The position numbers and the translations under genes were made by a program. Under the pieces are notes generated by a model that saw only the letters and a list, made by a program, of their open reading frames with translations, ran no database searches and had not been told where the DNA came from. From NCBI GenBank assembly GCA_011390205.1, contig JAABSX010000005.1, positions 62,001-126,000 on the forward strand: 64,000 nt of DNA. The letters are read 5' to 3'. Within the stretch, counting starts at the first letter, position 1. Each line of letters starts with the position of its first letter. Below are positions 1 through 64,000 of this stretch, in pieces. This DNA comes from Microscillaceae bacterium. GTDB lineage: Bacteria > Bacteroidota > Bacteroidia > Cytophagales > Microscillaceae.

Positions 1-308
1 TGGTGTGCATTGTATTGCTGTGCTAGTTTATTGTATTCTTCTAAGAGTTTGGTAAATGCGATGTAAGGGTCTTTTACCAAGAGAAGGGTAGTAGAGACAT
101 TTTGCTTGGGTTGAAAGTCATCTTTGACAATGACAGCCGTGGCTTGGGTAGTATAGATGAAATTTTCATATTTAGGATTTGCCAAAAAACAGATACTTCC
201 TTCTTTGGCGGCTTCATCTATTTTTGCCAGTTGGTTTACTTTGGCGTTTTCATCTCCGATGATGTTTCCTTCTAGCAAGGAAGCGATTTGTTTGATTGTG
301 AAATCCAT
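1..308 (-). CDS. lpxD: UDP-3-O-acylglucosamine N-acyltransferase, N-terminal part (cut by window edge)
   Basis: Translating the minus strand from the ATG at 308 gives about 102 codons before the window edge. The product begins MDFTIKQIASLLEG and continues through FLANPKYENFIYTTQA and LLLVKDPYIAFTKLL. This is the N-terminal uridine-binding domain of LpxD, which N-acylates UDP-3-O-acyl-glucosamine in lipid A synthesis; the left-handed beta-helix part lies outside the window. The gene follows the HD-domain gene on the same strand with a 123 bp gap. An lpxD, HD protein and divergent porX arrangement is familiar in Bacteroidetes. Identity rests on the domain pattern only, as the catalytic histidine region is not visible. 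Confidence 0.88.
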   Translation of the reverse strand, partial: MDFTIKQIASLLEGNIIGDENAKVNQLAKIDEAAKEGSICFLANPKYENFIYTTQATAVIVKDDFQPKQNVSTTLLLVKDPYIAFTKLLEEYNKLAQQYNAH

Positions 309-431
309 TTATAATTCTGGATATGATGTTAAATTAAAATTAGATAAGGCTAAATTTACTGCAAAATTAATGATGCTTTCAGAATAAAAGGGTATGCTTA
401 CCCAAAAAACTCTGTCAAATCCTGTTTTTGT

Positions 432-1652
432 TCAATAATTTGCCCAACATAGGTAATATTTTTTGACAATTCTTCTGAGTGCCTTGATATTGGGCAGGTC
501 TGATGCCTGCGCAATGTCTTTGACTTCTCCTTTTCTGGTCAGGATATTGATTTTATCTCCTTTGGCAAGGTATGCCTCATTGCTGGTAGTGCCACTGACC
601 ATAAAGTAATGGATATGCTTGGGTTTGATGCCATAGTGTGCTATGATTTTTTCTTTCTTTTCTTTGATTTCTGCTTTGCTAACAGGCTCTGCACTAAGGA
701 GTAGTTTAAATAATTTTCTTTCTAAAAGCATCTTGCTCAGGGTAGAAAGTATAAAATCAGGATGGTGCTGCCAGGTTTTGATACAAGCCCAAATATCATA
801 ATCATCTAGTGAGAGAAAGGCATAAAGATAGTCCGTGTTTTTGGCAAAGTCTTGGGCTGTAGGGTTTTGGTCTATGAGTATTTCTAGCCCTTTCCCCCAA
901 AAAACATCCTTGCCTTTTTTGTGCAGATGTTTGGCACGTGTGAGCAGTTTGATGAGCATCTGCTCTGCACAGATATTGGTTTTGTGCAGATAGACCTGCC
1001 AGTACATCAGGCGGCGAGCCGTCAGAAAATTCTCAATGCTATAGATGCCTTTTTCCTCCACCAAAAGTGCTCCATCTTGAAGGGTCAGCATTTTGATAAT
1101 GCGGTCTGCACCTATTTTGCCCTCTACTACACCCGTAAAAAAACTATCTCTGAGCAAGTAGTCCATCCTGTCCATGTCTAGCTGGCTAGAAACCAACTGA
1201 TGCAAAAACCTTCGAGGGTAGGTATCTGTGAATACCTCAATGGCAGTCTGTAGTTTGCCCCCAAAGATTCGGTTAAGCTCTTGCATAATCATCAGCGAAA
1301 AATGCTCGTGGTGAATGTCTTTGAGCAGGCTAAACTCTAAGGTATGTGAGAAGGGCCCATGCCCAATGTCGTGCAGCAAAATAGCTATCTGGGCACTCTC
1401 TACCTCCTCATCCGAAATCTCAAAACCCTTCTGCCGAAGTGTGTCCAATGCCAAGCTCATCAAGTGCATTGCCCCTAAAGCATGGTGAAACCTCGTGTGC
1501 AAAGCCCCTGGGTAGGTAAGGTCAGAAAGTCCTAACTGCTTGATGCGCCTAAGCCGCTGAAAAAAAGGATGCTCTATAAGGTCAAAAATTAACTCCGTAG
1601 GGATAGAAATAAACCCATGCACAGGGTCATTGATGATTTTTTTCTTGTTCAA
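432..1652 (-). CDS. HD-domain phosphohydrolase (dNTPase-like)
   Basis: A 406-residue cytoplasmic metal-dependent phosphohydrolase of the HD superfamily, in the branch related to deoxyguanosinetriphosphate triphosphohydrolases. The metal-binding set is visible: H in TRFHHALGAMHL, the HD pair in LLHDIGHGPFSHTLE (near residue 94) and the later D in LDMDRMDYLLRD. The start is TTG at 1652: there is an in-frame stop shortly upstream, and the N-terminus MNKKKIINDPVHGF matches the conserved beginning of this family. It is divergent from porX, with 126 bp between the two starts, and upstream of lpxD on the same strand. The substrate is unknown; dNTP hydrolysis is inferred from the family. Confidence 0.85.
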   Translation of the reverse strand: MNKKKIINDPVHGFISIPTELIFDLIEHPFFQRLRRIKQLGLSDLTYPGALHTRFHHALGAMHLMSLALDTLRQKGFEISDEEVESAQIAILLHDIGHGPFSHTLEFSLLKDIHHEHFSLMIMQELNRIFGGKLQTAIEVFTDTYPRRFLHQLVSSQLDMDRMDYLLRDSFFTGVVEGKIGADRIIKMLTLQDGALLVEEKGIYSIENFLTARRLMYWQVYLHKTNICAEQMLIKLLTRAKHLHKKGKDVFWGKGLEILIDQNPTAQDFAKNTDYLYAFLSLDDYDIWACIKTWQHHPDFILSTLSKMLLERKLFKLLLSAEPVSKAEIKEKKEKIIAHYGIKPKHIHYFMVSGTTSNEAYLAKGDKINILTRKGEVKDIAQASDLPNIKALRRIVKKYYLCWANY

Positions 1653-1778
1653 AATGCTTTTTTCTTAATTTTAACCTAAATTAACAAAATAAGGTTATAA
1701 TCACAGTAACAAACAGGCTTTCTTTCGGGTCTTATTCTAAATGATTTTCTTTAGCAATAATCTTAAACCTTGTTCTCT

Positions 1779-3338
1779 ATGCAAAAATACTCAATTCTCT
1801 GGGCAGATGATGAAATAGAGCTGCTAAAACCACATATCCTGTTTCTAGAAAAAAAAGGCTATGAAATCACACCCGTCAATAGTGGGGCAGATGCCCTAGA
1901 TGAATTTCAAAAAAAACACTACGATATCATCTTCTTGGATGAGAATATGCCAGGCATGACAGGCATAGAAACCCTCACTCAAATGAAAGCCACAAACCCC
2001 AATGTGCCTGTCATTATGATTACCAAAAGTGAGGAAGAGCACATCATGGAGGATGCCATCGGTGCAAAAATAGCTGACTACCTCATCAAACCACTGAACC
2101 CTCATCAGATTCTGCTCTCTGTCAAAAAAATATTGGACAACAAACGCCTCGTCAGTGAAAAAACAAACCTCGGTTATCAGCAAGATTTCCGAAACCTTGC
2201 CATGGCTTTTGGAGAACACATGGACTATGAAGAATGGGTAGAGATTTACAAAAAATTAATCTATTGGGAGCTTGAAATAGAAAGCACAGACAGCAAGGGG
2301 ATGTCAGAAGTATTGGAAATGCAAAAAAGTGAAGCCAATACCAATTTTGTGAAATTTATCCGTGAAAACTACGAAGACTGGCTCAATGACCCTGACATAG
2401 ACAGGCCTGTACTCTCTCACCAACTGATGAAGAAGAAGGTCTTCCCGATGCTAAAAGAAGAAGAAACCGTGTTTTTTATCTTGATTGATAACCTCCGCTA
2501 CGACCAGTGGCGCATCATAGAGCCCCTCATCATGGAGCATTTTAATGTGGTAGAAGACAGTGCCTACTATTCTATCTTGCCCACTACTACTGCCTATTCA
2601 CGCAATGCCATTTTCTCAGGCATGACGCCCCTCGATATGTCAAAATATCACCCAGATATATGGAGTGAAGAGGGTGATGATGAAGGCAAAAACTTAAATG
2701 AAGAGGAGTTTTTGAGAAGGCAACTCAAAAAAAACAACCTAGATATAAAGTTTTCTTACAACAAAATCATTACACAAGCACAAGGCAGGTCTGTCTTTGA
2801 GCAAGCTGATAATCTATACAACAACCAATTCAATGCCTTGGTCTATAACTTCGTGGATATGCTCTCTCATGCCCGCACAGATATGAACATGATTCGTGAG
2901 CTTATGCCCGATGAATCTGCCTTCCGCTCCCTGACCAGATCTTGGTTTATGCACTCGCCCCTCTTTGATTTGCTCAAAAAAATCTCTGAGAAGCCCGTCA
3001 AAGTAGTCCTGACCACAGACCATGGCACCATCTTCGTAAAACGCCCCTTCAAAATCATAGGAGACCGCTCCGTCAATACCAATCTCCGCTACAAGCAAGG
3101 GAAAAATCTCAGCTATCAAGATGATAAAATCTTGGTCGCTTCTAGGCCTGAGCGTTTTCATCTGCCTAAAGTCAATGTCTCTACCTCTTATGTATTCGCC
3201 ATAGAGGATTATTTCTTTGCCTATCCTAATAATTTTAACTACTACGTAAATTATTACAAAGATACGTTTCAGCACGGAGGCGTATCTCTTGAAGAAATGA
3301 TTCTTCCCTTTGTGGTTTTAAAACCTAAAAATGCTTAA
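1779..3338 (+). CDS. porX: PorX-type response regulator with PglZ/alkaline-phosphatase-like effector domain
   Basis: A 519-residue two-domain protein. Residues 1-120 are a CheY-like receiver with acidic pair D10/D11, phospho-acceptor D54 in IIFLDENMPG and the conserved Lys in DYLIKP. A helical linker follows, then a PglZ domain of the alkaline phosphatase superfamily with metal/catalytic signatures LIDNLRYDQW (about 237) and PTTTAYSRN (about 268-275) and a late TTDHG. In Porphyromonas and Flavobacterium PorX is the response regulator that controls T9SS genes, and its PglZ domain has phosphodiesterase activity. The open frame begins at a TTG at 1770, but the ATG at 1779 gives the usual short N-terminus before the first beta strand, so I use it. 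No porY-like kinase is visible nearby, as is common. Confidence 0.92.
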   Translation: MQKYSILWADDEIELLKPHILFLEKKGYEITPVNSGADALDEFQKKHYDIIFLDENMPGMTGIETLTQMKATNPNVPVIMITKSEEEHIMEDAIGAKIADYLIKPLNPHQILLSVKKILDNKRLVSEKTNLGYQQDFRNLAMAFGEHMDYEEWVEIYKKLIYWELEIESTDSKGMSEVLEMQKSEANTNFVKFIRENYEDWLNDPDIDRPVLSHQLMKKKVFPMLKEEETVFFILIDNLRYDQWRIIEPLIMEHFNVVEDSAYYSILPTTTAYSRNAIFSGMTPLDMSKYHPDIWSEEGDDEGKNLNEEEFLRRQLKKNNLDIKFSYNKIITQAQGRSVFEQADNLYNNQFNALVYNFVDMLSHARTDMNMIRELMPDESAFRSLTRSWFMHSPLFDLLKKISEKPVKVVLTTDHGTIFVKRPFKIIGDRSVNTNLRYKQGKNLSYQDDKILVASRPERFHLPKVNVSTSYVFAIEDYFFAYPNNFNYYVNYYKDTFQHGGVSLEEMILPFVVLKPKNA

Positions 3339-3582
3339 ATGCACCCAAACTGAGGCTTGTATCACTTTGTGGAGTTCTTAAAAACTTACGATTAGGTGAC
3401 ACAATGCCCCAGTATTGCTTCGCTTTTTATGCCATAATTCTACTTAAAATAGATGAATACTACAAATACTGACATAATGACACATATAAATCACTATACA
3501 AGCCTTGGCATAAGCATTGATAAATACAGGGTGTATCTTACTGTGAATATATCTTTAAATCAATCATAAATTTCTTAATATA

Positions 3583-5493
3583 ATGGGAAAAATAATAGGC
3601 ATAGACTTAGGAACCACCAACTCTGTAGTAGCAGTGATGGAAGGTAACGAACCTGTAGTAATCACCAATAGCGAGGGAAAAAGAACTACCCCTTCTATTG
3701 TAGCATTTTTAGATGATGGCAAAGGCGAGCGTAAAGTAGGAGACCCCGCCAAACGACAAGCCATCACCAACCCTACCAACACAATTTATTCTATCAAGCG
3801 TTTTATGGGTAAGAGATACCAAGATGTGAGCGGCGAGCTTGGTCTGATTTCTTACAATGTAGAAAAAGGAAACAATGACACGCCCCGTGTGCGTGTAGGT
3901 GATAGACAATACACTCCCCAAGAGCTTTCTGCAATGATTCTTCAAAAAATGAAGCAAACCGCCGAAGATTACCTCGGGCAAACCGTTACCGAAGCCGTCA
4001 TCACTGTGCCTGCTTACTTTAATGACTCAGAAAGACAAGCTACCAAAGAAGCTGGACAAATTGCGGGCTTAGAAGTGAAGCGTATCATCAACGAGCCTAC
4101 CGCAGCAGCACTTGCTTACGGAATGGATAAACGTGACCGTGATATGAAAATCGCTGTATTTGACCTTGGTGGTGGTACATTTGATATTTCTATCCTAGAG
4201 CTAGGCGATGGTGTATTTGAAGTAAAATCTACCAATGGTGATGTGCACCTAGGTGGTGATAACTTTGATGACCTGATTATTAACTGGCTGGCAGATGAAT
4301 TTAAAAGCGATGAAGGAATAGACCTTCGCAAAGACCCCATGGCACTACAGCGCCTCAAAGATGCTGCTGAAAAAGCGAAAATTGAGCTATCAAGTGCCGC
4401 TAGTACTGATATTAACCTGCCTTACATAATGCCCGTAGATGGCATCCCTAAGCACTTGGTGCGTCAGCTAAGCCGTGCCAAATTTGAGCAATTGGCTGAT
4501 GGACTTTTCCGTAAAACTTTAGAGCCTTGCAAACTTGCCCTCAAAGATGCTGGTCTGCAACCCTCTGATATTGATGAAGTTATCCTAGTAGGTGGCTCTA
4601 CACGTATCCCTCGCATCCAAGAAGAAGTAGAAAAATTCTTTGGCAAAAAACCTTCTAAAGGTGTAAACCCTGATGAGGTAGTAGCCATCGGTGCAGCTAT
4701 CCAAGGTGGAGTATTGACAGGTGAAGTAAAAGATGTACTCTTGCTAGACGTAACGCCACTTTCACTAGGTATCGAGACCCTAGGAGGCGTGTTTACCAAG
4801 CTCATAGAGTCAAATACGACAATCCCTACCAAAAAATCTGAAACATTCTCCACAGCGGCTGATAACCAGCCTTCGGTAGAGATTCACGTGGTGCAAGGTG
4901 AGCGTGCAATGGCAAAAGACAACCGTACCATCGGGCGTTTTAACCTAGACAGCATCCCTCCTGCCCCTCGTGGTGTGCCTCAGGTAGAAGTTACTTTTGA
5001 CATAGATGCCAACGGTATCCTCAATGTATCTGCCAAAGACAAAGGAACGGGTAAAGAGCAGAAAATCCGTATTGAAGCTTCTTCTGGATTGACAGATGCT
5101 GAAATCGCTAAAATGAAGCAAGAAGCAGAAGCCAATGCGGAAAGTGATAAACTTGCCAAAGAAAAAATAGACAAACTCAATGGTGCTGATTCACTGATTT
5201 TCCAAACTGAGAAACAAATGGGTGAATTTGGTGATAAACTTTCCGAAAATCATAAAACTGCCATCAATGCAGCCCTAGAAGACTTACGCAAAGCTAAAGC
5301 TTCTGAAGATATTGGAGGAATAGACCTTGCTACCGAAGCCCTTAACAATGCTTGGCAGGCAGCTTCTCAAGAAATGTATGCCGCTGGTGCACAAGAAGGA
5401 GGAGACCCTAACGCCAACCCAGGTGCAAACGGAACGGGTGCAGATGATGTAACTGACGTGGACTACGAAGAAGTAGATGGAGATAAAAAATAA
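3583..5493 (+). CDS. dnaK: Chaperone protein DnaK (Hsp70)
   Basis: A 636-residue Hsp70. The ATPase domain shows the phosphate-1 motif GIDLGTTNS at the start, the phosphate-2 motif [10 protein letters not shown] (about 196-205) and the adenosine motif [11 protein letters not shown]. The substrate-binding domain and helical lid follow, with a glycine/asparagine-rich tail ending in [15 protein letters not shown]. Length and motifs are typical and nothing is missing. It folds nascent and stress-damaged proteins with DnaJ and GrpE, neither of which is in the window. It is a single-gene unit with 244 bp upstream and a strong intrinsic terminator 28 bp downstream. I could not identify a heat-shock operator in the upstream region. 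Confidence 0.98.
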
Positions 5494-5520
5494 ATCTTCA
5501 GTGATTCTCTAAAATAACAA

Positions 5521-5554
5521 AGCCTCACTACCGATAAAGTAGTGAGGCTTTTTT
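5521..5554 (+). terminator. Intrinsic terminator of dnaK
   Basis: A perfect 11 bp stem (AGCCTCACTAC with GTAGTGAGGCT) around a 7-base loop is followed by six T. It sits between dnaK and the convergent lipoprotein gene. The minus-strand side has only an interrupted T tract, so it should act mainly for dnaK. Confidence 0.92.
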
Positions 5555-5574
5555 GTGTCTTACACTTTGTTTTT

Positions 5575-5991
5575 CTACTCTACCGTAATCTTAAATGAGG
5601 CTTTCTTAGACAGCTCTCCTCTATAATTTTCGTAAATGATGATGGAAGAATTTCCTGCTTTGATTGCTTCAAAGATAAATGTCTTTTGGGCAGCATCGCC
5701 TCCAGGCATCCCTGCATTGGATTCATTGTCAAGTTTAACCTCTTCACTGAGCAGTTTGAGCGTCTCATCACCCTCTATCTTGTGCTCTGCCCAAAGCCCT
5801 ACCGAGCCGTGAACCTTGGTGCTAAAAGAAGCCTTTTGCCCTACTTTAAATGTGTATCTCTGAGGAGACAAAGCGTCAAGTTCTATCATATCTGTATTGT
5901 TTTCGGAGGTGCTTACTTGTGCAGTGCTAGCACAGCCAAAGTGCGTAAGCAGCAAGACAAACCCTAAGAATAATTTATGTTTTACTGTCAT
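5575..5991 (-). CDS. Chagasin-like (I42-type) protease inhibitor lipoprotein
   Basis: About 138 residues from the ATG at 5991 (MTVKHKLFLGFVLLL). The N-terminus is a short basic stretch, a hydrophobic core and a cysteine in the context THFGC, so export and probably lipidation are expected although the lipobox is imperfect. The mature part resembles the chagasin/I42 fold: a beta strand with FKVGQKASFST, a loop SVGLWAEHKI, a glycine-rich segment MPGGDAAQKTFIFEA and a final strand pair AGNSSIIIYENYRG. In that family three loops block papain-type cysteine proteases. The open frame extends upstream (another ATG at 6009), but that region gives no better signal peptide. The family call is moderately sure, the target unknown. 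It is convergent with dnaK. Confidence 0.62.
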   Translation of the reverse strand: MTVKHKLFLGFVLLLTHFGCASTAQVSTSENNTDMIELDALSPQRYTFKVGQKASFSTKVHGSVGLWAEHKIEGDETLKLLSEEVKLDNESNAGMPGGDAAQKTFIFEAIKAGNSSIIIYENYRGELSKKASFKITVE

Positions 5992-6146
5992 ATCAAAAAA
6001 TAATTTCATTACATTAAACGAGTACAAGTGTACGTAAAACAAAGAACATTGGCCAAGGTAGTTAAAAAGATATTTGTCTAATCTGTTGTTAATGCAAAGC
6101 AAGCTATCTGTTTGTGTCTTTTTAGCAAGCCCATCAAAATAAAAGA

Positions 6147-6854
6147 TTAGGCCAAGGCATTAAAAAGCAGTGCAGCCAATACTGCACCCACCACAGGCCC
6201 TAGGGCGGGCACCCAAGCATAGCCCCATTCGCTACTTCCTTTGATGGGCAGAAGTGTATGCATGATTCTGGGTCCTATGTCACGAGCAGGATTGATAGCA
6301 TAGCCCGTAGTGCCTCCCAGAGACAAGCCTATAGCCCAGACCAAGATGGTAACGGGCAATCCTCCTAAATTACCCAGCAAGGCAGTATCAGCACTTACAA
6401 AACTAAATATCACAAACAGCAAAGTGAATGTGCCTATTAGCTCAGATATAAAATTAAACAAGGGATTTTTAATGGCAGGCCCTGTACTAAAGCAAGCGAG
6501 CTTATCCTCTGAAGATTCTGTAGCATCAAAATGGGTTTTATACATTACCCACACACCCAGCCCGCCAAGGGCCGCACCGAGCATTTGCCCTGTGATGTAG
6601 GGAAGGATTAAGTGATACTCAAAATCTCCTTTTGCCACAAAACCCAAGGTAACAGCGGGGTTTAGGTGTGCGGCACTGCCTAGCTGACTGGCTACTACTA
6701 CACCTATGAATACGGCGAAAGCCCACCCTGTGCTGATGACCATCCAGCCCGCACCTTGTCCTTTGGTTTTTTGGAGTACTACATTGGCAACTACGCCATT
6801 GCCCAGCAAAATCAAAAACATAGTCCCCATGAGTTCGGCGATTAAATGCTTCAT
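6147..6854 (-). CDS. Aquaporin family channel, glycerol facilitator type
   Basis: A 235-residue, six-helix inner-membrane channel with both half-helix NPA motifs: LNPAVTL at about residue 65 and INPARD at about 188. The Asp after the second NPAR (NPARDIGPR) is the hallmark of aquaglyceroporins (GlpF type), which pass glycerol and small polyols as well as water; AqpZ-type water channels lack it. No glycerol kinase or glycerol-3-phosphate dehydrogenase gene is adjacent, so the physiological solute cannot be read from context. It is on the minus strand, 88 bp downstream of the aspartate kinase gene, and may be read through from it. Confidence 0.9.
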   Translation of the reverse strand: MKHLIAELMGTMFLILLGNGVVANVVLQKTKGQGAGWMVISTGWAFAVFIGVVVASQLGSAAHLNPAVTLGFVAKGDFEYHLILPYITGQMLGAALGGLGVWVMYKTHFDATESSEDKLACFSTGPAIKNPLFNFISELIGTFTLLFVIFSFVSADTALLGNLGGLPVTILVWAIGLSLGGTTGYAINPARDIGPRIMHTLLPIKGSSEWGYAWVPALGPVVGAVLAALLFNALA

Positions 6855-6942
6855 TTTTCTCGTAAATAGTTAGATTTTAAGATTAGAAAATCTAAATATA
6901 ATCAAAAAAAATATTTTCAAAAGCCTATTTCTGTGGGTTTTC

Positions 6943-8262
6943 CTAGAAAAGTCTCTGATGTAAGCGTACTAAGGCATCGTTTTTATCTTTTGTGCTGATA
7001 AGTACAGAGATGTTATGGCGGCTTCCACCAAAAGAAATCATCCTTACGGGAATACTTTTTAGGGCATCAAACACCTGTGCGGCTGTGCCTAGCTGCTCTG
7101 CTACAAAATCACCGACCACACACACAATGCTTTGCTCGTGGTCTATTTCTACATTTCCAAACTTTTCTAATTCGGCTACTATCTCAGCAAGGTGTGCATC
7201 ATTGTCTATAGTCAATGATACAGCTACTTCGGAGGTCGTAATCATGTCTATGGGTGTTTTGTAAGACTCAAAGATTTCAAAAATCTTTCTCAAAAACCCA
7301 TAAGCCATGAGCATTCGGGTAGATTTTATTTTGATGGCAGTGATTTGGTCTTTGGCAGCTATAGACTTGATGACAGGCTGTGCGTCTGTCAGCTCTTTGA
7401 TGGTAGTGCCAAGTGCTTCGGGCTGCATGGTATTGAGCAACCGCACAGGGATATTGTATTGCTGTGCGGGGTGTATGGTGGCGGGGTGCAAGATTTTAGC
7501 TCCGAAGTAAGCCAGCTCGGCAGCTTCTTCAAAAGAAAGCTCTGCTACGGGCTTGGTATTCTTGACGATTCGGGGGTCGGAGTTGTGCATGCCGTCTATG
7601 TCTGTCCATATTTGTATTTCTTCGGCTCTGAGGGCAGCACCTATGAGAGAGGCAGAGTAATCACTTCCTCCTCTTTTGAGGTTATCTATGCTTCCTGCTG
7701 CATTGAGGCAGATATAGCCCTGCGTGATAAAGAGCATTGTTTCTGGATACTCTTTTATTTCTTGATTGAGTGTTGCTTCAATAAAATTTAGGTCGGGCTC
7801 GCCTTCCTCTCCTGTTTTCATGAAATGCAGTGCTGAGAGGAAAGTAGATTTGATATTTTGCTCTTCGAGGTATGCGTGGAATATTTTGGTAGAGAGCATT
7901 TCACCTTGTGCTAAGATAATTTTCTCTTCTTTTTCTGTAAATGCGTCAATATCATTTGCAAACACAAGGAGGGTTTTGAAGTGTTCTTCTAAGATTTGTG
8001 TTGCTTTTTGTTTACCTATTTCACTTTGGAGCAATGTTTTTGTGAACTGCTCATAATGTGTTTTGAGTGTAGAGATGTGTTTTATAGCAAGTTCGGACTG
8101 GTTTTGATAGAGATATTCCGTAATCTCTACCAGTGTATTGGTCGTACCTGATAAAGCAGAAAGTACCACTACTTTCCTACCTGGGGTCTGTACCAGTTGG
8201 GCGATTTGCTTCATTCTGTCAGGAGTACCTACGGAAGTACCTCCAAATTTTAAAATTTTCAT
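6943..8262 (-). CDS. lysC: Monofunctional aspartate kinase
   Basis: A 439-residue aspartokinase that makes beta-aspartyl phosphate, the first step towards lysine, threonine, methionine and diaminopimelate. Visible signatures are the N-terminal nucleotide-binding KFGGTSVGT, the amino-acid kinase core with FITQGYI and RGGSDYSASLIGAAL, the WTDIDGMHNSDPR segment and two C-terminal ACT domains (roughly 300-365 and 375-439) for feedback control. No homoserine dehydrogenase domain is fused. It lies 52 bp downstream of ribH on the same strand, probably one transcript with ribH and the TPR gene. Feedback specificity (lysine or threonine) cannot be told from sequence. Confidence 0.95.
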   Translation of the reverse strand: MKILKFGGTSVGTPDRMKQIAQLVQTPGRKVVVLSALSGTTNTLVEITEYLYQNQSELAIKHISTLKTHYEQFTKTLLQSEIGKQKATQILEEHFKTLLVFANDIDAFTEKEEKIILAQGEMLSTKIFHAYLEEQNIKSTFLSALHFMKTGEEGEPDLNFIEATLNQEIKEYPETMLFITQGYICLNAAGSIDNLKRGGSDYSASLIGAALRAEEIQIWTDIDGMHNSDPRIVKNTKPVAELSFEEAAELAYFGAKILHPATIHPAQQYNIPVRLLNTMQPEALGTTIKELTDAQPVIKSIAAKDQITAIKIKSTRMLMAYGFLRKIFEIFESYKTPIDMITTSEVAVSLTIDNDAHLAEIVAELEKFGNVEIDHEQSIVCVVGDFVAEQLGTAAQVFDALKSIPVRMISFGGSRHNISVLISTKDKNDALVRLHQRLF

Positions 8263-8314
8263 ATTTTAATGTATTTATCTTGGGTGGTAAAAGAGATGTA
8301 TCTATGTAATGAGG

Positions 8315-8791
8315 TTAAAAGTTGAGCATTTTGATGGCAGTAGCTGCTGCTTCATCTCCCTTATTACCGTGTTTTCCACCTGCACGATCTAGTGCTTGCT
8401 GTTGGTTATCAGGGGTAAGCACGCCGAAGATGACAGGTTTGTTGTATTTTAGCCCCAAATCACACAAGCCTTGGGCTACTGCTTGTGCAATAAAATCAAA
8501 ATGTCTGGTTTCACCTTGAATAATACAGCCTAGACAGATGACAGCATCTATTTTAGAGTCTTGTGCCATCCATTGAGCTCCTAGGCAAAGTTCAAAACTG
8601 CCAGGTACAGTTTTGATGAAGATATTTTCTTCTTTTGCTCCTTCTTGGGTGAGGGTTTGGAAGGCTCCATTGAGTAGTTTTTCGGTAATTTCTTGATTCC
8701 ATTCAGCGACTACGATTGCGAAACGCCTGTTGCCAATATTTCCTAAGTTTTGGCTACTGTAATCACTTAGATTTTTTTGTGCACTTGCCAT
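8315..8791 (-). CDS. ribH: 6,7-dimethyl-8-ribityllumazine synthase
   Basis: A 158-residue enzyme that condenses 5-amino-6-ribitylamino-uracil with dihydroxybutanone phosphate to give the riboflavin precursor lumazine. Signatures include AEWNQEITEKLLNGA, VPGSFELCLGAQWMA, the active-site stretch CLGCIIQGETRHFDF with the catalytic His, and PVIFGVLTPDN followed by GNKGDEAAATAI. The length is normal, and the protein should assemble as a pentamer or 60-mer. It sits between the TPR membrane protein (151 bp upstream) and aspartate kinase. I see no FMN riboswitch in the short spacer. Confidence 0.96.
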   Translation of the reverse strand: MASAQKNLSDYSSQNLGNIGNRRFAIVVAEWNQEITEKLLNGAFQTLTQEGAKEENIFIKTVPGSFELCLGAQWMAQDSKIDAVICLGCIIQGETRHFDFIAQAVAQGLCDLGLKYNKPVIFGVLTPDNQQQALDRAGGKHGNKGDEAAATAIKMLNF

Positions 8792-8941
8792 TTTTATTGT
8801 GTGTTAAAAGAATGTTTTCTTTTGAGTCTGATGCTGTGAAGTATCTGTATGATTTGGGCTTTGTGGTATTAGGGTAATATACTTTTGGTACATTACCCAT
8901 TTTGCTTGTCTGCGCATGATTTAGCTCAGGGGCTTGCTTGT

Positions 8942-9670
8942 CTATTTAGTAACAAGTGCTTCTAGTCGAGCCTTGTATTTTTTGGCATCCGTTACTTCTG
9001 TATTGGCTTGATAAAATTCATTGATGATTTTATCATAAGCTGTGATTGCTTCGGTATATTTTTCTTGTTTTTCTAGTGCGAGCCCTAGTTTGATTAGATA
9101 TTGTGGTGTAAACTGTTCGTTGGGCTTATAATTTGCTGCTTTTTGATAGAAATCTGCGGCTTGCCCGTATTTTTCTAGCTCCATATAGTTATCACCTATG
9201 AGTGTGTATGCTCTTGCTTGCAGTATCAGGTCGCTGCTGCTAAATTGTTCTAATTGCTTGATAGACTCTTGATATTTTTCTTGTTTTAGCAAGATAAGCC
9301 CACTATAAAACTTTGCCAAGTTACCCGCTTTGGTACTTGGGTAATCCTCTGCGATTTCTTTGAATCCAGGGTAGCTATCATTGCCATTGAGTGCCAAGTT
9401 GAGGGAGTCATTTTCTAAGAAATATACTGCGGCAAATACTTCTTCTTGAGCTGTATTTTCTTGTTTATCCATCCAGTATCTGTACCCGAATATCCCTATG
9501 ATGACTAACACGATGATGCCAAGCCCTGCGCCGAGGAGCATTTGGTTTTGCTTGATAAACTTCTCGCTTCCAGCAACCTTTGCAGATAGGTCATTCTGTT
9601 GCTCTAGAAGGCTAGCATTGCTTTTAGTGCTTTGTTTTTGGGCGGTTTTATTTTTTTGTGTTTTACTCAT
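8942..9670 (-). CDS. Membrane-anchored TPR protein (YfgM-like topology)
   Basis: 242 residues. A polar, Lys/Gln-rich N-terminus of about 45 residues is followed by one strong membrane segment (MLLGAGLGIIVLVIIGIFGY, about 44-64) and a periplasmic TPR array. Repeat-like segments include AKFYSGLILLKQEKYQESIKQL, ARAYTLIGDNYMELEKYGQAA and YLIKLGLALEKQEKYTEAITAY, with D/NEF-type spacing. This topology resembles YfgM, an ancillary SecYEG/periplasmic chaperone partner, but the similarity is structural rather than diagnostic. In Bacteroidetes a gene of this type commonly precedes ribH, as it does here. Function beyond protein-protein interaction is not clear. Confidence 0.78.
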   Translation of the reverse strand: MSKTQKNKTAQKQSTKSNASLLEQQNDLSAKVAGSEKFIKQNQMLLGAGLGIIVLVIIGIFGYRYWMDKQENTAQEEVFAAVYFLENDSLNLALNGNDSYPGFKEIAEDYPSTKAGNLAKFYSGLILLKQEKYQESIKQLEQFSSSDLILQARAYTLIGDNYMELEKYGQAADFYQKAANYKPNEQFTPQYLIKLGLALEKQEKYTEAITAYDKIINEFYQANTEVTDAKKYKARLEALVTK

Positions 9671-9762
9671 TTCTTTTTTTAATTTAAGACCGCAAATTTA
9701 GCAATTCTGATAAAGAAGCCCTAAACTTTTTGTTAAAAATACTTGAATTATGTGTATATAAC

Positions 9763-12612
9763 TCAATTTACGTCTTTTTGAGGGATTTGAAAGGCAAGAT
9801 TCAGGACTTTATATGTTTTTTGTTGGTGATTTTTGATGGGAGTATAAGAGGCTTTGAGATAGATAGTTTGATTATTTTTGGTAAGTACTTTAATTTCTTG
9901 TGATTGTGTGTATCCATTTTTGAGTTTTTCCCAGATTTTCGCATTGGCTTCTGGGCTATTATCTTCTGTTTTTTGGAGGTTATAGAGTTGCACTCCTTTG
10001 ATTTCAGAGAGTTTGTATCCTAGCATTTTGAGCATTAAATCATTGGCGTGTAGTATGTTGGTATCCATGTCTAGCTCTAGGCTTGCTATAGTGCTATTGA
10101 TGGCATTGAGGTGGCTTTGCAGGCTTTGTTGTTGGTTTTCTGCTTGTATTTGGAGTTGTTTGTGTTGCTCTGTGAGTTGTATTCTTTCTTGCTCTTGTTG
10201 CATCATTTTTTGATGATTTTCTTCGAGCAGTATTTGCTGAGCTTTGAGGTCATCGAAGGCTCTCTTTGCATCTTGCTCGGTGTTTACTTCTGAGGTGATA
10301 TCTTGTGCTATACTGATGATTCGGTATGGTTTTTTGTCATAATCTAAGACAGTATTAAAGGTAGCCCAAATCCAGACGAGTTTTCCGTTTCGGTGTAGCC
10401 TACAGAATCTTCCTTGAATTGCTTCTCCTCTTGATAGTTTATCCCAAAAAGTAATGAACTCATCACTTTCACGGTCATTTTCGGGCAAGACTACACTGTG
10501 ATGCTTTCCGATGAGCTCTTCATACTTATAGCCCAGCATTCTGAGATAGACTTCATTTACTTCTACGATGAATCCGTGTATGTCAAATTCTATGACGGCA
10601 TTGTACTCTTGGATGGCACTGAGCTGACTTTGATATTGAAGATTGCTTAGTAGCTGCTCTGTAATGTCTATCCCCATTTGTATAATTTTGGTGATTTTCT
10701 CTTTTTTTCCTTTGATGGGTGTGTAAATTGCATTGAGCCAAACGGGTTCGCCTGCCTTGTTAAGAAGTTTGACTTGTTTTTGTTTTGTATGCCCTTGGAT
10801 AAGTTTATCCCAAAACTCAATGTAAGAGGCATCATTGGTTTCGGCAGGAGATAAGAGGGTATCATAATGTTTTCCGATGACCTCATCTGGGTGATAGAGC
10901 AGTAAATCAGCCAATATTTTATTTATCTGGATGATTTCACCATCTGGATTTAGCTCTATGGTGCCGAGTGTTCTTTCTATGGCTCGTATCTGTGTGCTGA
11001 GTGTAGTTTGCTTAAACTGCATTTCTTCTTGTGCCTTGCTCAGTGCTGCGATTTTGCTGCTCATCTCTTCTTCCTTGCTTTTCATTTGGTCGGTGGTGCG
11101 TTGGGCCTCTGCAAGTAAGATTCTATTTTTTTCATTATTTTTGATAGAAGAGATGGCAGATACAATCATCTCTGCAATTCGCTTGATGAGCTCTATTTCA
11201 TATTTTTTGAATACCTGAAAAGAAGCAATTTCTAAGACTCCGAGCACTTTGAGGTCATTGTTAATCATAGGCACGATAAGCAAGCTTCTGGGCTTTGCCC
11301 CTCCTAGTCCAGAAGATATTTTGAGATAATCTTCTGAGGTTTGTTCTATATAAATGCTGTCTTTTTCTTTCCAAGCCTGCCCTACAAGTCCTTGCCCCGA
11401 TGCTACTCTTTTTTCTATGAATCTTTTGCGGTCAAAGGCATAGATGGATTTCAGCTCCAGCACCTGTTTTCGTTCGTTATTGTCATTAAGAATAAAAACC
11501 CCTCCTTGGTTTGCTTTCAGATACCTTACAAGATTTGCCACGAGGAGGTCATAAAGTGCTTGGGCATCATCATATTGCCTGAGTAAGTTGCCAAAAAGAG
11601 CAATCCCCTCATTGGTCCAGTTACGCTGAAAATCACGTTGTGCCACACTTTTAAGGTCGTCTTGCATCTTAGAGAGTGCCTCTCCTATTTCTCCTTTGCT
11701 TTCAAAGACTTCTATTTTTTGGTCTAGTTTGCCTGTTTTTACATTCTCTGCTATTTGTTGGATTTTACTTAGCTGCTGATTGAGGTGCTTAATATTGCCA
11801 ATGATGGCGTATGTTTCATCTCTGGTAAACTGAATGTTTCTTGAGAGATTTCCTTTGCTCAGCACCCTGGTATATTCTCTTAACTGCTGGAATCTATTGT
11901 CTATATGCTTGGCTACATTCCAGCCCGAAAATATGATGGCAATGATTGTGAGCACACTCACCAGCCCTGCATAAAACCAAAAGAATGCAATGCGGCTTTC
12001 AAGTTCTTTGCGTTGTTGTTTGTACTCTTCTTGGCGCAGTGCCATAAAATCTTCAAAAAGCCTGTGTAGCTGCCCTATCAGTGGCACAAGGTTACGATTA
12101 TAGACAGATTTGGACGTGAGCCTTGTATCGAGTCCTTGCTGGTTAATGTCTTGAAAGTATTTTTTTTCTACTTCTCCATTAAAGAGGTCTTCTATGGCAT
12201 CTTGGTCTTTGCGTAGTTTTTTGAGATTCATCTCTATGGTGGACAGCTTTAGCTTAAGCTCCGAAGAAATCCACTCACGCTCTATTTCATTGAGTGCTTG
12301 TAAAGAGGGGATAATTTTTTCTGACCATATTTTCCGTCTCGTCGCATTGTTGTCATTTACTTGGTTGATGAGTTGGTTTTGTAATATCTGGTTGGTCTGC
12401 TCCATCTGATTAAAGAGGTTCATACTTTCATATTCAGACTGCTCAATGATGGCGCCTGTTTGTTTGGCTGATTCTATATAGAAGTTAAATCTATTGATGG
12501 TATAAGCCAAGAATAAAAACAAAATAAAAATAATCAGCAGCACATTGAAGCTCACTCGGCTTTTGATGGAGTAAATATTAACCCATAGATTCTTCTGTCT
12601 TTCTTCTTGCAT
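9763..12612 (-). CDS. Membrane sensor with HAMP, GAF and three PAS domains but no kinase or cyclase output
   Basis: 949 residues. TM1 lies at about 21-41 (FNVLLIIFILFLFLAYTI), a long helical periplasmic domain follows to about 205, then TM2 (FFWFYAGLVSVLTIIAIIFSG), one or two HAMP-like helical segments (about 235-325), a GAF domain (about 345-490, with GQGLVGQAW and SGLGGAKPRSLLIVP), a coiled coil and three PAS domains (about 545-660, 670-785 and 845-949). The first two PAS domains end in DITE/DITSE-type linkers. The chain stops right after the third PAS: I find no histidine-kinase, GGDEF, EAL, HTH or phosphatase domain. It must act through a partner, or the PAS domains themselves transmit. 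It is divergent from the cryptochrome gene, with 196 bp between. Confidence 0.85.
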   Translation of the reverse strand: MQEERQKNLWVNIYSIKSRVSFNVLLIIFILFLFLAYTINRFNFYIESAKQTGAIIEQSEYESMNLFNQMEQTNQILQNQLINQVNDNNATRRKIWSEKIIPSLQALNEIEREWISSELKLKLSTIEMNLKKLRKDQDAIEDLFNGEVEKKYFQDINQQGLDTRLTSKSVYNRNLVPLIGQLHRLFEDFMALRQEEYKQQRKELESRIAFFWFYAGLVSVLTIIAIIFSGWNVAKHIDNRFQQLREYTRVLSKGNLSRNIQFTRDETYAIIGNIKHLNQQLSKIQQIAENVKTGKLDQKIEVFESKGEIGEALSKMQDDLKSVAQRDFQRNWTNEGIALFGNLLRQYDDAQALYDLLVANLVRYLKANQGGVFILNDNNERKQVLELKSIYAFDRKRFIEKRVASGQGLVGQAWKEKDSIYIEQTSEDYLKISSGLGGAKPRSLLIVPMINNDLKVLGVLEIASFQVFKKYEIELIKRIAEMIVSAISSIKNNEKNRILLAEAQRTTDQMKSKEEEMSSKIAALSKAQEEMQFKQTTLSTQIRAIERTLGTIELNPDGEIIQINKILADLLLYHPDEVIGKHYDTLLSPAETNDASYIEFWDKLIQGHTKQKQVKLLNKAGEPVWLNAIYTPIKGKKEKITKIIQMGIDITEQLLSNLQYQSQLSAIQEYNAVIEFDIHGFIVEVNEVYLRMLGYKYEELIGKHHSVVLPENDRESDEFITFWDKLSRGEAIQGRFCRLHRNGKLVWIWATFNTVLDYDKKPYRIISIAQDITSEVNTEQDAKRAFDDLKAQQILLEENHQKMMQQEQERIQLTEQHKQLQIQAENQQQSLQSHLNAINSTIASLELDMDTNILHANDLMLKMLGYKLSEIKGVQLYNLQKTEDNSPEANAKIWEKLKNGYTQSQEIKVLTKNNQTIYLKASYTPIKNHQQKTYKVLNLAFQIPQKDVN

Positions 12613-12808
12613 ATTGCCCTAATGTATCAATTAATAAAAGTAGCGATTCCTTTTCTAATATTCCTTGCAAATTATAAATGATTTAGGAATTTCTTAAAAA
12701 GGAATGATAAATATAGCGATTATTTGTAAACTAAAATCATACCCTATTGTGTGTTTTTATGCAAACCTTTGACCAATACACGAAGTTAGCAAACAAAAAA
12801 CAGAAAAA

Positions 12809-14251
12809 ATGAGCGCAAATCACAGTGAAAAAATAATAGTCTGGTTTAGAAATGATTTAAGAGTCTATGACCACGAAGCCCTCCACAAAGCATCACAAAA
12901 ACAAGGAGTACAAGTGATTCCTTTTTATTGCTTTGATGAGCGGCACTATGAACAGACTGCCTTGGGCTTCCCGAAGACGGATGCCTTCAGGGCAGAATTT
13001 ATCTTGGAAGCCGTACAAGACCTAAGGAAAAACCTCCAAGACTTGGGCAGCGACCTCATCATCAGGATAGGAAAACCCGAAGAAGAGATTCTTAACATAG
13101 CACAGCAGCAAGGCATCAAGGCGGTCTATACACACCAAGAAGTAACATACGAGGAGATAAAAACAGAGCAAATCATAGAAGAGCAGCTTTGGAAGCATAG
13201 AATAGCCCTCGAGACCTTTTGGGGGAGTACACTCTTTCACTTAGAAGACCTGCCTTACCCTATACAGAGTCTGCCTGATATATTTACACAATTCAGAAAA
13301 AGTGTAGAAAAACGAGTAAAAGTAAGGGCTACCTTTCCCAAACCCACAGCATTGGCTGCACTCCCCGAAGATTTAGAAAAAGGCGAAATCCCTTGCCTAC
13401 ACACACTAGGGCTAGAAAACAAAGATACAGACACGCGCAGTGTCCTAGATTTTAAGGGAGGAGAGGCGGCAGCTTGGCAAAGAGTACGAAGCTATATCTG
13501 GGAGCAAGACTTACTCAAAGTATATAAAGATACACGCAATGGGCTGCTAGGGGCTGATTACTCTTCCAAATTTTCGGCTTGGCTCGCCCTCGGCTGTATC
13601 TCGGCAAGGGGTATCTATGAGCAAGTCAAACGCTATGAAAAAGAACGCATCAGCAATGAATCTACTTACTGGCTTGTCTTTGAGCTATTGTGGAGAGATT
13701 ATTTCAGGTTTGTCGCCAAAAAATTTGGCAACCATCTCTTCTTTAAAGAAGGCATCAAAGGCACACTTGCCTTCCCACTTTATGACAATGAAGCACTCTT
13801 TGAAAAATGGAAAAATGGTGAAACAGGCATCCCATTCATAGATGCCAATATGATTGAACTCAAAGAAACAGGCTTTATGTCTAACAGAGGCAGGCAAAAT
13901 GTCGCCAGTTTTTTGGTCAAAGATTTACAAATTAACTGGACATGGGGCGCAATGTATTTTGAATCTACCCTCATAGATTATGATGTCTGTAGCAACTGGG
14001 GCAACTGGAATTATGTGGCAGGAGTGGGCAATGACCCCCGTGAAAACCGCTATTTTAACATCATCAGCCAAGCCAAACGCTACGACAGCAAAGGAGAATA
14101 TACCAAACAATGGCTGCCCGAACTTGAAGAGCTGCCCGCACACTTGGTGCATCACCCTACACTCAGCAAAAAAGAACAAGATGCCTATGGCGTAAAGCTA
14201 GGAGGGAATTATCCTATTCCGATAGTGCCTTTTCGTAAATGGCTCAACTAA
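12809..14251 (+). CDS. DASH-type cryptochrome / photolyase family protein
   Basis: 480 residues. An N-terminal antenna-binding Rossmann-like domain begins WFRNDLRVYDHEAL. The C-terminal FAD-binding domain contains FSAWLALGCIS, WLVFELLWRDYF, the conserved GRQNVASFL, the Trp-rich stretch LQINWTWGAMYFE, DYDVCSNWGNWNYVAGVG and NPRENRYFN. The pattern NIISQAKRYDSKGEY followed by WLPEL is typical of CRY-DASH. Members repair cyclobutane dimers in single-stranded DNA and may act as blue-light sensors. Length is normal. The start ATG at 12809 is consistent with the family N-terminus. It is divergent from the PAS/GAF sensor, so a shared light or redox theme is possible but unproven. Confidence 0.93.
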   Translation: MSANHSEKIIVWFRNDLRVYDHEALHKASQKQGVQVIPFYCFDERHYEQTALGFPKTDAFRAEFILEAVQDLRKNLQDLGSDLIIRIGKPEEEILNIAQQQGIKAVYTHQEVTYEEIKTEQIIEEQLWKHRIALETFWGSTLFHLEDLPYPIQSLPDIFTQFRKSVEKRVKVRATFPKPTALAALPEDLEKGEIPCLHTLGLENKDTDTRSVLDFKGGEAAAWQRVRSYIWEQDLLKVYKDTRNGLLGADYSSKFSAWLALGCISARGIYEQVKRYEKERISNESTYWLVFELLWRDYFRFVAKKFGNHLFFKEGIKGTLAFPLYDNEALFEKWKNGETGIPFIDANMIELKETGFMSNRGRQNVASFLVKDLQINWTWGAMYFESTLIDYDVCSNWGNWNYVAGVGNDPRENRYFNIISQAKRYDSKGEYTKQWLPELEELPAHLVHHPTLSKKEQDAYGVKLGGNYPIPIVPFRKWLN

Positions 14252-14583
14252 TATGTGGCTGTCTGGAATCATTAGAATAGATTTAGAAGATATGAAACAT
14301 TTTTTGCTTATCTTTCATTTATTTTGTATCTTATCTTTCATTGGAGACACAGAAAATCTCCCCTAAAACTCCACAAGCGTGAAATATCTGTGCAACTTAT
14401 TTCACTCCTACAGAGTTCAGATTTGGGCATATTAGGCGCTTCTATAAAAATCGAAGCCTACTGGGGCATAAGGTGCTCACTAAAAAAATGTTTATTTCTA
14501 AAACAAATTTTAGAAATAAGACTTTTCTTGAATCTCCAATGTCTTTAAGATATGTTTATTTCTAGTCTATAAAGTACAAAGCC
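14252..14583. other. Intergenic stretch with a perfect palindrome and a direct repeat
   Basis: 332 bp between the cryptochrome and VWA-like genes. I find no credible gene in it. It holds a perfect hairpin at 14492-14519 and two copies of ATGTTTATTTCTA (near 14489 and 14552), the second close to the next start codon. The rest is AT-rich without a recognisable RNA. Confidence 0.7.
14492..14519. repeat. Perfect 12+4+12 palindrome upstream of the VWA-like gene
   Basis: TTATTTCTAAAA and TTTTAGAAATAA flank the loop CAAA. It lies 65 bp before the start at 14584. The left arm shares its ATTTCTA core with the direct repeat near 14552. It could be an operator, or a weak terminator for the cryptochrome transcript; no U-tract follows directly. 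Confidence 0.6.
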
Positions 14584-15879
14584 ATGAATACCTCTACACC
14601 TTACTCCTCCCAAATAATTATGGAAGATGTGGCAAGGATTAGCATGAAACTAATGATAGGTGATAAGAGCCAAAATATTGATAATGAGCCTTTTTATGGT
14701 CATTTCTTTACAGGATTGCTCAAAAAAACAACCTTGCAGATACAAACCCTTGCAGTGGCTGCCGACAAAAACTTGGTGCTGCTGCTTATCAATCCAGATT
14801 TCTGGCAAGAGCAGCTCCGCACAGATGTGCTCAAACTGGGTGCACTTAAACATGAGATACTGCACATCGTCTTCAAACATATATTCAGGCACAGTACTTT
14901 TAACCACAAACTGATATTTAATGTCGCCGCAGATTTGGTGGTTAATCAATATATCCGAACCGAACAGCTCATAGACGGAGCCGTAAGGCTGGAAGATTTC
15001 CCGAATCTCGGACTGAAAAAACACGATCACTTGCTCGCCTACTATAATGCCCTCATGGAACTTTACCAAAAAGAAACTTCTAAAGAAGAGCAGCAAGCAG
15101 GGCAAGAGGACACAGACCAAGAAGGTGAGCAAGGAAATCAGGCATGGAGAAATCTTAAAAAACTACTCGACCAAGAAAATAGCCACCAACAAAAACACGG
15201 CTACTGGAAAGACATAGAAAACCTCTCTAGTGCAGAGCAAAATATCTTGGAAGGTGCTGTAAATCAAGCCCTTGAAAATACCCTGCAAAGACTCAAACCC
15301 GAAGAATATAGCAGGCTGCCAGGCGAACTAAAACGATACCTCGAAAATTTTGAACGCTCCCTAGTGCCTGTGGTAAACTGGAAAAGAATACTCAGACTTT
15401 TTGCCAACAGCAGCCGCCGCACTCGGCTCAAAAATACCTTACAAAGACCCTCCAAAAGATATGGCACCAACCCTGGCATCAAAGTAAAGAAAAAGCAAAA
15501 AGTGCTGGTTGCCATAGATACCTCTGGAAGTATTGACAAAAAAGAATTGGAAGATTTTTTCAAAGAAATTTACCATATTTGGAGGCAAGGAAGCGAAGTG
15601 AAAATCATAGAATGTGATACCAATATTCAAAAAAAATATTTTTATAATGGAAAAGCACCCGAAATGGTCACAGGAGGTGGAGGCACTTCTTTTGAAGCCC
15701 CCCTACAATATGCCCAACAAACATACAGACCCGATGCACTCATCTATTTTACGGATGGGTTCGGGCCTAGCCCACAGACCAGACTAAACTGCCCTACAAT
15801 GTGGCTGATTAGTCATAAAGGTGCTAAACTAGAGAATATGAAAAAATTTATAGGCAGAAAAATAAAAATGCAAGCCTAA
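14584..15879 (+). CDS. VWA-like/DUF2201-type protein with HExxH motif
   Basis: 431 residues. The N-terminal half carries KHEILHIVFKH, a zincin-like HExxH with H90, E91 and H94. The middle is a charged Gln/Glu-rich linker (about 160-205). The C-terminal 120 residues form a von Willebrand A-like domain with the MIDAS residues visible: DTSGS (about 314), a Thr in GGGGTSFEAPL and an Asp in YFTDGFG. This is the domain order of the VWA-like predicted metallopeptidases (DUF2201) that pair with MoxR ATPases. The MoxR-type gene follows 58 bp later on the same strand, supporting a two-component chaperone or peptidase unit. Proteolysis has not been shown for most members and is not claimed here. Confidence 0.85.
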   Translation: MNTSTPYSSQIIMEDVARISMKLMIGDKSQNIDNEPFYGHFFTGLLKKTTLQIQTLAVAADKNLVLLLINPDFWQEQLRTDVLKLGALKHEILHIVFKHIFRHSTFNHKLIFNVAADLVVNQYIRTEQLIDGAVRLEDFPNLGLKKHDHLLAYYNALMELYQKETSKEEQQAGQEDTDQEGEQGNQAWRNLKKLLDQENSHQQKHGYWKDIENLSSAEQNILEGAVNQALENTLQRLKPEEYSRLPGELKRYLENFERSLVPVVNWKRILRLFANSSRRTRLKNTLQRPSKRYGTNPGIKVKKKQKVLVAIDTSGSIDKKELEDFFKEIYHIWRQGSEVKIIECDTNIQKKYFYNGKAPEMVTGGGGTSFEAPLQYAQQTYRPDALIYFTDGFGPSPQTRLNCPTMWLISHKGAKLENMKKFIGRKIKMQA

Positions 15880-15937
15880 AAATAAACGTAGATTGCATCC
15901 AAAATACATTATATTCATCTTTAATCAAACCTAAAAA

Positions 15938-17053
15938 GTGAACGAAACTTATATTTATTACGGCACAAAGTGCCACCCCGAAGAGCTGGTTCAGTTCATA
16001 AAACATACCCTACAGACCAATGCACAGGTAGAAAAAGCAAAAGGACACAAAACTCCTCTCTGCATCTGGGGGCAACACGGCATAGGCAAAACCCAAATTG
16101 TAGAGAATTTCGCCCAAGAAAATAATTATAAATTTGCTTACATCGCCCCTGCTCAGTTTGAAGAAATGGGTGACCTCCTCGGAATGCCGCAGGTCATCTC
16201 TGATGCCTCCCAAAAAACTGCCAAAACCAGCTTTGTCCCGCCTGAATGGGTGCCACGTGAAGAGGGGCCAGGTATCTTACTCATTGATGATGTAAACCGT
16301 GCCGATGACAGAATCTTGAGGGGAATCATGCAACTGCTCCAAAACTACGAACTCGTAAGCTGGAAACTCCCCCCAAAATGGCACATCATCCTGACTGCCA
16401 ACCCCGATGGAGGAGATTACTCTGTTACGCCACTCGATATGGCTATGCTCACAAGGATGATGCACATTACCCTTACTTTTGACATCAAAAAATGGGCACT
16501 CTGGGCAGAAAAACACCAGGTAGATTCAAGGGGAATCAGTTTTGTGCTGACTTACCCTGAGGTTATTACAGGTGAACGAACCACCCCACGGACTTTAGTT
16601 CAGTTTTTTGAGAATATAACGCACATCACTGACCTAAAAGAAAATCTAGGATTGGTCAAAATGCTCGCCGATGCCTGCCTTGATACCAACACCGTAACAG
16701 CTTTTATCTCCTTTATCAACCATGACTTGTCTAAACTCATCACACCCGAAATGATACTCGAGGCAGATGATTTTGTAGCTCAAGTATATGGGCCTATCAA
16801 AGAACTTGTGGAGCAAAAAACCAAACGGGTCGACATCCTTGCCGTCATCACTACCCGACTGATTAACTACCTCAATATCAGTAACCAAAAATACAAAGAT
16901 GCACAAATAGAGAATATCAAATCTTTCCTAAAAATGGATTTCTTACCCAATGACATACGCCTCATTGCTGCGCAAGATATGATGGGAAATGACCACATCA
17001 AGTCTATCTGGTCTGACCCTGAGTTAGGAAAAATTTTTTTAGACCAAATGTAA
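15938..17053 (+). CDS. MoxR-type AAA+ ATPase (AAA_5)
   Basis: A 371-residue ATPase with Walker A GQHGIGKT (45-52), Walker B GILLIDDVNRAD and sensor-1-like ILTANPDGGDYSVTPLD with the usual MLTRMMH arginine region. The start codon is GTG at 15938, preceded by an A-rich leader; no in-frame ATG gives a better N-terminus. MoxR ATPases usually act as chaperones with VWA-domain partners, loading metal cofactors or remodelling complexes. The partner is probably the VWA-like protein encoded just upstream. The target complex is not identifiable from this window. Confidence 0.9.
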   Translation: MNETYIYYGTKCHPEELVQFIKHTLQTNAQVEKAKGHKTPLCIWGQHGIGKTQIVENFAQENNYKFAYIAPAQFEEMGDLLGMPQVISDASQKTAKTSFVPPEWVPREEGPGILLIDDVNRADDRILRGIMQLLQNYELVSWKLPPKWHIILTANPDGGDYSVTPLDMAMLTRMMHITLTFDIKKWALWAEKHQVDSRGISFVLTYPEVITGERTTPRTLVQFFENITHITDLKENLGLVKMLADACLDTNTVTAFISFINHDLSKLITPEMILEADDFVAQVYGPIKELVEQKTKRVDILAVITTRLINYLNISNQKYKDAQIENIKSFLKMDFLPNDIRLIAAQDMMGNDHIKSIWSDPELGKIFLDQM

Positions 17054-17181
17054 TCACAGTAAATAAATGTGCTAATCTGTCAATCTGCCTGTGATTCGTA
17101 GATTATATAAAAAAACAATAGCTACTCATTTTGGGCAGACACCTAGCAGCCAAAAATCATCACCCATAAACCAACATTACA

Positions 17182-18219
17182 TTGTATAAATCTATTATCC
17201 GCCCTTTACTCTTTAAAATCAACGCCGAGACTGTGCATTACCTCGCTTTCAAAGCCATCCGAATGCTGCACTACCTCCCTTTTGTGCCTGCATTGCTCAA
17301 AAAAAAATACCTCAGCCACGAGCCAAGCCTAGAGCGAAAAGTATTTGGGCTTACATTCCCTAACCCCGTGGGGCTGGCGGCTGGCTTTGATAAAAATGCA
17401 CAACTCATAGACCAACTGAGCAACTTCGGATTTGGTTTTATAGAAATCGGGACAGTCACCCCAAAACCCCAAGAAGGAAACCCCAAGCCTCGCCTCTTTC
17501 GTCTTAAAAAAGACCAGGCACTTATCAACAGAATGGGCTTTAACAATGAAGGACTCGATGCACTCATTAAAAGGCTCAAGAAAAGAAAATCTCAGACCCT
17601 CATCGGTGGAAATATAGGCAAAAACAAAATTACGCCCAACACAGAGGCTGCTCAAGATTACATCATTTCTTTTGAGGCACTGCACCCTTGGGTAGATTAT
17701 TTTGTGGTCAATGTCAGCTCGCCCAACACGCCCAACCTTCGAGATTTGCAAGACAAAGAGCCTCTTACGCAGCTCCTCAATGCGCTGCAAGCACTTAACC
17801 AAAAAAAATCACAGCCCAAGCCCATCTTGCTAAAAATAGCCCCAGACCTGACAGACACACAGCTAGACGAAATCATAGAAGTGGTGAATATCAGCAAAAT
17901 AGCAGGCATCATCGCCACTAATACCACTCTAGACCGTAGTCAGCTTCAGACAGACCGCAGCCAAGTAGATAGTATCGGGGCGGGTGGGCTAAGTGGCCAA
18001 CCTCTCAAAAATAGGGCTACAGAAGTGATTCGATACCTGCACCAAAAATCAAATGCGGCTTTTCCTATCATAGGCGTAGGGGGCATACACAGCCCCGAAG
18101 ATGCCCTAGAAAAACTAGAAGCGGGAGCTTCTCTCGTCCAAGTCTATACAGGCTTTGTGTATGAAGGGCCAGGCCTTATCAAAAAAATTAATCAGAAGCT
18201 GGCAGAAATGAGCAAATAG
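17182..18219 (+). CDS. pyrD: Dihydroorotate dehydrogenase, quinone-dependent (class 2)
   Basis: A 345-residue flavoprotein that oxidises dihydroorotate to orotate and passes electrons to the membrane quinone. The N-terminal helical membrane-associating region ([21 protein letters not shown]) marks class 2. The core shows [37 protein letters not shown], the catalytic [12 protein letters not shown] with the class 2 serine, and IIATNTT followed by GGLSGQPL. The start is TTG at 17182: it gives the family's usual N-terminus, and the next in-frame ATG would remove the membrane helices. It stands alone; pyrE and pyrF are elsewhere in the window. Confidence 0.96.
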
Positions 18220-18303
18220 ATGCTGAAAGCAGGTTTTTTGAAAAAAGAGAACATTAAAGCCTAAGTTTCAAATATATTTCAGTCTTTGGATGGTTTAGTA
18301 TAT

Positions 18304-19182
18304 ATGTATCAGTTTTATCAATGGCTAAAACAAGTCCATCGTATTTTACGCATTCTGAGCCTTGATGTAGTGCTGGGTGCAGTGGCACAGGCCTATCTCT
18401 GGGCTTATGTGCTTCGTGTAGAGATTCCGATAGAGATTTATGTGGCTTTGGGCTTGTCTGTATGGCTGATTTATACCTTAGACCATTTATTAGATGCCTA
18501 CAAAATCCCGCATGATGCCCACACAGCACGACACCGTTTTCATCAAAAACACTTCTATTCATTGGTTTTTTGCTGGTGCTTAGGGGCTGTACTGGGGCTT
18601 TGGCTGGCAAGTGGCTTGCCTTGGCGGCTTTGGCTGTATGGTGGTGGGATGCTCTGCCTCATGGCATTTCATTTCTTTTTAAGTTTTCGTGTATTTCTTT
18701 CTAAAAAACTGCTACTTTTCCAAAAAGAAACACGGATTGCCGTCTTTTATAGCCTAGGAGTGAGCTTGGGGGCACTGAGTGCCTTGAGGAGTGAGGGCAT
18801 GCATTTGCCAATCATCTGGACTTTTGGGATGGTATTTGGGCTGGCTTGGCTCAATCTTTTGCTGATTTCTTACCATGAAGCAGAGACAGATTCTAGAGAT
18901 GGGCAGGCATCCATTGCAGGCGATGTGGGGCTTGGTGCCTTGCAGCTTTTGATACACAGACTCTCAGTAAGTGTGGGGGCTTTCTGGCTTTGTGGTTTTT
19001 TGGCATTGGATGCAAGTTTGTATGGAGCCTGTGCTGTGCTGGGGCTAATGTGGCTTACGCTGGAACTTGTCAGACGTTTTCCTTGGTATTTTAAAGAGAG
19101 AGAACGCTATAGAATTTGGAGTGATTTGGTTTTTTTGTATCCGTATAGTATTTATTTTTTGATGAATGGCACAGGGTTTTGA
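18304..19182 (+). CDS. UbiA-like polytopic membrane protein
   Basis: About 292 residues from the ATG at 18304, with eight or nine predicted membrane helices. Two Asp-rich motifs sit where UbiA prenyltransferases bind Mg-diphosphate: LIYTLDHLLDAYKIPHDAHT (about 68-87) and YHEAETDSRDGQASIAGD (near 200). The usual NDxxDxxxD is only partly kept, so the substrate is uncertain. UbiA enzymes attach isoprenoid tails to quinone head groups, haem or carotenoids. The downstream methyltransferase gene overlaps its end by 17 bp, implying translational coupling and a shared pathway. The open frame also offers a TTG at 18286, which I consider less likely. Confidence 0.7.
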   Translation: MYQFYQWLKQVHRILRILSLDVVLGAVAQAYLWAYVLRVEIPIEIYVALGLSVWLIYTLDHLLDAYKIPHDAHTARHRFHQKHFYSLVFCWCLGAVLGLWLASGLPWRLWLYGGGMLCLMAFHFFLSFRVFLSKKLLLFQKETRIAVFYSLGVSLGALSALRSEGMHLPIIWTFGMVFGLAWLNLLLISYHEAETDSRDGQASIAGDVGLGALQLLIHRLSVSVGAFWLCGFLALDASLYGACAVLGLMWLTLELVRRFPWYFKERERYRIWSDLVFLYPYSIYFLMNGTGF

Positions 19183-19810
19183 TAGGCTTGCAGGTTTTTA
19201 TGATGAGATGATGCACTTCTTTTTTAGAGGGGCTATCCGAGCCTCACAGCTTTGTTTTTTAGAAAAAATCCCTCCAGCTGCAGAGGTGTTTATTATCGGG
19301 GGTGGCACGGGCTGGATTGTCCAAAAGATATGGCAGTACTGCCCAGAAGCAAAGATTACTTACCTAGAACTCTCCCCCAAAATGCTAGAAAAAACCCGAA
19401 AAAAAATACCCCCCGAAAAAAAATCTCAAATTATACTTTGTCTAGGTGATTTAGAGCAGGTAGATTCTAAGGCTCGTTTTGATGTAGTCTGCACCTTTTT
19501 TTTCATAGATTTATTTCCAAGCCACAAGGCACAGATGCTCAGTCAAAAACTTGAAATGATGCTCAAGCCCAAGGGCTACTGGCTTTATGCAGATTTTGAG
19601 GCAGAGGGAAGGCATGGGTGCTGGCGGAGGGCTTTGATTTTATGGATGTATAAGGTCTGTGGCTTGTTTTGTGATTTAGAAAACACACAATACTGGGATT
19701 ATAAGACAGTCCTCATGCAGCCCTCACTCAGGCTGGTGGGGAGTCGTTTTTTTTTCAAAAAACTGATTCGTTCGGGCATTTATCAAAAACAAGGTCTTGA
19801 ACCGAAGTGA
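19166..19810 (+). CDS. SAM-dependent class I methyltransferase
   Basis: 214 residues. The motif I region FIIGGGTGWIVQKIW and motif II TYLELSPKMLEKT, followed by FDVVCTFFFIDLF and LKPKGYWLYADF, form the class I Rossmann methyltransferase core. The helical C-terminal part (WRRALILWMYKVCGLFCDLE) resembles UbiE/COQ5-like small-molecule methyltransferases. The gene overlaps the UbiA-like gene by 17 bp, so the two should be translated together. A quinone or other isoprenoid substrate is plausible but inferred. It is convergent with the FAD oxidase gene. Confidence 0.82.
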   Translation: MAQGFDRLAGFYDEMMHFFFRGAIRASQLCFLEKIPPAAEVFIIGGGTGWIVQKIWQYCPEAKITYLELSPKMLEKTRKKIPPEKKSQIILCLGDLEQVDSKARFDVVCTFFFIDLFPSHKAQMLSQKLEMMLKPKGYWLYADFEAEGRHGCWRRALILWMYKVCGLFCDLENTQYWDYKTVLMQPSLRLVGSRFFFKKLIRSGIYQKQGLEPK

Positions 19811-19852
19811 TAGAATTTTTACGTGCTTTGTGTCTTCACAAAACAAGGGCAA

Positions 19853-20917
19853 CTAAGATATTCGCTCATTTACAAGTTTGCTTACTTGATTTGCAGAATA
19901 TACTGCACCTTCCATATAGCCAGGATGGACGGTGGAGGTCTCCGTGCCTGCAAACCATAGTTTATTGTCAAAATATGTTTTTGCAAATACCTCATGCCCA
20001 TTGTTTTGGTGTGGATACACTGCTACTTTTTCTTGAAGTTTGCTTTTGGTGTAAGACTCTTCTGCCCAGATACATTCTTCGTAGCTCAGGTAATCATTGG
20101 CTTCCTTGCCGAATATTCTTTCTAGCTGTGCCAAGATTTTTGCTTTTCGGTCTTCTTTCGAAAACTTGGCATAGCCTCCACCCACAAAGCCACAAAGTGC
20201 AAAATATGTCTGTGTGCTGTCCGAATGGTCATAAAACTCTGTAACAGGCCCCACATTGCTAAAAAGTATGCCCGAGTATTTTTTTTCTCTCCAAAAAGGT
20301 GTAGAATAAATCAAGGCTACTTTGATAGAATCTTGCATCCAAGTATGTGTGTGAAGCGCTATTTCACGTAAATCACTGGGAAGTGTGGGGCTAAAATCTA
20401 CCGTATTGAGTAGCAAAGCGGGCGGAAGTGTAGAGATAAGTATTTCTGTACCAAAGCTTTGTGTTTGGGTGTGTATTTTGACTTCTGTCTCCTCAAAAAC
20501 AAGAGATTGAACTGCTTGAGTAAAATGAATTTTTGTATTTTGGAGTTTGTCATAGATGGCATTCAAGAGAGCAGAAGTCCCCCCTGAGATTCTGTAGCTT
20601 GGGCTATCCTGCGGAATCTGTACGGCTTGTGCGGGTGCTGTGGAGAAGGCTTCAAAGAATGCAGTTCCTTGCATGTATTGCTCAAAATGAGGGATAGAAA
20701 ACTCTTGTAGCAAGGCTCGCAAGTTTAGGTGCTGCACCCCAAACCAAGTAGCACCCATTTCTACGGGTGTATCTTTGCTACTTTTTAGGGTGCGTATTCG
20801 CCCGCCCATGCGCACTCTTGCCTCTAGGATAGTAGGACTAAAACCTAGTTTTTCAAGGCGATAAGCAGTGAGCAAGCCCGTAAGCCCTGCCCCCAGAATA
20901 GTAATTCTAGGATTCAT
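19853..20917 (-). CDS. FAD-dependent amine oxidase family protein
   Basis: 354 residues. The N-terminal dinucleotide-binding motif ITILGAGLTGLLTAYRLEK is followed by ILEARVRMGGRIRT, the GG-doublet motif of flavin amine oxidases. The C-terminal FAD-contact motif LWFAGTETSTVHPGYMEGAV is also present. Length is on the short side for monoamine oxidases (about 450), and the substrate domain looks reduced. The start codon overlaps the end of the GAF-domain gene by 11 bp on the same strand, so the two are probably one operon. The substrate is unknown; amines, protoporphyrinogen-like compounds or carotenoids are all within the superfamily. Confidence 0.85.
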   Translation of the reverse strand: MNPRITILGAGLTGLLTAYRLEKLGFSPTILEARVRMGGRIRTLKSSKDTPVEMGATWFGVQHLNLRALLQEFSIPHFEQYMQGTAFFEAFSTAPAQAVQIPQDSPSYRISGGTSALLNAIYDKLQNTKIHFTQAVQSLVFEETEVKIHTQTQSFGTEILISTLPPALLLNTVDFSPTLPSDLREIALHTHTWMQDSIKVALIYSTPFWREKKYSGILFSNVGPVTEFYDHSDSTQTYFALCGFVGGGYAKFSKEDRKAKILAQLERIFGKEANDYLSYEECIWAEESYTKSKLQEKVAVYPHQNNGHEVFAKTYFDNKLWFAGTETSTVHPGYMEGAVYSANQVSKLVNERIS

Positions 20918-22289
20918 GTGATTTGTTTTTGATGGCTTCTAATTCTTGGCGGAGTTCTTCAATAATTTTACGATAATCTTCCTCACGTTGCTCAAGGTCT
21001 TTTTTGGTAGCTTGCAGTTCTGCGAAGTTACGCTTCAGTGCATTGTCATTTTCTGCCAAGGTATCTGCCTGTGCCTGTGCTTTTTCTAGCAAGTATTTCG
21101 TGTATCTGTATGATTTTTGGTTAAAGACCCAAGCACCGAGGTTTCCGCCTGCTATTTCTAAAAGTTTTCTTTTATATAGTTCTATTTCATCTATGCCTAG
21201 TATCTCTATGACCCCTTCTATGTTTTCTTGAAAGATAATAGGGACGAGCAAGATAGATTTTGGTGCTGCTTGCCCAAGTCCTGAGCCTATTTTGAAGGAT
21301 TCTGCGGGGATGTCTTTGATATAGATTGTCTTCTTGTTGGCGGCACACTGCCCCACGAAGCCTTGCCCCCAGAGTATTTCTTGATTTTTTTTTCTTTCTA
21401 AATCTCCTGCAAAAGCTACCTCGAGTCGGAGTGTTTTTTCAGATTGTTCATCTTGTTTAAGCAGGTAGATAGCTCCTTGGTGTGCATCTAAGGCTCTCAC
21501 CAAATCAAATAGGTATTTTTGTAAGATTTCTTCTTCACTGAGTGCACTCTGGACAAGCTGGGCCAAGTTACGCAAGACGACAGATTGCCAGTTTCTTTGC
21601 TTGATTTCGGTTTGCTGTGTTTCTGTTTCCTCGATTTGTTTTTTAAGAGTTTCTTGCTGATTAATGATAAAAATATTCTGCTCCTGCAAATCATTGACAA
21701 GCTTTTGATTTTTTTTGTCTGACCTCCAATCACGAAAATTTAAAATAAATAAAAGCAATGATAAAATAATAAAACTAGAAAACACGAGGGTCTGTGTAAA
21801 AAATGCCTGTTCAAATAAGTCCTTAGGATGGTTTGTTTCTAAGTAATCAATAAAAACAGACTGATTCATCAGGATAAACAAGTTAAAGGCAATGGTAAAA
21901 GAAAGCAGAATGTACTCTCTTACATCCATAAGAAGCCAAGGCAGTGTAGCCAAAGCAAACAAAAAAACCATCATTCCGTATTGGGGTATTTCTCCTGCGG
22001 GGATGGCATAGCCATGTATGACTGAGCATAATAAAAGCATTACCACCGAAATGATGAAACGAGCAATGTAATGAAGCAGCAAATAATTCAATAAAAGTGC
22101 AGCACATATAAAACCTAAGCTCATCAGCAATACAGGCACAACTGGTGGGAAATATAGTACATAAAACAAAAGATAAATGAGTGCAATAGGAATTGCAACA
22201 AGAATGGTGATGTTGGTAATGCGAATACGGTTCTGAATGTATGCAAACTGGTGCTCTGAGACTCCTATATTAATTATATTTTTTAGCAT
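20907..22289 (-). CDS. Multi-TM membrane protein with GAF domain and coiled coils
   Basis: 460 residues. Six or seven membrane helices fill roughly residues 25-205 (for example ITILVAIPIALIYLLFYVLY and LVFSSFIILSLLLFILNF). A coiled coil, a GAF domain (about 240-390, with GQGFVGQC and GSGLGQAAPKSILLVPI) and a second coiled coil rich in Glu, Lys and Gln to the end follow. There is no kinase, cyclase or DNA-binding domain. The GAF closely resembles that of the 949-residue sensor at 9763-12612, including the GQG and SGLG signatures. It overlaps the FAD oxidase gene and follows the large CHAT gene after 249 bp. A ligand- or redox-sensing adaptor role is inferred. Confidence 0.82.
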   Translation of the reverse strand: MLKNIINIGVSEHQFAYIQNRIRITNITILVAIPIALIYLLFYVLYFPPVVPVLLMSLGFICAALLLNYLLLHYIARFIISVVMLLLCSVIHGYAIPAGEIPQYGMMVFLFALATLPWLLMDVREYILLSFTIAFNLFILMNQSVFIDYLETNHPKDLFEQAFFTQTLVFSSFIILSLLLFILNFRDWRSDKKNQKLVNDLQEQNIFIINQQETLKKQIEETETQQTEIKQRNWQSVVLRNLAQLVQSALSEEEILQKYLFDLVRALDAHQGAIYLLKQDEQSEKTLRLEVAFAGDLERKKNQEILWGQGFVGQCAANKKTIYIKDIPAESFKIGSGLGQAAPKSILLVPIIFQENIEGVIEILGIDEIELYKRKLLEIAGGNLGAWVFNQKSYRYTKYLLEKAQAQADTLAENDNALKRNFAELQATKKDLEQREEDYRKIIEELRQELEAIKNKSHES

Positions 22290-22455
22290 TGAGTGATGAT
22301 GGGTTTAAACCAAACTACTTTTTACAAATTTCAAGCCTTATTTTATGCTTGTTTGTAAGAGGAAAACTAGCTCATTTGCGTCTTTTTCTTGATAAAAACA
22401 GAAAATTTAGTCTGGTATAAAAATACTTTACTTTGTATTTTGTTTAAAATTTACT

Positions 22456-22501
22456 TAAAAATGGAGCAAAATCACATGTAGATTAAAAGTATTCTGCTCC
22501 A
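22456..22501 (-). terminator. Probable terminator of the large TPR-CHAT gene
   Basis: Read on the minus strand, TGGAGCAGAAT pairs with its complement across an 18-base loop, with one mismatch in 11 bp, and is followed by a short T tract. It lies 38 bp after the stop of the CHAT gene. Confidence 0.65.
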
Positions 22502-22538
22502 AAATCAGGATTATCAATGCTATAGGCGGGGTCTTGCT

Positions 22539-25500
22539 TTAATTAACACCCACCATCACGAAAGCACCCCATAGTGAAGGCTTTTGGTAGCGTTCTTTGA
22601 TGATTTTTTGGGCATAATTAAATGCCCCTCTTTTATTGCCTGTTTTGAGCCACTCCGAATAAAAGGCAATCATAAGCTCTTGGGTTACTGCATCATCTAC
22701 CTTAAACAAACTCATGACGATGGCATCAGCACCTGCCACTAGGAAAGCTCTCTGCAGCCCATACACCCCTTCGCCTACTGCTACTTTGCCCAGCCCCGTC
22801 TCACAAGCACTCAATACAACAAGGTCAGTATCTTCAAAACTGAGGTTCATCACTTCATAAGCAGTAAGAATACCCGAGACACGGTCTAAGACACTGGATT
22901 CTTGGGCGAGCAAATCCCCTGCACCTCTCATGAGCATTCCTGTGTTTCGGAGGGGGTCATTTTGTAGATTTTGGAGGCTATTGAGTAGACTAAAATTGGC
23001 TTCTTCTTTTTGGAGAGGCTCTTTAAAAAATCCGTGTGTAGAGATGTGCAGTACTCTTGGGCTGAGTATATTTTTGAGTGTATCTTCGGTCGCAAGGTCT
23101 TGTTGATACATAGAGATTTTCCAGTTGGGCTGGTCTTCATAGAGTTCTTTGATTTTTCGTAGCTCTATCTCAGTGCCAGGCAAATCTGCAATTTTGGCAG
23201 GTGTGCCTGTGCTTTCAGAAGTATAAAAAGTAGGATTCCCGATTAAGACCATGTGTTTTTCTTGTCGGCTGTCTATTTCACGTTGTCTTTTTGATTTTCT
23301 TCCTTGTTTTTTATCCATCAGCAGGAGGTCTTTGGTATTGCTCACTAGCTTGATTTCCTTTTGGTCTATCACAAATTTATCCTCATCTATTCGGAGGGCC
23401 TGCACATTTACTTGGTTATAGACTCCGTCAGGAGAGAGAAATACGGTTTGGTAGTCTTGTAGTTTTTCGTGGATGGGTTTCCAGAATTGCTCATAAGAAT
23501 ACTTGTCGTTTTTGTCATATTGTGTAGTATTTCGGTAGTATCTAAGGTATTTGCTTTCTAGCTCCTCCCCATTTTCTAGCAAGACTAGCTCGGGGTTTTT
23601 GTTGGTTTGTGCCGTTACGATGAGGGCGGCATAGTATATCTTGTCTTCGGAGAATCCATTTTCGTATTTTCTAAATCTGATAATCTCTACGGCAGCTTCA
23701 TTTTTAGCAAGTCTTTTTTTGACATCTTTCCAAGAGTAGATTTCTGTTTCTAGGCTATTTGCAAAGAGGTCTGAGCGTGTACTAAGGTCTTTTTCTATTT
23801 GATTGATTTCGTTTCTGAGGTCAAGTGGGTTGATTTCTTCCTCGATAAGTTGTTCATCACTCATTGCCAAGATTTGTGTGAGTTCTTCTTTTTTCTTGGT
23901 CCATTGCATAAATAACTCTTTGAGTTCGGCATCATTGCTACTAAGGATGCTTTTCCTTACTTTGAGAGAGGAGCTGAGCAAGAGGGCTTTGGTAGCAAGC
24001 TGAAAATCATACATATTTTCTAAAAATCGAGGGTTTTGGCTGGCTTGGCTGACTGCCAGCGTGTTATAGAACTCAAAATCGGGCTTGATTTTATTCCAGA
24101 ATTTTTCTTTTTCTCTTTCACTGAGTGCAGGAAAATAAGTTTTGATAAACTCTAAGTAGGCTGCTGTAGTTGATTCTAAGATTTTATTGGCTTCTTTGGC
24201 ATCTCCACTCACAAAATACATTCTGCCTAGCTTGCTTTGTGTATTGATGTAATCAGGATGATTCTTACTGAGCACTTTTTTATAGATACTTTCTGCTGCC
24301 TCGTAGTTGGTTTTTGCTTCTTCAAATCTCTTCAAGAAGGCATAGACATCTCCTGTGAGGGAGTAGGCTTCGGCAGAGTTGAGGTTTTGGTTTCCTAGTT
24401 TGTTGAGCCATATTTGATTTGCCTGGGCGATTACTTTAAAGGCTTCATTGTATTGTGCATCTTCTATGAGCACTGCACCTTGTGTTTTGAGCACTTCGGC
24501 ATAGAGAGGGTGCTGCGTATCAAAGGTATTCGCCGTAATAATTTTGGCTTTCTCAATCATTTCTAAGGCATTTTTGATTTGGGTTTTATCTGCATAAAAC
24601 TGTACCAAACCTGATGCAGCATAGGTTTTGGCTACATTTACGTGCTGCTCCCCTAGTTGTTTTACCTGGATATCGAGTATTTGGTTGAGATATTCTCTGG
24701 CACGCTCATAATCACCGATGGTGCTGTAGTATTGTGAGAGAAGCTGGTAGCTGCCTATGGTTCTTGAGTTGTTTTTTCCGTAGGTATCCTGTGCTATTTT
24801 TTCAGCACGTTTTGCATAGCTTTCAGTCGTTTTGTAATCTCCTTTGATGAGGTATAGCTGCCCTAAGTTATTGAGTGATTGGATAAGGTGGTAGCTGTGT
24901 TTTCCGTACTTATTTTCTTTTTGGAGGATGTCTTCTTGTAGGAGGGCTTCTGTTTGGGCATACTTTCCGATAAGGATATAGAGAAAGGCCATTTCATCTA
25001 TGGAGCGTCCTCTTTTGGTAAAGTCATCTATTCCTAATTTTTTGTAGATTCGGTCAGAGCTTCTGATAAGGCTTTCAGCCTCACTGTATGCCCCGAGTGT
25101 CCCATAGATTTTTGCCATCAGTGCAAAAGCATCTGCACGCTCGGGGGAGCGTCTTGGCAGTTCTTTTTTGATAATTTGCAGAGAAGTCTGCCCGCTTTGT
25201 TCGGCCGCTTTGTATTTTCCTAGTTTGAGCTCGAGGTCTGCCTGTTTGCTTAGCTGTATGGCAGTTCGGATGTCTTTTTCTCCAAATTTCTGGATGGTAA
25301 GCTCTGTGGTTCGGTAGATTTTCTCGAGGGCTTCTTGGGGTCTATCCACCAGTTCAAAATAACTTGCGATGGTGTTGGCGATGTTGGGGTAGTCTTTGTG
25401 CAGGTCGCTTCTCTGCTCAAAGATGTTTGAATAAGGTTCTTTTTTCAGAATTTCTTTTATTTCATCAAAACCATCTGCAAACTGAAAAAGGTAATGTGCA

Positions 25501-26759
25501 AGTTTTACTTGATATACTTGGTAGTGTAGCGTATTTTTTCCGTACACTTTCTCCCGAATGACGAGGCTGCTATCAAGGTAGATGCGTGCTTTTTCGGGGT
25601 TGGGGGCTAGCTCGGTATAGAGATAGTAAAGCTGGTCAAGCACTTCTAGGCGTGTAGGGTGCGTAAGGGGCAGGTGTGTGAGGGGCGCTTCCCAGACTTG
25701 TAAGAAGAAAGAAAGGGCTTCTAAACCTTCCCCTTTTTCTAGGCTCATTTGCCCATTGAGTAAATCTTCTTCATAGCCGTAGATGAGTCCTTTTTTAAAA
25801 TTGATGACGCTTACTTTTGTAAAATCATTAATTTCTTTGTTGAAGTTATTGATTTTTTCTTGATATATGAGGCTTTGGAGCTGTCCTTTGAGTGCTTCTA
25901 GCTGTTCATATGGGGCTTTTTTGGCTTCTTTTACAGCTTTTTCAGAGTATTTTTCAGATTGTTTGTAGTCTTCTTGGTCAAAAGCATTTTGTGCTTGTGC
26001 CATTAGGTGAGGCACAAGCACACTTGGCTCTGAGGTTAGTTGGTTGATTTGTTTTTCTGCTGCATTGAGTGCAGAGTCAGCTTGCGGATAAAGCCCTTTT
26101 TGGCCAAGTGTCTTTCCGTAGAGTGTCAGGAGTCTGGCAGTTTGGGCTTGTCTGTAGCCTTTGTCATTTTTGCTTAGTTTCCCCCATGTGCCTGTGTTGG
26201 CATTGGCAAAGTTTTCCCAAGATTTGGTGATTTCTGGAAGCTGGTCTAGGGTTTGGTTTAAGAACCCTAAATGATGCTGCACTTGCACCTGTCTGTGTGC
26301 TACTTCGGCTTTCAAAAATTCATCTGTGATGGGCTGTGTTTGCATAAAACCAGCCAGTTGTTTTAGTTGTGCTTGTGCTTCTAGGTAGTTGCCCAGTTTT
26401 AGCTGGATGTCTGTTATTTTGCATTGTGCTATCAAGTAGGCATCGGGGCTTACATTTTGTGCTAATTCTAAGATTTTATTTGCTTCCAAGAGTTGGGTTT
26501 GCATGTCCAAGTATTGCCCTTGCATCTGTCTGATGTTGGCTTCATAAATCATCATCCAAGCGTAATAAACATTGTTTTGGTTGAGTTTTTTTTCTACAAC
26601 TTTCTTATTTTTTTCTGCTTTAATGAGGGCTTTTTCATATTTTCCTTTGCTAAGTTGTTTGTCTGCTTTCTCAAAGAAGGTTTCCCAAGAAATCTGGGCT
26701 TGTGTAGAGCTACACATGATAAAACTGAGGATTATAATGGTATATAAATATTTTTTCAT
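22539..26759 (-). CDS. Exported TPR-CHAT protein, predicted cysteine protease
   Basis: 1,406 residues. A signal peptide (MKKYLYTIIILSFIMCSSTQAQ) is followed by about 900 residues of tandem TPR units, with recurring patterns such as NNLGQLYLIKGDYKTTESYA and YQLLSQYYSTIGDYERAREY, then a helical linker and a C-terminal CHAT domain. The caspase-like dyad is intact: His near 1242 in LHISTHGFF and Cys near 1319 in VVLSACETGLG. CHAT domains belong to the caspase/separase clan, and some are activated through their TPR parts, for example TPR-CHAT of type III-E CRISPR. An exported form would act in the periplasm or at the surface. No lipobox or T9SS domain is present. A paralogue lies at 58786-61689. 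Confidence 0.88.
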   Translation of the reverse strand: MKKYLYTIIILSFIMCSSTQAQISWETFFEKADKQLSKGKYEKALIKAEKNKKVVEKKLNQNNVYYAWMMIYEANIRQMQGQYLDMQTQLLEANKILELAQNVSPDAYLIAQCKITDIQLKLGNYLEAQAQLKQLAGFMQTQPITDEFLKAEVAHRQVQVQHHLGFLNQTLDQLPEITKSWENFANANTGTWGKLSKNDKGYRQAQTARLLTLYGKTLGQKGLYPQADSALNAAEKQINQLTSEPSVLVPHLMAQAQNAFDQEDYKQSEKYSEKAVKEAKKAPYEQLEALKGQLQSLIYQEKINNFNKEINDFTKVSVINFKKGLIYGYEEDLLNGQMSLEKGEGLEALSFFLQVWEAPLTHLPLTHPTRLEVLDQLYYLYTELAPNPEKARIYLDSSLVIREKVYGKNTLHYQVYQVKLAHYLFQFADGFDEIKEILKKEPYSNIFEQRSDLHKDYPNIANTIASYFELVDRPQEALEKIYRTTELTIQKFGEKDIRTAIQLSKQADLELKLGKYKAAEQSGQTSLQIIKKELPRRSPERADAFALMAKIYGTLGAYSEAESLIRSSDRIYKKLGIDDFTKRGRSIDEMAFLYILIGKYAQTEALLQEDILQKENKYGKHSYHLIQSLNNLGQLYLIKGDYKTTESYAKRAEKIAQDTYGKNNSRTIGSYQLLSQYYSTIGDYERAREYLNQILDIQVKQLGEQHVNVAKTYAASGLVQFYADKTQIKNALEMIEKAKIITANTFDTQHPLYAEVLKTQGAVLIEDAQYNEAFKVIAQANQIWLNKLGNQNLNSAEAYSLTGDVYAFLKRFEEAKTNYEAAESIYKKVLSKNHPDYINTQSKLGRMYFVSGDAKEANKILESTTAAYLEFIKTYFPALSEREKEKFWNKIKPDFEFYNTLAVSQASQNPRFLENMYDFQLATKALLLSSSLKVRKSILSSNDAELKELFMQWTKKKEELTQILAMSDEQLIEEEINPLDLRNEINQIEKDLSTRSDLFANSLETEIYSWKDVKKRLAKNEAAVEIIRFRKYENGFSEDKIYYAALIVTAQTNKNPELVLLENGEELESKYLRYYRNTTQYDKNDKYSYEQFWKPIHEKLQDYQTVFLSPDGVYNQVNVQALRIDEDKFVIDQKEIKLVSNTKDLLLMDKKQGRKSKRQREIDSRQEKHMVLIGNPTFYTSESTGTPAKIADLPGTEIELRKIKELYEDQPNWKISMYQQDLATEDTLKNILSPRVLHISTHGFFKEPLQKEEANFSLLNSLQNLQNDPLRNTGMLMRGAGDLLAQESSVLDRVSGILTAYEVMNLSFEDTDLVVLSACETGLGKVAVGEGVYGLQRAFLVAGADAIVMSLFKVDDAVTQELMIAFYSEWLKTGNKRGAFNYAQKIIKERYQKPSLWGAFVMVGVN

Positions 26760-27050
26760 AGTTTTATTCTATTTTATTCGGATTAAAAACGCAGCAAGGA
26801 GGCTGATTTTATATTTAATCTGTTTATTTTCTTTAAATTCACTTAATGTAACTGTTTTTTTGATGGAAAACAAGCGGTTTTGCTTAAAGGTGCTTGTTTT
26901 GTTTTTTTGTATAAAAAAACACAAGACTGGCATATATTCTCCTCAAACTACCATTATGGACAATGTAAGGATGACATGAAGGCTTGATTTAAGATACATT
27001 CCAGAAGGATATGCAAAGACATATAGTAGTTTGCCTAAATGTATTTTGTT
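26760..27050. other. Leader region between the TPR pseudo-kinase and TPR-CHAT genes
   Basis: 291 bp, AT-rich, with no credible gene. It contains two adjacent inverted repeats (26867-26900 and 26901-26920) within the presumed leader of the CHAT gene, about 110 bp or more upstream of its start. Confidence 0.65.
26867..26920. promoter_or_regulatory. Two adjacent hairpins in the CHAT leader
   Basis: AAAACAAGC (26867-26875) pairs with GCTTGTTTT (26892-26900). Directly next to it, GTTTTTTT and AAAAAAAC form an 8 bp stem around GTAT (26901-26920). On the plus strand the first resembles a terminator; on the minus strand, where the CHAT transcript runs, they could form a leader structure or an operator. 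Function is inferred. Confidence 0.45.
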
Positions 27051-29300
27051 TTAGTCTTCGGCTGGGTGTGTTTCGGGGAGTGTAAACACAAAACACAGTC
27101 CATCTTTGTATTCTGGTCTGATGAATGCCTGCCCTCCGTGGCTTTTGACTATTTTCTCTATATAAGGGAAGCTGTAAGCTAAGGGTCTTGCTTCTTCTGG
27201 ATTAAATTTTTTGAAGGCACTCTGCATCATATTGGCAGGGATATTTTTGCCTTGGTCCGTAAAAGTAGTTTGCACCCACCGCTGCCCGTCTTGCCTGATG
27301 AGCTCAGACTCGATGTGTATGCTGCTATTGTTGGGTGCATATTTGAGCACATTGTAAAACAAGGCAGTCATCATCTCTTCTACATAAAACTCATCTACAT
27401 TTACAAAAAAGTAAGGTCTTATTTGGTTATTCAGTTGAATATTTTTCTGTGCCATGAGTGCCTCACATCTCTGAAATGCACGGCGTGTAACTTTAAACAA
27501 TGAGTAAGAAGACACCTGTAGCTCTAAGGTATCGGGCAGATTCTCAGTTCTGTATATTCCTTGCAAAAGGTTGATGATTTGCTGTCCTTGCTGTAAGACT
27601 TGTGGAGTGAGTCTATTTTCTGTACCTTGGCTAAAGAGTAGCTTCATGGGGGGCACTATCTCACGATTGATTAAATCTATCAGAAGTGTGTTTTCCGTTC
27701 TTGCATCGTCTAGTTCTAGGTTTGCTTTCACAAGTCTGGTTTTTCCTTCTTGTATATTTTTTTCTTTTTCCCGCAAGAGGATTTCTTGTCTATTGATGAA
27801 GCTTTGCTTTTCGTTGATTTGCGTTTTTCGTTGGTCTATGATTTTATTTTTTGAATGATTGACAAAGAGCAAAGCCAGCAGAGAAAGTGCAGAGAGGCTT
27901 AGCAACACAATGAACCAAATGTTTTGATGAGCACTTATATTTTGAATTTGTTTATTTTTTTGCTCAGACTGTCGGTTTAGCACATCTATTTGAGATTCTT
28001 TCTTGTCTTTTTCACGCTCTAGCTGGCTCACCTCACTTTCTTTTTGATTCAGTGAAAGATTGAGGTTGTCTTCTTCTAGCTTAAGCTCGGCTTTGAGTTC
28101 AGCTTTTTTGAGTGCAGATATTTTATTGTCTCTTGCGAGTTGGTCTATATTTTCAGATTTTCGGTCTATTTCTCTTCTAAGCTCGGCTTTTTCTTCGGCA
28201 TTTGGGCTAGAGAGGTTGGGGTTGGCCATGGTGTATCTTCTCTGTGCCTGAGATTCTTGTTGTTTTTTAAATTGGGCTACATTTCTTTGGATGGCATCTA
28301 AGTCACGGTATGCCTGCTGATAGCTTGCAAAAAGCTGTTCGTATTCTTCGGCTTTTTCACCAAGTCCTTGGTTTCGGCTCAGTTTTCCGAGGGAGGTATA
28401 GCAGTTTGCTATTCCTTTGATAGAAGCAGAGAGTGTGTTTCCGTTGCTGGCAAAGTCATATTCTTGGGTAAGCACATAGGCCTGAAAGTAGTATTTGAGT
28501 GCTGTTTTGTAGTCTTGCAAGTGCAAGAAATGCACATCGGCGATTTGGTTCAGGTTTTCGGCGAGCAATCTTTGATTTTTCAAGATTTCACTCATTTTAA
28601 TGGCCTCTTGCAGATTTCGGATGGCTGCAGGATAGTCATTTTGATACAACAAATGCGTGCTGGCAATTTTTTGTAACATCCTGATACGGCTTTCTGGCAG
28701 ATTTTCGGCTCTGTAGAGGTTGTAAGCCCTTTGGTATTGGCTGATGGCTTCACTTGGGTTTTCACCTAGTAGCCAATCCCCGAATACCTCATAAGCATCT
28801 GCTTTGCCTTCTGTATAAGAGAGTTTTTCGGAGATTTTTAATGATTGAGCAATAAACTCATAAGAGCGTTTTCTATCTTCTTTGAGGTAAGTATGTGCAA
28901 GGGCATTGAGTGCTGCTACTTTTAAGGATTGGTTTTGGATTTTTTCAGCCTTTGTGAGAGCACTCTCGAGGTGTTTTTTTGAGTCTTGTAGCTGCCCATG
29001 TACACGCTTCACCTTTCCTAGTGTGATGAGTGCATAGGTATTTGCCTCCGAGCTGCCATTCTCAGGAAGCATTTGATATGCTTGCTGTGCATACTGCAGG
29101 GATTTGTCTTTGTCTAGCACTAAAAACAATTCTGCTATTTTGCAAAAAACAATGCTTTTCTCATCTACTGATTTTGCAGACTTTGCAGAAGCCAGATAAG
29201 ACTCCATTTTTTGCTCATCGGTCTGGGCACGTGCATTCATTGCCAAACCAAAGCCTAGCCAAATGCTAAATATAAATATGTATTGAACTAGCCACCGCAT
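27051..29300 (-). CDS. TPR membrane protein with degenerate histidine-kinase module
   Basis: About 749 residues from the ATG at 29300 (a TTG 6 bp upstream is less likely). A signal peptide (MRWLVQYIFIFSIWLGFGLA) leads to extracytoplasmic TPR units (about 30-330), a long charged coiled coil, one TM (NIWFIVLLSLSALSLLALLF, about 470-490), a cytoplasmic coiled coil, a DHp-like helix and a HATPase_c-like domain. The DHp position that normally reads H-E/D-hydrophobic-R-x-P is NREIVPP: the phospho-accepting His is replaced by Asn. In the ATPase the N-box Asn survives (LFYNVLKYAP), but the G1 box is DQGKN rather than DxGxG. It is probably a kinase-dead sensor. The CHAT gene lies directly downstream. 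Confidence 0.82.
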   Translation of the reverse strand: MRWLVQYIFIFSIWLGFGLAMNARAQTDEQKMESYLASAKSAKSVDEKSIVFCKIAELFLVLDKDKSLQYAQQAYQMLPENGSSEANTYALITLGKVKRVHGQLQDSKKHLESALTKAEKIQNQSLKVAALNALAHTYLKEDRKRSYEFIAQSLKISEKLSYTEGKADAYEVFGDWLLGENPSEAISQYQRAYNLYRAENLPESRIRMLQKIASTHLLYQNDYPAAIRNLQEAIKMSEILKNQRLLAENLNQIADVHFLHLQDYKTALKYYFQAYVLTQEYDFASNGNTLSASIKGIANCYTSLGKLSRNQGLGEKAEEYEQLFASYQQAYRDLDAIQRNVAQFKKQQESQAQRRYTMANPNLSSPNAEEKAELRREIDRKSENIDQLARDNKISALKKAELKAELKLEEDNLNLSLNQKESEVSQLEREKDKKESQIDVLNRQSEQKNKQIQNISAHQNIWFIVLLSLSALSLLALLFVNHSKNKIIDQRKTQINEKQSFINRQEILLREKEKNIQEGKTRLVKANLELDDARTENTLLIDLINREIVPPMKLLFSQGTENRLTPQVLQQGQQIINLLQGIYRTENLPDTLELQVSSYSLFKVTRRAFQRCEALMAQKNIQLNNQIRPYFFVNVDEFYVEEMMTALFYNVLKYAPNNSSIHIESELIRQDGQRWVQTTFTDQGKNIPANMMQSAFKKFNPEEARPLAYSFPYIEKIVKSHGGQAFIRPEYKDGLCFVFTLPETHPAED

Positions 29301-29381
29301 ATACAATTAGAAAAGAGAGATGAATATTTTTGTGTTTTATTGATGTCTTAACCTACGTATTATTAAATATTTTTTGCTCTG

Positions 29382-29402
29382 GATAATTGCTCCACAATTA
29401 TC
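29382..29402. promoter_or_regulatory. Operator-like palindrome upstream of the TPR pseudo-kinase gene
   Basis: GATAATTG and CAATTATC flank CTCCA. The site is about 80 bp upstream of the start at 29300, a typical distance for a dimeric regulator site. The binding protein is unknown, and no other copy was noticed in the window. Confidence 0.45.
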
Positions 29403-29667
29403 TAACATGAAAGTTTACCCAAATTTAACGAAACAAATTTTTAATTTATCGAAAAATCAGTGAATTAAATAGATAATACTGTCTTAAATTATAATTTACT
29501 TAAATTTTTACTAAAAAAATAATTAGAGAGGAGTCATTTTAGGGCTTATGGGCTGCGTATTTTTATCAGCAAGTATTTAGCCAATATTACATTGCTTGCC
29601 TATTTTTAAAGAAATATTTTTTTGAAATGCGCTGGCCTGATACGAAAAACCTTCTTTGATAAGAATC

Positions 29668-29709
29668 AAAAAGCAGCTACTTCGAGATTATCATCTCAAA
29701 ATAGCTGCT
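29668..29709 (-). terminator. Intrinsic terminator of the T9SS cargo gene
   Basis: A 17 bp stem (two G-U pairs on the minus-strand RNA) with a 4-base loop is followed by five T on the minus strand. It starts about 30 bp after the stop codon at 29740. Confidence 0.92.
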
Positions 29710-29739
29710 GTGATTTTAGATTTTGAAAGGATGCTTATA

Positions 29740-32700
29740 TTACATCACTATCATTTTTCGGGATACTTGCTGATTCCCGACTTTGAGCTGTATGATATAA
29801 AGCCCTGGCGCAAAGCCTTTTGAGCTAAATGTCAGTTCATTTTTACCTTCTTGCGTACTGATGATTTTTTCTGTTTTGACATTTCCCATCATATCACTGA
29901 TTTTGATGCCTGCTAGATTCCCAAATGCTTTAAAACTTAGTTTGAAATCATCTCCTGCTTGGATAGGATTAGGGTGCAGTAGCATCTCTAGGTCTTGTAA
30001 ATTTTCAAGATTAACCTGAATGATGGCACCGAGCTGGTCATTGTTGTTTGCTCCTATCATACGCAGGCGATAATAAATCACAGACCTACCCTCAGGCAGT
30101 TGATAATCTACAAAATCATAGCTTTGCAGTTCATTCAGACCTCCGCGTGCTTCTACCTGACCTATGGCATAAAAAGTAGCTCCATCTGTGCTTCTCTGGA
30201 CTTCATAACTTGTTAGGTTATTTTCATTCAGTGTAAGCCAGCTTAGCAGTACTTTATCATTTACCAATCTACCTCCAAAATCAAGCATGCGCATGCTGAG
30301 CGAAATACCGAGTGCCTCTGGCTCATCGGCAAGCTCACAGGCATCTCCTCTAAGCAAGGCATCTAGTGCAGCTTCATTGTTACTTGAGCATTGCTGGAAT
30401 GAGATGTCATCTATGGCAAAGTCATTTCCATTTTTAGAAAGAGAAAGGTTTTCAAAACAAAGATTGAGCTCTGTAACATTTAGTGGTGCACGATAGATAC
30501 AGCGAACCACCTGCCATTGGTCTGGCTCTTGTGGCAAGAAGAAATCTGAACCTAGGGATTTGAGTCTAGAGTTGGGAGCTTCTCCATCTGTATTACAGGG
30601 CATGGCAGCACCAAAGGCAAAGCCAAGTGGGGCTGCTTTTCTCATATTTGCATCATCAGGTGGTTCGGGGATGTGCTGCGTATAAACCCCTGTGGTATAA
30701 GTAGTGCCTGGCAGACGAGACAGAGGCGTAAGGCTTGTGGCACCTTCAGCAGGGAGTACACCAGGGTTATTGACATCTTCCATATCACAGACAGTGATTC
30801 TGAGCTGCGGCACATCCCCAGATTGATTGATGCTTTTTACGTTGTTAAACCATGCCGTAAACACATAGTATCTATTAGGTACTGCGGCGTTGCCTGATAT
30901 ATCAATGGTCTGACACCAGATTTTGCCTGCCTCTTGGTTGGGGTAGTCGGCTGGTTTTTTCCACCAACCGTTGATTGCCATAAAGTTTGCTTCGGCGGAG
31001 TTGGGGATGAGTGCAGGCAAACCTGCTGAGGGTACTCCGAATCCTTCACAAGCTTCACTGCCGACACCAGCACCTCCTGTGGCACAGTAGGCGGCTGAGA
31101 AGTTCCAAGAGTTGCCCCCACCATAGCCTACTTCTCCGTTTCCGTAACTAAACCAGTTTGTTTTGTAGTTATTCATGGTGTGCGTCACACTGTATAGGCC
31201 TTCTGGATTAAATTCCCCTTTCGCTGCAAAAAGCCTTCGTTGGCTATTGTCATCTCCACCACTTCCACCTGCGACATCTCGCAAATAACCATAATCGGTA
31301 GCAAATCTCGCATAGAAGTCTATGTTTTGCTGGTCATTGCTGTGTTTGTTGTATCTTCTGATGTCTGGATTTTCGTGAATCCATTCCTGCGTTCCTGCAA
31401 AGCTTGAGGGGTTCGGGTTAGATGCTGTATTGAGTGCTTTCCAGTTTGCGAAGTTTCCATCCACTACCAGCTCACCCTGTAACTCACACCTTACAAACTC
31501 AAAGACCCTGACCAGTCCTGGCATATTTTTACCACTATTTTTGACATTCATTACCCTGACTAGGTAATTTCCTCCAGGTACTACACTAATCGTAACAGAT
31601 TCTGTACCTCTCCAGACATTGTTGGCACAATCTACCAGTTCGAGATTGCTGAGTGTACAGGCAGCAGCATCATTGTTAATAGATTCAGGTGTATTCGGGG
31701 GCAATAATCTATATACAGCAATGGCAGCATTCTCAGAGTTTAGGTCGGTAGAAGAAAACCTGGTATTGTCAAACTGCACAGTTACGGCATTGACCTGTAG
31801 GTCAGGGTTTACATTGATAGGCACATTGAAGCGCACCCAGCCATTGCTTACTATAGGTGGGTTGGGGCTTGAAGGGTTAGAGCCATTGGGTATCACACAG
31901 ACAGGATCTTGGATGCTTGTTTGTGGCCTTCTATCCGTCCAAGTACTTGCTACTTCAAAGCCTTTATAAGTGCCATCTAGTGGGCCGTAGTCTAGCGTAG
32001 TAGCACAGTTTTCCCTTGCGATGGTAGGGCCAAAGAAGATACACAGTTTGCCGAAGCTCGTCTTGGCAGGGTCTTTATTGATAATTCTGATATAATACGT
32101 CTCGCTTGCATTAATCGTAACCGGAAAGTTAAGGCTTTCTACACCTTCTACGGCAGTATCTATGCAGCCTACGAAATCGTAAGTAGAAGGGTCAGTACAG
32201 TCAAACGTACCATTCTCTCTATACACCTCTAAGACCACATCTGGGGCAGCCGTGAAGTTATTGTCATTATTGTCATATTGCACTGTGATGTTATTGGCAG
32301 GAAGCGGAAATACAAGTACTCCACCTAGACCTGTGGTGAAAGTAGCCCAAGCATCTCCCTGATTGGTGATGGCAGGGATGCAGCCAGCAGTAGGGGCACT
32401 AGCTGTATTGGTATTCAATACATTGAATTGAATATTACAAGCCCCCACATCCTCAGGGCTTCCGAGTGTAGAACGGATATCAATCACCCTTGCAGCTGCA
32501 CAGTCATCTGCTCCTGTCTCTCCTGAGAAGATACAGAGAGTGCCTGTCATTGCTCCGACATTCAAATCCACTACCCTTAATATGTATAATTTACCTGCTT
32601 GAGTAAGAATGGAGACAGACTCAGTCTGCTGCCCTGTAGAGTGTATATTTCTACAAGCGACTTCATTGGCACTGTTTCCAGCTCCATAAATCCCGATACC

Positions 32701-35700
32701 ACAGTTGACAGGGCCAGGATTGGCAGTATAAATCATGAGCATGGGGTCACTGGTGGTTTCTCCATTTTGATATTGTATGGTCATGTTGGTGCCATCACCT
32801 AAGAAACGAATCCAGGCATCTCTTGAATCAGCACCAAACGTAACTCCTGAGCAAGCACCTGAGCCATTGGTAGCTGCACCAGTATTGCGGAAGGTAGCAG
32901 GAATATTAAACCTGACATTACAGGCATCAGGGGTGAGTGTGATGATGTCTTGGTCATCACAAACATCTCTCTCTCTGGTATCAAAAAGGCAGATACGCCC
33001 AAGCATATCTCCTGTAGTGCCTACATTCATCATCCTGATATAGTAGGTCTGCCCTACTAGAGTATTGAATGCTACGGACTCTACGCCGTCTATTTGCCCG
33101 AGTGCATCAGCACAAGCTACGGAGATGAGCCCTGCGCAGCTCCCTCTATAAATCTCAACAGCAGCATCTTTTCCTACATTTCCTGAGATGAAGTACTCTA
33201 GTGTGGTTTGTGAAGTATTGGCTGTAAAGCTCGCCCAAGCATCCGATTGTAATGTTTTGGACCCAATACAAGAAGGTGCAAGGGGCTGATTATCAGGTAA
33301 ATCGGTTTCTAGCAAATTAAACAATATATCACAATCGCCTACCACAATAGGGCGAGCAGTACTGCAAAGGTCTTCGGGTCTTACACCTCCATTGCGGATA
33401 CAGAGTGTGCCTACCAGTGAGTTCTCACTTTCTAAATTTATGACTCTGATGTAATAAGTGCTGTTGGGGTCAAAGTTAGGTGTGGTACTGGTCAGCGTAA
33501 CGGACTCTGTGCCTTCACTGAGTGCATTGGCACATCCGATCTCAGTCAAGGGGCTGAATACTGCAAATCTGCCGCCTGTAATCTCTGCTCCGATATTTAC
33601 TATTTCTATGAAGTAAGTGCCTGCTGCAGAGAAGGTTACAGGAGAGTTATTTGGGAAGTCCGCAATGTAGTTTACCCCACTGTCACGAATCGTGAATGCA
33701 TCAATCGCACCTGCCTCGAAAACCAAGGAGTAAGTGCCAGGGGCTGGAATACTAATTCTTGCCCAGACACTCCCAGTCGGTACTGTAATACCCTCATGAA
33801 AAGTATCAAAAACTAGAGCCGTGGTAGCTCCCCCCGAGGTCGTGGCTATCCTATCGGGTGTAGTGGATACTGGAGCATTGATGGGGCTGCCTTTATAGAC
33901 GACTAGTGCGGCATTGTCAGCTATGTCGGCATCTTGGTTGTCATTATTGTATTCAATCACTAAGTCATTTGTAGGCAGTGCTGCACCTGTCTGAAACTTC
34001 GCCCAAGCATCTATCTGTGACGACTCCGTGGCACAAGATACATTCAGAGGAGTTGCAAGTGCAGCCCCTCCTGTGGCATTAAAGCTAGAAAGGATGTTAA
34101 ATTGTTTTCCGCAGTCTGTACCATCTATCTGATATTGCAAGGCAGTGTAGAAATTATCCTCTGCTTTCTTACCTTGGTCATAGATACAGATATTCCCTAT
34201 CATCTCATTGCTTGCCTGATTTATAATCCTGATATAATAGGTCTGACCTGCCGTTACTGCAAAACTTGCCACGAGTGTATTGGCGGGTAATCCGCTACTG
34301 GCACAAATAATATTGGGAGAAGTGCCCAAACTGGCACAATCAAACGGAGGGGCAGCATTGTAAATAATCATATTGGGGTTATAGACTGTGCTTGCGCCGT
34401 CAGCGATGTACTCCACTTGTACACTGGTTACGCTTGCGTCTGTGTGGGTGTAGCGCATCCAGATGTCATTGTTGTCGGGGGCACAGGCAGCAAATCCAGA
34501 AGGGGTGAAATTGGCAGGGATATTTGCTTTTACATTACAATCGCCCAAATTTAGGCTCACTGCGGAAGCTACGGCATCTGTGCAGTTGTTTCTCGGGATG
34601 ACATTGTAAAGACATATTTTACCTACTACTGTCTGAGTGTTCTCTATGTTCATAATCCTGACATAGTAAGTGCCTATGCTTGGTGCAGTAAACTCTAAAT
34701 ACTCTTTTTGGTCTGTTCCTGATGTAATGACATTGTTTGCACACTCGATTAGTGTCAAATCACTGCATGAGCCGCCATAAACTGCAAGGGCTACATCTGT
34801 TATTTCACTTTGGTATTCTATCCCGATTCTCTGATTGACATTGGTTACATCAAAGCGTGCCCAGCCATCTCTGAATATCTCGGTAATGCCGCAGCCAAGA
34901 GGGTTGGCTATATTCTCGTTATTGAAAAAAGAAGAAAAAATTTCTATCTGATAATCACAGGTACCTATAGACACTTCTTGTGCTTCATTGCAGAGGTCTC
35001 CAGGCTGTGCAGGTCCTGAGAATACACAGAGGTTTCCATCCATGTTCGCTCCATTGCTAAATAGATTTACTACTCGCACATAGTAAGTAGTAGAAGGTGC
35101 GGCATTGAATGTAATGGACTGTGTGCCGTCATTGTCTGATACTGAGCAGCTTAATAAATCTAGTGTGCCGCCACAAGTCCCTGTATAGACCATCAGCAGG
35201 GCATTGTGTTGGGTTATTTTGAGTGTGCCAGACATGGGGTTGTCAGATTCTATGTTCATCACCTGTATGTCATAGGTTTGTATGCCTGCTGTGGTATTGG
35301 TAAGGGTTACGGATTCTGTACCTACTCCATTTACATCATTTCGGAGTGCTGCAAAAGTACCCGTGCCTGGGCATCCTCCTTGATAAACAGCCAGGGCAGC
35401 ATTTTGATTGGTATTGCTATAAGTGATGGAGAACTTTTCACCTGCCTGAGCGGTGTAGCGTATCCAGCCCTCTCGTTGCACAGTTACAGTAACTCCAGCA
35501 TAGGTAATAAGTACAGGTGTAACAGTTTGGCTGATGTTAAATGCTCCGCCTGTATTGGCTGCGATTTGTGTGCCTGCTGCCCCCGTAGCACAGTCATTAT
35601 ACACAGTGAATGCAGTATTGGTGATGGGAGGAGGAGTGTGATTGTATTGCACCACCACTCTGTTGTCGCCTCCTGAGAGAGAGGTAAAGCCTGCCCAGCC

Positions 35701-35925
35701 GTCTCTGATATTAGCTCCACTTACACTGCTACAAGCTCCAAGAGCTATTCCAGACCAGTTTGCAGTGCCGACTCTAAATTCGGGGCTGCTACAATCATTG
35801 ATGGGGAGTGTGGTAGTGGCTGTGATGTCTCCACAGGTATTGGCTAAATCGGTTTGGGCATTCAGATTGGTTTGTAATAATAACCAACTAAATACAATTC
35901 CTAAGATAGATATTTTAAGATGCAT
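29740..35925 (-). CDS. Very large secreted repeat protein with type A T9SS sorting domain
   Basis: 2,061 residues. A signal peptide (MHLKISILGIVFSWLLLQTNLNAQ) is followed by about ten beta-sandwich repeats resembling PPC domains, spread over roughly residues 90-1510. Each ends in a motif like TYYIRIINQAS then GNICIYD, often after an ESVTL-type strand, and several hold conserved Cys. A jelly-roll-like segment (about 1510-1850; DGNFANW near its start, NDFAIDDISF near its end), a fibronectin-like domain (LLSWLTLNENNLTSYEVQRS) and a C-terminal T9SS domain (LHPNPIQAGDD to GLYIIQLKVGNQQVSRKMIV) complete it. No catalytic domain is seen, so adhesion or binding is the best guess. PorX in the same window controls T9SS in relatives. 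Confidence 0.92.
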   Translation of the reverse strand: MHLKISILGIVFSWLLLQTNLNAQTDLANTCGDITATTTLPINDCSSPEFRVGTANWSGIALGACSSVSGANIRDGWAGFTSLSGGDNRVVVQYNHTPPPITNTAFTVYNDCATGAAGTQIAANTGGAFNISQTVTPVLITYAGVTVTVQREGWIRYTAQAGEKFSITYSNTNQNAALAVYQGGCPGTGTFAALRNDVNGVGTESVTLTNTTAGIQTYDIQVMNIESDNPMSGTLKITQHNALLMVYTGTCGGTLDLLSCSVSDNDGTQSITFNAAPSTTYYVRVVNLFSNGANMDGNLCVFSGPAQPGDLCNEAQEVSIGTCDYQIEIFSSFFNNENIANPLGCGITEIFRDGWARFDVTNVNQRIGIEYQSEITDVALAVYGGSCSDLTLIECANNVITSGTDQKEYLEFTAPSIGTYYVRIMNIENTQTVVGKICLYNVIPRNNCTDAVASAVSLNLGDCNVKANIPANFTPSGFAACAPDNNDIWMRYTHTDASVTSVQVEYIADGASTVYNPNMIIYNAAPPFDCASLGTSPNIICASSGLPANTLVASFAVTAGQTYYIRIINQASNEMIGNICIYDQGKKAEDNFYTALQYQIDGTDCGKQFNILSSFNATGGAALATPLNVSCATESSQIDAWAKFQTGAALPTNDLVIEYNNDNQDADIADNAALVVYKGSPINAPVSTTPDRIATTSGGATTALVFDTFHEGITVPTGSVWARISIPAPGTYSLVFEAGAIDAFTIRDSGVNYIADFPNNSPVTFSAAGTYFIEIVNIGAEITGGRFAVFSPLTEIGCANALSEGTESVTLTSTTPNFDPNSTYYIRVINLESENSLVGTLCIRNGGVRPEDLCSTARPIVVGDCDILFNLLETDLPDNQPLAPSCIGSKTLQSDAWASFTANTSQTTLEYFISGNVGKDAAVEIYRGSCAGLISVACADALGQIDGVESVAFNTLVGQTYYIRMMNVGTTGDMLGRICLFDTRERDVCDDQDIITLTPDACNVRFNIPATFRNTGAATNGSGACSGVTFGADSRDAWIRFLGDGTNMTIQYQNGETTSDPMLMIYTANPGPVNCGIGIYGAGNSANEVACRNIHSTGQQTESVSILTQAGKLYILRVVDLNVGAMTGTLCIFSGETGADDCAAARVIDIRSTLGSPEDVGACNIQFNVLNTNTASAPTAGCIPAITNQGDAWATFTTGLGGVLVFPLPANNITVQYDNNDNNFTAAPDVVLEVYRENGTFDCTDPSTYDFVGCIDTAVEGVESLNFPVTINASETYYIRIINKDPAKTSFGKLCIFFGPTIARENCATTLDYGPLDGTYKGFEVASTWTDRRPQTSIQDPVCVIPNGSNPSSPNPPIVSNGWVRFNVPINVNPDLQVNAVTVQFDNTRFSSTDLNSENAAIAVYRLLPPNTPESINNDAAACTLSNLELVDCANNVWRGTESVTISVVPGGNYLVRVMNVKNSGKNMPGLVRVFEFVRCELQGELVVDGNFANWKALNTASNPNPSSFAGTQEWIHENPDIRRYNKHSNDQQNIDFYARFATDYGYLRDVAGGSGGDDNSQRRLFAAKGEFNPEGLYSVTHTMNNYKTNWFSYGNGEVGYGGGNSWNFSAAYCATGGAGVGSEACEGFGVPSAGLPALIPNSAEANFMAINGWWKKPADYPNQEAGKIWCQTIDISGNAAVPNRYYVFTAWFNNVKSINQSGDVPQLRITVCDMEDVNNPGVLPAEGATSLTPLSRLPGTTYTTGVYTQHIPEPPDDANMRKAAPLGFAFGAAMPCNTDGEAPNSRLKSLGSDFFLPQEPDQWQVVRCIYRAPLNVTELNLCFENLSLSKNGNDFAIDDISFQQCSSNNEAALDALLRGDACELADEPEALGISLSMRMLDFGGRLVNDKVLLSWLTLNENNLTSYEVQRSTDGATFYAIGQVEARGGLNELQSYDFVDYQLPEGRSVIYYRLRMIGANNNDQLGAIIQVNLENLQDLEMLLHPNPIQAGDDFKLSFKAFGNLAGIKISDMMGNVKTEKIISTQEGKNELTFSSKGFAPGLYIIQLKVGNQQVSRKMIVM

Positions 35926-36069
35926 AGGTTTTGATGTTTTTGATCTATAGATATTTATTTATCGTTTAAATAAGATAATTGATTACAAATAAGGCGTACT
36001 TCTTTGACCTAAAAGATACACATGTGAGTATTTTATTTTTTTTAAAGAAAAAGTAAGTTAGTTAAATCG

Positions 36070-36106
36070 TTTGTTTTAAATTTTTACAAAAAAGCAATTA
36101 TCTTTG
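36070..36106 (+). promoter_or_regulatory. Bacteroidetes-type promoter of the alpha/beta hydrolase gene
   Basis: A TATCTTTG -7 box (36099-36106) matches TAnnTTTG. A TTTG at 36070-36073 could be the -33 element, though the 25 bp spacing is wide. The ATG follows 44 bp later. Confidence 0.5.
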
Positions 36107-36150
36107 ATAGATGGCTTTACACACTTTTTTTCACTTAAAATACTAAGTTG

Positions 36151-36984
36151 ATGGATGAATACAGCAAAACAAACGACATAAATATACATTATCTCATACA
36201 CTCAGACAAGCAGCCTGGTATTTTGCTGATGCACGGGCTGACTGGCAATGCACATGCTTTTGATGGACTTGTAGAGGCTGGGCTCTCATCTCAACATCAG
36301 CTTATATCGGTAGATTTAAGGGGAAGAGGGCTGAGTGATAAGCCTAGCAAGGGCTATAGTATCTCTACACATGCTAGCGATATTATATCACTGCTGGATG
36401 AGTTAGGGATAGAGAAAATACACTTAGGAGGACATTCTTTTGGTGCTTTCTTAGGCTTATATCTTGCCAAACACTATCCTGATAGAGTAGATAAACTCCT
36501 GATGCTCGATGCTGCTGCAAGGCTTCACCCTGATACTAAAGAGATGCTTGTGCCTGCAATGGGCCGACTAGGGCAAAGATTTCCTTCTTTTGAAGCATAT
36601 TTAGAGAAAATAAAAAATGCTCCTTACCTTGATTTTTGGGATGATGCCATGCTTAGTTATTATCAGGCAGACATACAGACTTTTAAAGACGGCTCGGTAA
36701 GCCCTCGCTCCTTGCCTGAAAATATGGCAGAGGCTGCTACTGCAGTCTTGAGTGAGCCTTGGCTAGCGTATCTTCTGGATGTAAGCCATGATACACTGCT
36801 CATCAATGCTACGGGTGTTTACAGCCTTGGTGCGGCACTATTGCCTAAAGAAATGGCGCTAGAAACTGTAGAAATGATGCAAAACTGCCACTATGTGGAA
36901 GTATCAGGCAATCACCAAACGATGCTCTACGGAGAGGGAGCAAAACAGACCGTAAAAGCAATACACACATTTTTGGCGTCTTAG
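36151..36984 (+). CDS. Alpha/beta hydrolase
   Basis: 277 residues from the ATG at 36151. The alpha/beta hydrolase fold is shown by the oxyanion-region ILLMHGLTGNAHAFDGL, the strand LISVDLRGRGLSDKP, the nucleophile elbow LGGHSFGAFLGL with Ser in GHSFG, and a late His in EVSGNHQTML. The acid is probably the Asp in LLMLDAAAR or a later one in the cap region. It has no signal peptide and should be cytoplasmic. Esterases, epoxide hydrolases and C-C hydrolases share this pattern, so the substrate cannot be given. It stands alone, with a good -7 box upstream, and is convergent with the ATL gene. Confidence 0.88.
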   Translation: MDEYSKTNDINIHYLIHSDKQPGILLMHGLTGNAHAFDGLVEAGLSSQHQLISVDLRGRGLSDKPSKGYSISTHASDIISLLDELGIEKIHLGGHSFGAFLGLYLAKHYPDRVDKLLMLDAAARLHPDTKEMLVPAMGRLGQRFPSFEAYLEKIKNAPYLDFWDDAMLSYYQADIQTFKDGSVSPRSLPENMAEAATAVLSEPWLAYLLDVSHDTLLINATGVYSLGAALLPKEMALETVEMMQNCHYVEVSGNHQTMLYGEGAKQTVKAIHTFLAS

Positions 36985-36994
36985 CTTTGTTTTG

Positions 36995-37324
36995 TCAGAA
37001 CTCTAGCTCGATGCTGGGGTTCCAGAATACTTTTTCAAAATCTTGGATTTGGTGGTTGATGACTGTGATGCCCTCTTGCTCAAGCAGGTTTTGCATTTTT
37101 TCGGGAGGGTCAAAATGCTGCCTACCTGTGAGTAAACCGACTCTATTGACTACTCTGTGTGCGGGGATGTCTGTATGTGTATGTGCAGCATTCATTGCCC
37201 AGCCTACCATTCTTGCGCTGCCCTTGCTTCCGAGATAGGCTGCGATGGCTCCGTAGCTTGTTACTCTTCCTTCGGGTATCAGTTTGGCTACTTCATATAC
37301 ATTTTGAAAAAAGCTATTTTCCAT
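36995..37324 (-). CDS. Alkyltransferase-like (ATL) DNA repair protein of the MGMT family
   Basis: A 109-residue protein with the DNA-binding domain of O6-alkylguanine-DNA alkyltransferase: VYEVAKLIPEGRVTSYGAIAAYLG, GSARMVGWAM and the active-site segment IPAHRVVNRVG. The acceptor Cys of the PCHRV motif is Ala (residue 55), which defines ATL proteins. In characterised members they bind O6-alkylguanine and hand the lesion to nucleotide excision repair instead of removing the alkyl group. The C-terminal extension (FEKVFWNPSIELEF) is ordinary. It is divergent from the TrmN6-type gene with only 38 bp between starts. Confidence 0.92.
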   Translation of the reverse strand: MENSFFQNVYEVAKLIPEGRVTSYGAIAAYLGSKGSARMVGWAMNAAHTHTDIPAHRVVNRVGLLTGRQHFDPPEKMQNLLEQEGITVINHQIQDFEKVFWNPSIELEF

Positions 37325-37362
37325 AGATTTTTATTTAAAAAAGGCGGTTATTTTTAGCTATT

Positions 37363-38082
37363 ATGGCAAAAGATTATTTTAAGTTTAAGCAATTTACAGT
37401 TTATCAAGAGAAAGCAGGTCTGCGTGTATGTACAGATTCTTGCATTTTGGGTGCTTGGGCATCTCCAAGGTCTTTTTCTGATATTTTAGACATTGGCTCA
37501 GGCACAGGCCTGTTGAGTTTGATGCTTGCCCAGCGTACTGACTGTAGCATCACTGCTATAGAGTTGGATGATTCTTCCTATAAGCAGGCACAGCGTAATA
37601 TTGAATGCAGCCCTTGGGCATCTCAGATTTGTTTATTGCACACAAGTTTACAAGATTTTATGCGTGCATCCAAAGGTTCAGTATATGATTTTGTTATTTG
37701 TAATCCTCCTTTTTTTGGCAATCATCTTACAGCAAAAAATGCTCAGAAAAAGATGGCACTGCACAACGAAAATCTTTCTATGCCAGATTTATTAGAGGCT
37801 GTGCAGCATTTGTTACGTGTTTCGGGTGTGTTTTTGGTGATGTATCCTGCCTATGAGGCTTCTTGTTTTGCTGCACTTGCTGCGGAGTATGGTTTGTTTT
37901 GTTGGCAGCGTCTTCAGGTGTATCATAGCCCTCAGCACTCCAAGGTATTCAGGACTATTCAGGTCTTCCAGAAAGAAGCAGCAAAAGAGATTCAAGAAGA
38001 TGTCCTTTTTATCAAAGACCAAGATGGCGTATATCACCCTGATTTTGAGCATCTTCTAAGGGCTTACTATATTATTTTTTAG
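37363..38082 (+). CDS. tRNA1(Val) adenine-N6-methyltransferase-like (TrmN6/YfiC type)
   Basis: 239 residues. The N-terminus FKFKQFTVYQEKAGLRVCTD is the family signature, followed by the SAM motif ILDIGSGTGLLSLMLAQ, an acidic ribose-binding loop TAIELDD and the catalytic NPPF motif in VICNPPFFGN. NPPF is used by N6-adenine methyltransferases. TrmN6 modifies A37 of tRNA1(Val). Length and motifs are normal. Its last 11 bp overlap the convergent LysM gene. Assignment to tRNA rather than another N6-adenine target is by family resemblance. Confidence 0.88.
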   Translation: MAKDYFKFKQFTVYQEKAGLRVCTDSCILGAWASPRSFSDILDIGSGTGLLSLMLAQRTDCSITAIELDDSSYKQAQRNIECSPWASQICLLHTSLQDFMRASKGSVYDFVICNPPFFGNHLTAKNAQKKMALHNENLSMPDLLEAVQHLLRVSGVFLVMYPAYEASCFAALAAEYGLFCWQRLQVYHSPQHSKVFRTIQVFQKEAAKEIQEDVLFIKDQDGVYHPDFEHLLRAYYIIF

Positions 38083-39682
38083 GCTTTTGAATCCAGAGTA
38101 GTTTTGGTTTTTTGTTGATTTGATTGGGAGAAGCTCCCCCTCTTTTGGGCATTTTGGTTTCTGTATCGAAGCTTTCTGCCAGTTTTTGGTTTATTTGCTG
38201 TGTATTTTGATACGCTGCGTCTCCTCTCATGCGCATCAACTTGTTGTCAATGCCTTCTCCTGTTTTGAGTGTTCGGTTTTCATTTGTGCCTGTATAGATT
38301 AAGAGTTTCTGACCGATACGTATATAATTCGAATTGCTTAATTGATTCCAGTTCATCAGGTCTTGCACAGACACATCGTACTTTCTAGAGATACTGCTGA
38401 GGTTTTCACCCAATGCCACCACGTGTATCTGCTGTTTTTTAGCCAAAGTTTGAGGGCTTGCTTCTCTTGGTTTTAGATACAGTACTTGTCCTGCATAGAT
38501 GTCGTCATAAGGGCTTAGCTGGTTGTAAGCTCTCAATTCATGAACCTGTATGTTATACATTGCGGCTATTTCGTGTAGTGTTTGTTTGTCTAGTACTTGG
38601 TGTGTATTGGCTATTTCTACATTATTTGTATTGTCAAAGAGTCTATACGCAGCCTGTTGTCGGTTGATTTCATCATAATATTCTTTTTCTTGTTGCTCCA
38701 TTCTGGCTCTGAGTTCTTCCTCTGTTTTTCTGATGGTATAATAATCCTCGATATTGGTATTTTCTGTGTATTTCACAAACTCTGTTTCTGGTATTGTTGT
38801 GTTGTTTTGAGGGTCTTGAGTGCTTACATTTAGTGGGCTCATCTCCTGTGTCTGTGCTATTGGGATGAGCACGGGGTATATTTTATCGCTTGGCACACGA
38901 TTTTTACGAAGCCAAAGGTTGTATTTTTCTAAATCACTTTGGCTGACGAGGTAATCTGCTGCGATTTTCTTGAGTGTTTTTCGCTCTTGCTTTGGGTCTA
39001 TTTTGAGTTTGACTTTATGTTGGAATTGTGGAGCGATTCTTTGCTCTATAAAAAGCTTAAAAGTGATGACTTCTCTAATCAGTGGGTGGGTTTCTTCTGT
39101 GATGAGCCAGTTTCTTTTGCCTACTATTTCAGACCTTGAGTGATTTTGGAGTAAATATTCTTTGGCTTTCTGGAAGCCCGCATCTAGTGAGAGCATATTA
39201 AAGAGCCAGTTGGCAAAGTAAATATTGTTGCGTCTCATTTCTCTAGATACTTGATAAGTACTAGAGAGTATGTTGAAGCGTTCGTCTATCTTTTCATCTA
39301 CTCTGAGTTCAAAATTTTCTGCTCGCTGTTCGGATAAGTCCCAGAAGCCTTGTTTTTTTTCATTTATCTGCTGCAGATAAAGTCTGTGTAAGCACAGGTA
39401 TTTGTAATCTCTTGGCACTTCTTCTTTGTCTAAGGTTTCGTCAAGTAGATTTAAGAAAGCTTCTATTTGGTGTATATTTTCTAGAAAGGGTCTGGATGGG
39501 TAGGCAGATATATTTACTTCTATTTGTTTTTGCACCCCCTCAGTAAAAGATAATTTGATATTTGCAAAAGAAATATCATTAAACTCAATGTTATTCTTTT
39601 GTGGATTTACAAAAGACAAGCAAAGACCTATTATGCATAAGCAAGTCAACTCCCTGATTAAGAAAAGGCGCAGTACTCTCAT
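38072..39682 (-). CDS. LysM-domain protein, exported
   Basis: About 536 residues from the ATG near 39682 (the open frame begins at an upstream TTG). A hydrophobic N-terminus (MRVLRLFLIRELTCLCIIGL) suggests export or anchoring. The middle is helical and charged. Two clear C-terminal LysM domains carry the LysM cores TLHEIAAMYNIQVHELRAYN with GQVLYLKP, and NLSSISRKYDVSVQDLMNWN with GQKLLIYTG. A third degenerate copy is likely earlier (KKIAADYLVSQSDLEKYN). LysM binds peptidoglycan, so a cell-wall-associated role is expected; no hydrolase domain is recognised. The tail is basic and Pro/Lys-rich. It is convergent with the TrmN6-type gene (11 bp overlap). Confidence 0.78.
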   Translation of the reverse strand: MRVLRLFLIRELTCLCIIGLCLSFVNPQKNNIEFNDISFANIKLSFTEGVQKQIEVNISAYPSRPFLENIHQIEAFLNLLDETLDKEEVPRDYKYLCLHRLYLQQINEKKQGFWDLSEQRAENFELRVDEKIDERFNILSSTYQVSREMRRNNIYFANWLFNMLSLDAGFQKAKEYLLQNHSRSEIVGKRNWLITEETHPLIREVITFKLFIEQRIAPQFQHKVKLKIDPKQERKTLKKIAADYLVSQSDLEKYNLWLRKNRVPSDKIYPVLIPIAQTQEMSPLNVSTQDPQNNTTIPETEFVKYTENTNIEDYYTIRKTEEELRARMEQQEKEYYDEINRQQAAYRLFDNTNNVEIANTHQVLDKQTLHEIAAMYNIQVHELRAYNQLSPYDDIYAGQVLYLKPREASPQTLAKKQQIHVVALGENLSSISRKYDVSVQDLMNWNQLSNSNYIRIGQKLLIYTGTNENRTLKTGEGIDNKLMRMRGDAAYQNTQQINQKLAESFDTETKMPKRGGASPNQINKKPKLLWIQKPKK

Positions 39683-39826
39683 TGTTTTAATTTGGTGTGT
39701 CAAAAAAGACAAATCTACGTTATTTTTGTACAATTCCAAAATTTTTTCAGATATTGTATAAAAAAAAGCGACATGATGCTGTAATGTACTCTTAAAAAAG
39801 CTGTACTAGAGAAAATTTCAAGAAAT

Positions 39827-40474
39827 TTATTTCTTTCTGAGCACCATTAGTCCATCTCTGAGGGGCAGCAAGATATTTTCTACCCGCTCGTCTTCTTGTA
39901 TCCGCTGGTTAAAAGCCATCATATGTTGGGTTTTTCCATCATTTTTCTTGACTTCTGTCAGTACCTTTCCACTCCACAGCACATTGTCAATCAGTATAAA
40001 ACTCCCTGATGAGAGTTTGGGCAAGAGCATTTCGTAGTAGGTCAGGTTATTTTTTTTGTCGGCATCTATGAATACCAAGTCAAAAGAGATATTCAGAGTA
40101 GGGATAATCTCTAAGGCATCTCCTATGTGCAGTTTTATGCACGCTGTCATGTGGGCTTTAGAGATAAATTTCTCGACAATGCTTTGACGCTCAGGGTTTA
40201 TTTCTATGGTGTGGAGTGTGCCTCCTTCTTGCAAGCCTTCTGCAAGACAGATGGCAGCGTAGCCCGTGTAAGTACCTATCTCGAGGATGTGCCTAGGGCG
40301 AATCATGTGAGAAACCATAGAAAGAAACCGCCCTTGTGTATGCCCTGAAAGCATTCTAGGGGAGAGTACTTTGCTGTGTGTTTCTCTATTGAGTGCTGCA
40401 AGAAGCTCAGGTTCGGGGCTTGTGTGTGCTTCTAAATAGGCTTCTAAAACGGGCGAGAACAATGGTTCTTTCAT
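39827..40474 (-). CDS. O-methyltransferase, class I (caffeoyl-CoA/catechol type)
   Basis: 215 residues. SAM motif HILEIGTYTGYAAICLAEG, ribose-binding LHTIEINPERQ, and the metal-binding stretch DLVFIDADKKNNLTYYE with LIDNVLWSG place it in the O-methyltransferase family 3 (PF01596 type). The divalent metal ligands (Asp in FIDADK, Asp-Asn in LIDN) are present. Small phenolic substrates are usual, but the bacterial members are mostly uncharacterised. It lies 12 bp downstream of the M16 peptidase gene on the same strand, so the two are probably co-transcribed. Confidence 0.9.
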   Translation of the reverse strand: MKEPLFSPVLEAYLEAHTSPEPELLAALNRETHSKVLSPRMLSGHTQGRFLSMVSHMIRPRHILEIGTYTGYAAICLAEGLQEGGTLHTIEINPERQSIVEKFISKAHMTACIKLHIGDALEIIPTLNISFDLVFIDADKKNNLTYYEMLLPKLSSGSFILIDNVLWSGKVLTEVKKNDGKTQHMMAFNQRIQEDERVENILLPLRDGLMVLRKK

Positions 40475-40486
40475 ATTTTTCGGGTT

Positions 40487-41725
40487 TTAGGATTCGGGCA
40501 AATATGTCAAAATACTTAAACTATCTTCTTGCAGGGTTTCATTGGCTACTTCTAAAATATTTTCGGCAGTGATGCTTCTAATCTCTTGGATAATAGACTC
40601 AATGGTTTCTATTTTTTGCATATCCAAGAGGCTTTTGCCCATCATCAGCATAAAACTCTGATTGCTTTCTTCTGCCATCGCAAGCTGCCCCAAGAGCTGT
40701 TCTTTGGCTTGGTGTAGCTGGATTTTGCCTAGCTTCGTTTCTCTCAATATTTTGAATGCTTTGAGCACTTCGGCTTGGCTTTTGGCCAAGTGCTTCTCTT
40801 CGGTAGCAAAAGAAACAGAAAACAAACCCGTATCTACATAAGGCTGGTAATTAGACTCTACCGAATAGACATAGCCCAGCTTTTCACGCAAGACCAGATT
40901 AAGGCGAGAGTTAAGCCCAGGCCCACCGAGGAGGTTATGAATCAAAAAGAAAGGCAAGCGTTTGGGGTGATGCAGAGAATACGCCGTATTGCCGATTGCA
41001 CAGTGTGCTTGGGTGGCATTGTAGTTTTTTTGCACCCTCTTTGCTTGGTAGCCTTCAAAGGGCAAAGAGATTTTTTTGCCCTCTCTTGCTGGAATGGGAG
41101 CAATGTACCTTTCTGCCAGTTTAAGTATTTTTTTAAAGGGAATATTACCCACAGAAGAGAAAATAATCTGATTTGTGTTGATATTTTCTTGGATAAACTG
41201 ACAAAAATCTTCTCTTCTGAACGATTTTAAACTGTCTTGGGTACCCAATATATTGTTGCCCAGAGGGTGTTTATCAAAAATAAGTCCGTCAAAATCATCC
41301 TGAATGGCATCTTCGGGGGAGTCAAGGTACATGGCCATTTCTTCCAAAATCACATTTCGCTCTCGCTCTATCTGATTTTCAGGAAAAATAGAATTGAATG
41401 TAATATCTGTCAGTAGTTCTACGGCTTTCTCATAATGAGAATGAAGCAAAGAGGCATAAAAGCATATTTTTTCTTTGGTGGTGTAGGCATTTAGCTCTCC
41501 CCCAAGAGATTCTAATCGGTTGATGATGTGAAACGCCTTTCGCTTTTTTGTTCCTTTAAAAGCCATGTGTTCCCAGAAGTGAGCCATTCCTAACTGGTGC
41601 GGCTTCTCATCACGGCTGCCTATGTCTAAGATAAATCCGCAGTGTGCTATTTGAGTATGGGCTACGGTTTTGTGTACTACACGGATGCCATTGGGCAAGG
41701 TGCAGGTCTCGTAAAAATCGTTCAT
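40487..41725 (-). CDS. M16 family zinc peptidase (processing-peptidase type)
   Basis: About 412 residues from the ATG at 41725 (a TTG lies three codons further up). The inverted zinc motif HFWEH (H49, E52, H53) is intact, and the third ligand Glu lies in the ERERNVILEEM region. The C-terminal half contains the R/Y-type substrate pair (NLVLREKLGYVYSVESNYQ). The single-repeat length of about 410 fits M16B peptidases, which act as dimers and resemble mitochondrial processing peptidase. No signal peptide is seen, so the location is probably cytoplasmic. It is followed after 12 bp by the O-methyltransferase gene. Confidence 0.93.
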   Translation of the reverse strand: MNDFYETCTLPNGIRVVHKTVAHTQIAHCGFILDIGSRDEKPHQLGMAHFWEHMAFKGTKKRKAFHIINRLESLGGELNAYTTKEKICFYASLLHSHYEKAVELLTDITFNSIFPENQIERERNVILEEMAMYLDSPEDAIQDDFDGLIFDKHPLGNNILGTQDSLKSFRREDFCQFIQENINTNQIIFSSVGNIPFKKILKLAERYIAPIPAREGKKISLPFEGYQAKRVQKNYNATQAHCAIGNTAYSLHHPKRLPFFLIHNLLGGPGLNSRLNLVLREKLGYVYSVESNYQPYVDTGLFSVSFATEEKHLAKSQAEVLKAFKILRETKLGKIQLHQAKEQLLGQLAMAEESNQSFMLMMGKSLLDMQKIETIESIIQEIRSITAENILEVANETLQEDSLSILTYLPES

Positions 41726-41734
41726 TTTTACCAA

Positions 41735-42417
41735 ATTATATTTTTTTGAGTTGCAAAGCTAATGATTTCAAGCCAAACCAAAACCCTTAGTGAAGCCTAA
41801 ACCCCAAAAATGGATGGATAGTTTTTGTCGGGCTGTGCTGCTGGGCAAGCATTGCCAGGCTTTATGACATAAAAAAAATGACCGACTGGTTTGGGCACTG
41901 TGGCACTCAGGATTTTGCCTCAAAATTTTCTTGACTTTTCTCAATTTTTTAGTGCCAGTTAATTCTTTATAAATAGTGCAATTTATTTAGTTTGTATTAT
42001 TTTTCATGTAGCATATTGATAGTTAGCACATTAGCAAAGTTAAATTTCTCTTTTTGGGCACCTTATCCGTTCCCTCTACTCAAGAGAGGGCATAAGGAAG
42101 TCAATTTGACTTGCATCCTTACCAAATCAACAAATGAGTACATTTACTTAATTTTGCTTCTTAAATTTTTCGTGGTTTCATTTTTTTGTAGTTTTTTTGG
42201 CTTCCGTTTGAACAACTTAAAAAAAGCTTCAATAACACAAAATATGTGTGTGAGCGGAAGCCAAAACCTTGGATATTAAGCCTTTGATAGTCAGTTACTT
42301 ATAATGTTACCAAACTTTAACTTAGTATTAACGCTTTCACAAAACTGAATATATGAACCTATGCTTCCTTTGTTCGTTTTGAAGAGCAAAAGAAACAGCA
42401 AAGAATCAAAAAATATT
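41735..42417. other. Large gene-free region with two inverted repeats
   Basis: About 690 bp between the divergent M16 and LolA-like genes. One 95-codon plus-strand frame exists but lacks coding character. Two structures stand out: an imperfect hairpin at about 42062-42097 (CCTTAT and ATAAGG outer arms, CCCTCT and AGAGGG inner arms) and a perfect 12 bp inverted repeat TTTTGGCTTCCG (42195-42206) with CGGAAGCCAAAA (42255-42266). This may be an uncharacterised RNA or the remnant of a small mobile element. Confidence 0.6.
42195..42266. repeat. 12 bp perfect inverted repeat around a 48 bp core
   Basis: TTTTGGCTTCCG at 42195-42206 and CGGAAGCCAAAA at 42255-42266. The 72 bp unit is AT-rich inside and has no open frame. 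It could be the end structure of a miniature element or a long RNA hairpin. Confidence 0.55.
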
Positions 42418-43068
42418 ATGAAAAAATTAGCATCCATTATTTTATTACTTCTCTTTATCTATGCACCTTATAGCCAAGCGCAGCAAGACCCTAAGGCCAA
42501 GACAATCTTAGATGCAGTCAATCAAAAGTACAAAAGCCTGAAGGCCTTCCGAGCTTATTTTGTCTATACTATGCTCAGTCCCAACTCTGGAGTAAATGAA
42601 TCCTTTGAGGGAAATATCGTGGTGAGAGGAAGCAAATTTTATCTACAACTCCCTGAGCAGCACGTCATCACAGATGCCAAAACACAATGGACATACATGA
42701 AAGATGGCAATGAGGTCAATATCTCCGAGTATGCCCCTGACAAGGATGAAATCACGCCTGATAAAATCTACGGAATCTATGAGCAAAACTATGACTATGC
42801 CTATGTAGAAGAAATGACCGAAGACGGAAGAGCCTATCATATCATTGATTTAAAGCCTAAGAATAAAGATGCACATTCTTTTTTTAAGATTCGACTGAAA
42901 ATCGTGAAATCATCTAACTCTCTTAAAAGCTGGGAAATTTTTGAAAAGAACGCCAACAGATACACCTATTCTGTCAATAAATTTGAAGAAGTAAAAGTGC
43001 CTGATAGCTATTTTAAATACAATGCCTCGAAGTATCCTAGCAATCCTGAAGTAGTAGATTTACGCTAA
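42418..43068 (+). CDS. LolA-like outer-membrane lipoprotein carrier
   Basis: 216 residues from the ATG at 42418, chosen because it opens a clean signal peptide (MKKLASIILLLLFIYAPYSQAQ). The mature part follows the LolA pattern: KAKTILDAVNQKYKSLKAFRAYFVYT, FEGNIVVRGSKFYLQLPEQHVITDAKTQWTY and a C-terminal beta-rich part. LolA ferries lipoproteins across the periplasm from LolCDE to the outer membrane. Bacteroidetes often carry several LolA-like proteins, so this may be a specialised copy. The gene ends 66 bp before the pyrF start, with a long inverted repeat between. Confidence 0.82.
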   Translation: MKKLASIILLLLFIYAPYSQAQQDPKAKTILDAVNQKYKSLKAFRAYFVYTMLSPNSGVNESFEGNIVVRGSKFYLQLPEQHVITDAKTQWTYMKDGNEVNISEYAPDKDEITPDKIYGIYEQNYDYAYVEEMTEDGRAYHIIDLKPKNKDAHSFFKIRLKIVKSSNSLKSWEIFEKNANRYTYSVNKFEEVKVPDSYFKYNASKYPSNPEVVDLR

Positions 43069-43075
43069 AAAATAT

Positions 43076-43133
43076 AAATATTTGGAAATTGGACGATTTA
43101 AAGTTAATTTTCACATCCAATTTCCGAATATTT
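43076..43133 (+). promoter_or_regulatory. Long hairpin ending at the pyrF start codon
   Basis: AAATATTTGGAAATTGG (43076-43092) and CCAATTTCCGAATATTT (43117-43133) form a 17 bp stem with one G-U pair and a 24-base loop. The right arm ends on the base before the pyrF ATG, so the folded RNA would bury the ribosome-binding region. No U-tract follows, so a plain terminator of lolA is less likely. Translational control of pyrF is inferred. Confidence 0.6.
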
Positions 43134-43949
43134 ATGAACAAAACAGCACTTTATACCCAAATACTCCAGCTAGAATCGTACCTCTGTGTAGGGCTAGATA
43201 CTGACCCGACACGCCTGCCTACACACCTACGGCACAAACCTGAAGGCATTTTGATTTTTAACAAAGCCATCATAGAGGCTACTCAAGCACTTTGTGTCAG
43301 TTATAAAATCAATACAGCATTCTATGAGGCTCAAGGCACTGCAGGCTGGGAGATGATGGAAAAAACCCTCAAAATGATTCCTAAAGATAAGCTCATCATC
43401 GCTGATGCCAAGCGTGGCGACATAGGCAATACTGCCCAAGCCTACGCACAGGCTTTTTTTGAAGAGTTCTCTTTTGATGCCCTGACCATAGCCCCTTACA
43501 TGGGCGAGGATTCTGTGAAACCCTTCTTGGCAAACCCTGATAAATGGGCCATTTTGCTGGCACTCACTTCTAATCAAGGAAGCCAAGATTTTCAGATGCT
43601 TCGCCTAAAGACGGGTGAGCTACTCTATGAGAAGGTGCTAGAAAAAGCTGCCACCTGGGGCAGTGCCGAGCAGATGATGTTCGTGGTAGGAGCTACACAA
43701 GCGGCTTTGCTTCCTCGCATTCGCAGGATTGTTCCTGGGCATTTTTTGCTTGTGCCAGGAGTGGGTGCACAGGGTGGAAGCCTAGAAGATGTCTCTAAAT
43801 ACGGAATGAATGCACAAGTAGGGCTGCTTATCAATGCTTCACGCAGCATCCTATATGCCTCTTCTGGAGAAGACTATGCTGAAGCTGCCCGAGCAGAAGC
43901 CCTCAAAATACAGCAAAGCATGAAAATCTGCCTAGACAAATACCTCTAG
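43134..43949 (+). CDS. pyrF: Orotidine 5'-phosphate decarboxylase (subfamily 2)
   Basis: 271 residues from the ATG at 43134; the open frame upstream runs through the hairpin. The N-terminus shows YLCVGLDTDPTRLP, the catalytic Lys/Asp array appears as LIIADAKRGDIGNTA, and later FVVGATQ and FLLVPGVGAQGG match the phosphate-binding loops. The roughly 270-residue length and the RGDIGNT form are typical of subfamily 2 enzymes. It makes UMP from OMP, the last step of pyrimidine synthesis. pyrD and pyrE of the same pathway are separate genes in this window. Confidence 0.95.
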   Translation: MNKTALYTQILQLESYLCVGLDTDPTRLPTHLRHKPEGILIFNKAIIEATQALCVSYKINTAFYEAQGTAGWEMMEKTLKMIPKDKLIIADAKRGDIGNTAQAYAQAFFEEFSFDALTIAPYMGEDSVKPFLANPDKWAILLALTSNQGSQDFQMLRLKTGELLYEKVLEKAATWGSAEQMMFVVGATQAALLPRIRRIVPGHFLLVPGVGAQGGSLEDVSKYGMNAQVGLLINASRSILYASSGEDYAEAARAEALKIQQSMKICLDKYL

Positions 43950-43957
43950 ATTCCAAT

Positions 43958-44887
43958 CTATTCGGGTATATATTTCAGCAAAATCACTTCGCTTTGGTCT
44001 AGGTCAGAGCGGAGAATGCGGATTTGTTTTTCTGTGCCGTCATCTACAGAAATGGCTGCTGTATTGGGGGTGATTTCTCCTAGGTTATGGGCATAGAGCA
44101 TGAGGTAATTGTCTTTTTTGGAAGGGTCTAGAGTGATTTTGATTTGATGCCTTGTACCTGTCAAAGTATAATCTTCTAAAATAGATTCTTCATTGAGATA
44201 CAATGAAATCACATCTCCGTCTATTTCTTTGTGGTCCCAGACCTCAAGGGTGAGTATGGCTTGCCGAACCTCTACGGGGAGCTGGCTTTCACGCGTGATA
44301 CGCCCCTGAAAGGTATTTTCTGTCTGAATCTCCGAAGGGACAAGAGAATTTTCTGGTTCTTCTTCTTTTTTTGTTTGGGGTTCTTGGCTTTCTTTTTGAG
44401 TAGATGCTTGTTCTTCTTGGACAATAAGGGGGAGGCTTTCTTCCACTTTTATAAGCTGTGGGCGGCTCACCCAAAGTTTGCCTGGTGTGCAGTTTCCTTC
44501 TTTGCTCCAGCCCTGCCAGTTGCCTTGCAGGTATTCATAGCCCTTATGCAGACTAAGCATTAGTAATCCCTTCTTAAGACACCAAAAAGCCTGTTTTTTG
44601 ATTTTTTGGTCAATGATTTTGAGTTCTTTAAATTCTATGAAATTTCCTCTTGCTGTGCCTTCTAAGCTGAGGTTGGCAAAGTGTCCATCTACAGTGATTT
44701 TAGAAATTCCTTGTATGAGATTGCCTTTTTGAGTGAGCTGTAGCTCAAAATCATATTCTCTGTATAATCCACCTACTTCTTGGCTGAGTTTTCCTCGCCA
44801 GACTCCAGATACATCTTGCCCCCATACATTTTGAGAGAAAATAAAAAAATTAAAAGCCAATAACAAGGAGCTGTAAAGAATTTTCAT
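43958..44887 (-). CDS. Secreted protein with lipocalin-like N-part and conserved C-terminal beta domain
   Basis: 309 residues with a signal peptide (MKILYSSLLLAFNFFIFSQNVWGQ). The first part (DVSGVWRGKLSQE, YDFELQLTQKGNLIQGIS) reads as a beta-barrel-like domain often annotated as a small secreted domain in Bacteroidetes. A Gln/Glu/Lys-rich linker (about 150-205) follows. The last 100 residues (LTLEVWDHKEIDGDVISLYLN to SEVILLKY) match a beta-sandwich that recurs at the C-termini of many exported Cytophagales proteins. I do not recognise an enzymatic function. It is convergent with pyrF with an 8 bp gap. Confidence 0.7.
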   Translation of the reverse strand: MKILYSSLLLAFNFFIFSQNVWGQDVSGVWRGKLSQEVGGLYREYDFELQLTQKGNLIQGISKITVDGHFANLSLEGTARGNFIEFKELKIIDQKIKKQAFWCLKKGLLMLSLHKGYEYLQGNWQGWSKEGNCTPGKLWVSRPQLIKVEESLPLIVQEEQASTQKESQEPQTKKEEEPENSLVPSEIQTENTFQGRITRESQLPVEVRQAILTLEVWDHKEIDGDVISLYLNEESILEDYTLTGTRHQIKITLDPSKKDNYLMLYAHNLGEITPNTAAISVDDGTEKQIRILRSDLDQSEVILLKYIPE

Positions 44888-45020
44888 TTGGATAGTATTT
44901 ATCTATGAGTACGAAATTAATAGGCGAAAATTACAATGAAATTTGAAAGCCAATGGATTTAATGTAGAGATTTGTCATGAATTTTCCACTCCATTCAAAA
45001 CAATTTCTCTCGAAAAAAGC

Positions 45021-45028
45021 TATTTTTG
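45021..45028 (+). promoter_or_regulatory. -7 box upstream of nuoD
   Basis: TATTTTTG matches TAnnTTTG and lies 24 bp before the ATG at 45053. It overlaps the alternative TTG at 45026, which argues against that upstream start. Confidence 0.5.
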
Positions 45029-45052
45029 AAAACCTTGAAAACTGATATACCC

Positions 45053-46315
45053 ATGAAGCCCAACGAACTCAATATCCCTGACGAAAGCAAACGCTCTGCT
45101 CAAAAAGAGATTCAATATGTTTTTGAGAAAGACAACCTCCTTAAATCAGAACCCAATAAATACAAACTCGAAGATTTAAAATCAGAGGAAATGATTTTGA
45201 GCATAGGGCCTCAGCACCCCTCTACACACGGTGTATTGCGGATAGAGGTCATCACCAGAGGAGAAATAGTGGTGGATGTAGTGCCTCATTTGGGCTATCT
45301 GCACCGCTGCTTTGAGAAGCATGCCGAAAGTCTGCCCTTCAATCAAATTATCCCTTATGTGGATAGAATGGATTATGTAGCTGCCATGAACTCTGAGCAT
45401 GCCTACGCAATGGGTGTAGAAAAAATGCTTGGCATCACTGAGCAAATCCCCAAAAGAGTGGAGTTTATCCGAGTTTTGGTGGCGGAGATGAACCGTTTGG
45501 CTTCTCATTTTGTGGCTTTGGGTACGTATGGGGTGGACATTGGTGCTTTTACGCCTTTCTTATGGATGATGCGAGATAGAGAACACATTATGCGTCTGCT
45601 TGAGTGGATTTGTGGGGCAAGGATGCTCTATAACTATATCTGGGTAGGAGGGCTGTTTTATGATTTGCCTGTGGGCTTTGAGGAGCGTTGTCTTGAATTT
45701 ATTAAATACCTCAAGCCCAAACTGCTAGAAACTCAAGAACTTTTGATTGAAAATAAAATCTTTATCCAGCGTACTGCCAATGTAGGCGTACTGCCGATGG
45801 GTTTGGCGATTAATTATGGTGTCTCAGGGCCTATGTTGAGGGCTTCGGGGCTAAAATATGACCTCAGGCGTGTGGACGGCTATTCTGTCTATCCTGAGCT
45901 TGAGTTTGAAATACCGATAGGCAAGGGCGAAATGGGTACGACAGGAGACTGCTGGGATCGCACTTGGGTTCGCTTGCAAGAGTGCTATGAGTCGGTGCAT
46001 ATCATCGCCCAATGCCTCGAGAGGCTCACTACTGACCACAAACGCACTCGTGATTTTGACCCACAGGCACTTGTCCCTAAGAAAATCAGACCTAAGGCGA
46101 TGGATTTTTATGTGCGTGCCGAAAACCCTAAAGGTGAACTTGGCTTTTTCTTTCGCACTGATGGGCGGAGTGATGTGCCTGTACGTTGCAAGGCCCGTTC
46201 TTGCTGTTTTAGCAATCTTTCTGTATTGCCCGAAATCTCTAGGGGTTCGATGATTGCTGATTTGATTGCCATCATTGGTTCTATTGATTTTGTGCTTGGA
46301 GAGGTGGATAGGTAG
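45053..46315 (+). CDS. nuoD: NADH-quinone oxidoreductase subunit D
   Basis: 420 residues from the ATG at 45053. The 49-kDa subunit signatures are clear: [19 protein letters not shown] with the quinone-site His, [32 protein letters not shown], and the C-terminal [24 protein letters not shown]. The subunit forms part of the quinone-binding cavity at the peripheral/membrane-arm junction of complex I. No other nuo gene is adjacent: the neighbours are an exported protein of unknown function and a methyltransferase. The N-terminal extension of about 50 residues before the first family motif is rather long and polar. Confidence 0.94.
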
Positions 46316-46415
46316 CAGAAGGAATCAAAAATAAACTATTCTGAATCACTGCCTAAATAGCTCACTGACCATAGACTGAGGTAGCTGTAAAGTGATAAGA
46401 TTGATGATTTTTTAA

Positions 46416-46423
46416 TATCTTTG
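46416..46423 (+). promoter_or_regulatory. -7 box upstream of the zinc-ribbon methyltransferase gene
   Basis: TATCTTTG matches TAnnTTTG and lies 27 bp before the ATG at 46451. The open frame's earlier start codon (46421) falls inside this box, so translation most likely begins at 46451. Confidence 0.5.
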
Positions 46424-46450
46424 TGCATCATCACTTTAAAACAACACTCT

Positions 46451-47359
46451 ATGCTCGAGACCCTGACCCAATGCCCTATTTGTGGACATACAGAAGCACA
46501 ATTATTTACAGAAGCCCAAGATTTTACGGTAAGCCAAGAGATTTTTAAGATAGTGCAGTGCCAAGAATGTACTTTTTGCTATACCAACCCTCGCCCTGAT
46601 TTTAAGAGTATTGCCAAATATTATGACTCGGAGGCATACATTTCTCATAGCAATACCAAAAAAGGGCTTACGAGCCGACTGTATCAGTGGGTAAGACAAA
46701 GTGCCTTGAAAGAAAAAAGTCAGTTGGTAGCACGGTTAAGTGGTTTTCACCCCGAAAAACAACTGAAAATCTTAGACTATGGCTGCGGCACGGGGGAGTT
46801 TCTGAATACTTGCCGAAAAGAAGGCTGGAGAATAGATGGCGTAGAACCCAACCAAGCCGCTAGACAACAAGCAGAGAAACTCACAGGGCTATTTATCCAA
46901 GAAGATTTATTTTCTGAACACTTCACCACAGAAAGCTATTCGGTGATTACACTTTGGCATGTGCTTGAGCATGTGCATGCCTTGCAAGAAACCTTAGAAA
47001 GACTCAAGAGCCTACTTTGCCCTGAGGGGATATTGTTGCTTGCGCTTCCAAACCGCAAAACTTGGGAGGCTCAAAAATTTGGGAGCTACTGGGCGGCTTA
47101 TGATGTGCCACGGCATTTGTATCACTTTTCACCCACAGATGTAGCAAACCTTGCCAAGAAACATCACTTCGAGATACAAGAAATGCTTCCGATGTATTAT
47201 GATGCTTATTATGTCAGCCTGCTGAGTGAAAAGTACAAAAGCCAAAAGACCAATTTTTTCAAAGGCTTCTGGCAGGGGTGGCAATCTAACCAGCACGCCA
47301 AAAAAACAAACCAATACTCAAGCTTAATATATGTTTTGAAGAAAAAAGCACAGTCTTAA
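46451..47359 (+). CDS. Class I SAM methyltransferase with N-terminal zinc ribbon
   Basis: About 302 residues. The N-terminus has two Cys pairs, CPICG and CQEC, forming a small zinc ribbon. The central methyltransferase shows ILDYGCGTGEFLNTCRKEG, a ribose-binding IDGVEPNQAARQQA, the motif IV-like VITLWHVLEHVHALQE and LLALPNRKTWEAQKFG. The GxxWxAYDVPRHLYHF segment is common in methyltransferases of cell-surface sugar and polyketide-like pathways. The substrate is not identifiable, and no glycosyltransferase genes are adjacent. It is convergent with the small basic-protein gene (14 bp gap). Confidence 0.85.
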   Translation: MLETLTQCPICGHTEAQLFTEAQDFTVSQEIFKIVQCQECTFCYTNPRPDFKSIAKYYDSEAYISHSNTKKGLTSRLYQWVRQSALKEKSQLVARLSGFHPEKQLKILDYGCGTGEFLNTCRKEGWRIDGVEPNQAARQQAEKLTGLFIQEDLFSEHFTTESYSVITLWHVLEHVHALQETLERLKSLLCPEGILLLALPNRKTWEAQKFGSYWAAYDVPRHLYHFSPTDVANLAKKHHFEIQEMLPMYYDAYYVSLLSEKYKSQKTNFFKGFWQGWQSNQHAKKTNQYSSLIYVLKKKAQS

Positions 47360-47373
47360 TGCACTTGTGATGT

Positions 47374-47550
47374 TTATAGGTCTTGTTGTTCTTCGGTCAT
47401 ATTACGAAGCATGGCCTTTACATAATGCCGATTGCGTCTGTTTTTACGAGATTTGGCACGCTTGGCTTGGCGTTTGTCCACTACATAATCTTCAAAATCT
47501 GAAGCCTTCTGGATTTGATGTGTTTTATTGATTTTAGTACGCTTAGGCAT
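47374..47550 (-). CDS. Small highly basic protein
   Basis: 58 residues from the ATG at 47550 (MPKRTKINKTHQIQKASD). The centre is very rich in Lys, Arg and Asn (DKRQAKRAKSRKNRRNRHYV) and the tail is acidic (MTEEQQDL). I do not recognise a named family. Composition suggests a nucleic-acid- or ribosome-associated protein. The open frame extends far upstream, but that part is AT-rich and reads as non-coding. It is divergent from the Nudix gene, with 171 bp between. Confidence 0.6.
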   Translation of the reverse strand: MPKRTKINKTHQIQKASDFEDYVVDKRQAKRAKSRKNRRNRHYVKAMLRNMTEEQQDL

Positions 47551-47721
47551 ATAAGCAATGATTTTTTTGATGAGGTGTATATTTTTTTGTAACTTATTGC
47601 TTGTCAGTGTTTTATACTTTAAAAAACAACATAAACTGATTTCGGACACTCCATACACTTGATGACAGCATAGAAATATTTTGAATACATAAAAAGTTTT
47701 AACTCTCAAAAAAACAGACAA

Positions 47722-48216
47722 ATGCACCCAATTAAAAAAGAAATACAAGCGGTCTTTGGGAATAGACTCAGAATACGGGTCAGTGGGATACTGATAGAAA
47801 ATGAGCAAGTACTAATGGTGAAGCACAACCATATCGGCATGGAAGGCTATCTCTGGGCAGCCCCAGGCGGCGGCTTAAAGTATGCCGAATCTGCACATGA
47901 GGGGCTTCAAAGAGAATTTAGAGAAGAAACAGGCTTGGAAATATTCATACAAAGATTTTTATTTGTAAATGAATACCTAGAGCCTCCACTGCATGCCATA
48001 GAGCTTTTTTTTGAGGTAAAACAAGTGGCAGGAACGCTGCAAAAAGGAGCAGACCCTGAGATGCCCCAAGATGCTCAGATGATTCAGGAAGTGAGATTTT
48101 TAAGCATTGAAGAGATTCAGCAGGAAAATCTCTCAAATTTGCACCAAGTTTTTCGGAATATTCCAAAAATTTCTTTTATTTTGAAAAAAAAAGGGTATTA
48201 TTACTCAAATAACTAA
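47722..48216 (+). CDS. Nudix hydrolase
   Basis: A 164-residue Nudix enzyme. The Nudix box is complete: a Gly-rich start GGGLKYAESAHEGL followed by QREFREETGL, with all metal-binding Glu present. N-terminal strands (RIRVSGILIENEQVLMVKHN) and YLWAAPGGG are typical of small nucleoside-diphosphate-X hydrolases. The last residues (ISFILKKKGYYYSNN) form a short basic tail. It stands alone, 45 bp ahead of the next gene on the same strand. The substrate is unknown. Confidence 0.92.
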   Translation: MHPIKKEIQAVFGNRLRIRVSGILIENEQVLMVKHNHIGMEGYLWAAPGGGLKYAESAHEGLQREFREETGLEIFIQRFLFVNEYLEPPLHAIELFFEVKQVAGTLQKGADPEMPQDAQMIQEVRFLSIEEIQQENLSNLHQVFRNIPKISFILKKKGYYYSNN

Positions 48217-48261
48217 AAAATTAGGTTTCTGATTCACTAACAAATTTAATTGATTAATACA

Positions 48262-49032
48262 ATGATAACAAGAATAATTACCGCAGTTTTAGTGATTGCT
48301 TCTCTCTTCCTTGCGTATTTGCTCTACAGCAATGTTAAAGGCCCCGTAGATGAAAAGCAATACATCAGCAGTATTGAGAAGCAAAACATCGCCAAACTCA
48401 AATTTGTAAGAGATTTACAAGGCATGTATCTCAGTAAGTATGGCAAATACTGCGGCAACTGGGACGAACTCACCAAGTTTGCCCAATCTGGACAAGTGCC
48501 TAACATACAGATTACAGAAAAAGCCTACCTAGATGATGGCAGCGGTCAAGAAAAAGTAAAACAAGTTATCGATACACTCGGAATGATTTCGGTCAGTGAC
48601 AGTTTGTCCTCACAATACCCCAATATAAACATTGGCCAAATCAGCAAGGCTGCTGGCACCAATAAGCAGTTTACACTCTATGCAGGTGTCGTAACCTCTG
48701 GAAATGTATCTCTCAATGTATTTGAAGTAAGAGATGAATACCCCATCAACCCTGAAAGAGGTGCTCAATTTAATGACAAAGAAGAGCCTTACTCTGTAAC
48801 AAGCCTTATCAAACATTTTACTAAAAGATCAGAAGAAGTTACCCAAGAGGCCATCGAGATACAAAGAAAAATGAAAGGCAAAACAGACAAAGAAAATCAA
48901 GGACTACAAGAAGAACTAGACGAAGTTAGCAAATACATTAACCTGTATAGCAAAAGAATCGAGCAATTAGAATCTGCGCCTTTGCGTGTAGGCTCTCGCA
49001 CTGAGGCAAGCACCGCAGGCAACTGGGAATAA
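48262..49032 (+). CDS. Membrane-anchored protein of unknown function
   Basis: 256 residues from the ATG at 48262. One N-terminal membrane segment (IITAVLVIASLFLAYLLYSNV) is followed by an extracytoplasmic domain. It starts with a helical part (EKQYISSIEKQNIAKLKFVR), a region YGKYCGNWDELTKF and a C-terminal coiled coil (about 190-240). The opening resembles a pilin-like N-terminal helix followed by a small domain, but a prepilin cleavage site is not evident. I do not recognise the family. A strong terminator follows at 49049-49085. Confidence 0.7.
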   Translation: MITRIITAVLVIASLFLAYLLYSNVKGPVDEKQYISSIEKQNIAKLKFVRDLQGMYLSKYGKYCGNWDELTKFAQSGQVPNIQITEKAYLDDGSGQEKVKQVIDTLGMISVSDSLSSQYPNINIGQISKAAGTNKQFTLYAGVVTSGNVSLNVFEVRDEYPINPERGAQFNDKEEPYSVTSLIKHFTKRSEEVTQEAIEIQRKMKGKTDKENQGLQEELDEVSKYINLYSKRIEQLESAPLRVGSRTEASTAGNWE

Positions 49033-49048
49033 AACCCTAAAGACAAAG

Positions 49049-49085
49049 GCATGTATGACACTAGAAAAGCATACATGCTTTTTTT
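49049..49085 (+). terminator. Intrinsic terminator after the membrane-anchored protein gene
   Basis: GCATGTATG pairs with CATACATGC over a 12-base loop and is followed by seven T. Confidence 0.85.
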
Positions 49086-49174
49086 ATACACTACTTTACT
49101 TTGAGTAAGATTTTGAGTAATAATTTTAAAGCATCAAACCCTCGCTTCTTTCAGATACACAACCCTCAATTAGT

Positions 49175-50080
49175 ATGATACAATCCGACAAAACAGATAA
49201 ACTCTACAAGCTCGATACCTATATTAAATCTGATAAATTTGATGTAGAAGATATGAGCTACTATCAATTATGTATCTCACTGAGCCGCGAGCATTTTAGA
49301 TTTTGTGCCATCAATACACTAGACCACCAGTGTCTTTTGCTGCAAGAGTATAGATTTTTTACCCGCTTAGATACTGACGAGCTTCTGAGCACCCTGAACC
49401 GTGTCTATGACAATGACATGTTTTTGAAAGCCAATTTTTGGAAAGGAATTAGCATTATTCAAAAAGAGCAGCCTTTTACCCTTGTGCCTCAGGCACTCTT
49501 TGAAGCAAGTGCACCTGAGAGATACCTACAGCTTGTCAAGCCCAAAACAGACAAAGAATATTTAGTGAGCAATCCACAAGAGCGGCTAGAGGCAGTCAGC
49601 TTATCTTACGTAGATGTCAAAGTAAAACAGTGGTTTGCTCAGACTTATCCTATGCGTGATATTCAATTTGTGCACCAGACTACTGCTTTTTTGGAAGGAA
49701 TATACCAGAAATTTCCTCATAGTGAAGGCACTAGCAGCCATATTTTTGTGGAGAACAATCACTTTATGATGGCAATCATCAGAGAAGGAGAGCTAGAGTT
49801 TTGCAATGTGTTCTCTTACCGTGATGCCAATGATTTTATATACTATGCCTTGTTTGTATTTGACGAATTAAGACTCTCTAGAGAAAACAGCCCACTCTAT
49901 ATCTATGGAAATGTTGACCCTATCTCGGCAATTTACCAAAAGCTCCAAACTTACTTTGGAGCTGTAGAGCTGCTTACAGAAAACCCTGAATGGATTAATT
50001 TTGAATACCTTTTTGAAGACATTCCCAATTATCACTATTTTGACCTTTACAGCCTTTATTTACTGAGAGATTCTTTGTAA
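49175..50080 (+). CDS. DUF3822-type protein
   Basis: 301 residues without signal peptide or TM. The pattern LCISLSREHFRFCAINTLDHQCLLLQEYRF at the N-terminus and the later HIFVENNHFMMAII and LYIYGNVDP suggest two actin-like (ASKHA-type) subdomains, as in the DUF3822 family of Bacteroidetes. In relatives it is often encoded near pyrE, coaD or rsmD; here pyrE is about 0.75 kb away. Biochemical role unknown. Its end overlaps the convergent Nudix gene by 25 bp. Confidence 0.72.
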   Translation: MIQSDKTDKLYKLDTYIKSDKFDVEDMSYYQLCISLSREHFRFCAINTLDHQCLLLQEYRFFTRLDTDELLSTLNRVYDNDMFLKANFWKGISIIQKEQPFTLVPQALFEASAPERYLQLVKPKTDKEYLVSNPQERLEAVSLSYVDVKVKQWFAQTYPMRDIQFVHQTTAFLEGIYQKFPHSEGTSSHIFVENNHFMMAIIREGELEFCNVFSYRDANDFIYYALFVFDELRLSRENSPLYIYGNVDPISAIYQKLQTYFGAVELLTENPEWINFEYLFEDIPNYHYFDLYSLYLLRDSL

Positions 50081-50736
50081 TCTTGATAAACACACCTGAT
50101 AGACTCATAAGAGTTTTGAAGTGATGCCTCTATCTGTGGGTCTTGCATCCAAGCAAGCTCCTCTATACTTTCAGACTTTTGGGGCTTCATCTTAGATTCA
50201 TCAAGGCAATCCATCGCAAACCATCGGGTTTTTTTCAGAATCTGTGTCCGCCCCATCGTATAGTTGTGCCATGTAGTGCCTATTTTTTCTCGGATTCTTA
50301 CTTTCACGTTGCATTCTTCTTCTACTTCACGCAGTGCGGCGGCCCTGAATTTTTCTCCTGCATCTAGTTTTCCCTTAGGAAAATCCCATTTTCCTAGACG
50401 ATACATCAGCAAAAGCTCTTCACTGTTTTTTCGCTTCACCAAACCTCCTGCTGCTTTGAGTATCTTGAAAGAACCCTTCACCATTCGTTTCACCACCTTA
50501 AAATTACTCACCCTTAACTCTATTCTTTTTATTTGCTCAAATTTATGTTCTAGGGTAAGTTGTAGCAGTTCTCTCACATCTTTCTCCTGTGCATTTTGAA
50601 TCAAAATAACCCCTCTCAGGTTATTGTATTTGATAATGCTTTCTTTTAAATCCAGTATTATCTCAAAATCAGACGCATTTACGTCTTCTGTTTGAGGTTT
50701 TAGCACAATGTGCATATCATTTATAAAAAGATTCAT
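50056..50736 (-). CDS. Nudix hydrolase with N-terminal extension
   Basis: 226 residues. The N-terminal 95 residues (MNLFINDMHIVLKPQ onward) form a separate domain of unknown function. The Nudix domain follows with GGLVKRKN, LGKWDFPKGKLDAGE and a complete box ending ALREVEEECNV. The FPKGKLDAGE form is common in diadenosine-polyphosphate and nucleoside-diphosphate-sugar hydrolases. It is divergent from pyrE (88 bp) and overlaps the DUF3822 gene tail-to-tail. A Nudix gene next to pyrE is a recurring arrangement in Bacteroidetes. Confidence 0.88.
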   Translation of the reverse strand: MNLFINDMHIVLKPQTEDVNASDFEIILDLKESIIKYNNLRGVILIQNAQEKDVRELLQLTLEHKFEQIKRIELRVSNFKVVKRMVKGSFKILKAAGGLVKRKNSEELLLMYRLGKWDFPKGKLDAGEKFRAAALREVEEECNVKVRIREKIGTTWHNYTMGRTQILKKTRWFAMDCLDESKMKPQKSESIEELAWMQDPQIEASLQNSYESIRCVYQDYKESLSK

Positions 50737-50824
50737 AGGCTATGCTTATATTTGTAAGCGATTTTTTAACAAATGCAAAAAAAACACAATACTTGATAAA
50801 TCCTAAATTTTAAGCCTTAATTAT

Positions 50825-51469
50825 ATGACTAATTCTACAAACTTATCCGAAGCTGTTGCCAATATGCTCTTAGATGTACAGGCCGTACAGTTTAGTTTTA
50901 AAAAACCCTTCCAATGGAGTTCGGGCTGGCAATCACCCATTTACTGTGATAGCCGCCTGACCATCTCATACCCTGAGATTAGAAGCCAAATCACTCAAGG
51001 ATTTATCCAACTCATACAAGCACAATTTCCAGATGTAGAAGTCATCGCAGGGGTAGCTACGGCCGGAGTGCCACAGGCTGCATTGCTTGCAGCACAGCTT
51101 CACCTCCCAATGCTGTATGTGCGGGCAAAAGCCAAAGGACACGGGCGAGAAAACTTGATAGAAGGGCTTGTCAAAAAAGGGCAAAAAGCAGTCTTGATAG
51201 AAGATATCTATTCCACGGGCAAAAGCACCATTCAGGCGGCACAAGCACTCAGAGAAGCGGGAATAGAGGTACTGGGTTCTGTAGCCATCCTTACCTATGG
51301 TTTTGAGTTTGCAAAGACACAATTTGAAGAAAATGACCTTCTCTTTTATACCTTGACAGACTATACCAAACTTTTGGTAGAGGTCTTTAAGCGTGAGGGT
51401 GTGAGCGAAGAAACAATGGCTTCTCTGCACGAGTGGCGTAGAAATCCTGAAAAATGGCGACCTGAGTAA
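50825..51469 (+). CDS. pyrE: Orotate phosphoribosyltransferase
   Basis: A 214-residue type I phosphoribosyltransferase. The PRPP-binding motif AVLIEDIYSTGKST is complete, and the flexible catalytic loop with VRAKAKGHGRENLIEG is present. The N-terminal FKKPFQWSSGWQSPIYCDSR is typical of PyrE. It converts orotate and PRPP to OMP, the substrate of PyrF. Length is normal. A long hairpin follows its stop and separates it from the convergent fahA gene. Confidence 0.96.
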   Translation: MTNSTNLSEAVANMLLDVQAVQFSFKKPFQWSSGWQSPIYCDSRLTISYPEIRSQITQGFIQLIQAQFPDVEVIAGVATAGVPQAALLAAQLHLPMLYVRAKAKGHGRENLIEGLVKKGQKAVLIEDIYSTGKSTIQAAQALREAGIEVLGSVAILTYGFEFAKTQFEENDLLFYTLTDYTKLLVEVFKREGVSEETMASLHEWRRNPEKWRPE

Positions 51470-51501
51470 GTATTTATTTTTTTGTGAAATACTGTAAATA
51501 A

Positions 51502-51551
51502 CAAAGGCTTCTCCCTTTTCAGCCTACTCTGCTGAGGGGGGGAAGCCTTTG
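51502..51551. terminator. Long hairpin between convergent pyrE and fahA
   Basis: A 14 bp stem with one G-U pair (CAAAGGCTTC core) continues through wobble pairs into a TCAGC/GCTGA inner stem and a 7-base loop. It probably terminates both transcripts, although neither side has a strong T tract. Confidence 0.7.
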
Positions 51552-51566
51552 CTTCTCTAAAACTGA

Positions 51567-52820
51567 TTACTCCGCAGGCAAAATCTTTCCGCTGACTTCT
51601 CCAAAACCCACTCTGATGCCTTCTTTCTCAGCAAAACCTCTCAGGGTAAGGGTATCACGGTCTTGGATAAACCTTCGCTCAGTGCCATCAGGCATAGTGA
51701 TGGGCTTTGTGCCTCGCCAAGTAAGCTCTAGCATAGAGCCGTAGCTGCTTGGCTCTTTTCCGCTAATCGTGCCTGAAGCACACATATCACCCACATTAAA
51801 ATTACAACCATTGACACTGTGGTGGGCCAACTGCTGGCACATATTCCAGTACATATATTTAAAGTTGCTTTTAGAAATGATTTTTTCCTCTCCACCCTCA
51901 GGCTTAAGCCCTACTTCTAGCTGTATGTCATAGTTTTTTAGACCCTCAGATTTAAGATAATCCAGCACTTCGGGCTCTTGGGCAGGGCCAGACACACGAA
52001 ATGGCTCAAGGGCTTCTAGTGGCACAAGCCAAGGAGAGATAGAGGAAGCAAAACTTTTGGCAAGGAAAGGTCCTAAGGGTACATACTCCCATTTTTGAAT
52101 ATCTCTAGCTGACCAATCATTGAAAAGTACCATTCCAAAGATGTATTCTTCGGCCTGAGAAGTAGTGATTCTTTCGCCTAGTTGCGTACTTTTACCTACC
52201 ACAAAGGCCATTTCTAGCTCAAAATCTAACAAACGACAGGGTTGAAAAGTAGGCATTTCGGCATCATCTGCTTTGCTCTGCCCCCAAGGGCGGCGAATCT
52301 CTGTGCCCGAAATCACAATAGAACTTGCACGCCCATGATAGCCCACAGGTAAGTGCCTCCAGTTGGGCAAAAGGGCATTTTCGGGGTCTCTAAACATTGT
52401 CCCGACATTGGTGGCATGCTCTATGCTAGAATAAAAATCTGTGTAATCTCCTATCTTGACAGGCAAGTGCATCTTCACTTCTGATTGTGGCAAAAGGACT
52501 TTTTTAGAATGCTTGACTAGTTCTGTTTCCTCTTTACTCAGTAGTTGGGTGAGTTTTTGTCTAATGGCAGAGGTAAGTGATTTTCCCAGAGCGATAAAAT
52601 CGTTTAAAAATTCTGCTTCAAAAAATCCTTTTGCCAACTTGAATTCATCCAAAAAGCCTAGTTCTTGAACCTTTGCCAAATCAAGCACCTCGTTGCCAAT
52701 CGCTACGCCTATTCGCTTGCTGTGCTGAGGGCTTGAAAAAATACCATAAGGCAGGTTATAAATAGAGAAATCACTTTGGGCAGGCACATCTACCCAAGAT
52801 TTGAAAGCTACATCATTCAT
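51567..52820 (-). CDS. fahA: Fumarylacetoacetase
   Basis: 417 residues. The N-terminal SH3-like part (FSIYNLPYGIFSS) and the C-terminal hydrolase domain are both present. Motifs include DYTDFYSSIEHATNVGTMFR, LPNWRHLPVGYHGRASS, CRLLDFELEMAFVVGK and the metal-ligand region FGMVLFNDWSARDIQKWEYV. It cleaves fumarylacetoacetate to fumarate and acetoacetate, the last step of tyrosine and phenylalanine breakdown via homogentisate. No other gene of the pathway is adjacent. Length is as expected. Confidence 0.95.
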   Translation of the reverse strand: MNDVAFKSWVDVPAQSDFSIYNLPYGIFSSPQHSKRIGVAIGNEVLDLAKVQELGFLDEFKLAKGFFEAEFLNDFIALGKSLTSAIRQKLTQLLSKEETELVKHSKKVLLPQSEVKMHLPVKIGDYTDFYSSIEHATNVGTMFRDPENALLPNWRHLPVGYHGRASSIVISGTEIRRPWGQSKADDAEMPTFQPCRLLDFELEMAFVVGKSTQLGERITTSQAEEYIFGMVLFNDWSARDIQKWEYVPLGPFLAKSFASSISPWLVPLEALEPFRVSGPAQEPEVLDYLKSEGLKNYDIQLEVGLKPEGGEEKIISKSNFKYMYWNMCQQLAHHSVNGCNFNVGDMCASGTISGKEPSSYGSMLELTWRGTKPITMPDGTERRFIQDRDTLTLRGFAEKEGIRVGFGEVSGKILPAE

Positions 52821-52907
52821 TGTTTTTTAATTTTAGGTTGCTTAAATATACTTGAAATCATACAAAATAACTAGCCAAAGGCATTGTTTGCCGCATTGCC
52901 CCTGTGA

Positions 52908-53759
52908 TTAGACCCCAAAAATCACATTGTCAAGCAGCCTTACCTCTCCTAAATAAGCTGCTATACACAGGGCTACTTCTTTGACATTGTCTAGGTTTTC
53001 AATCGGAAGCAAGGTAAATCTATCGACTATCTCAAAATACTCTATCCTCAGGCCCGCCTCTTCAAAATGCTTGTGTACTAGGTTTTTTATTTCCTCAATG
53101 CTGTTTTTTCGGACCTGAATAACTTCTCTAGCACTGAAAAGTGTATCAGGGATGAGCTTAGCCGCTATCCGCTCTGAGGGAGAGAGGCGGCGGTTTCGTG
53201 AAGACATGGCCAGCCCGTCTTCTTCACGGATGGTAGGGCAGATGACCAGCTCTAGGTCAAAGGCAAGGTCTTGGACAAGGCGATGGATAATGCGTGTTTG
53301 TTGTAAATCCTTTTGCCCAAAATAAGCACGGGTAGGCTTTACAAGGTGAAATAACTTAGAAACCACCATAGCGACACCATTGAAATGCCCTGGCCTAAAA
53401 TGCCCCTCCATGACCTGCTCCAGGTAGCCAAAATCAAATTTGAGCAGGGCAGGCGCAGGATACATCACTTGGTCATTGGGCAAAAAGACGTGCAAATTGC
53501 TGAATTTTTGGAGCTGTGCAAGGTCATTTTCAAAATCTCTAGGATATTTTGCCAAGTCTTGGGCATTGTTAAACTGTGTAGGGTTTACATAAATGCTACA
53601 AATCACTTGGTCATTTTCCTGAAGGGCTCTTTCTATAAGTGCCAGATGCCCCTGATGCAAAGCACCCATAGTAGGCACGAAACCCAGTGAAAGCCCACTT
53701 TGGAGAAGTGATTGACGAAAAGAATGCAGCGTAGATAAATTTTCAAAAACTTGTAACAT
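52908..53759 (-). CDS. panC: Pantothenate synthetase
   Basis: 283 residues of the adenylate-forming class I nucleotidyltransferase fold. Key motifs are the PTMGALHQGHLALI ATP-binding HxGH, SIYVNPTQFN, and the later YFGQKDLQQTRII and SSRNRRLS with the KMSKS-like function. It joins pantoate and beta-alanine to give pantothenate, the coenzyme A precursor. panB and panD are not adjacent. It is divergent from the GT5-like gene with a 121 bp spacer, the usual order in Bacteroidetes. Confidence 0.96.
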   Translation of the reverse strand: MLQVFENLSTLHSFRQSLLQSGLSLGFVPTMGALHQGHLALIERALQENDQVICSIYVNPTQFNNAQDLAKYPRDFENDLAQLQKFSNLHVFLPNDQVMYPAPALLKFDFGYLEQVMEGHFRPGHFNGVAMVVSKLFHLVKPTRAYFGQKDLQQTRIIHRLVQDLAFDLELVICPTIREEDGLAMSSRNRRLSPSERIAAKLIPDTLFSAREVIQVRKNSIEEIKNLVHKHFEEAGLRIEYFEIVDRFTLLPIENLDNVKEVALCIAAYLGEVRLLDNVIFGV

Positions 53760-53835
53760 ACATCTATCAATAAATTTACAAATGCCTCAAAGCTAGTGAT
53801 ATATGACTAAAAATAGAAATCTTATATTTTTTTTG

Positions 53836-53843
53836 TAATTTTG
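53836..53843 (+). promoter_or_regulatory. -7 box upstream of the GT5-like gene
   Basis: TAATTTTG matches TAnnTTTG and lies 37 bp before the start codon at 53881. No good -33 element is visible. Confidence 0.45.
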
Positions 53844-53880
53844 CAATCTATTTTAAATGTGATTCTAAATCTTATCGAGA

Positions 53881-54699
53881 ATGCAAAAACTCCGAATACT
53901 GTATGTAGCCAGTGAAATCAAACCCTTTCTTAAACTCTCTAAAGTGGCTCAGTTGGTTCGCCGATTACCCCAGGCAATGCAGGAGAAAGGCATGGAAATC
54001 CGTATCCTTATCCCTCGCTTTGGTACTATTAATGAAAGAAAAAACCGCCTACACGAAGTAGTGAGGCTTTCGGGTATCAATATCTCAGTAGGAGATGAAG
54101 AACGCCCACTCGTGATTAAAGTGGCATCTATCCCCACTGCCAAGCTTCAAGTCTATTTTATAGACAATGAAGACCTCTTCCACCGCAAGGCAGTCTTCAA
54201 AGACAAAGAAGGGAAATTCTTTGAAGATAATGATGACCGTGCCATATTTTTTTGCAAAGGTGTGCTAGAAACCGTCAAAAAACTAGGCTGGCCACCAGAT
54301 GTAGTGCACTGCCACGACTGGATGAGCGCTTTGATTCCGATGTATCTAAAAACTGCCTACCTCAAAGAACCGACTTTCCAGAATACTAAATCCGTCTTCA
54401 CAGTCTATGACAATGAGTTTGAGCATCAGTTTGGAGATGATTTCTTTGATAAAGTAAGAATGACAGACATAGACCCTGAGAATATCCCTTCTCTTGCTTC
54501 TAAAGATTATGATGCTTTCATCAAAACAGGTCTTAAGTATGCCGATGCCGTTACGAAAGCAGAAGATACTTATTCAGAAAAAACCCAAAACTTATTATCT
54601 ATATCCGAAACCGAACGTGAAATTAGTACCATCCATGAAACTACTGAGTTTTCAGAACTTTATTACCAACTCTATAACGAACTGGCAAGTGTTGACTAG
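53881..54699 (+). CDS. Glycogen/starch-synthase N-domain-like protein, probably non-catalytic
   Basis: 272 residues, about half the usual glycogen synthase length. It matches the N-terminal Rossmann half of GT5: ILYVASEIKPFLK, IRILIPRFGTINE, LQVYFIDNEDLF, DVVHCHDWMSALIPMYLK. The ADP-glucose-contact motif KTGGL, which follows the PF of VAxExxPFAKTGGL in true synthases, is replaced by KLSKVAQL, and the C-terminal acceptor and nucleotide half is absent. Catalysis is therefore unlikely. This truncated protein lies between panC and the DUF4270 gene in many Bacteroidetes, so it is conserved and not a fragment. DUF4270 starts 7 bp later, and the two are probably translated together. Confidence 0.82.
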   Translation: MQKLRILYVASEIKPFLKLSKVAQLVRRLPQAMQEKGMEIRILIPRFGTINERKNRLHEVVRLSGINISVGDEERPLVIKVASIPTAKLQVYFIDNEDLFHRKAVFKDKEGKFFEDNDDRAIFFCKGVLETVKKLGWPPDVVHCHDWMSALIPMYLKTAYLKEPTFQNTKSVFTVYDNEFEHQFGDDFFDKVRMTDIDPENIPSLASKDYDAFIKTGLKYADAVTKAEDTYSEKTQNLLSISETEREISTIHETTEFSELYYQLYNELASVD

Positions 54700-54706
54700 A
54701 ATCCAT

Positions 54707-56026
54707 ATGCGTTTTATGTTGATTTTAATGGGGCTTTTAGGTGTATTTGCCTGTGAAGAGTCCAGAGAGATTGGCTTCGGGCTTATCCCTCGTGATGAGG
54801 TCGGTGTCTTTTTTACAGATACGCTCTCGATAGAGGCTTCCACTGTGCTGGGCTATGTCAATAGCACCAATACATCTACAATGCTTGCAGGAAGATACAA
54901 AGACACGCAGTTAGGAGACATCACCGCAAAGTCTTACTTTCAGTTGGTGGCAGATACACTGTCTTTACTAAAACTAACAGAGACAAGCACGCTGTCTTAT
55001 GATTCGCTGGTGCTCAATCTGAACTTTAATTACTTGTATGGAAATATAGCAGCTTCCCAGACTTTTAGCCTGCACGAGCTGACAGAAGACATACAAAATG
55101 AAGTGATTTACACCAATCAGAGTAGTGTGGCTTACAATCCTACGCCTGCTTATACTTTTACGGTAAAAGGTGAAGATTTACGAGCATCACCTGCTTATCG
55201 GATACGATTAAGTGATGTGCTAGGGCAGCAGCTATTCAATGCGGCCGAAAGTAACCAATCTCGGGCAGATTTCTTGAATAGCTTCAAAGGTTATGCCCTC
55301 GTATCACAAGCTACTGAGGGCGAGGATGTCTTCGTGGTGGGGCTAAATACGAGTGCGATTGCTTCTAGGATGAATCTACACTACAGCGAAATCTCAAGCA
55401 CAAGCACCACCAACCGTATTTTTGGTTTTTTCTTAAGCATAGGCAGAAGGTTTAATCAGGTAGTGAGTGATAGAAGTAGTACCCTCTTGGGAAATAGCTT
55501 AGGAAATACATATGATGAAGTAGGCATTACAGACACTGATAGCCTTTGCTTTGTGCAATCAGGTGTAGGTCTTCAGAGCAAAATCACTTTCCCATATTTG
55601 CAAAGCCTGAGCAGCCAAGGCAACATCGCCATTAACCGTGCAGAGCTTATTATCAAAGTAGCCCCTGGAAGTACCGAAGAGTTTGACGAGCCTCAGGGCT
55701 TGATTCTTTATGAATCTGATGAAAGCAACCAAGTACTCAAAACCAACGTCAATCAAACAGACTTTGATTTGATTGTGCAGCAAGAAGGACGTAACCCTTT
55801 TGGCTTTGAAGCACCTCTGGTGATTAGTTATAATGAACGCAGTGAAGAGTATAGGGCTGACATTACTACCTATTTGCAGCTTTTATATACAGGTGCGAAG
55901 AGCAATAAATCTCTCTTAATCTCACCTACTGAACTGAGTGCAAGGGTGAATCGTCTTATTCTAAATGCACAAAAAAGTAGCCCCTTTTCTATGAAATTAA
56001 GGGTCTTTTATTCTGTATTTAATTAA
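54707..56026 (+). CDS. DUF4270-type lipoprotein
   Basis: 439 residues from the ATG at 54707. The open frame extends 71 codons upstream, but that part overlaps the GT5-like gene in another frame. The N-terminus MRFMLILMGLLGVFACEESR is a lipoprotein signal with Cys after GVFA. The mature chain is beta-rich (LGYVNSTNTSTMLAGRYKD, SYDSLVLNLNFNYLYG, AELIIKVAPG) and ends in a FSMKLRVFYS strand. It fits the DUF4270 family, an outer-membrane-associated Bacteroidetes protein of unknown function. It sits 266 bp ahead of glmS. Confidence 0.8.
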   Translation: MRFMLILMGLLGVFACEESREIGFGLIPRDEVGVFFTDTLSIEASTVLGYVNSTNTSTMLAGRYKDTQLGDITAKSYFQLVADTLSLLKLTETSTLSYDSLVLNLNFNYLYGNIAASQTFSLHELTEDIQNEVIYTNQSSVAYNPTPAYTFTVKGEDLRASPAYRIRLSDVLGQQLFNAAESNQSRADFLNSFKGYALVSQATEGEDVFVVGLNTSAIASRMNLHYSEISSTSTTNRIFGFFLSIGRRFNQVVSDRSSTLLGNSLGNTYDEVGITDTDSLCFVQSGVGLQSKITFPYLQSLSSQGNIAINRAELIIKVAPGSTEEFDEPQGLILYESDESNQVLKTNVNQTDFDLIVQQEGRNPFGFEAPLVISYNERSEEYRADITTYLQLLYTGAKSNKSLLISPTELSARVNRLILNAQKSSPFSMKLRVFYSVFN

Positions 56027-56292
56027 TCAGCAGGGGCTACTCTTACAAGCCTCTTTGCTTGAAATAGGGTAATCTTTATGCTGTATTTAAAATTAGCAGT
56101 TGATAACTAGGTTGCTTGTATTTTGCCGAAATAGCTACAAAATGAGGTATGTCGAGAGAAGACAATCCGCCTAGTTATTCTTATTCAATATTCTGAAATG
56201 CCATCAATCTATCATTCGTTTTTAATCCTACAGCATCGGCAAAGTCAAAAACAAGGATTGTACATAACTTCTAATCTTTTAATATTTTTTTT

Positions 56293-58128
56293 ATGTGTGG
56301 AATTGTAGCTTATACAGGATACAGAAATGCTTATCCAGTTATCTTAAAAGGTCTAAAACGCTTAGAATATCGTGGATATGACAGTGCAGGAGTTGCCCTC
56401 CTCAATGGCTCTTTGCAAGTCTATAAAAAACAAGGTAAAGTAAATGACCTAGAAGAGAAACTTCATGAACTGGCACTGCACGGGCATACAGGCATAGGGC
56501 ACACACGCTGGGCTACACACGGAGAGCCCAATGATGTAAATGCACACCCTCATTTCTCTTCTAACAATACCATCGTGCTGATACACAATGGAATCATCGA
56601 GAATTATGCAGTCATCAAAGAAGATTTGCTCAATAAAGGCTATTCTTTTAGAAGCGAAACCGATTCGGAGGTGTTGGCTACATTCATAGAAGACATTTAT
56701 ACACATACCAAGACGAACCTAGAAGAGGCCACTCGACTTGCCTTGCAAAAGGTAGTAGGGGCTTATGCCATCGTAGTGATGGCAGTAGAAGAGCCTGGCA
56801 CACTGGTAGCCGCCCGAAAAGGCAGCCCTCTGGTCATCGGGATAGGTAAAGATGAGTATTTTGTGGCATCAGACGCAACCCCTATCATAGAATATACCAA
56901 TGAAGTGGTCTATCTGGATGACCACGAAATCGCTGTCATTAAAGATAAGACATTGAGTATTCGTAACTTGGACTCTATCTCCAAACGCCCCTACATTCAT
57001 AAACTTGACCTAGAGCTAGAAGCTATAGAAAAAGGGGGCTTTGAGCACTTTATGCTTAAAGAAATTTTTGAGCAGCCTAAATCTGTAGCAGACAGTATGC
57101 GTGGGCGAATCAAAGCAAGCACAGGTACGCTGCAGCTTGGGGGACTTACCGAGTATTTTAATAGGCTTTTGAGTGCTGACCGTATGGTTTTTGTGGCTTG
57201 TGGCACTTCATGGCATGCTGGCCTAGTAGCGGAGTATCTCTTCGAAGAGCTTGCCCGCATCCCTGTAGAAGTAGAATATGCCTCCGAATTTAGATACAGA
57301 AACCCCATCATCAGAGAGAATGATGTAGTCATAGCCATCTCCCAATCAGGTGAAACAGCCGATACATTGGCTGCCATAGAGCTTGCCAAATCAAAGGGAG
57401 CCATTATTTTTGGTATCTGTAACTCCGTAGGCTCTTCTATCCCTCGTGCTACACACGCAGGAGCCTACATCCACGCAGGCCCTGAGATAGGTGTAGCAAG
57501 TACCAAGGCTTTTACGGGGCAAATTACAGTGCTCACAATGATGGCACTGCTGATAGCTTACCGCAAAGGAACTATCTCAGAGAGAACATACCGCAAGATA
57601 CTCGTAGAGCTGGAGCTTATCCCTTCTAAAATAGCAGAAGCCCTCAAACTCAATGAGCAAATCAAATACATCGCTGATGAGTTTAAAGATGCTCGTAACT
57701 TCTTATACCTTGGGCGAGGCTATAACTTCCCTGTGGCGCTTGAGGGTGCATTAAAACTCAAAGAAATATCTTACATCCACGCAGAGGGCTACCCTGCTGC
57801 TGAGATGAAGCACGGCCCTATCGCTCTGATAGATGAGGAAATGCCCGTTGTGGTCATTGCTACTGATGACAGCAGCTACGAAAAAATCGTGTCTAACATC
57901 CAAGAAGTCAAAGCCCGAAAAGGGAAGGTAATCGCCATCGTAACGGAGGGGGATACGCTCATCAAAAAAATGGCTGATTTTGTCATTGAAATTCCTAAAA
58001 CCCATGAGGCATTGGTGCCTTTGATTTCTGTGATTCCTCTTCAGTTACTTTCTTACCATATTGCTGTATTGAGAGGCTGTAATGTAGATCAGCCCCGAAA
58101 CCTTGCCAAATCTGTAACAGTAGAATAA
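56293..58128 (+). CDS. glmS: Glutamine-fructose-6-phosphate aminotransferase (isomerizing)
   Basis: 611 residues. The N-terminal glutaminase begins MCGIVAYTGYRN with the catalytic Cys2 exposed after Met removal, plus YRGYDSAG and GHTRWATHGEPN. The two C-terminal SIS isomerase domains show VACGTSWHAGL, ISQSGETADTLAA, STKAFTGQ and EMKHGPIALID. It makes glucosamine-6-phosphate for peptidoglycan, lipid A and amino sugars. There is no glmS ribozyme motif in the 266 bp upstream, as expected outside Gram-positives. A strong terminator follows. Confidence 0.98.
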   Translation: MCGIVAYTGYRNAYPVILKGLKRLEYRGYDSAGVALLNGSLQVYKKQGKVNDLEEKLHELALHGHTGIGHTRWATHGEPNDVNAHPHFSSNNTIVLIHNGIIENYAVIKEDLLNKGYSFRSETDSEVLATFIEDIYTHTKTNLEEATRLALQKVVGAYAIVVMAVEEPGTLVAARKGSPLVIGIGKDEYFVASDATPIIEYTNEVVYLDDHEIAVIKDKTLSIRNLDSISKRPYIHKLDLELEAIEKGGFEHFMLKEIFEQPKSVADSMRGRIKASTGTLQLGGLTEYFNRLLSADRMVFVACGTSWHAGLVAEYLFEELARIPVEVEYASEFRYRNPIIRENDVVIAISQSGETADTLAAIELAKSKGAIIFGICNSVGSSIPRATHAGAYIHAGPEIGVASTKAFTGQITVLTMMALLIAYRKGTISERTYRKILVELELIPSKIAEALKLNEQIKYIADEFKDARNFLYLGRGYNFPVALEGALKLKEISYIHAEGYPAAEMKHGPIALIDEEMPVVVIATDDSSYEKIVSNIQEVKARKGKVIAIVTEGDTLIKKMADFVIEIPKTHEALVPLISVIPLQLLSYHIAVLRGCNVDQPRNLAKSVTVE

Positions 58129-58150
58129 ATATAAATAGCCACAAATTTAA

Positions 58151-58188
58151 AAAAAACACCATGAATGCATCATTCAGGGTGTTTTTTT
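58151..58188 (+). terminator. Intrinsic terminator of glmS
   Basis: AACACC and TGAAT pair with ATTCA and GGTGTT around the loop GCATC (one mismatch) and are followed by seven T. It lies 22 bp after the stop codon. Confidence 0.9.
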
Positions 58189-58488
58189 AGCTTGTATGGA
58201 TAGCCTTTTGCTCTATTTTGTCATGCCCTAGGCATCTGCTTTGCTGCGTAGCCCTTTCGGTACACCTTCAGATTCCTACGGAATGGTAAGGACTGTTTTG
58301 TCATGTCGAAGGCTCATTCTGGTCAGAACGTCTTGCTGCACAACGCCAACGGGAGACCTCCTCCCATCTCAATTATATTTTGATAAATAACCTTTTTGTT
58401 ATCTATCTTCACGGCACACCTTAGACCAGTAGGCGCCTTTAATCAGTGAGGGTAGTCTCGCTGCACTTAGACTACGCACAACTAGGGG
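58189..58488. other. Gene-free region with REP-like inverted repeats
   Basis: 300 bp with visibly higher GC than its surroundings and no open frame of note. It contains several short hairpins: ATTCC-TAC-GGAAT near 58271, GGGAG/CTCCC near 58350, TAGTCT/AGACTA near 58452 and AACTA/TAGTT near 58480, plus two copies of TTTTGTCATG. The style is that of dispersed intergenic REP-like elements in Bacteroidetes. Confidence 0.6.
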
Positions 58489-58683
58489 TTAGTTATCTTC
58501 TTTACATTGACAACCTTGTTGATTTATATTGGCATGATTATAATCCCCAATAAGAACGATTTCACAATTAGTATTACTTTCTAGTTTAGCCAGTATTTTT
58601 TTGCGTTCATCAGAGCTCAACTCTTCTTCGGCTAACCAAAATTTATCCGTTGGATTATTGAATTCAAAAACACCCCCATTCAT
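58489..58683 (-). CDS. Small hypothetical protein
   Basis: 64 residues from the ATG at 58683 (MNGGVFEFNNPTDKFWLAEE). It is acidic and polar, with a hydrophobic strand EIVLIGDYNHANINQ and two Cys near the end (GCQCKEDN). Composition looks coding, but it could also be the remnant of a longer gene, since the surrounding 300 bp is repeat-rich. I do not recognise a family. It lies just downstream of the second TPR-CHAT gene's terminator. Confidence 0.4.
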   Translation of the reverse strand: MNGGVFEFNNPTDKFWLAEEELSSDERKKILAKLESNTNCEIVLIGDYNHANINQQGCQCKEDN

Positions 58684-58735
58684 TTCATATGCAATGCAAG
58701 AGTTTTTCTTAGATTATTTTATTGACTTTTAAAGT

Positions 58736-58777
58736 AAAAATATAGGTAGAATCTAACAAAGTATTCTACCTATATTT
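58736..58777 (-). terminator. Intrinsic terminator of the second TPR-CHAT gene
   Basis: A perfect 15 bp stem (AAATATAGGTAGAAT) with a 10-base loop ends in a T tract on the minus strand. It starts 9 bp after the stop codon at 58786. Confidence 0.9.
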
Positions 58778-58785
58778 CATTTTTG

Positions 58786-61689
58786 TTACCTGCCTACCAT
58801 CACGAAAGCCCCCCAATAATACGGATTTTTAAATTTACTCTTTAGTGAGGTCTGTGCTTCTTTAAAAGACAAAGCCTTATTGCCTGTACGCACATAATTT
58901 TGATAAAAAAGTGTCATTAGTTCTTTGGTAGCTTCATCACTGACTGTCCAGAGGCTCATAATGACGAGGTCTGCACCTGCTATTTGCAAGGCTCTCTGTA
59001 GCCCATAGACTCCTTCACCCGCTTTGACATCCCCTAGTCCAGTTTCACAGGCACTCATCACCACTGTCGTGTTCGTGAGCTCAAGGCTTGATGCTTCATA
59101 AGCAGTCAGAATCCCGTTGTCTTCATTTTGGAGCTGTCTGTTATCCCTGCCCTTTATGCCTTGCTCTGCATTGGCTAAGAAGATACCACTTCTGAGCAGT
59201 GGGTTTTGTCTTGCTTTTTCTATTTCTATTCCAAATATCTTTTGATTGCCTGTATTGATGGGGTCATCCATAAAATATCCGTGGGTAGCCACGTGGAGAA
59301 TACTTGGATTTTTTACCTTTTTGAGGGCTGTTTCGGAGGCTTGTTGGTTGGTAAGCATTACAGACTGATGCCCTGATTTTTGAAGAATCTGTGCGATATT
59401 TTGCACTTCTGCTTTTGTGCCTGGCAGGGGCGTTACTGTGCCTTGGCTGCCATAGTCAGGAAAGCCAATAAGGATGGCATCTTGTTTTTCTTTGTTTGTT
59501 TTGCTGGTGTTGGGTCTCTGAAAGATGTCTTTGGTATTGGTCAGAAAAATAAAAGATTTTTCATCTATGAGGTATTTTCCATCAGGTTTTTGGAGGGTTT
59601 GGAGGCTAATCTGATGATAGACGCCATCTAATGACACAAAAAGCTTGGATTTATTGGCTATTTTGCTTTCTATGGGCTGCCAAAACTGTGCATAGCTGTA
59701 TTTATCTTCTTTTTGGGCTTTGATGCTATTTCGGTAATATTTGTAATATTTTAGGTCAAGCTCATTGCCATTTTTGAGAAGTACGAGCTGTGGCGTTTGT
59801 GGGTGTGCCTTGTCTGCGATTAAGAAAGCATAGTGCGTTTCGTCTGTAAATCTTCCCTCGAAATGTCTAAAACTAATGATGTCTATACTGGCTTCACCAT
59901 CTTTGAGATGTTTAGCAATATCTTCGTAAGTCTTGACAGGCTCAAAGAGTGTGGGTACACTTTGGGAGATATTTTTCTCGAGGGCATTGTTGGCATTTTC
60001 TAGAGAGTCAAGGTTAATCCCCTCATTTTGTAGTTCTTCTTTAGAGTATGTATAATATTTGACGAGTTGTTCTTTTTGCTGAATCCATTGTTGATATTCT
60101 TTGATAAGCTGTTCATTCTTGCTTTGTAAGATACTTTGTTTGATTTTGCTGGTAGTGCTGAGCAAAATCGCCTTTGTGCTCAGGTGGGCTTGGTACATTT
60201 CCTGCAAGAGGCTTGGGTCTTCTGCCCCAAAATCAGTAGCAAAAGAGTAAAACCTTGTAAAAGTGGGGCGTAGTTTATTCCAATATTTTTCTTTTTCTAC
60301 CTCGCTCATTGCTGGGAAATAAGCACGTATAAAATCTTGATTGCCTTTGATTACCTTTTTATAATACTGAGCGGCTTGGTTGGTTTTTCCCATTTGCCAG
60401 TAGAGGATGGCTAGATTTTCTTGGGCTTGGTTGTAATCAGGGTGATTCTCTCCTAGGGTATTGAGTCTAATTTCTAAGGCTTGTTTGAGGAGTATTTCGG
60501 CTTCACTATTTTTCCCTTTGCTTCGGTAAAAGTTTCCTAGATTGCTGGCTGTATTGGCGTAGGCAGGGTGCGTATTCCCAAATCTTTTTTCATAGATTCG
60601 GAGTGCTTCTTGGAGCAGGCTTTCTACCTCTGTATCTTTTTGCATTTCTAAATAAAGGCTTGCCTGTAGGTTGAGCAGGTGCGCCAAATCAGGGTGATTC
60701 CGTCCGCCCAATCTTTTTTCTTTGAGTACAAGTGCATCTTGAAAGATGGCATTGGCGGCATCGTATTTTTTTTGGTCTTGGTAGAGCAGTGCCAAATTTA
60801 AGAGCATTCTTTGGTAATTATTAGAAGATTCTTTGAGTGTGCCTTTGGCTATCTCAAGGGCTTCTTTGAGCAAGTTTTCTGCCTGCTCATATCGTCCTAT
60901 CATCTGAAAAAGCATTCCTTTGTTATTAAGTACGATGGCGTAAGTAATGCTTTTTTTACCTTCTGTGGCTGCTGTTATTTGGAGGGCTTCTTCAAAATAC
61001 TGCTCTGCTTCGGTATATTTCCCTGTATTTTTGTAAGTCATTGCCAAGTTATTGAGGGCAGTGGCATAGCCTGTGTTTTGTGTGCCTTGATTGTCTTTTC
61101 TGACATTGAGTGCAGACTGATTGGCATTGAGGGCATCTTCATAGCGGGCTGTAGTAAGGTAAAGCAGCCCAAGATTGGCAATTACCTTTGGGTAGAAAAT
61201 GGTCTGCTGGGCATTGGCTTCCTCAAATTTTGCCTTTGCGAGTATAAAAAAATATTCAGCCCTTTTAAAACGATAGTTGGCGTAAGAAAACTGCCCAAGT
61301 TCATTGTAATCTTTTCCTAGCTTGAGAGCGTCTTGGCTTTGGTCTTCCGTAAGCCCCATGAGGTCAGTTACTCTGACGAGGTTTTTTTTATACTTTTCTG
61401 CCCTTTCTTGGTGTTCGTAGAGTCCAGAGTTATCACTCAGGGCTATGGCAAAGCTGAAGTTAGTGCTATCATACGCATTGCGCATTTCTTCAAACTGCTG
61501 GCTGATTAAATCTTGCCCTGCTTCTTTGATGTCTTCCTCTATTTGTTGTTTCTTTTCTTTTGTCTTTTCTTTTACCTTGTCTTTAAGCTTGCCTAAGACA
61601 CCTCCTTGTGCAGAAGCTGTGTGTAGAGAGAAAAACAAAAGCCCTATACCAAATAAGCCTGTGATAAAAAGTTGCGTAAGTGTTTTCAT
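58786..61689 (-). CDS. Exported TPR-CHAT protein, second paralogue
   Basis: 967 residues. A signal peptide (MKTLTQLFITGLFGIGLLFFSLHTASAQ) precedes a basic Lys-rich stretch (GKLKDKVKEKTKEKK) and about ten TPR units of the kinesin-light-chain-like spacing (for example TALNNLAMTYKNTGKYTEAE, VLNNKGMLFQMIGRYEQAE and NLGNFYRSKGKNSEAEILLK). The C-terminal CHAT domain keeps the dyad: His near 803 in LHVATHGYF and Cys near 881 in VVMSACETGLG. It aligns along the linker and CHAT parts with the 1,406-residue protein at 22539-26759, so the two are paralogues with different TPR lengths. It is divergent from the single-domain response regulator with 232 bp between. Confidence 0.88.
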   Translation of the reverse strand: MKTLTQLFITGLFGIGLLFFSLHTASAQGGVLGKLKDKVKEKTKEKKQQIEEDIKEAGQDLISQQFEEMRNAYDSTNFSFAIALSDNSGLYEHQERAEKYKKNLVRVTDLMGLTEDQSQDALKLGKDYNELGQFSYANYRFKRAEYFFILAKAKFEEANAQQTIFYPKVIANLGLLYLTTARYEDALNANQSALNVRKDNQGTQNTGYATALNNLAMTYKNTGKYTEAEQYFEEALQITAATEGKKSITYAIVLNNKGMLFQMIGRYEQAENLLKEALEIAKGTLKESSNNYQRMLLNLALLYQDQKKYDAANAIFQDALVLKEKRLGGRNHPDLAHLLNLQASLYLEMQKDTEVESLLQEALRIYEKRFGNTHPAYANTASNLGNFYRSKGKNSEAEILLKQALEIRLNTLGENHPDYNQAQENLAILYWQMGKTNQAAQYYKKVIKGNQDFIRAYFPAMSEVEKEKYWNKLRPTFTRFYSFATDFGAEDPSLLQEMYQAHLSTKAILLSTTSKIKQSILQSKNEQLIKEYQQWIQQKEQLVKYYTYSKEELQNEGINLDSLENANNALEKNISQSVPTLFEPVKTYEDIAKHLKDGEASIDIISFRHFEGRFTDETHYAFLIADKAHPQTPQLVLLKNGNELDLKYYKYYRNSIKAQKEDKYSYAQFWQPIESKIANKSKLFVSLDGVYHQISLQTLQKPDGKYLIDEKSFIFLTNTKDIFQRPNTSKTNKEKQDAILIGFPDYGSQGTVTPLPGTKAEVQNIAQILQKSGHQSVMLTNQQASETALKKVKNPSILHVATHGYFMDDPINTGNQKIFGIEIEKARQNPLLRSGIFLANAEQGIKGRDNRQLQNEDNGILTAYEASSLELTNTTVVMSACETGLGDVKAGEGVYGLQRALQIAGADLVIMSLWTVSDEATKELMTLFYQNYVRTGNKALSFKEAQTSLKSKFKNPYYWGAFVMVGR

Positions 61690-61833
61690 AGAGATAAATA
61701 TAATTTAAAGGGATGTGTAATAAATACGAATATTTTATAGTTTTATTCCAAATAAACTTACATTCTTGCTTATGTTTGCTATCAAGAAAGACCAATATTT
61801 TTAGGCAAGTATTTTTTTTTAGAATAAAAATGA

Positions 61834-61841
61834 TACCTTTG
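61834..61841 (+). promoter_or_regulatory. -7 box upstream of the single-domain response regulator
   Basis: TACCTTTG matches TAnnTTTG and lies 80 bp before the ATG, leaving a moderately long A-rich leader. A T-run upstream could serve as the -33 element. Confidence 0.45.
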
Positions 61842-61921
61842 TAAGTAGTACCAAGTTTGGGTTTTTTTGAACAGCAAAAAAAATTTAAACTTTAATCCTT
61901 GAATCAAACAAAAACATAACG

Positions 61922-62329
61922 ATGTCTGCAAAAACAGTTGATTTGGTTTTATTAGTAGATGACAATGATACGGATAACTTTATCAGTAAAAGAATTGTCG
62001 AGATTACTAAATTCGCCAAAAGAGTAGAAATTCGTAGCTCAGGAAAAAGTGCCCTAGAATACCTCGAAGAAGTACAACACACGCCCGAAAATCTACCTGA
62101 AATCATATTTTTGGATATAAATATGCCCATAGTAGATGGTTTTGTATTTTTATTTGAATTTGAAGCATTTCCTGATGCCATCCGCAAAAAATGCAAAGTA
62201 GTGATTCTATCCAGCTCTAACAATAAAAGAGACATCGCGAAGATTGTCGATAATGAGTACGTGATTAAGTTTATCACCAAGCCCCTCACCGAGCGAGCAT
62301 TGAAAGAAATACAAGATTTACTCATCTGA
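61922..62329 (+). CDS. Single-domain response regulator
   Basis: A 135-residue stand-alone receiver. The acidic pair is in LLVDDNDTDN, the phospho-acceptor is D65 in IIFLDINMPIVDG, the switch Ser is in VVILSSSNNK and the Lys is in FITKPLTE. No output domain follows, as in CheY or Spo0F. The NxxD after the acidic pair (DNDTDNF) is typical of Bacteroidetes single-domain regulators. It is divergent from the second TPR-CHAT gene. No histidine kinase is adjacent, so the partner is unknown. Confidence 0.92.
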   Translation: MSAKTVDLVLLVDDNDTDNFISKRIVEITKFAKRVEIRSSGKSALEYLEEVQHTPENLPEIIFLDINMPIVDGFVFLFEFEAFPDAIRKKCKVVILSSSNNKRDIAKIVDNEYVIKFITKPLTERALKEIQDLLI

Positions 62330-62483
62330 TAACTTCTAAACAAGCCGTAAACTACCTAGGTTTGATTTAAAATAACTGGATAGTTTTACGGCTCATTTTA
62401 TTTATCAAAAACTAGCTTTCACAAAATATATATAATAACTGTCAATATTTCCAAATGGGTATGTTTTAAGCCTAACCTCGTAC

Positions 62484-63062
62484 ATGCCACACCTTATCCA
62501 AAAAACAATCGCCCTTGTGCTTCTCGTTCTACTAAGCCCTTTGCTATTGCTTGCCTTGATAATTATCACTTCTATTACGCTCAAAAATCCCTTCTTCAGA
62601 CAGTCCAGAATAGGTCTAAATGAAAAAAAATTCACGCTATACAAACTCAAAACCATGCAGCAAATCTATGATAAAAATGGATTCTTAGTGCCTGATAATC
62701 AAAGATTTACATTTTTTGGGATTTTTTTGCGTAAAACCTCAATAGACGAATTGCCGCAACTATGGCACGTGCTGACAGGAGAGATGAACTTGGTGGGGCC
62801 ACGCCCACTTCTGCCCGAGTATCTCCCGTTATACAATGAAAAACAACGCAGAAGACACCATGTCAGGCCAGGCATTACGGGTTGGGCACAGATAAACGGA
62901 CGCAATAGGCTGCCTTGGAAAGCACGTCTGGAGATGGATACTTGGTATGTACAAAACCGCACTTGGCAGCTTGATTTACAAATACTGTGGCTGACTGCCC
63001 TCAAAGTATTCCACAAAAATGATGGAGAAATACTGAGCGAAAAATTTAATGGAAATACATAA
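62484..63062 (+). CDS. Phosphosugar transferase to undecaprenyl phosphate (PglC-like)
   Basis: 192 residues, a minimal monotopic phosphoglycosyltransferase. The N-terminal re-entrant helix has the Ser-Pro break (VLLSPLLLLAL). The core shows FFRQSRIGLNEKKFTLYKLKTM, the catalytic Asp-Glu in TSIDELPQLWHVLTGEMNLV and GPRPLLPEY, and the C-terminal HVRPGITGWAQINGRN. It transfers a phosphosugar from UDP-sugar to the lipid carrier, starting glycan assembly. The next two genes are PglD- and PglE-like, so UDP-diacetylbacillosamine is a reasonable guess for the sugar donor. No glycosyltransferase lies upstream. Confidence 0.93.
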   Translation: MPHLIQKTIALVLLVLLSPLLLLALIIITSITLKNPFFRQSRIGLNEKKFTLYKLKTMQQIYDKNGFLVPDNQRFTFFGIFLRKTSIDELPQLWHVLTGEMNLVGPRPLLPEYLPLYNEKQRRRHHVRPGITGWAQINGRNRLPWKARLEMDTWYVQNRTWQLDLQILWLTALKVFHKNDGEILSEKFNGNT

Positions 63063-63074
63063 ATAAAAAATACG

Positions 63075-63689
63075 ATGCTCATATATGGTGCAGGAGAAAA
63101 CGCAGCCGTCATCTGGGAGGCATTAGAAAGTAAAAAAATAGAAGTAAAAGGCCTTTTTGATGACAGACCCAGCCAAGCCTTTTTCAAGGGGCTAAGGGTT
63201 TTATCAGGCTACCAGCCAGACTTTTGCCCTGGTGAGACACTGATTATCAGCATCGGAGACAATCAAACCAGGGCTCAGATAGCCTCCAAAATCGTGCATG
63301 CCTTTGCTCAGGTGATACATGAAAGGGCTTGCGTATCTCCTACAGCAGACATTGCCGAGGGGGCAGTCATCATGGCAGGTGCTGTGATACAGGCCTATGC
63401 CAAAATAGGCAAACATACCCTCCTAAATACCGCCTCTGTGATAGAGCATGATGCTTTGATAGGAGATTTCGTACACATTGCCCCTGGTGCAGTCTTGGGT
63501 GGGCGTGTGTGTATCGGAGATTTTTCACTCATCGGCTTAAATGCCTCTATTTTGCCTGGCATCAAGATAGGCAATCACTGCTGTATTGGGGCAGGGGCTG
63601 TAGTTACCAGAGATATTCCAGACAATGCCCTCGCTTGGGGAAACCCTGCAAGGATTAAAATACCTTACAAGAATGGGCTAAGTAGCTAA
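63075..63689 (+). CDS. PglD/NeuD-type sugar N-acetyltransferase
   Basis: 204 residues. A Rossmann-like N-terminus (MLIYGAGENAAVIWEALESK) is followed by a left-handed beta-helix built from hexapeptide repeats (ADIAEGAVIMAGAVIQAYAKIG). The catalytic His is expected in SVIEHDALIGDFVHIAPGA. The coenzyme A site lies in the last coils (GNHCCIGAGAVVTRDI). It fits the PglD family, which acetylates a UDP-4-amino sugar. It follows the transferase gene by 12 bp and precedes the aminotransferase gene by 72 bp, which would supply the 4-amino substrate. Confidence 0.9.
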   Translation: MLIYGAGENAAVIWEALESKKIEVKGLFDDRPSQAFFKGLRVLSGYQPDFCPGETLIISIGDNQTRAQIASKIVHAFAQVIHERACVSPTADIAEGAVIMAGAVIQAYAKIGKHTLLNTASVIEHDALIGDFVHIAPGAVLGGRVCIGDFSLIGLNASILPGIKIGNHCCIGAGAVVTRDIPDNALAWGNPARIKIPYKNGLSS

Positions 63690-63761
63690 TAATCAATAAT
63701 TTAAAACAACTAATGACATAACTCAACCCTGATATAGCATTTATTCAAAAAAAAATGATTC

Positions 63762-64000
63762 ATGCAATCCAAAAAAATATACCTCTCACCTCCGCACCTA
63801 AGCGGAAAAGAAATTGGCTACATCACCGAAGCAATGGCTCAAAACTGGGTCGCTCCTGTAGGTAAAAATTTAGATGATTTTGAGCAAGCCATTTGTAGAT
63901 TTACAAAAATCCCTCACTGCCTTGCACTCAATAGCGGCACCGCTGCACTGCACCTAGCACTACATCTGCTCGGCGTAAGTGAGGGGGATGTGGTGCTTTG
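63762..64000 (+). CDS. DegT/PglE-type sugar aminotransferase, N-terminal part (cut by window edge)
   Basis: 79 codons from the ATG at 63762 to the window end. The product begins MQSKKIYLSPPHLSG and includes NWVAPVGKNLDDFEQ and the PLP-domain segment CLALNSGTAALHLALHLLG, characteristic of the DegT/DnrJ/EryC1/StrS family. These PLP enzymes aminate keto-sugars, here probably a UDP-4-keto sugar used by the PglD-like enzyme before it. The catalytic Lys lies outside the window. It is probably co-transcribed with the two genes before it. Confidence 0.9.
   Translation, partial: MQSKKIYLSPPHLSGKEIGYITEAMAQNWVAPVGKNLDDFEQAICRFTKIPHCLALNSGTAALHLALHLLGVSEGDVVL

Follow-up and report, generated by a model that had tools for sequence, protein, structure and literature searches.

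A conserved Microscillaceae family of TPR receptor pseudo-histidine kinases that may signal by binding rather than by phosphotransfer

Work on conserved pseudo-histidine kinases of natural origin has so far been limited to a few cases. DivL of Caulobacter crescentus is, in the portions of its description available to us, a kinase without activity that recognises a phosphorylated receiver by docking and leaves it unaltered (PMC4211667). The available accounts describe RocA of group A Streptococcus as a membrane-spanning pseudokinase that acts by binding the kinase CovS, and a frameshift variant of ChrS from Corynebacterium glutamicum, which came from laboratory evolution, as a kinase-dead protein that acts through heterodimers. 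Here we describe a family of TPR receptors from Microscillaceae that appears to be of this general kind, on which no literature was found among open-licence PMC papers.

The gene was found in a 64,000-nucleotide stretch of DNA from a Microscillaceae bacterium (the whole stretch analysed, called the window below) at 27051..29306 on the minus strand, where it was delimited by its open reading frame, Pfam matches and orthologues and forms a single open frame; all parts of it given below lie on the same strand. Starting at the TTG codon at 29306 it encodes 751 aa, and starting at the ATG at 29300, two codons on, 749 aa; residues of the window pseudokinase are numbered from the TTG. From the N-terminus onwards the protein comprises a signal-peptide-like segment, TPRs, one transmembrane (TM) helix, a coiled coil, a DHp-like helix pair and a HATPase_c domain. 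The periplasmic TPR region covers 28302..29138 (approximately residues 57–335; the outer limits are approximate and the extent is partly deduced from the sequence), and its Pfam matches TPR_12, TPR_16 and TPR_10 fall at residues 131–332 (E = 1e-12 for TPR_12). The hydropathy profile has only the signal-peptide-like peak and one TM peak (2.61 at residue 463), the latter marking the helix at 27855..27920 (residues 463–484). The DHp-like helix pair, which contains no histidine, lies at 27537..27719 (approximately residues 530–590), and the Bergerat-fold HATPase_c domain at 27069..27386 (residues 641–746), assigned by the predicted fold and by a PF02518 match of E = 4.3e-9 (37.2 bits versus the Pfam cut-off of 26.4). 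Neither HisKA nor PAS gave a Pfam match in the window protein even at E ≤ 10, TPRs being found instead of PAS.

The predicted fold of the window protein matched DHp-CA kinases in Foldseek and VIA-align, with DivL (4q20) second by E-value in the Foldseek list, and the CA part of the model aligned to CusS with Z = 17.1 over 137 residues at 2.3 Å. The DHp helices are retained in this model, which was built from 4 sequences (pLDDT 76, pTM 0.55), and the DHp-CA fold is thus predicted to persist in the window protein.

The 12 orthologues (window included) were aligned with 38 comparison kinases, which had been picked as tail-sharing, tail-near or next-best matches and are therefore not a random sample. 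In this alignment, the phospho-His column of the window protein is occupied by Arg548, with Asn547 at H−1, acidic Glu549 at H+1 and Pro at both H+4 and H+5 (motif NREIVPP, 27648..27668). Asn would come to stand at the site only if the register were set by the proline at H+5. In either register there is no His at the site, and the DHp stretch of the window protein is wholly His-free. An earlier reading of the letters alone (the sequence-only reading) had put Asn in place of the phospho-His: the loss of His holds, and the aligned residue is Arg548 rather than the Asn one place before it. The same reading had looked to conservation of Asn across orthologues for support, which was not borne out, since the column contains R (1), Q (1), E (6), K (1), D (1) or N (2) (n = 12). 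The canonical His, whose retention in orthologues it had named as a ground for rejection, was seen in none of the 12, versus 37/38 comparison kinases. In the accessible text of a published survey, 0.9% of HisKA domains were His-less (722/76,471; PMC12632262), and measured against this rate the presence of His in 0/12 aligned orthologues is a loss exceeding chance. We also considered a second His elsewhere in the DHp region and set it aside: His residues do occur here and there in some orthologues, L009 having as many as 4, with no column shared by the family, and the window protein has none.

The ATPase site is degraded in part. The N-box remnant YNVLKYA (27336..27356) keeps its second Asn (Asn652) in 12/12 orthologues but has Ala648 in place of the first, so that the earlier statement that the N-box remains is right for Asn652 only. 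The G1 box, correctly read before as DQGKN instead of DxGxG, is at 27243..27257; its Asp684 and Gly686 are kept in 12/12 orthologues, as is the F-box Phe698, whereas the second Gly is missing in 11/12 (present in 1/12 versus 36/38 comparison kinases). The sequence-only reading had missed the degraded G2 and a deletion in the ATP lid: the segment ARPLAYSF (27168..27191) contains the family-invariant Arg707, the G2 position reads PLAYSF with GxGxG gone, and the lid is 6 residues shorter. Throughout the family, the Phe-to-GG spacing is 25–27 (12/12 orthologues; 27 in the window) versus 27–34, mostly 33, in the comparison kinases, and the pattern GxG[LMI] is found in 3/12 orthologues versus 35/38. 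Among the features of a catalytic HisKA kinase, the window protein thus lacks the phospho-His, a complete G1 (DxGxG), the ATP lid and G2 (GxGxG), and it has the HATPase_c domain and the DHp helices as judged by Pfam and the predicted fold. As far as the alignment tells, the residues needed for autophosphorylation are gone.

Regarding its distribution, relatives of the window protein at E ≤ 1e-20 were found as single copies in 12/15 genomes of the family Microscillaceae and in 0/276 other genomes (291 of the order searched). The three family genomes without an orthologue are the least complete (79–86%), and with 3/15 lacking it the gene is not proven essential. With a profile built from the 12 orthologues, these scored at least 545 bits and the best other gene in the 291 genomes 205 bits; the outside genes next in the ranking (L114–L119) all bear the His. 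In the tree, the 12 orthologues form one clade (support 100/98) on a long branch, apart from all 38 comparison kinases. Ka/Ks was 0.064 for the pair G006/G007 and 0.156 for G010/G012 (0.056 and 0.155 for the kinase part alone), the window gene belonging to neither pair, and in 12/12 genomes the frame has no internal stops and the architecture is conserved. A single clade, single-copy conservation and low Ka/Ks argue that the family is not decaying; by these sequence criteria it is a conserved pseudokinase family and not a one-off, in which the kinase fold is kept, catalytic residues are lost and, in the orthologue pairs, selection maintains the gene. The sequence-only proposal of a kinase-like membrane receptor incapable of autophosphorylation is upheld to this extent, with the canonical His in 0/12, one clade and purifying selection in two pairs.

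Five orthologues (G001, G005, G006, G007 and G013) continue for ~75–140 residues past the HATPase domain. This tail is helical by low-confidence prediction, had no Pfam match in the two scanned, and was not reliably folded in a model of the tailed form (mean pLDDT 60.6). In 5/5 of these, a gene for a receiver–coiled coil–class III cyclase protein lies directly downstream on the same strand, overlapping the pseudokinase gene in two and separated by 1–58 bp in the other three. The window form has neither tail nor partner gene, and in the seven untailed orthologues, one of which (G002) runs off its contig so that six downstream sides were seen, the partner gene was beside 0/6; the only tail found in the G002 genome sits on an intact kinase. 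This match between tail and partner rests on about four tailed lineages and two untailed clades and, with so few independent lineages, is suggestive rather than a large sample. In 5/5 partners the cyclase lacks the two metal Asps as well as the catalytic Asn and still has the Asp of YDxW (in G013 the cyclase part is missed by Pfam and shows only in the alignment of the family itself), the receiver keeps Asp and Lys, and the partner Ka/Ks is 0.081.

In a six-frame scan of ~600 bp behind six untailed genes, no tail or receiver remnant past the stop codon scored better than E = 0.08. A search for an unlinked pseudocyclase in the window's own genome (G000) gave 9 cyclase matches at E ≤ 1e-8, of which 7 have visible metal sites, all with both Asps in place, and 2 are fragments at contig ends that retain Asn and Arg; elsewhere this inspection covered most of the G003 matches, one in G004 and one in G009. 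When a model was built from three partners, the remaining two scored only 35 and 28 bits with it, less than intact cyclases, so that a divergent unlinked pseudocyclase could be missed.

The tail, found in 33/193 genomes of the order at E ≤ 1e-6, is also carried by intact kinases: tail-bearing comparison kinases keep the His in 25/25, and a REC gene stands beside the tail or kinase gene in 10/20 fetched loci. The sensor-kinase tail (A4; L007, L009, L011, L014 and L021) measures ~75 residues, had no Pfam match at E ≤ 1 in three proteins scanned, and sometimes appears in a short open frame that has no other feature. An intact TPR-kinase-tail/REC-adenylyl cyclase pair with overlapping genes is present in the window's own genome (G000:C52; L082 6021–9813); in it, the kinase keeps the His (VHDLKNPL), the cyclase keeps both metal Asps, Lys, Asn and Arg, and the best solved relatives of the cyclase are adenylyl cyclases; from its sequence, this pair is likely a two-component route to cAMP. 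The simplest history would derive the pseudokinase family from such a kinase/REC-cyclase pair: both enzymes would have died, in some lineages without being separated, and the window lineage would then have lost tail and partner. A separate TPR kinase in G006 (L095_3; L095 6604–8346) has Gln for the phospho-His (AQDLKKPL); it is the sole His-less comparison kinase (1/38) and groups with intact kinases, outside the pseudokinase clade.

The gene had also been described as lying directly upstream of a CHAT protease gene. By position this is correct, a TPR-CHAT gene following 291 bp downstream in the window, but no CHAT homologue adjoins the orthologue at the 11 other loci within the stretches fetched, so the adjacency was treated as local and a functional CHAT link was set aside. 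The TPR-CHAT protein itself (22539–26759, minus strand) has a signal-peptide-like start and intact-looking HISTHG (1238) and LSACETG (1316) motifs, which make it a possible periplasmic CHAT protease. On the other side, the window gene at 36148–36984, alpha/beta hydrolase-like to judge from its sequence, is 63% identical to L035_11 of G003, where it directly adjoins the pseudokinase, and this ties the two loci together; between pseudokinase and hydrolase-like gene the window has a gene for a 2061-aa T9SS cargo protein with PPC domains (29740–35925, minus strand). In five genomes (the fifth, G005, by position) a gene for a small membrane protein with the motif YPFxRFGMFAEP is divergent to the pseudokinase gene and likewise links these loci; since it is missing from G000, G003 and G004, it was rejected as an obligate partner. 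This small protein (L036 8473–8898 and relatives, A7) has no Pfam match and occurs in 9/15 family genomes. A further window gene at 20907–22289 (minus strand) encodes a protein in which a GAF domain and a coiled coil are combined with a membrane part weakly resembling MASE7, with no output domain, and overlaps an amine oxidoreductase-like gene.

Taken together, we favour, with a probability of about 0.62, a receptor pseudo-histidine kinase in which a TPR sensor, a TM helix and a coiled coil lead to a DHp/HATPase module without His autophosphorylation that signals by binding. By analogy with DivL and RocA, non-catalytic docking is the most likely mode, the module gripping proteins rather than passing phosphate; docking is deduced from the linkage in five relatives and from known pseudo-kinases, the window genome having no linked partner. 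The periplasmic TPRs would sense a ligand or protein, and the signal would reach the dimeric DHp as a conformational change to be read out by binding. The tailed form, taken as ancestral, would most likely have been bound by the receiver domain of the REC-coiled coil-pseudocyclase encoded next to it, and this pseudocyclase could then gate active class III cyclases; where tail and partner are absent, as in the window lineage, the DHp surface would have to rely on a receiver protein or kinase from an unlinked gene. The linkage points to a receiver-domain protein rather than a kinase as the binder, though the module may instead bind another kinase, as the sequence-only reading had also suggested. 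The pocket residues that persist hint that nucleotide may be bound weakly or in an altered way and serve as a structural switch. A more detailed version, which we put forward only tentatively, holds that in the tailed relatives both two-component halves are catalytically dead and signal by shape, tail and DHp gripping the receiver and the pseudocyclase heterodimerising with active adenylyl cyclases and so gating them; the window form would be stripped further, having lost tail and partner jointly, and would now depend on a receiver from an unlinked gene, perhaps the one in the intact REC-cyclase that its genome also encodes.

Somewhat doubtful, though with precedents in the available accounts of RocA–CovS and ChrS–HrrS, is a heteromer in which the DHp joins the pseudokinase to an active paralogous kinase, whose activity is thereby altered. 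The single-copy gene has no linked receiver in untailed species, the modelled DHp helices are kept and an intact tailed TPR kinase is encoded in the same genome, all of which would suit such a heteromer; however, a kinase gene stands beside few orthologues, intact kinases being nearby only at the G005 locus, and the long branch separates the family from all 38 comparison kinases. The ATPase residues bear on another reading, in which ATP/ADP or some other ligand would occupy the shortened Bergerat pocket, with no catalysis taking place, and so gate the receptor. The N-box Asn, the G1 Asp and Gly and the F-box Phe persist in 12/12 despite the lost catalytic and lid features; yet they may be kept for folding alone, the phosphate-holding lid and G2 are shortened or gone, and even DivL, whose lid is present, binds TNP-ATP weakly (57 μM) in the available part of its description (PMC4211667). 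We regard a nucleotide sensor of this kind as unlikely.

The residue at H+4 bears on a third reading, that the kinase reaction was lost and a partner receiver is still dephosphorylated. Asn or Thr at H+4 belongs to the HisKA phosphatase motif and is found in 27/38 comparison kinases, and the orthologues have Pro in 10/12, with Arg and Thr in one each, which makes a phosphatase-only role distinctly unlikely even though the residue at H+1 is acidic in 12/12 and the His is, according to the accessible survey text, not essential for HisKA phosphatase activity (PMC12632262). That the gene is a decaying remnant without function is scarcely credible: catalytic residues, and in some lineages tail and partner, have indeed been lost, but the stop-free frames in 12/12, Ka/Ks of 0.06–0.16 in the measured pairs, the invariant pocket residues and the conserved architecture argue against decay.

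Compared with known systems, the binding receptor favoured here resembles DivL in that the His is replaced, the DHp-CA fold is kept (predicted, for the window protein) and autokinase activity is absent or expected to be absent, as far as the available DivL text goes (PMC4211667). DivL, which comes from a different phylum, has PAS sensors, Tyr at the His site and a kept ATP lid, whereas the window protein has a TPR sensor, a single TM helix, Arg at the His site and a lid 6 residues short; Tyr is absent from this site throughout the family, where R, Q, E, K, D or N stands. RocA shares the membrane-spanning pseudokinase character but, in the available account, which mentions no TPRs, keeps a dispensable histidine and has six putative TM helices, in contrast to no DHp His and one TM peak in the window protein. 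The ChrS variant is likewise kinase-dead; according to its available description it carries a frameshift in the CA domain, whereas the window protein belongs to a conserved natural family. Closest at hand is the G000:C52 pair, which has a similar kinase module, a tail in common with the tailed pseudokinases and a REC-cyclase directly downstream, and differs in keeping the His and the cyclase residues listed above. The single-copy family thus has intact sibling systems in the same genomes and a dead cyclase neighbour in five relatives, and since intact and dead pairs can be compared side by side, the role of a non-phosphorylating kinase fold becomes directly testable.
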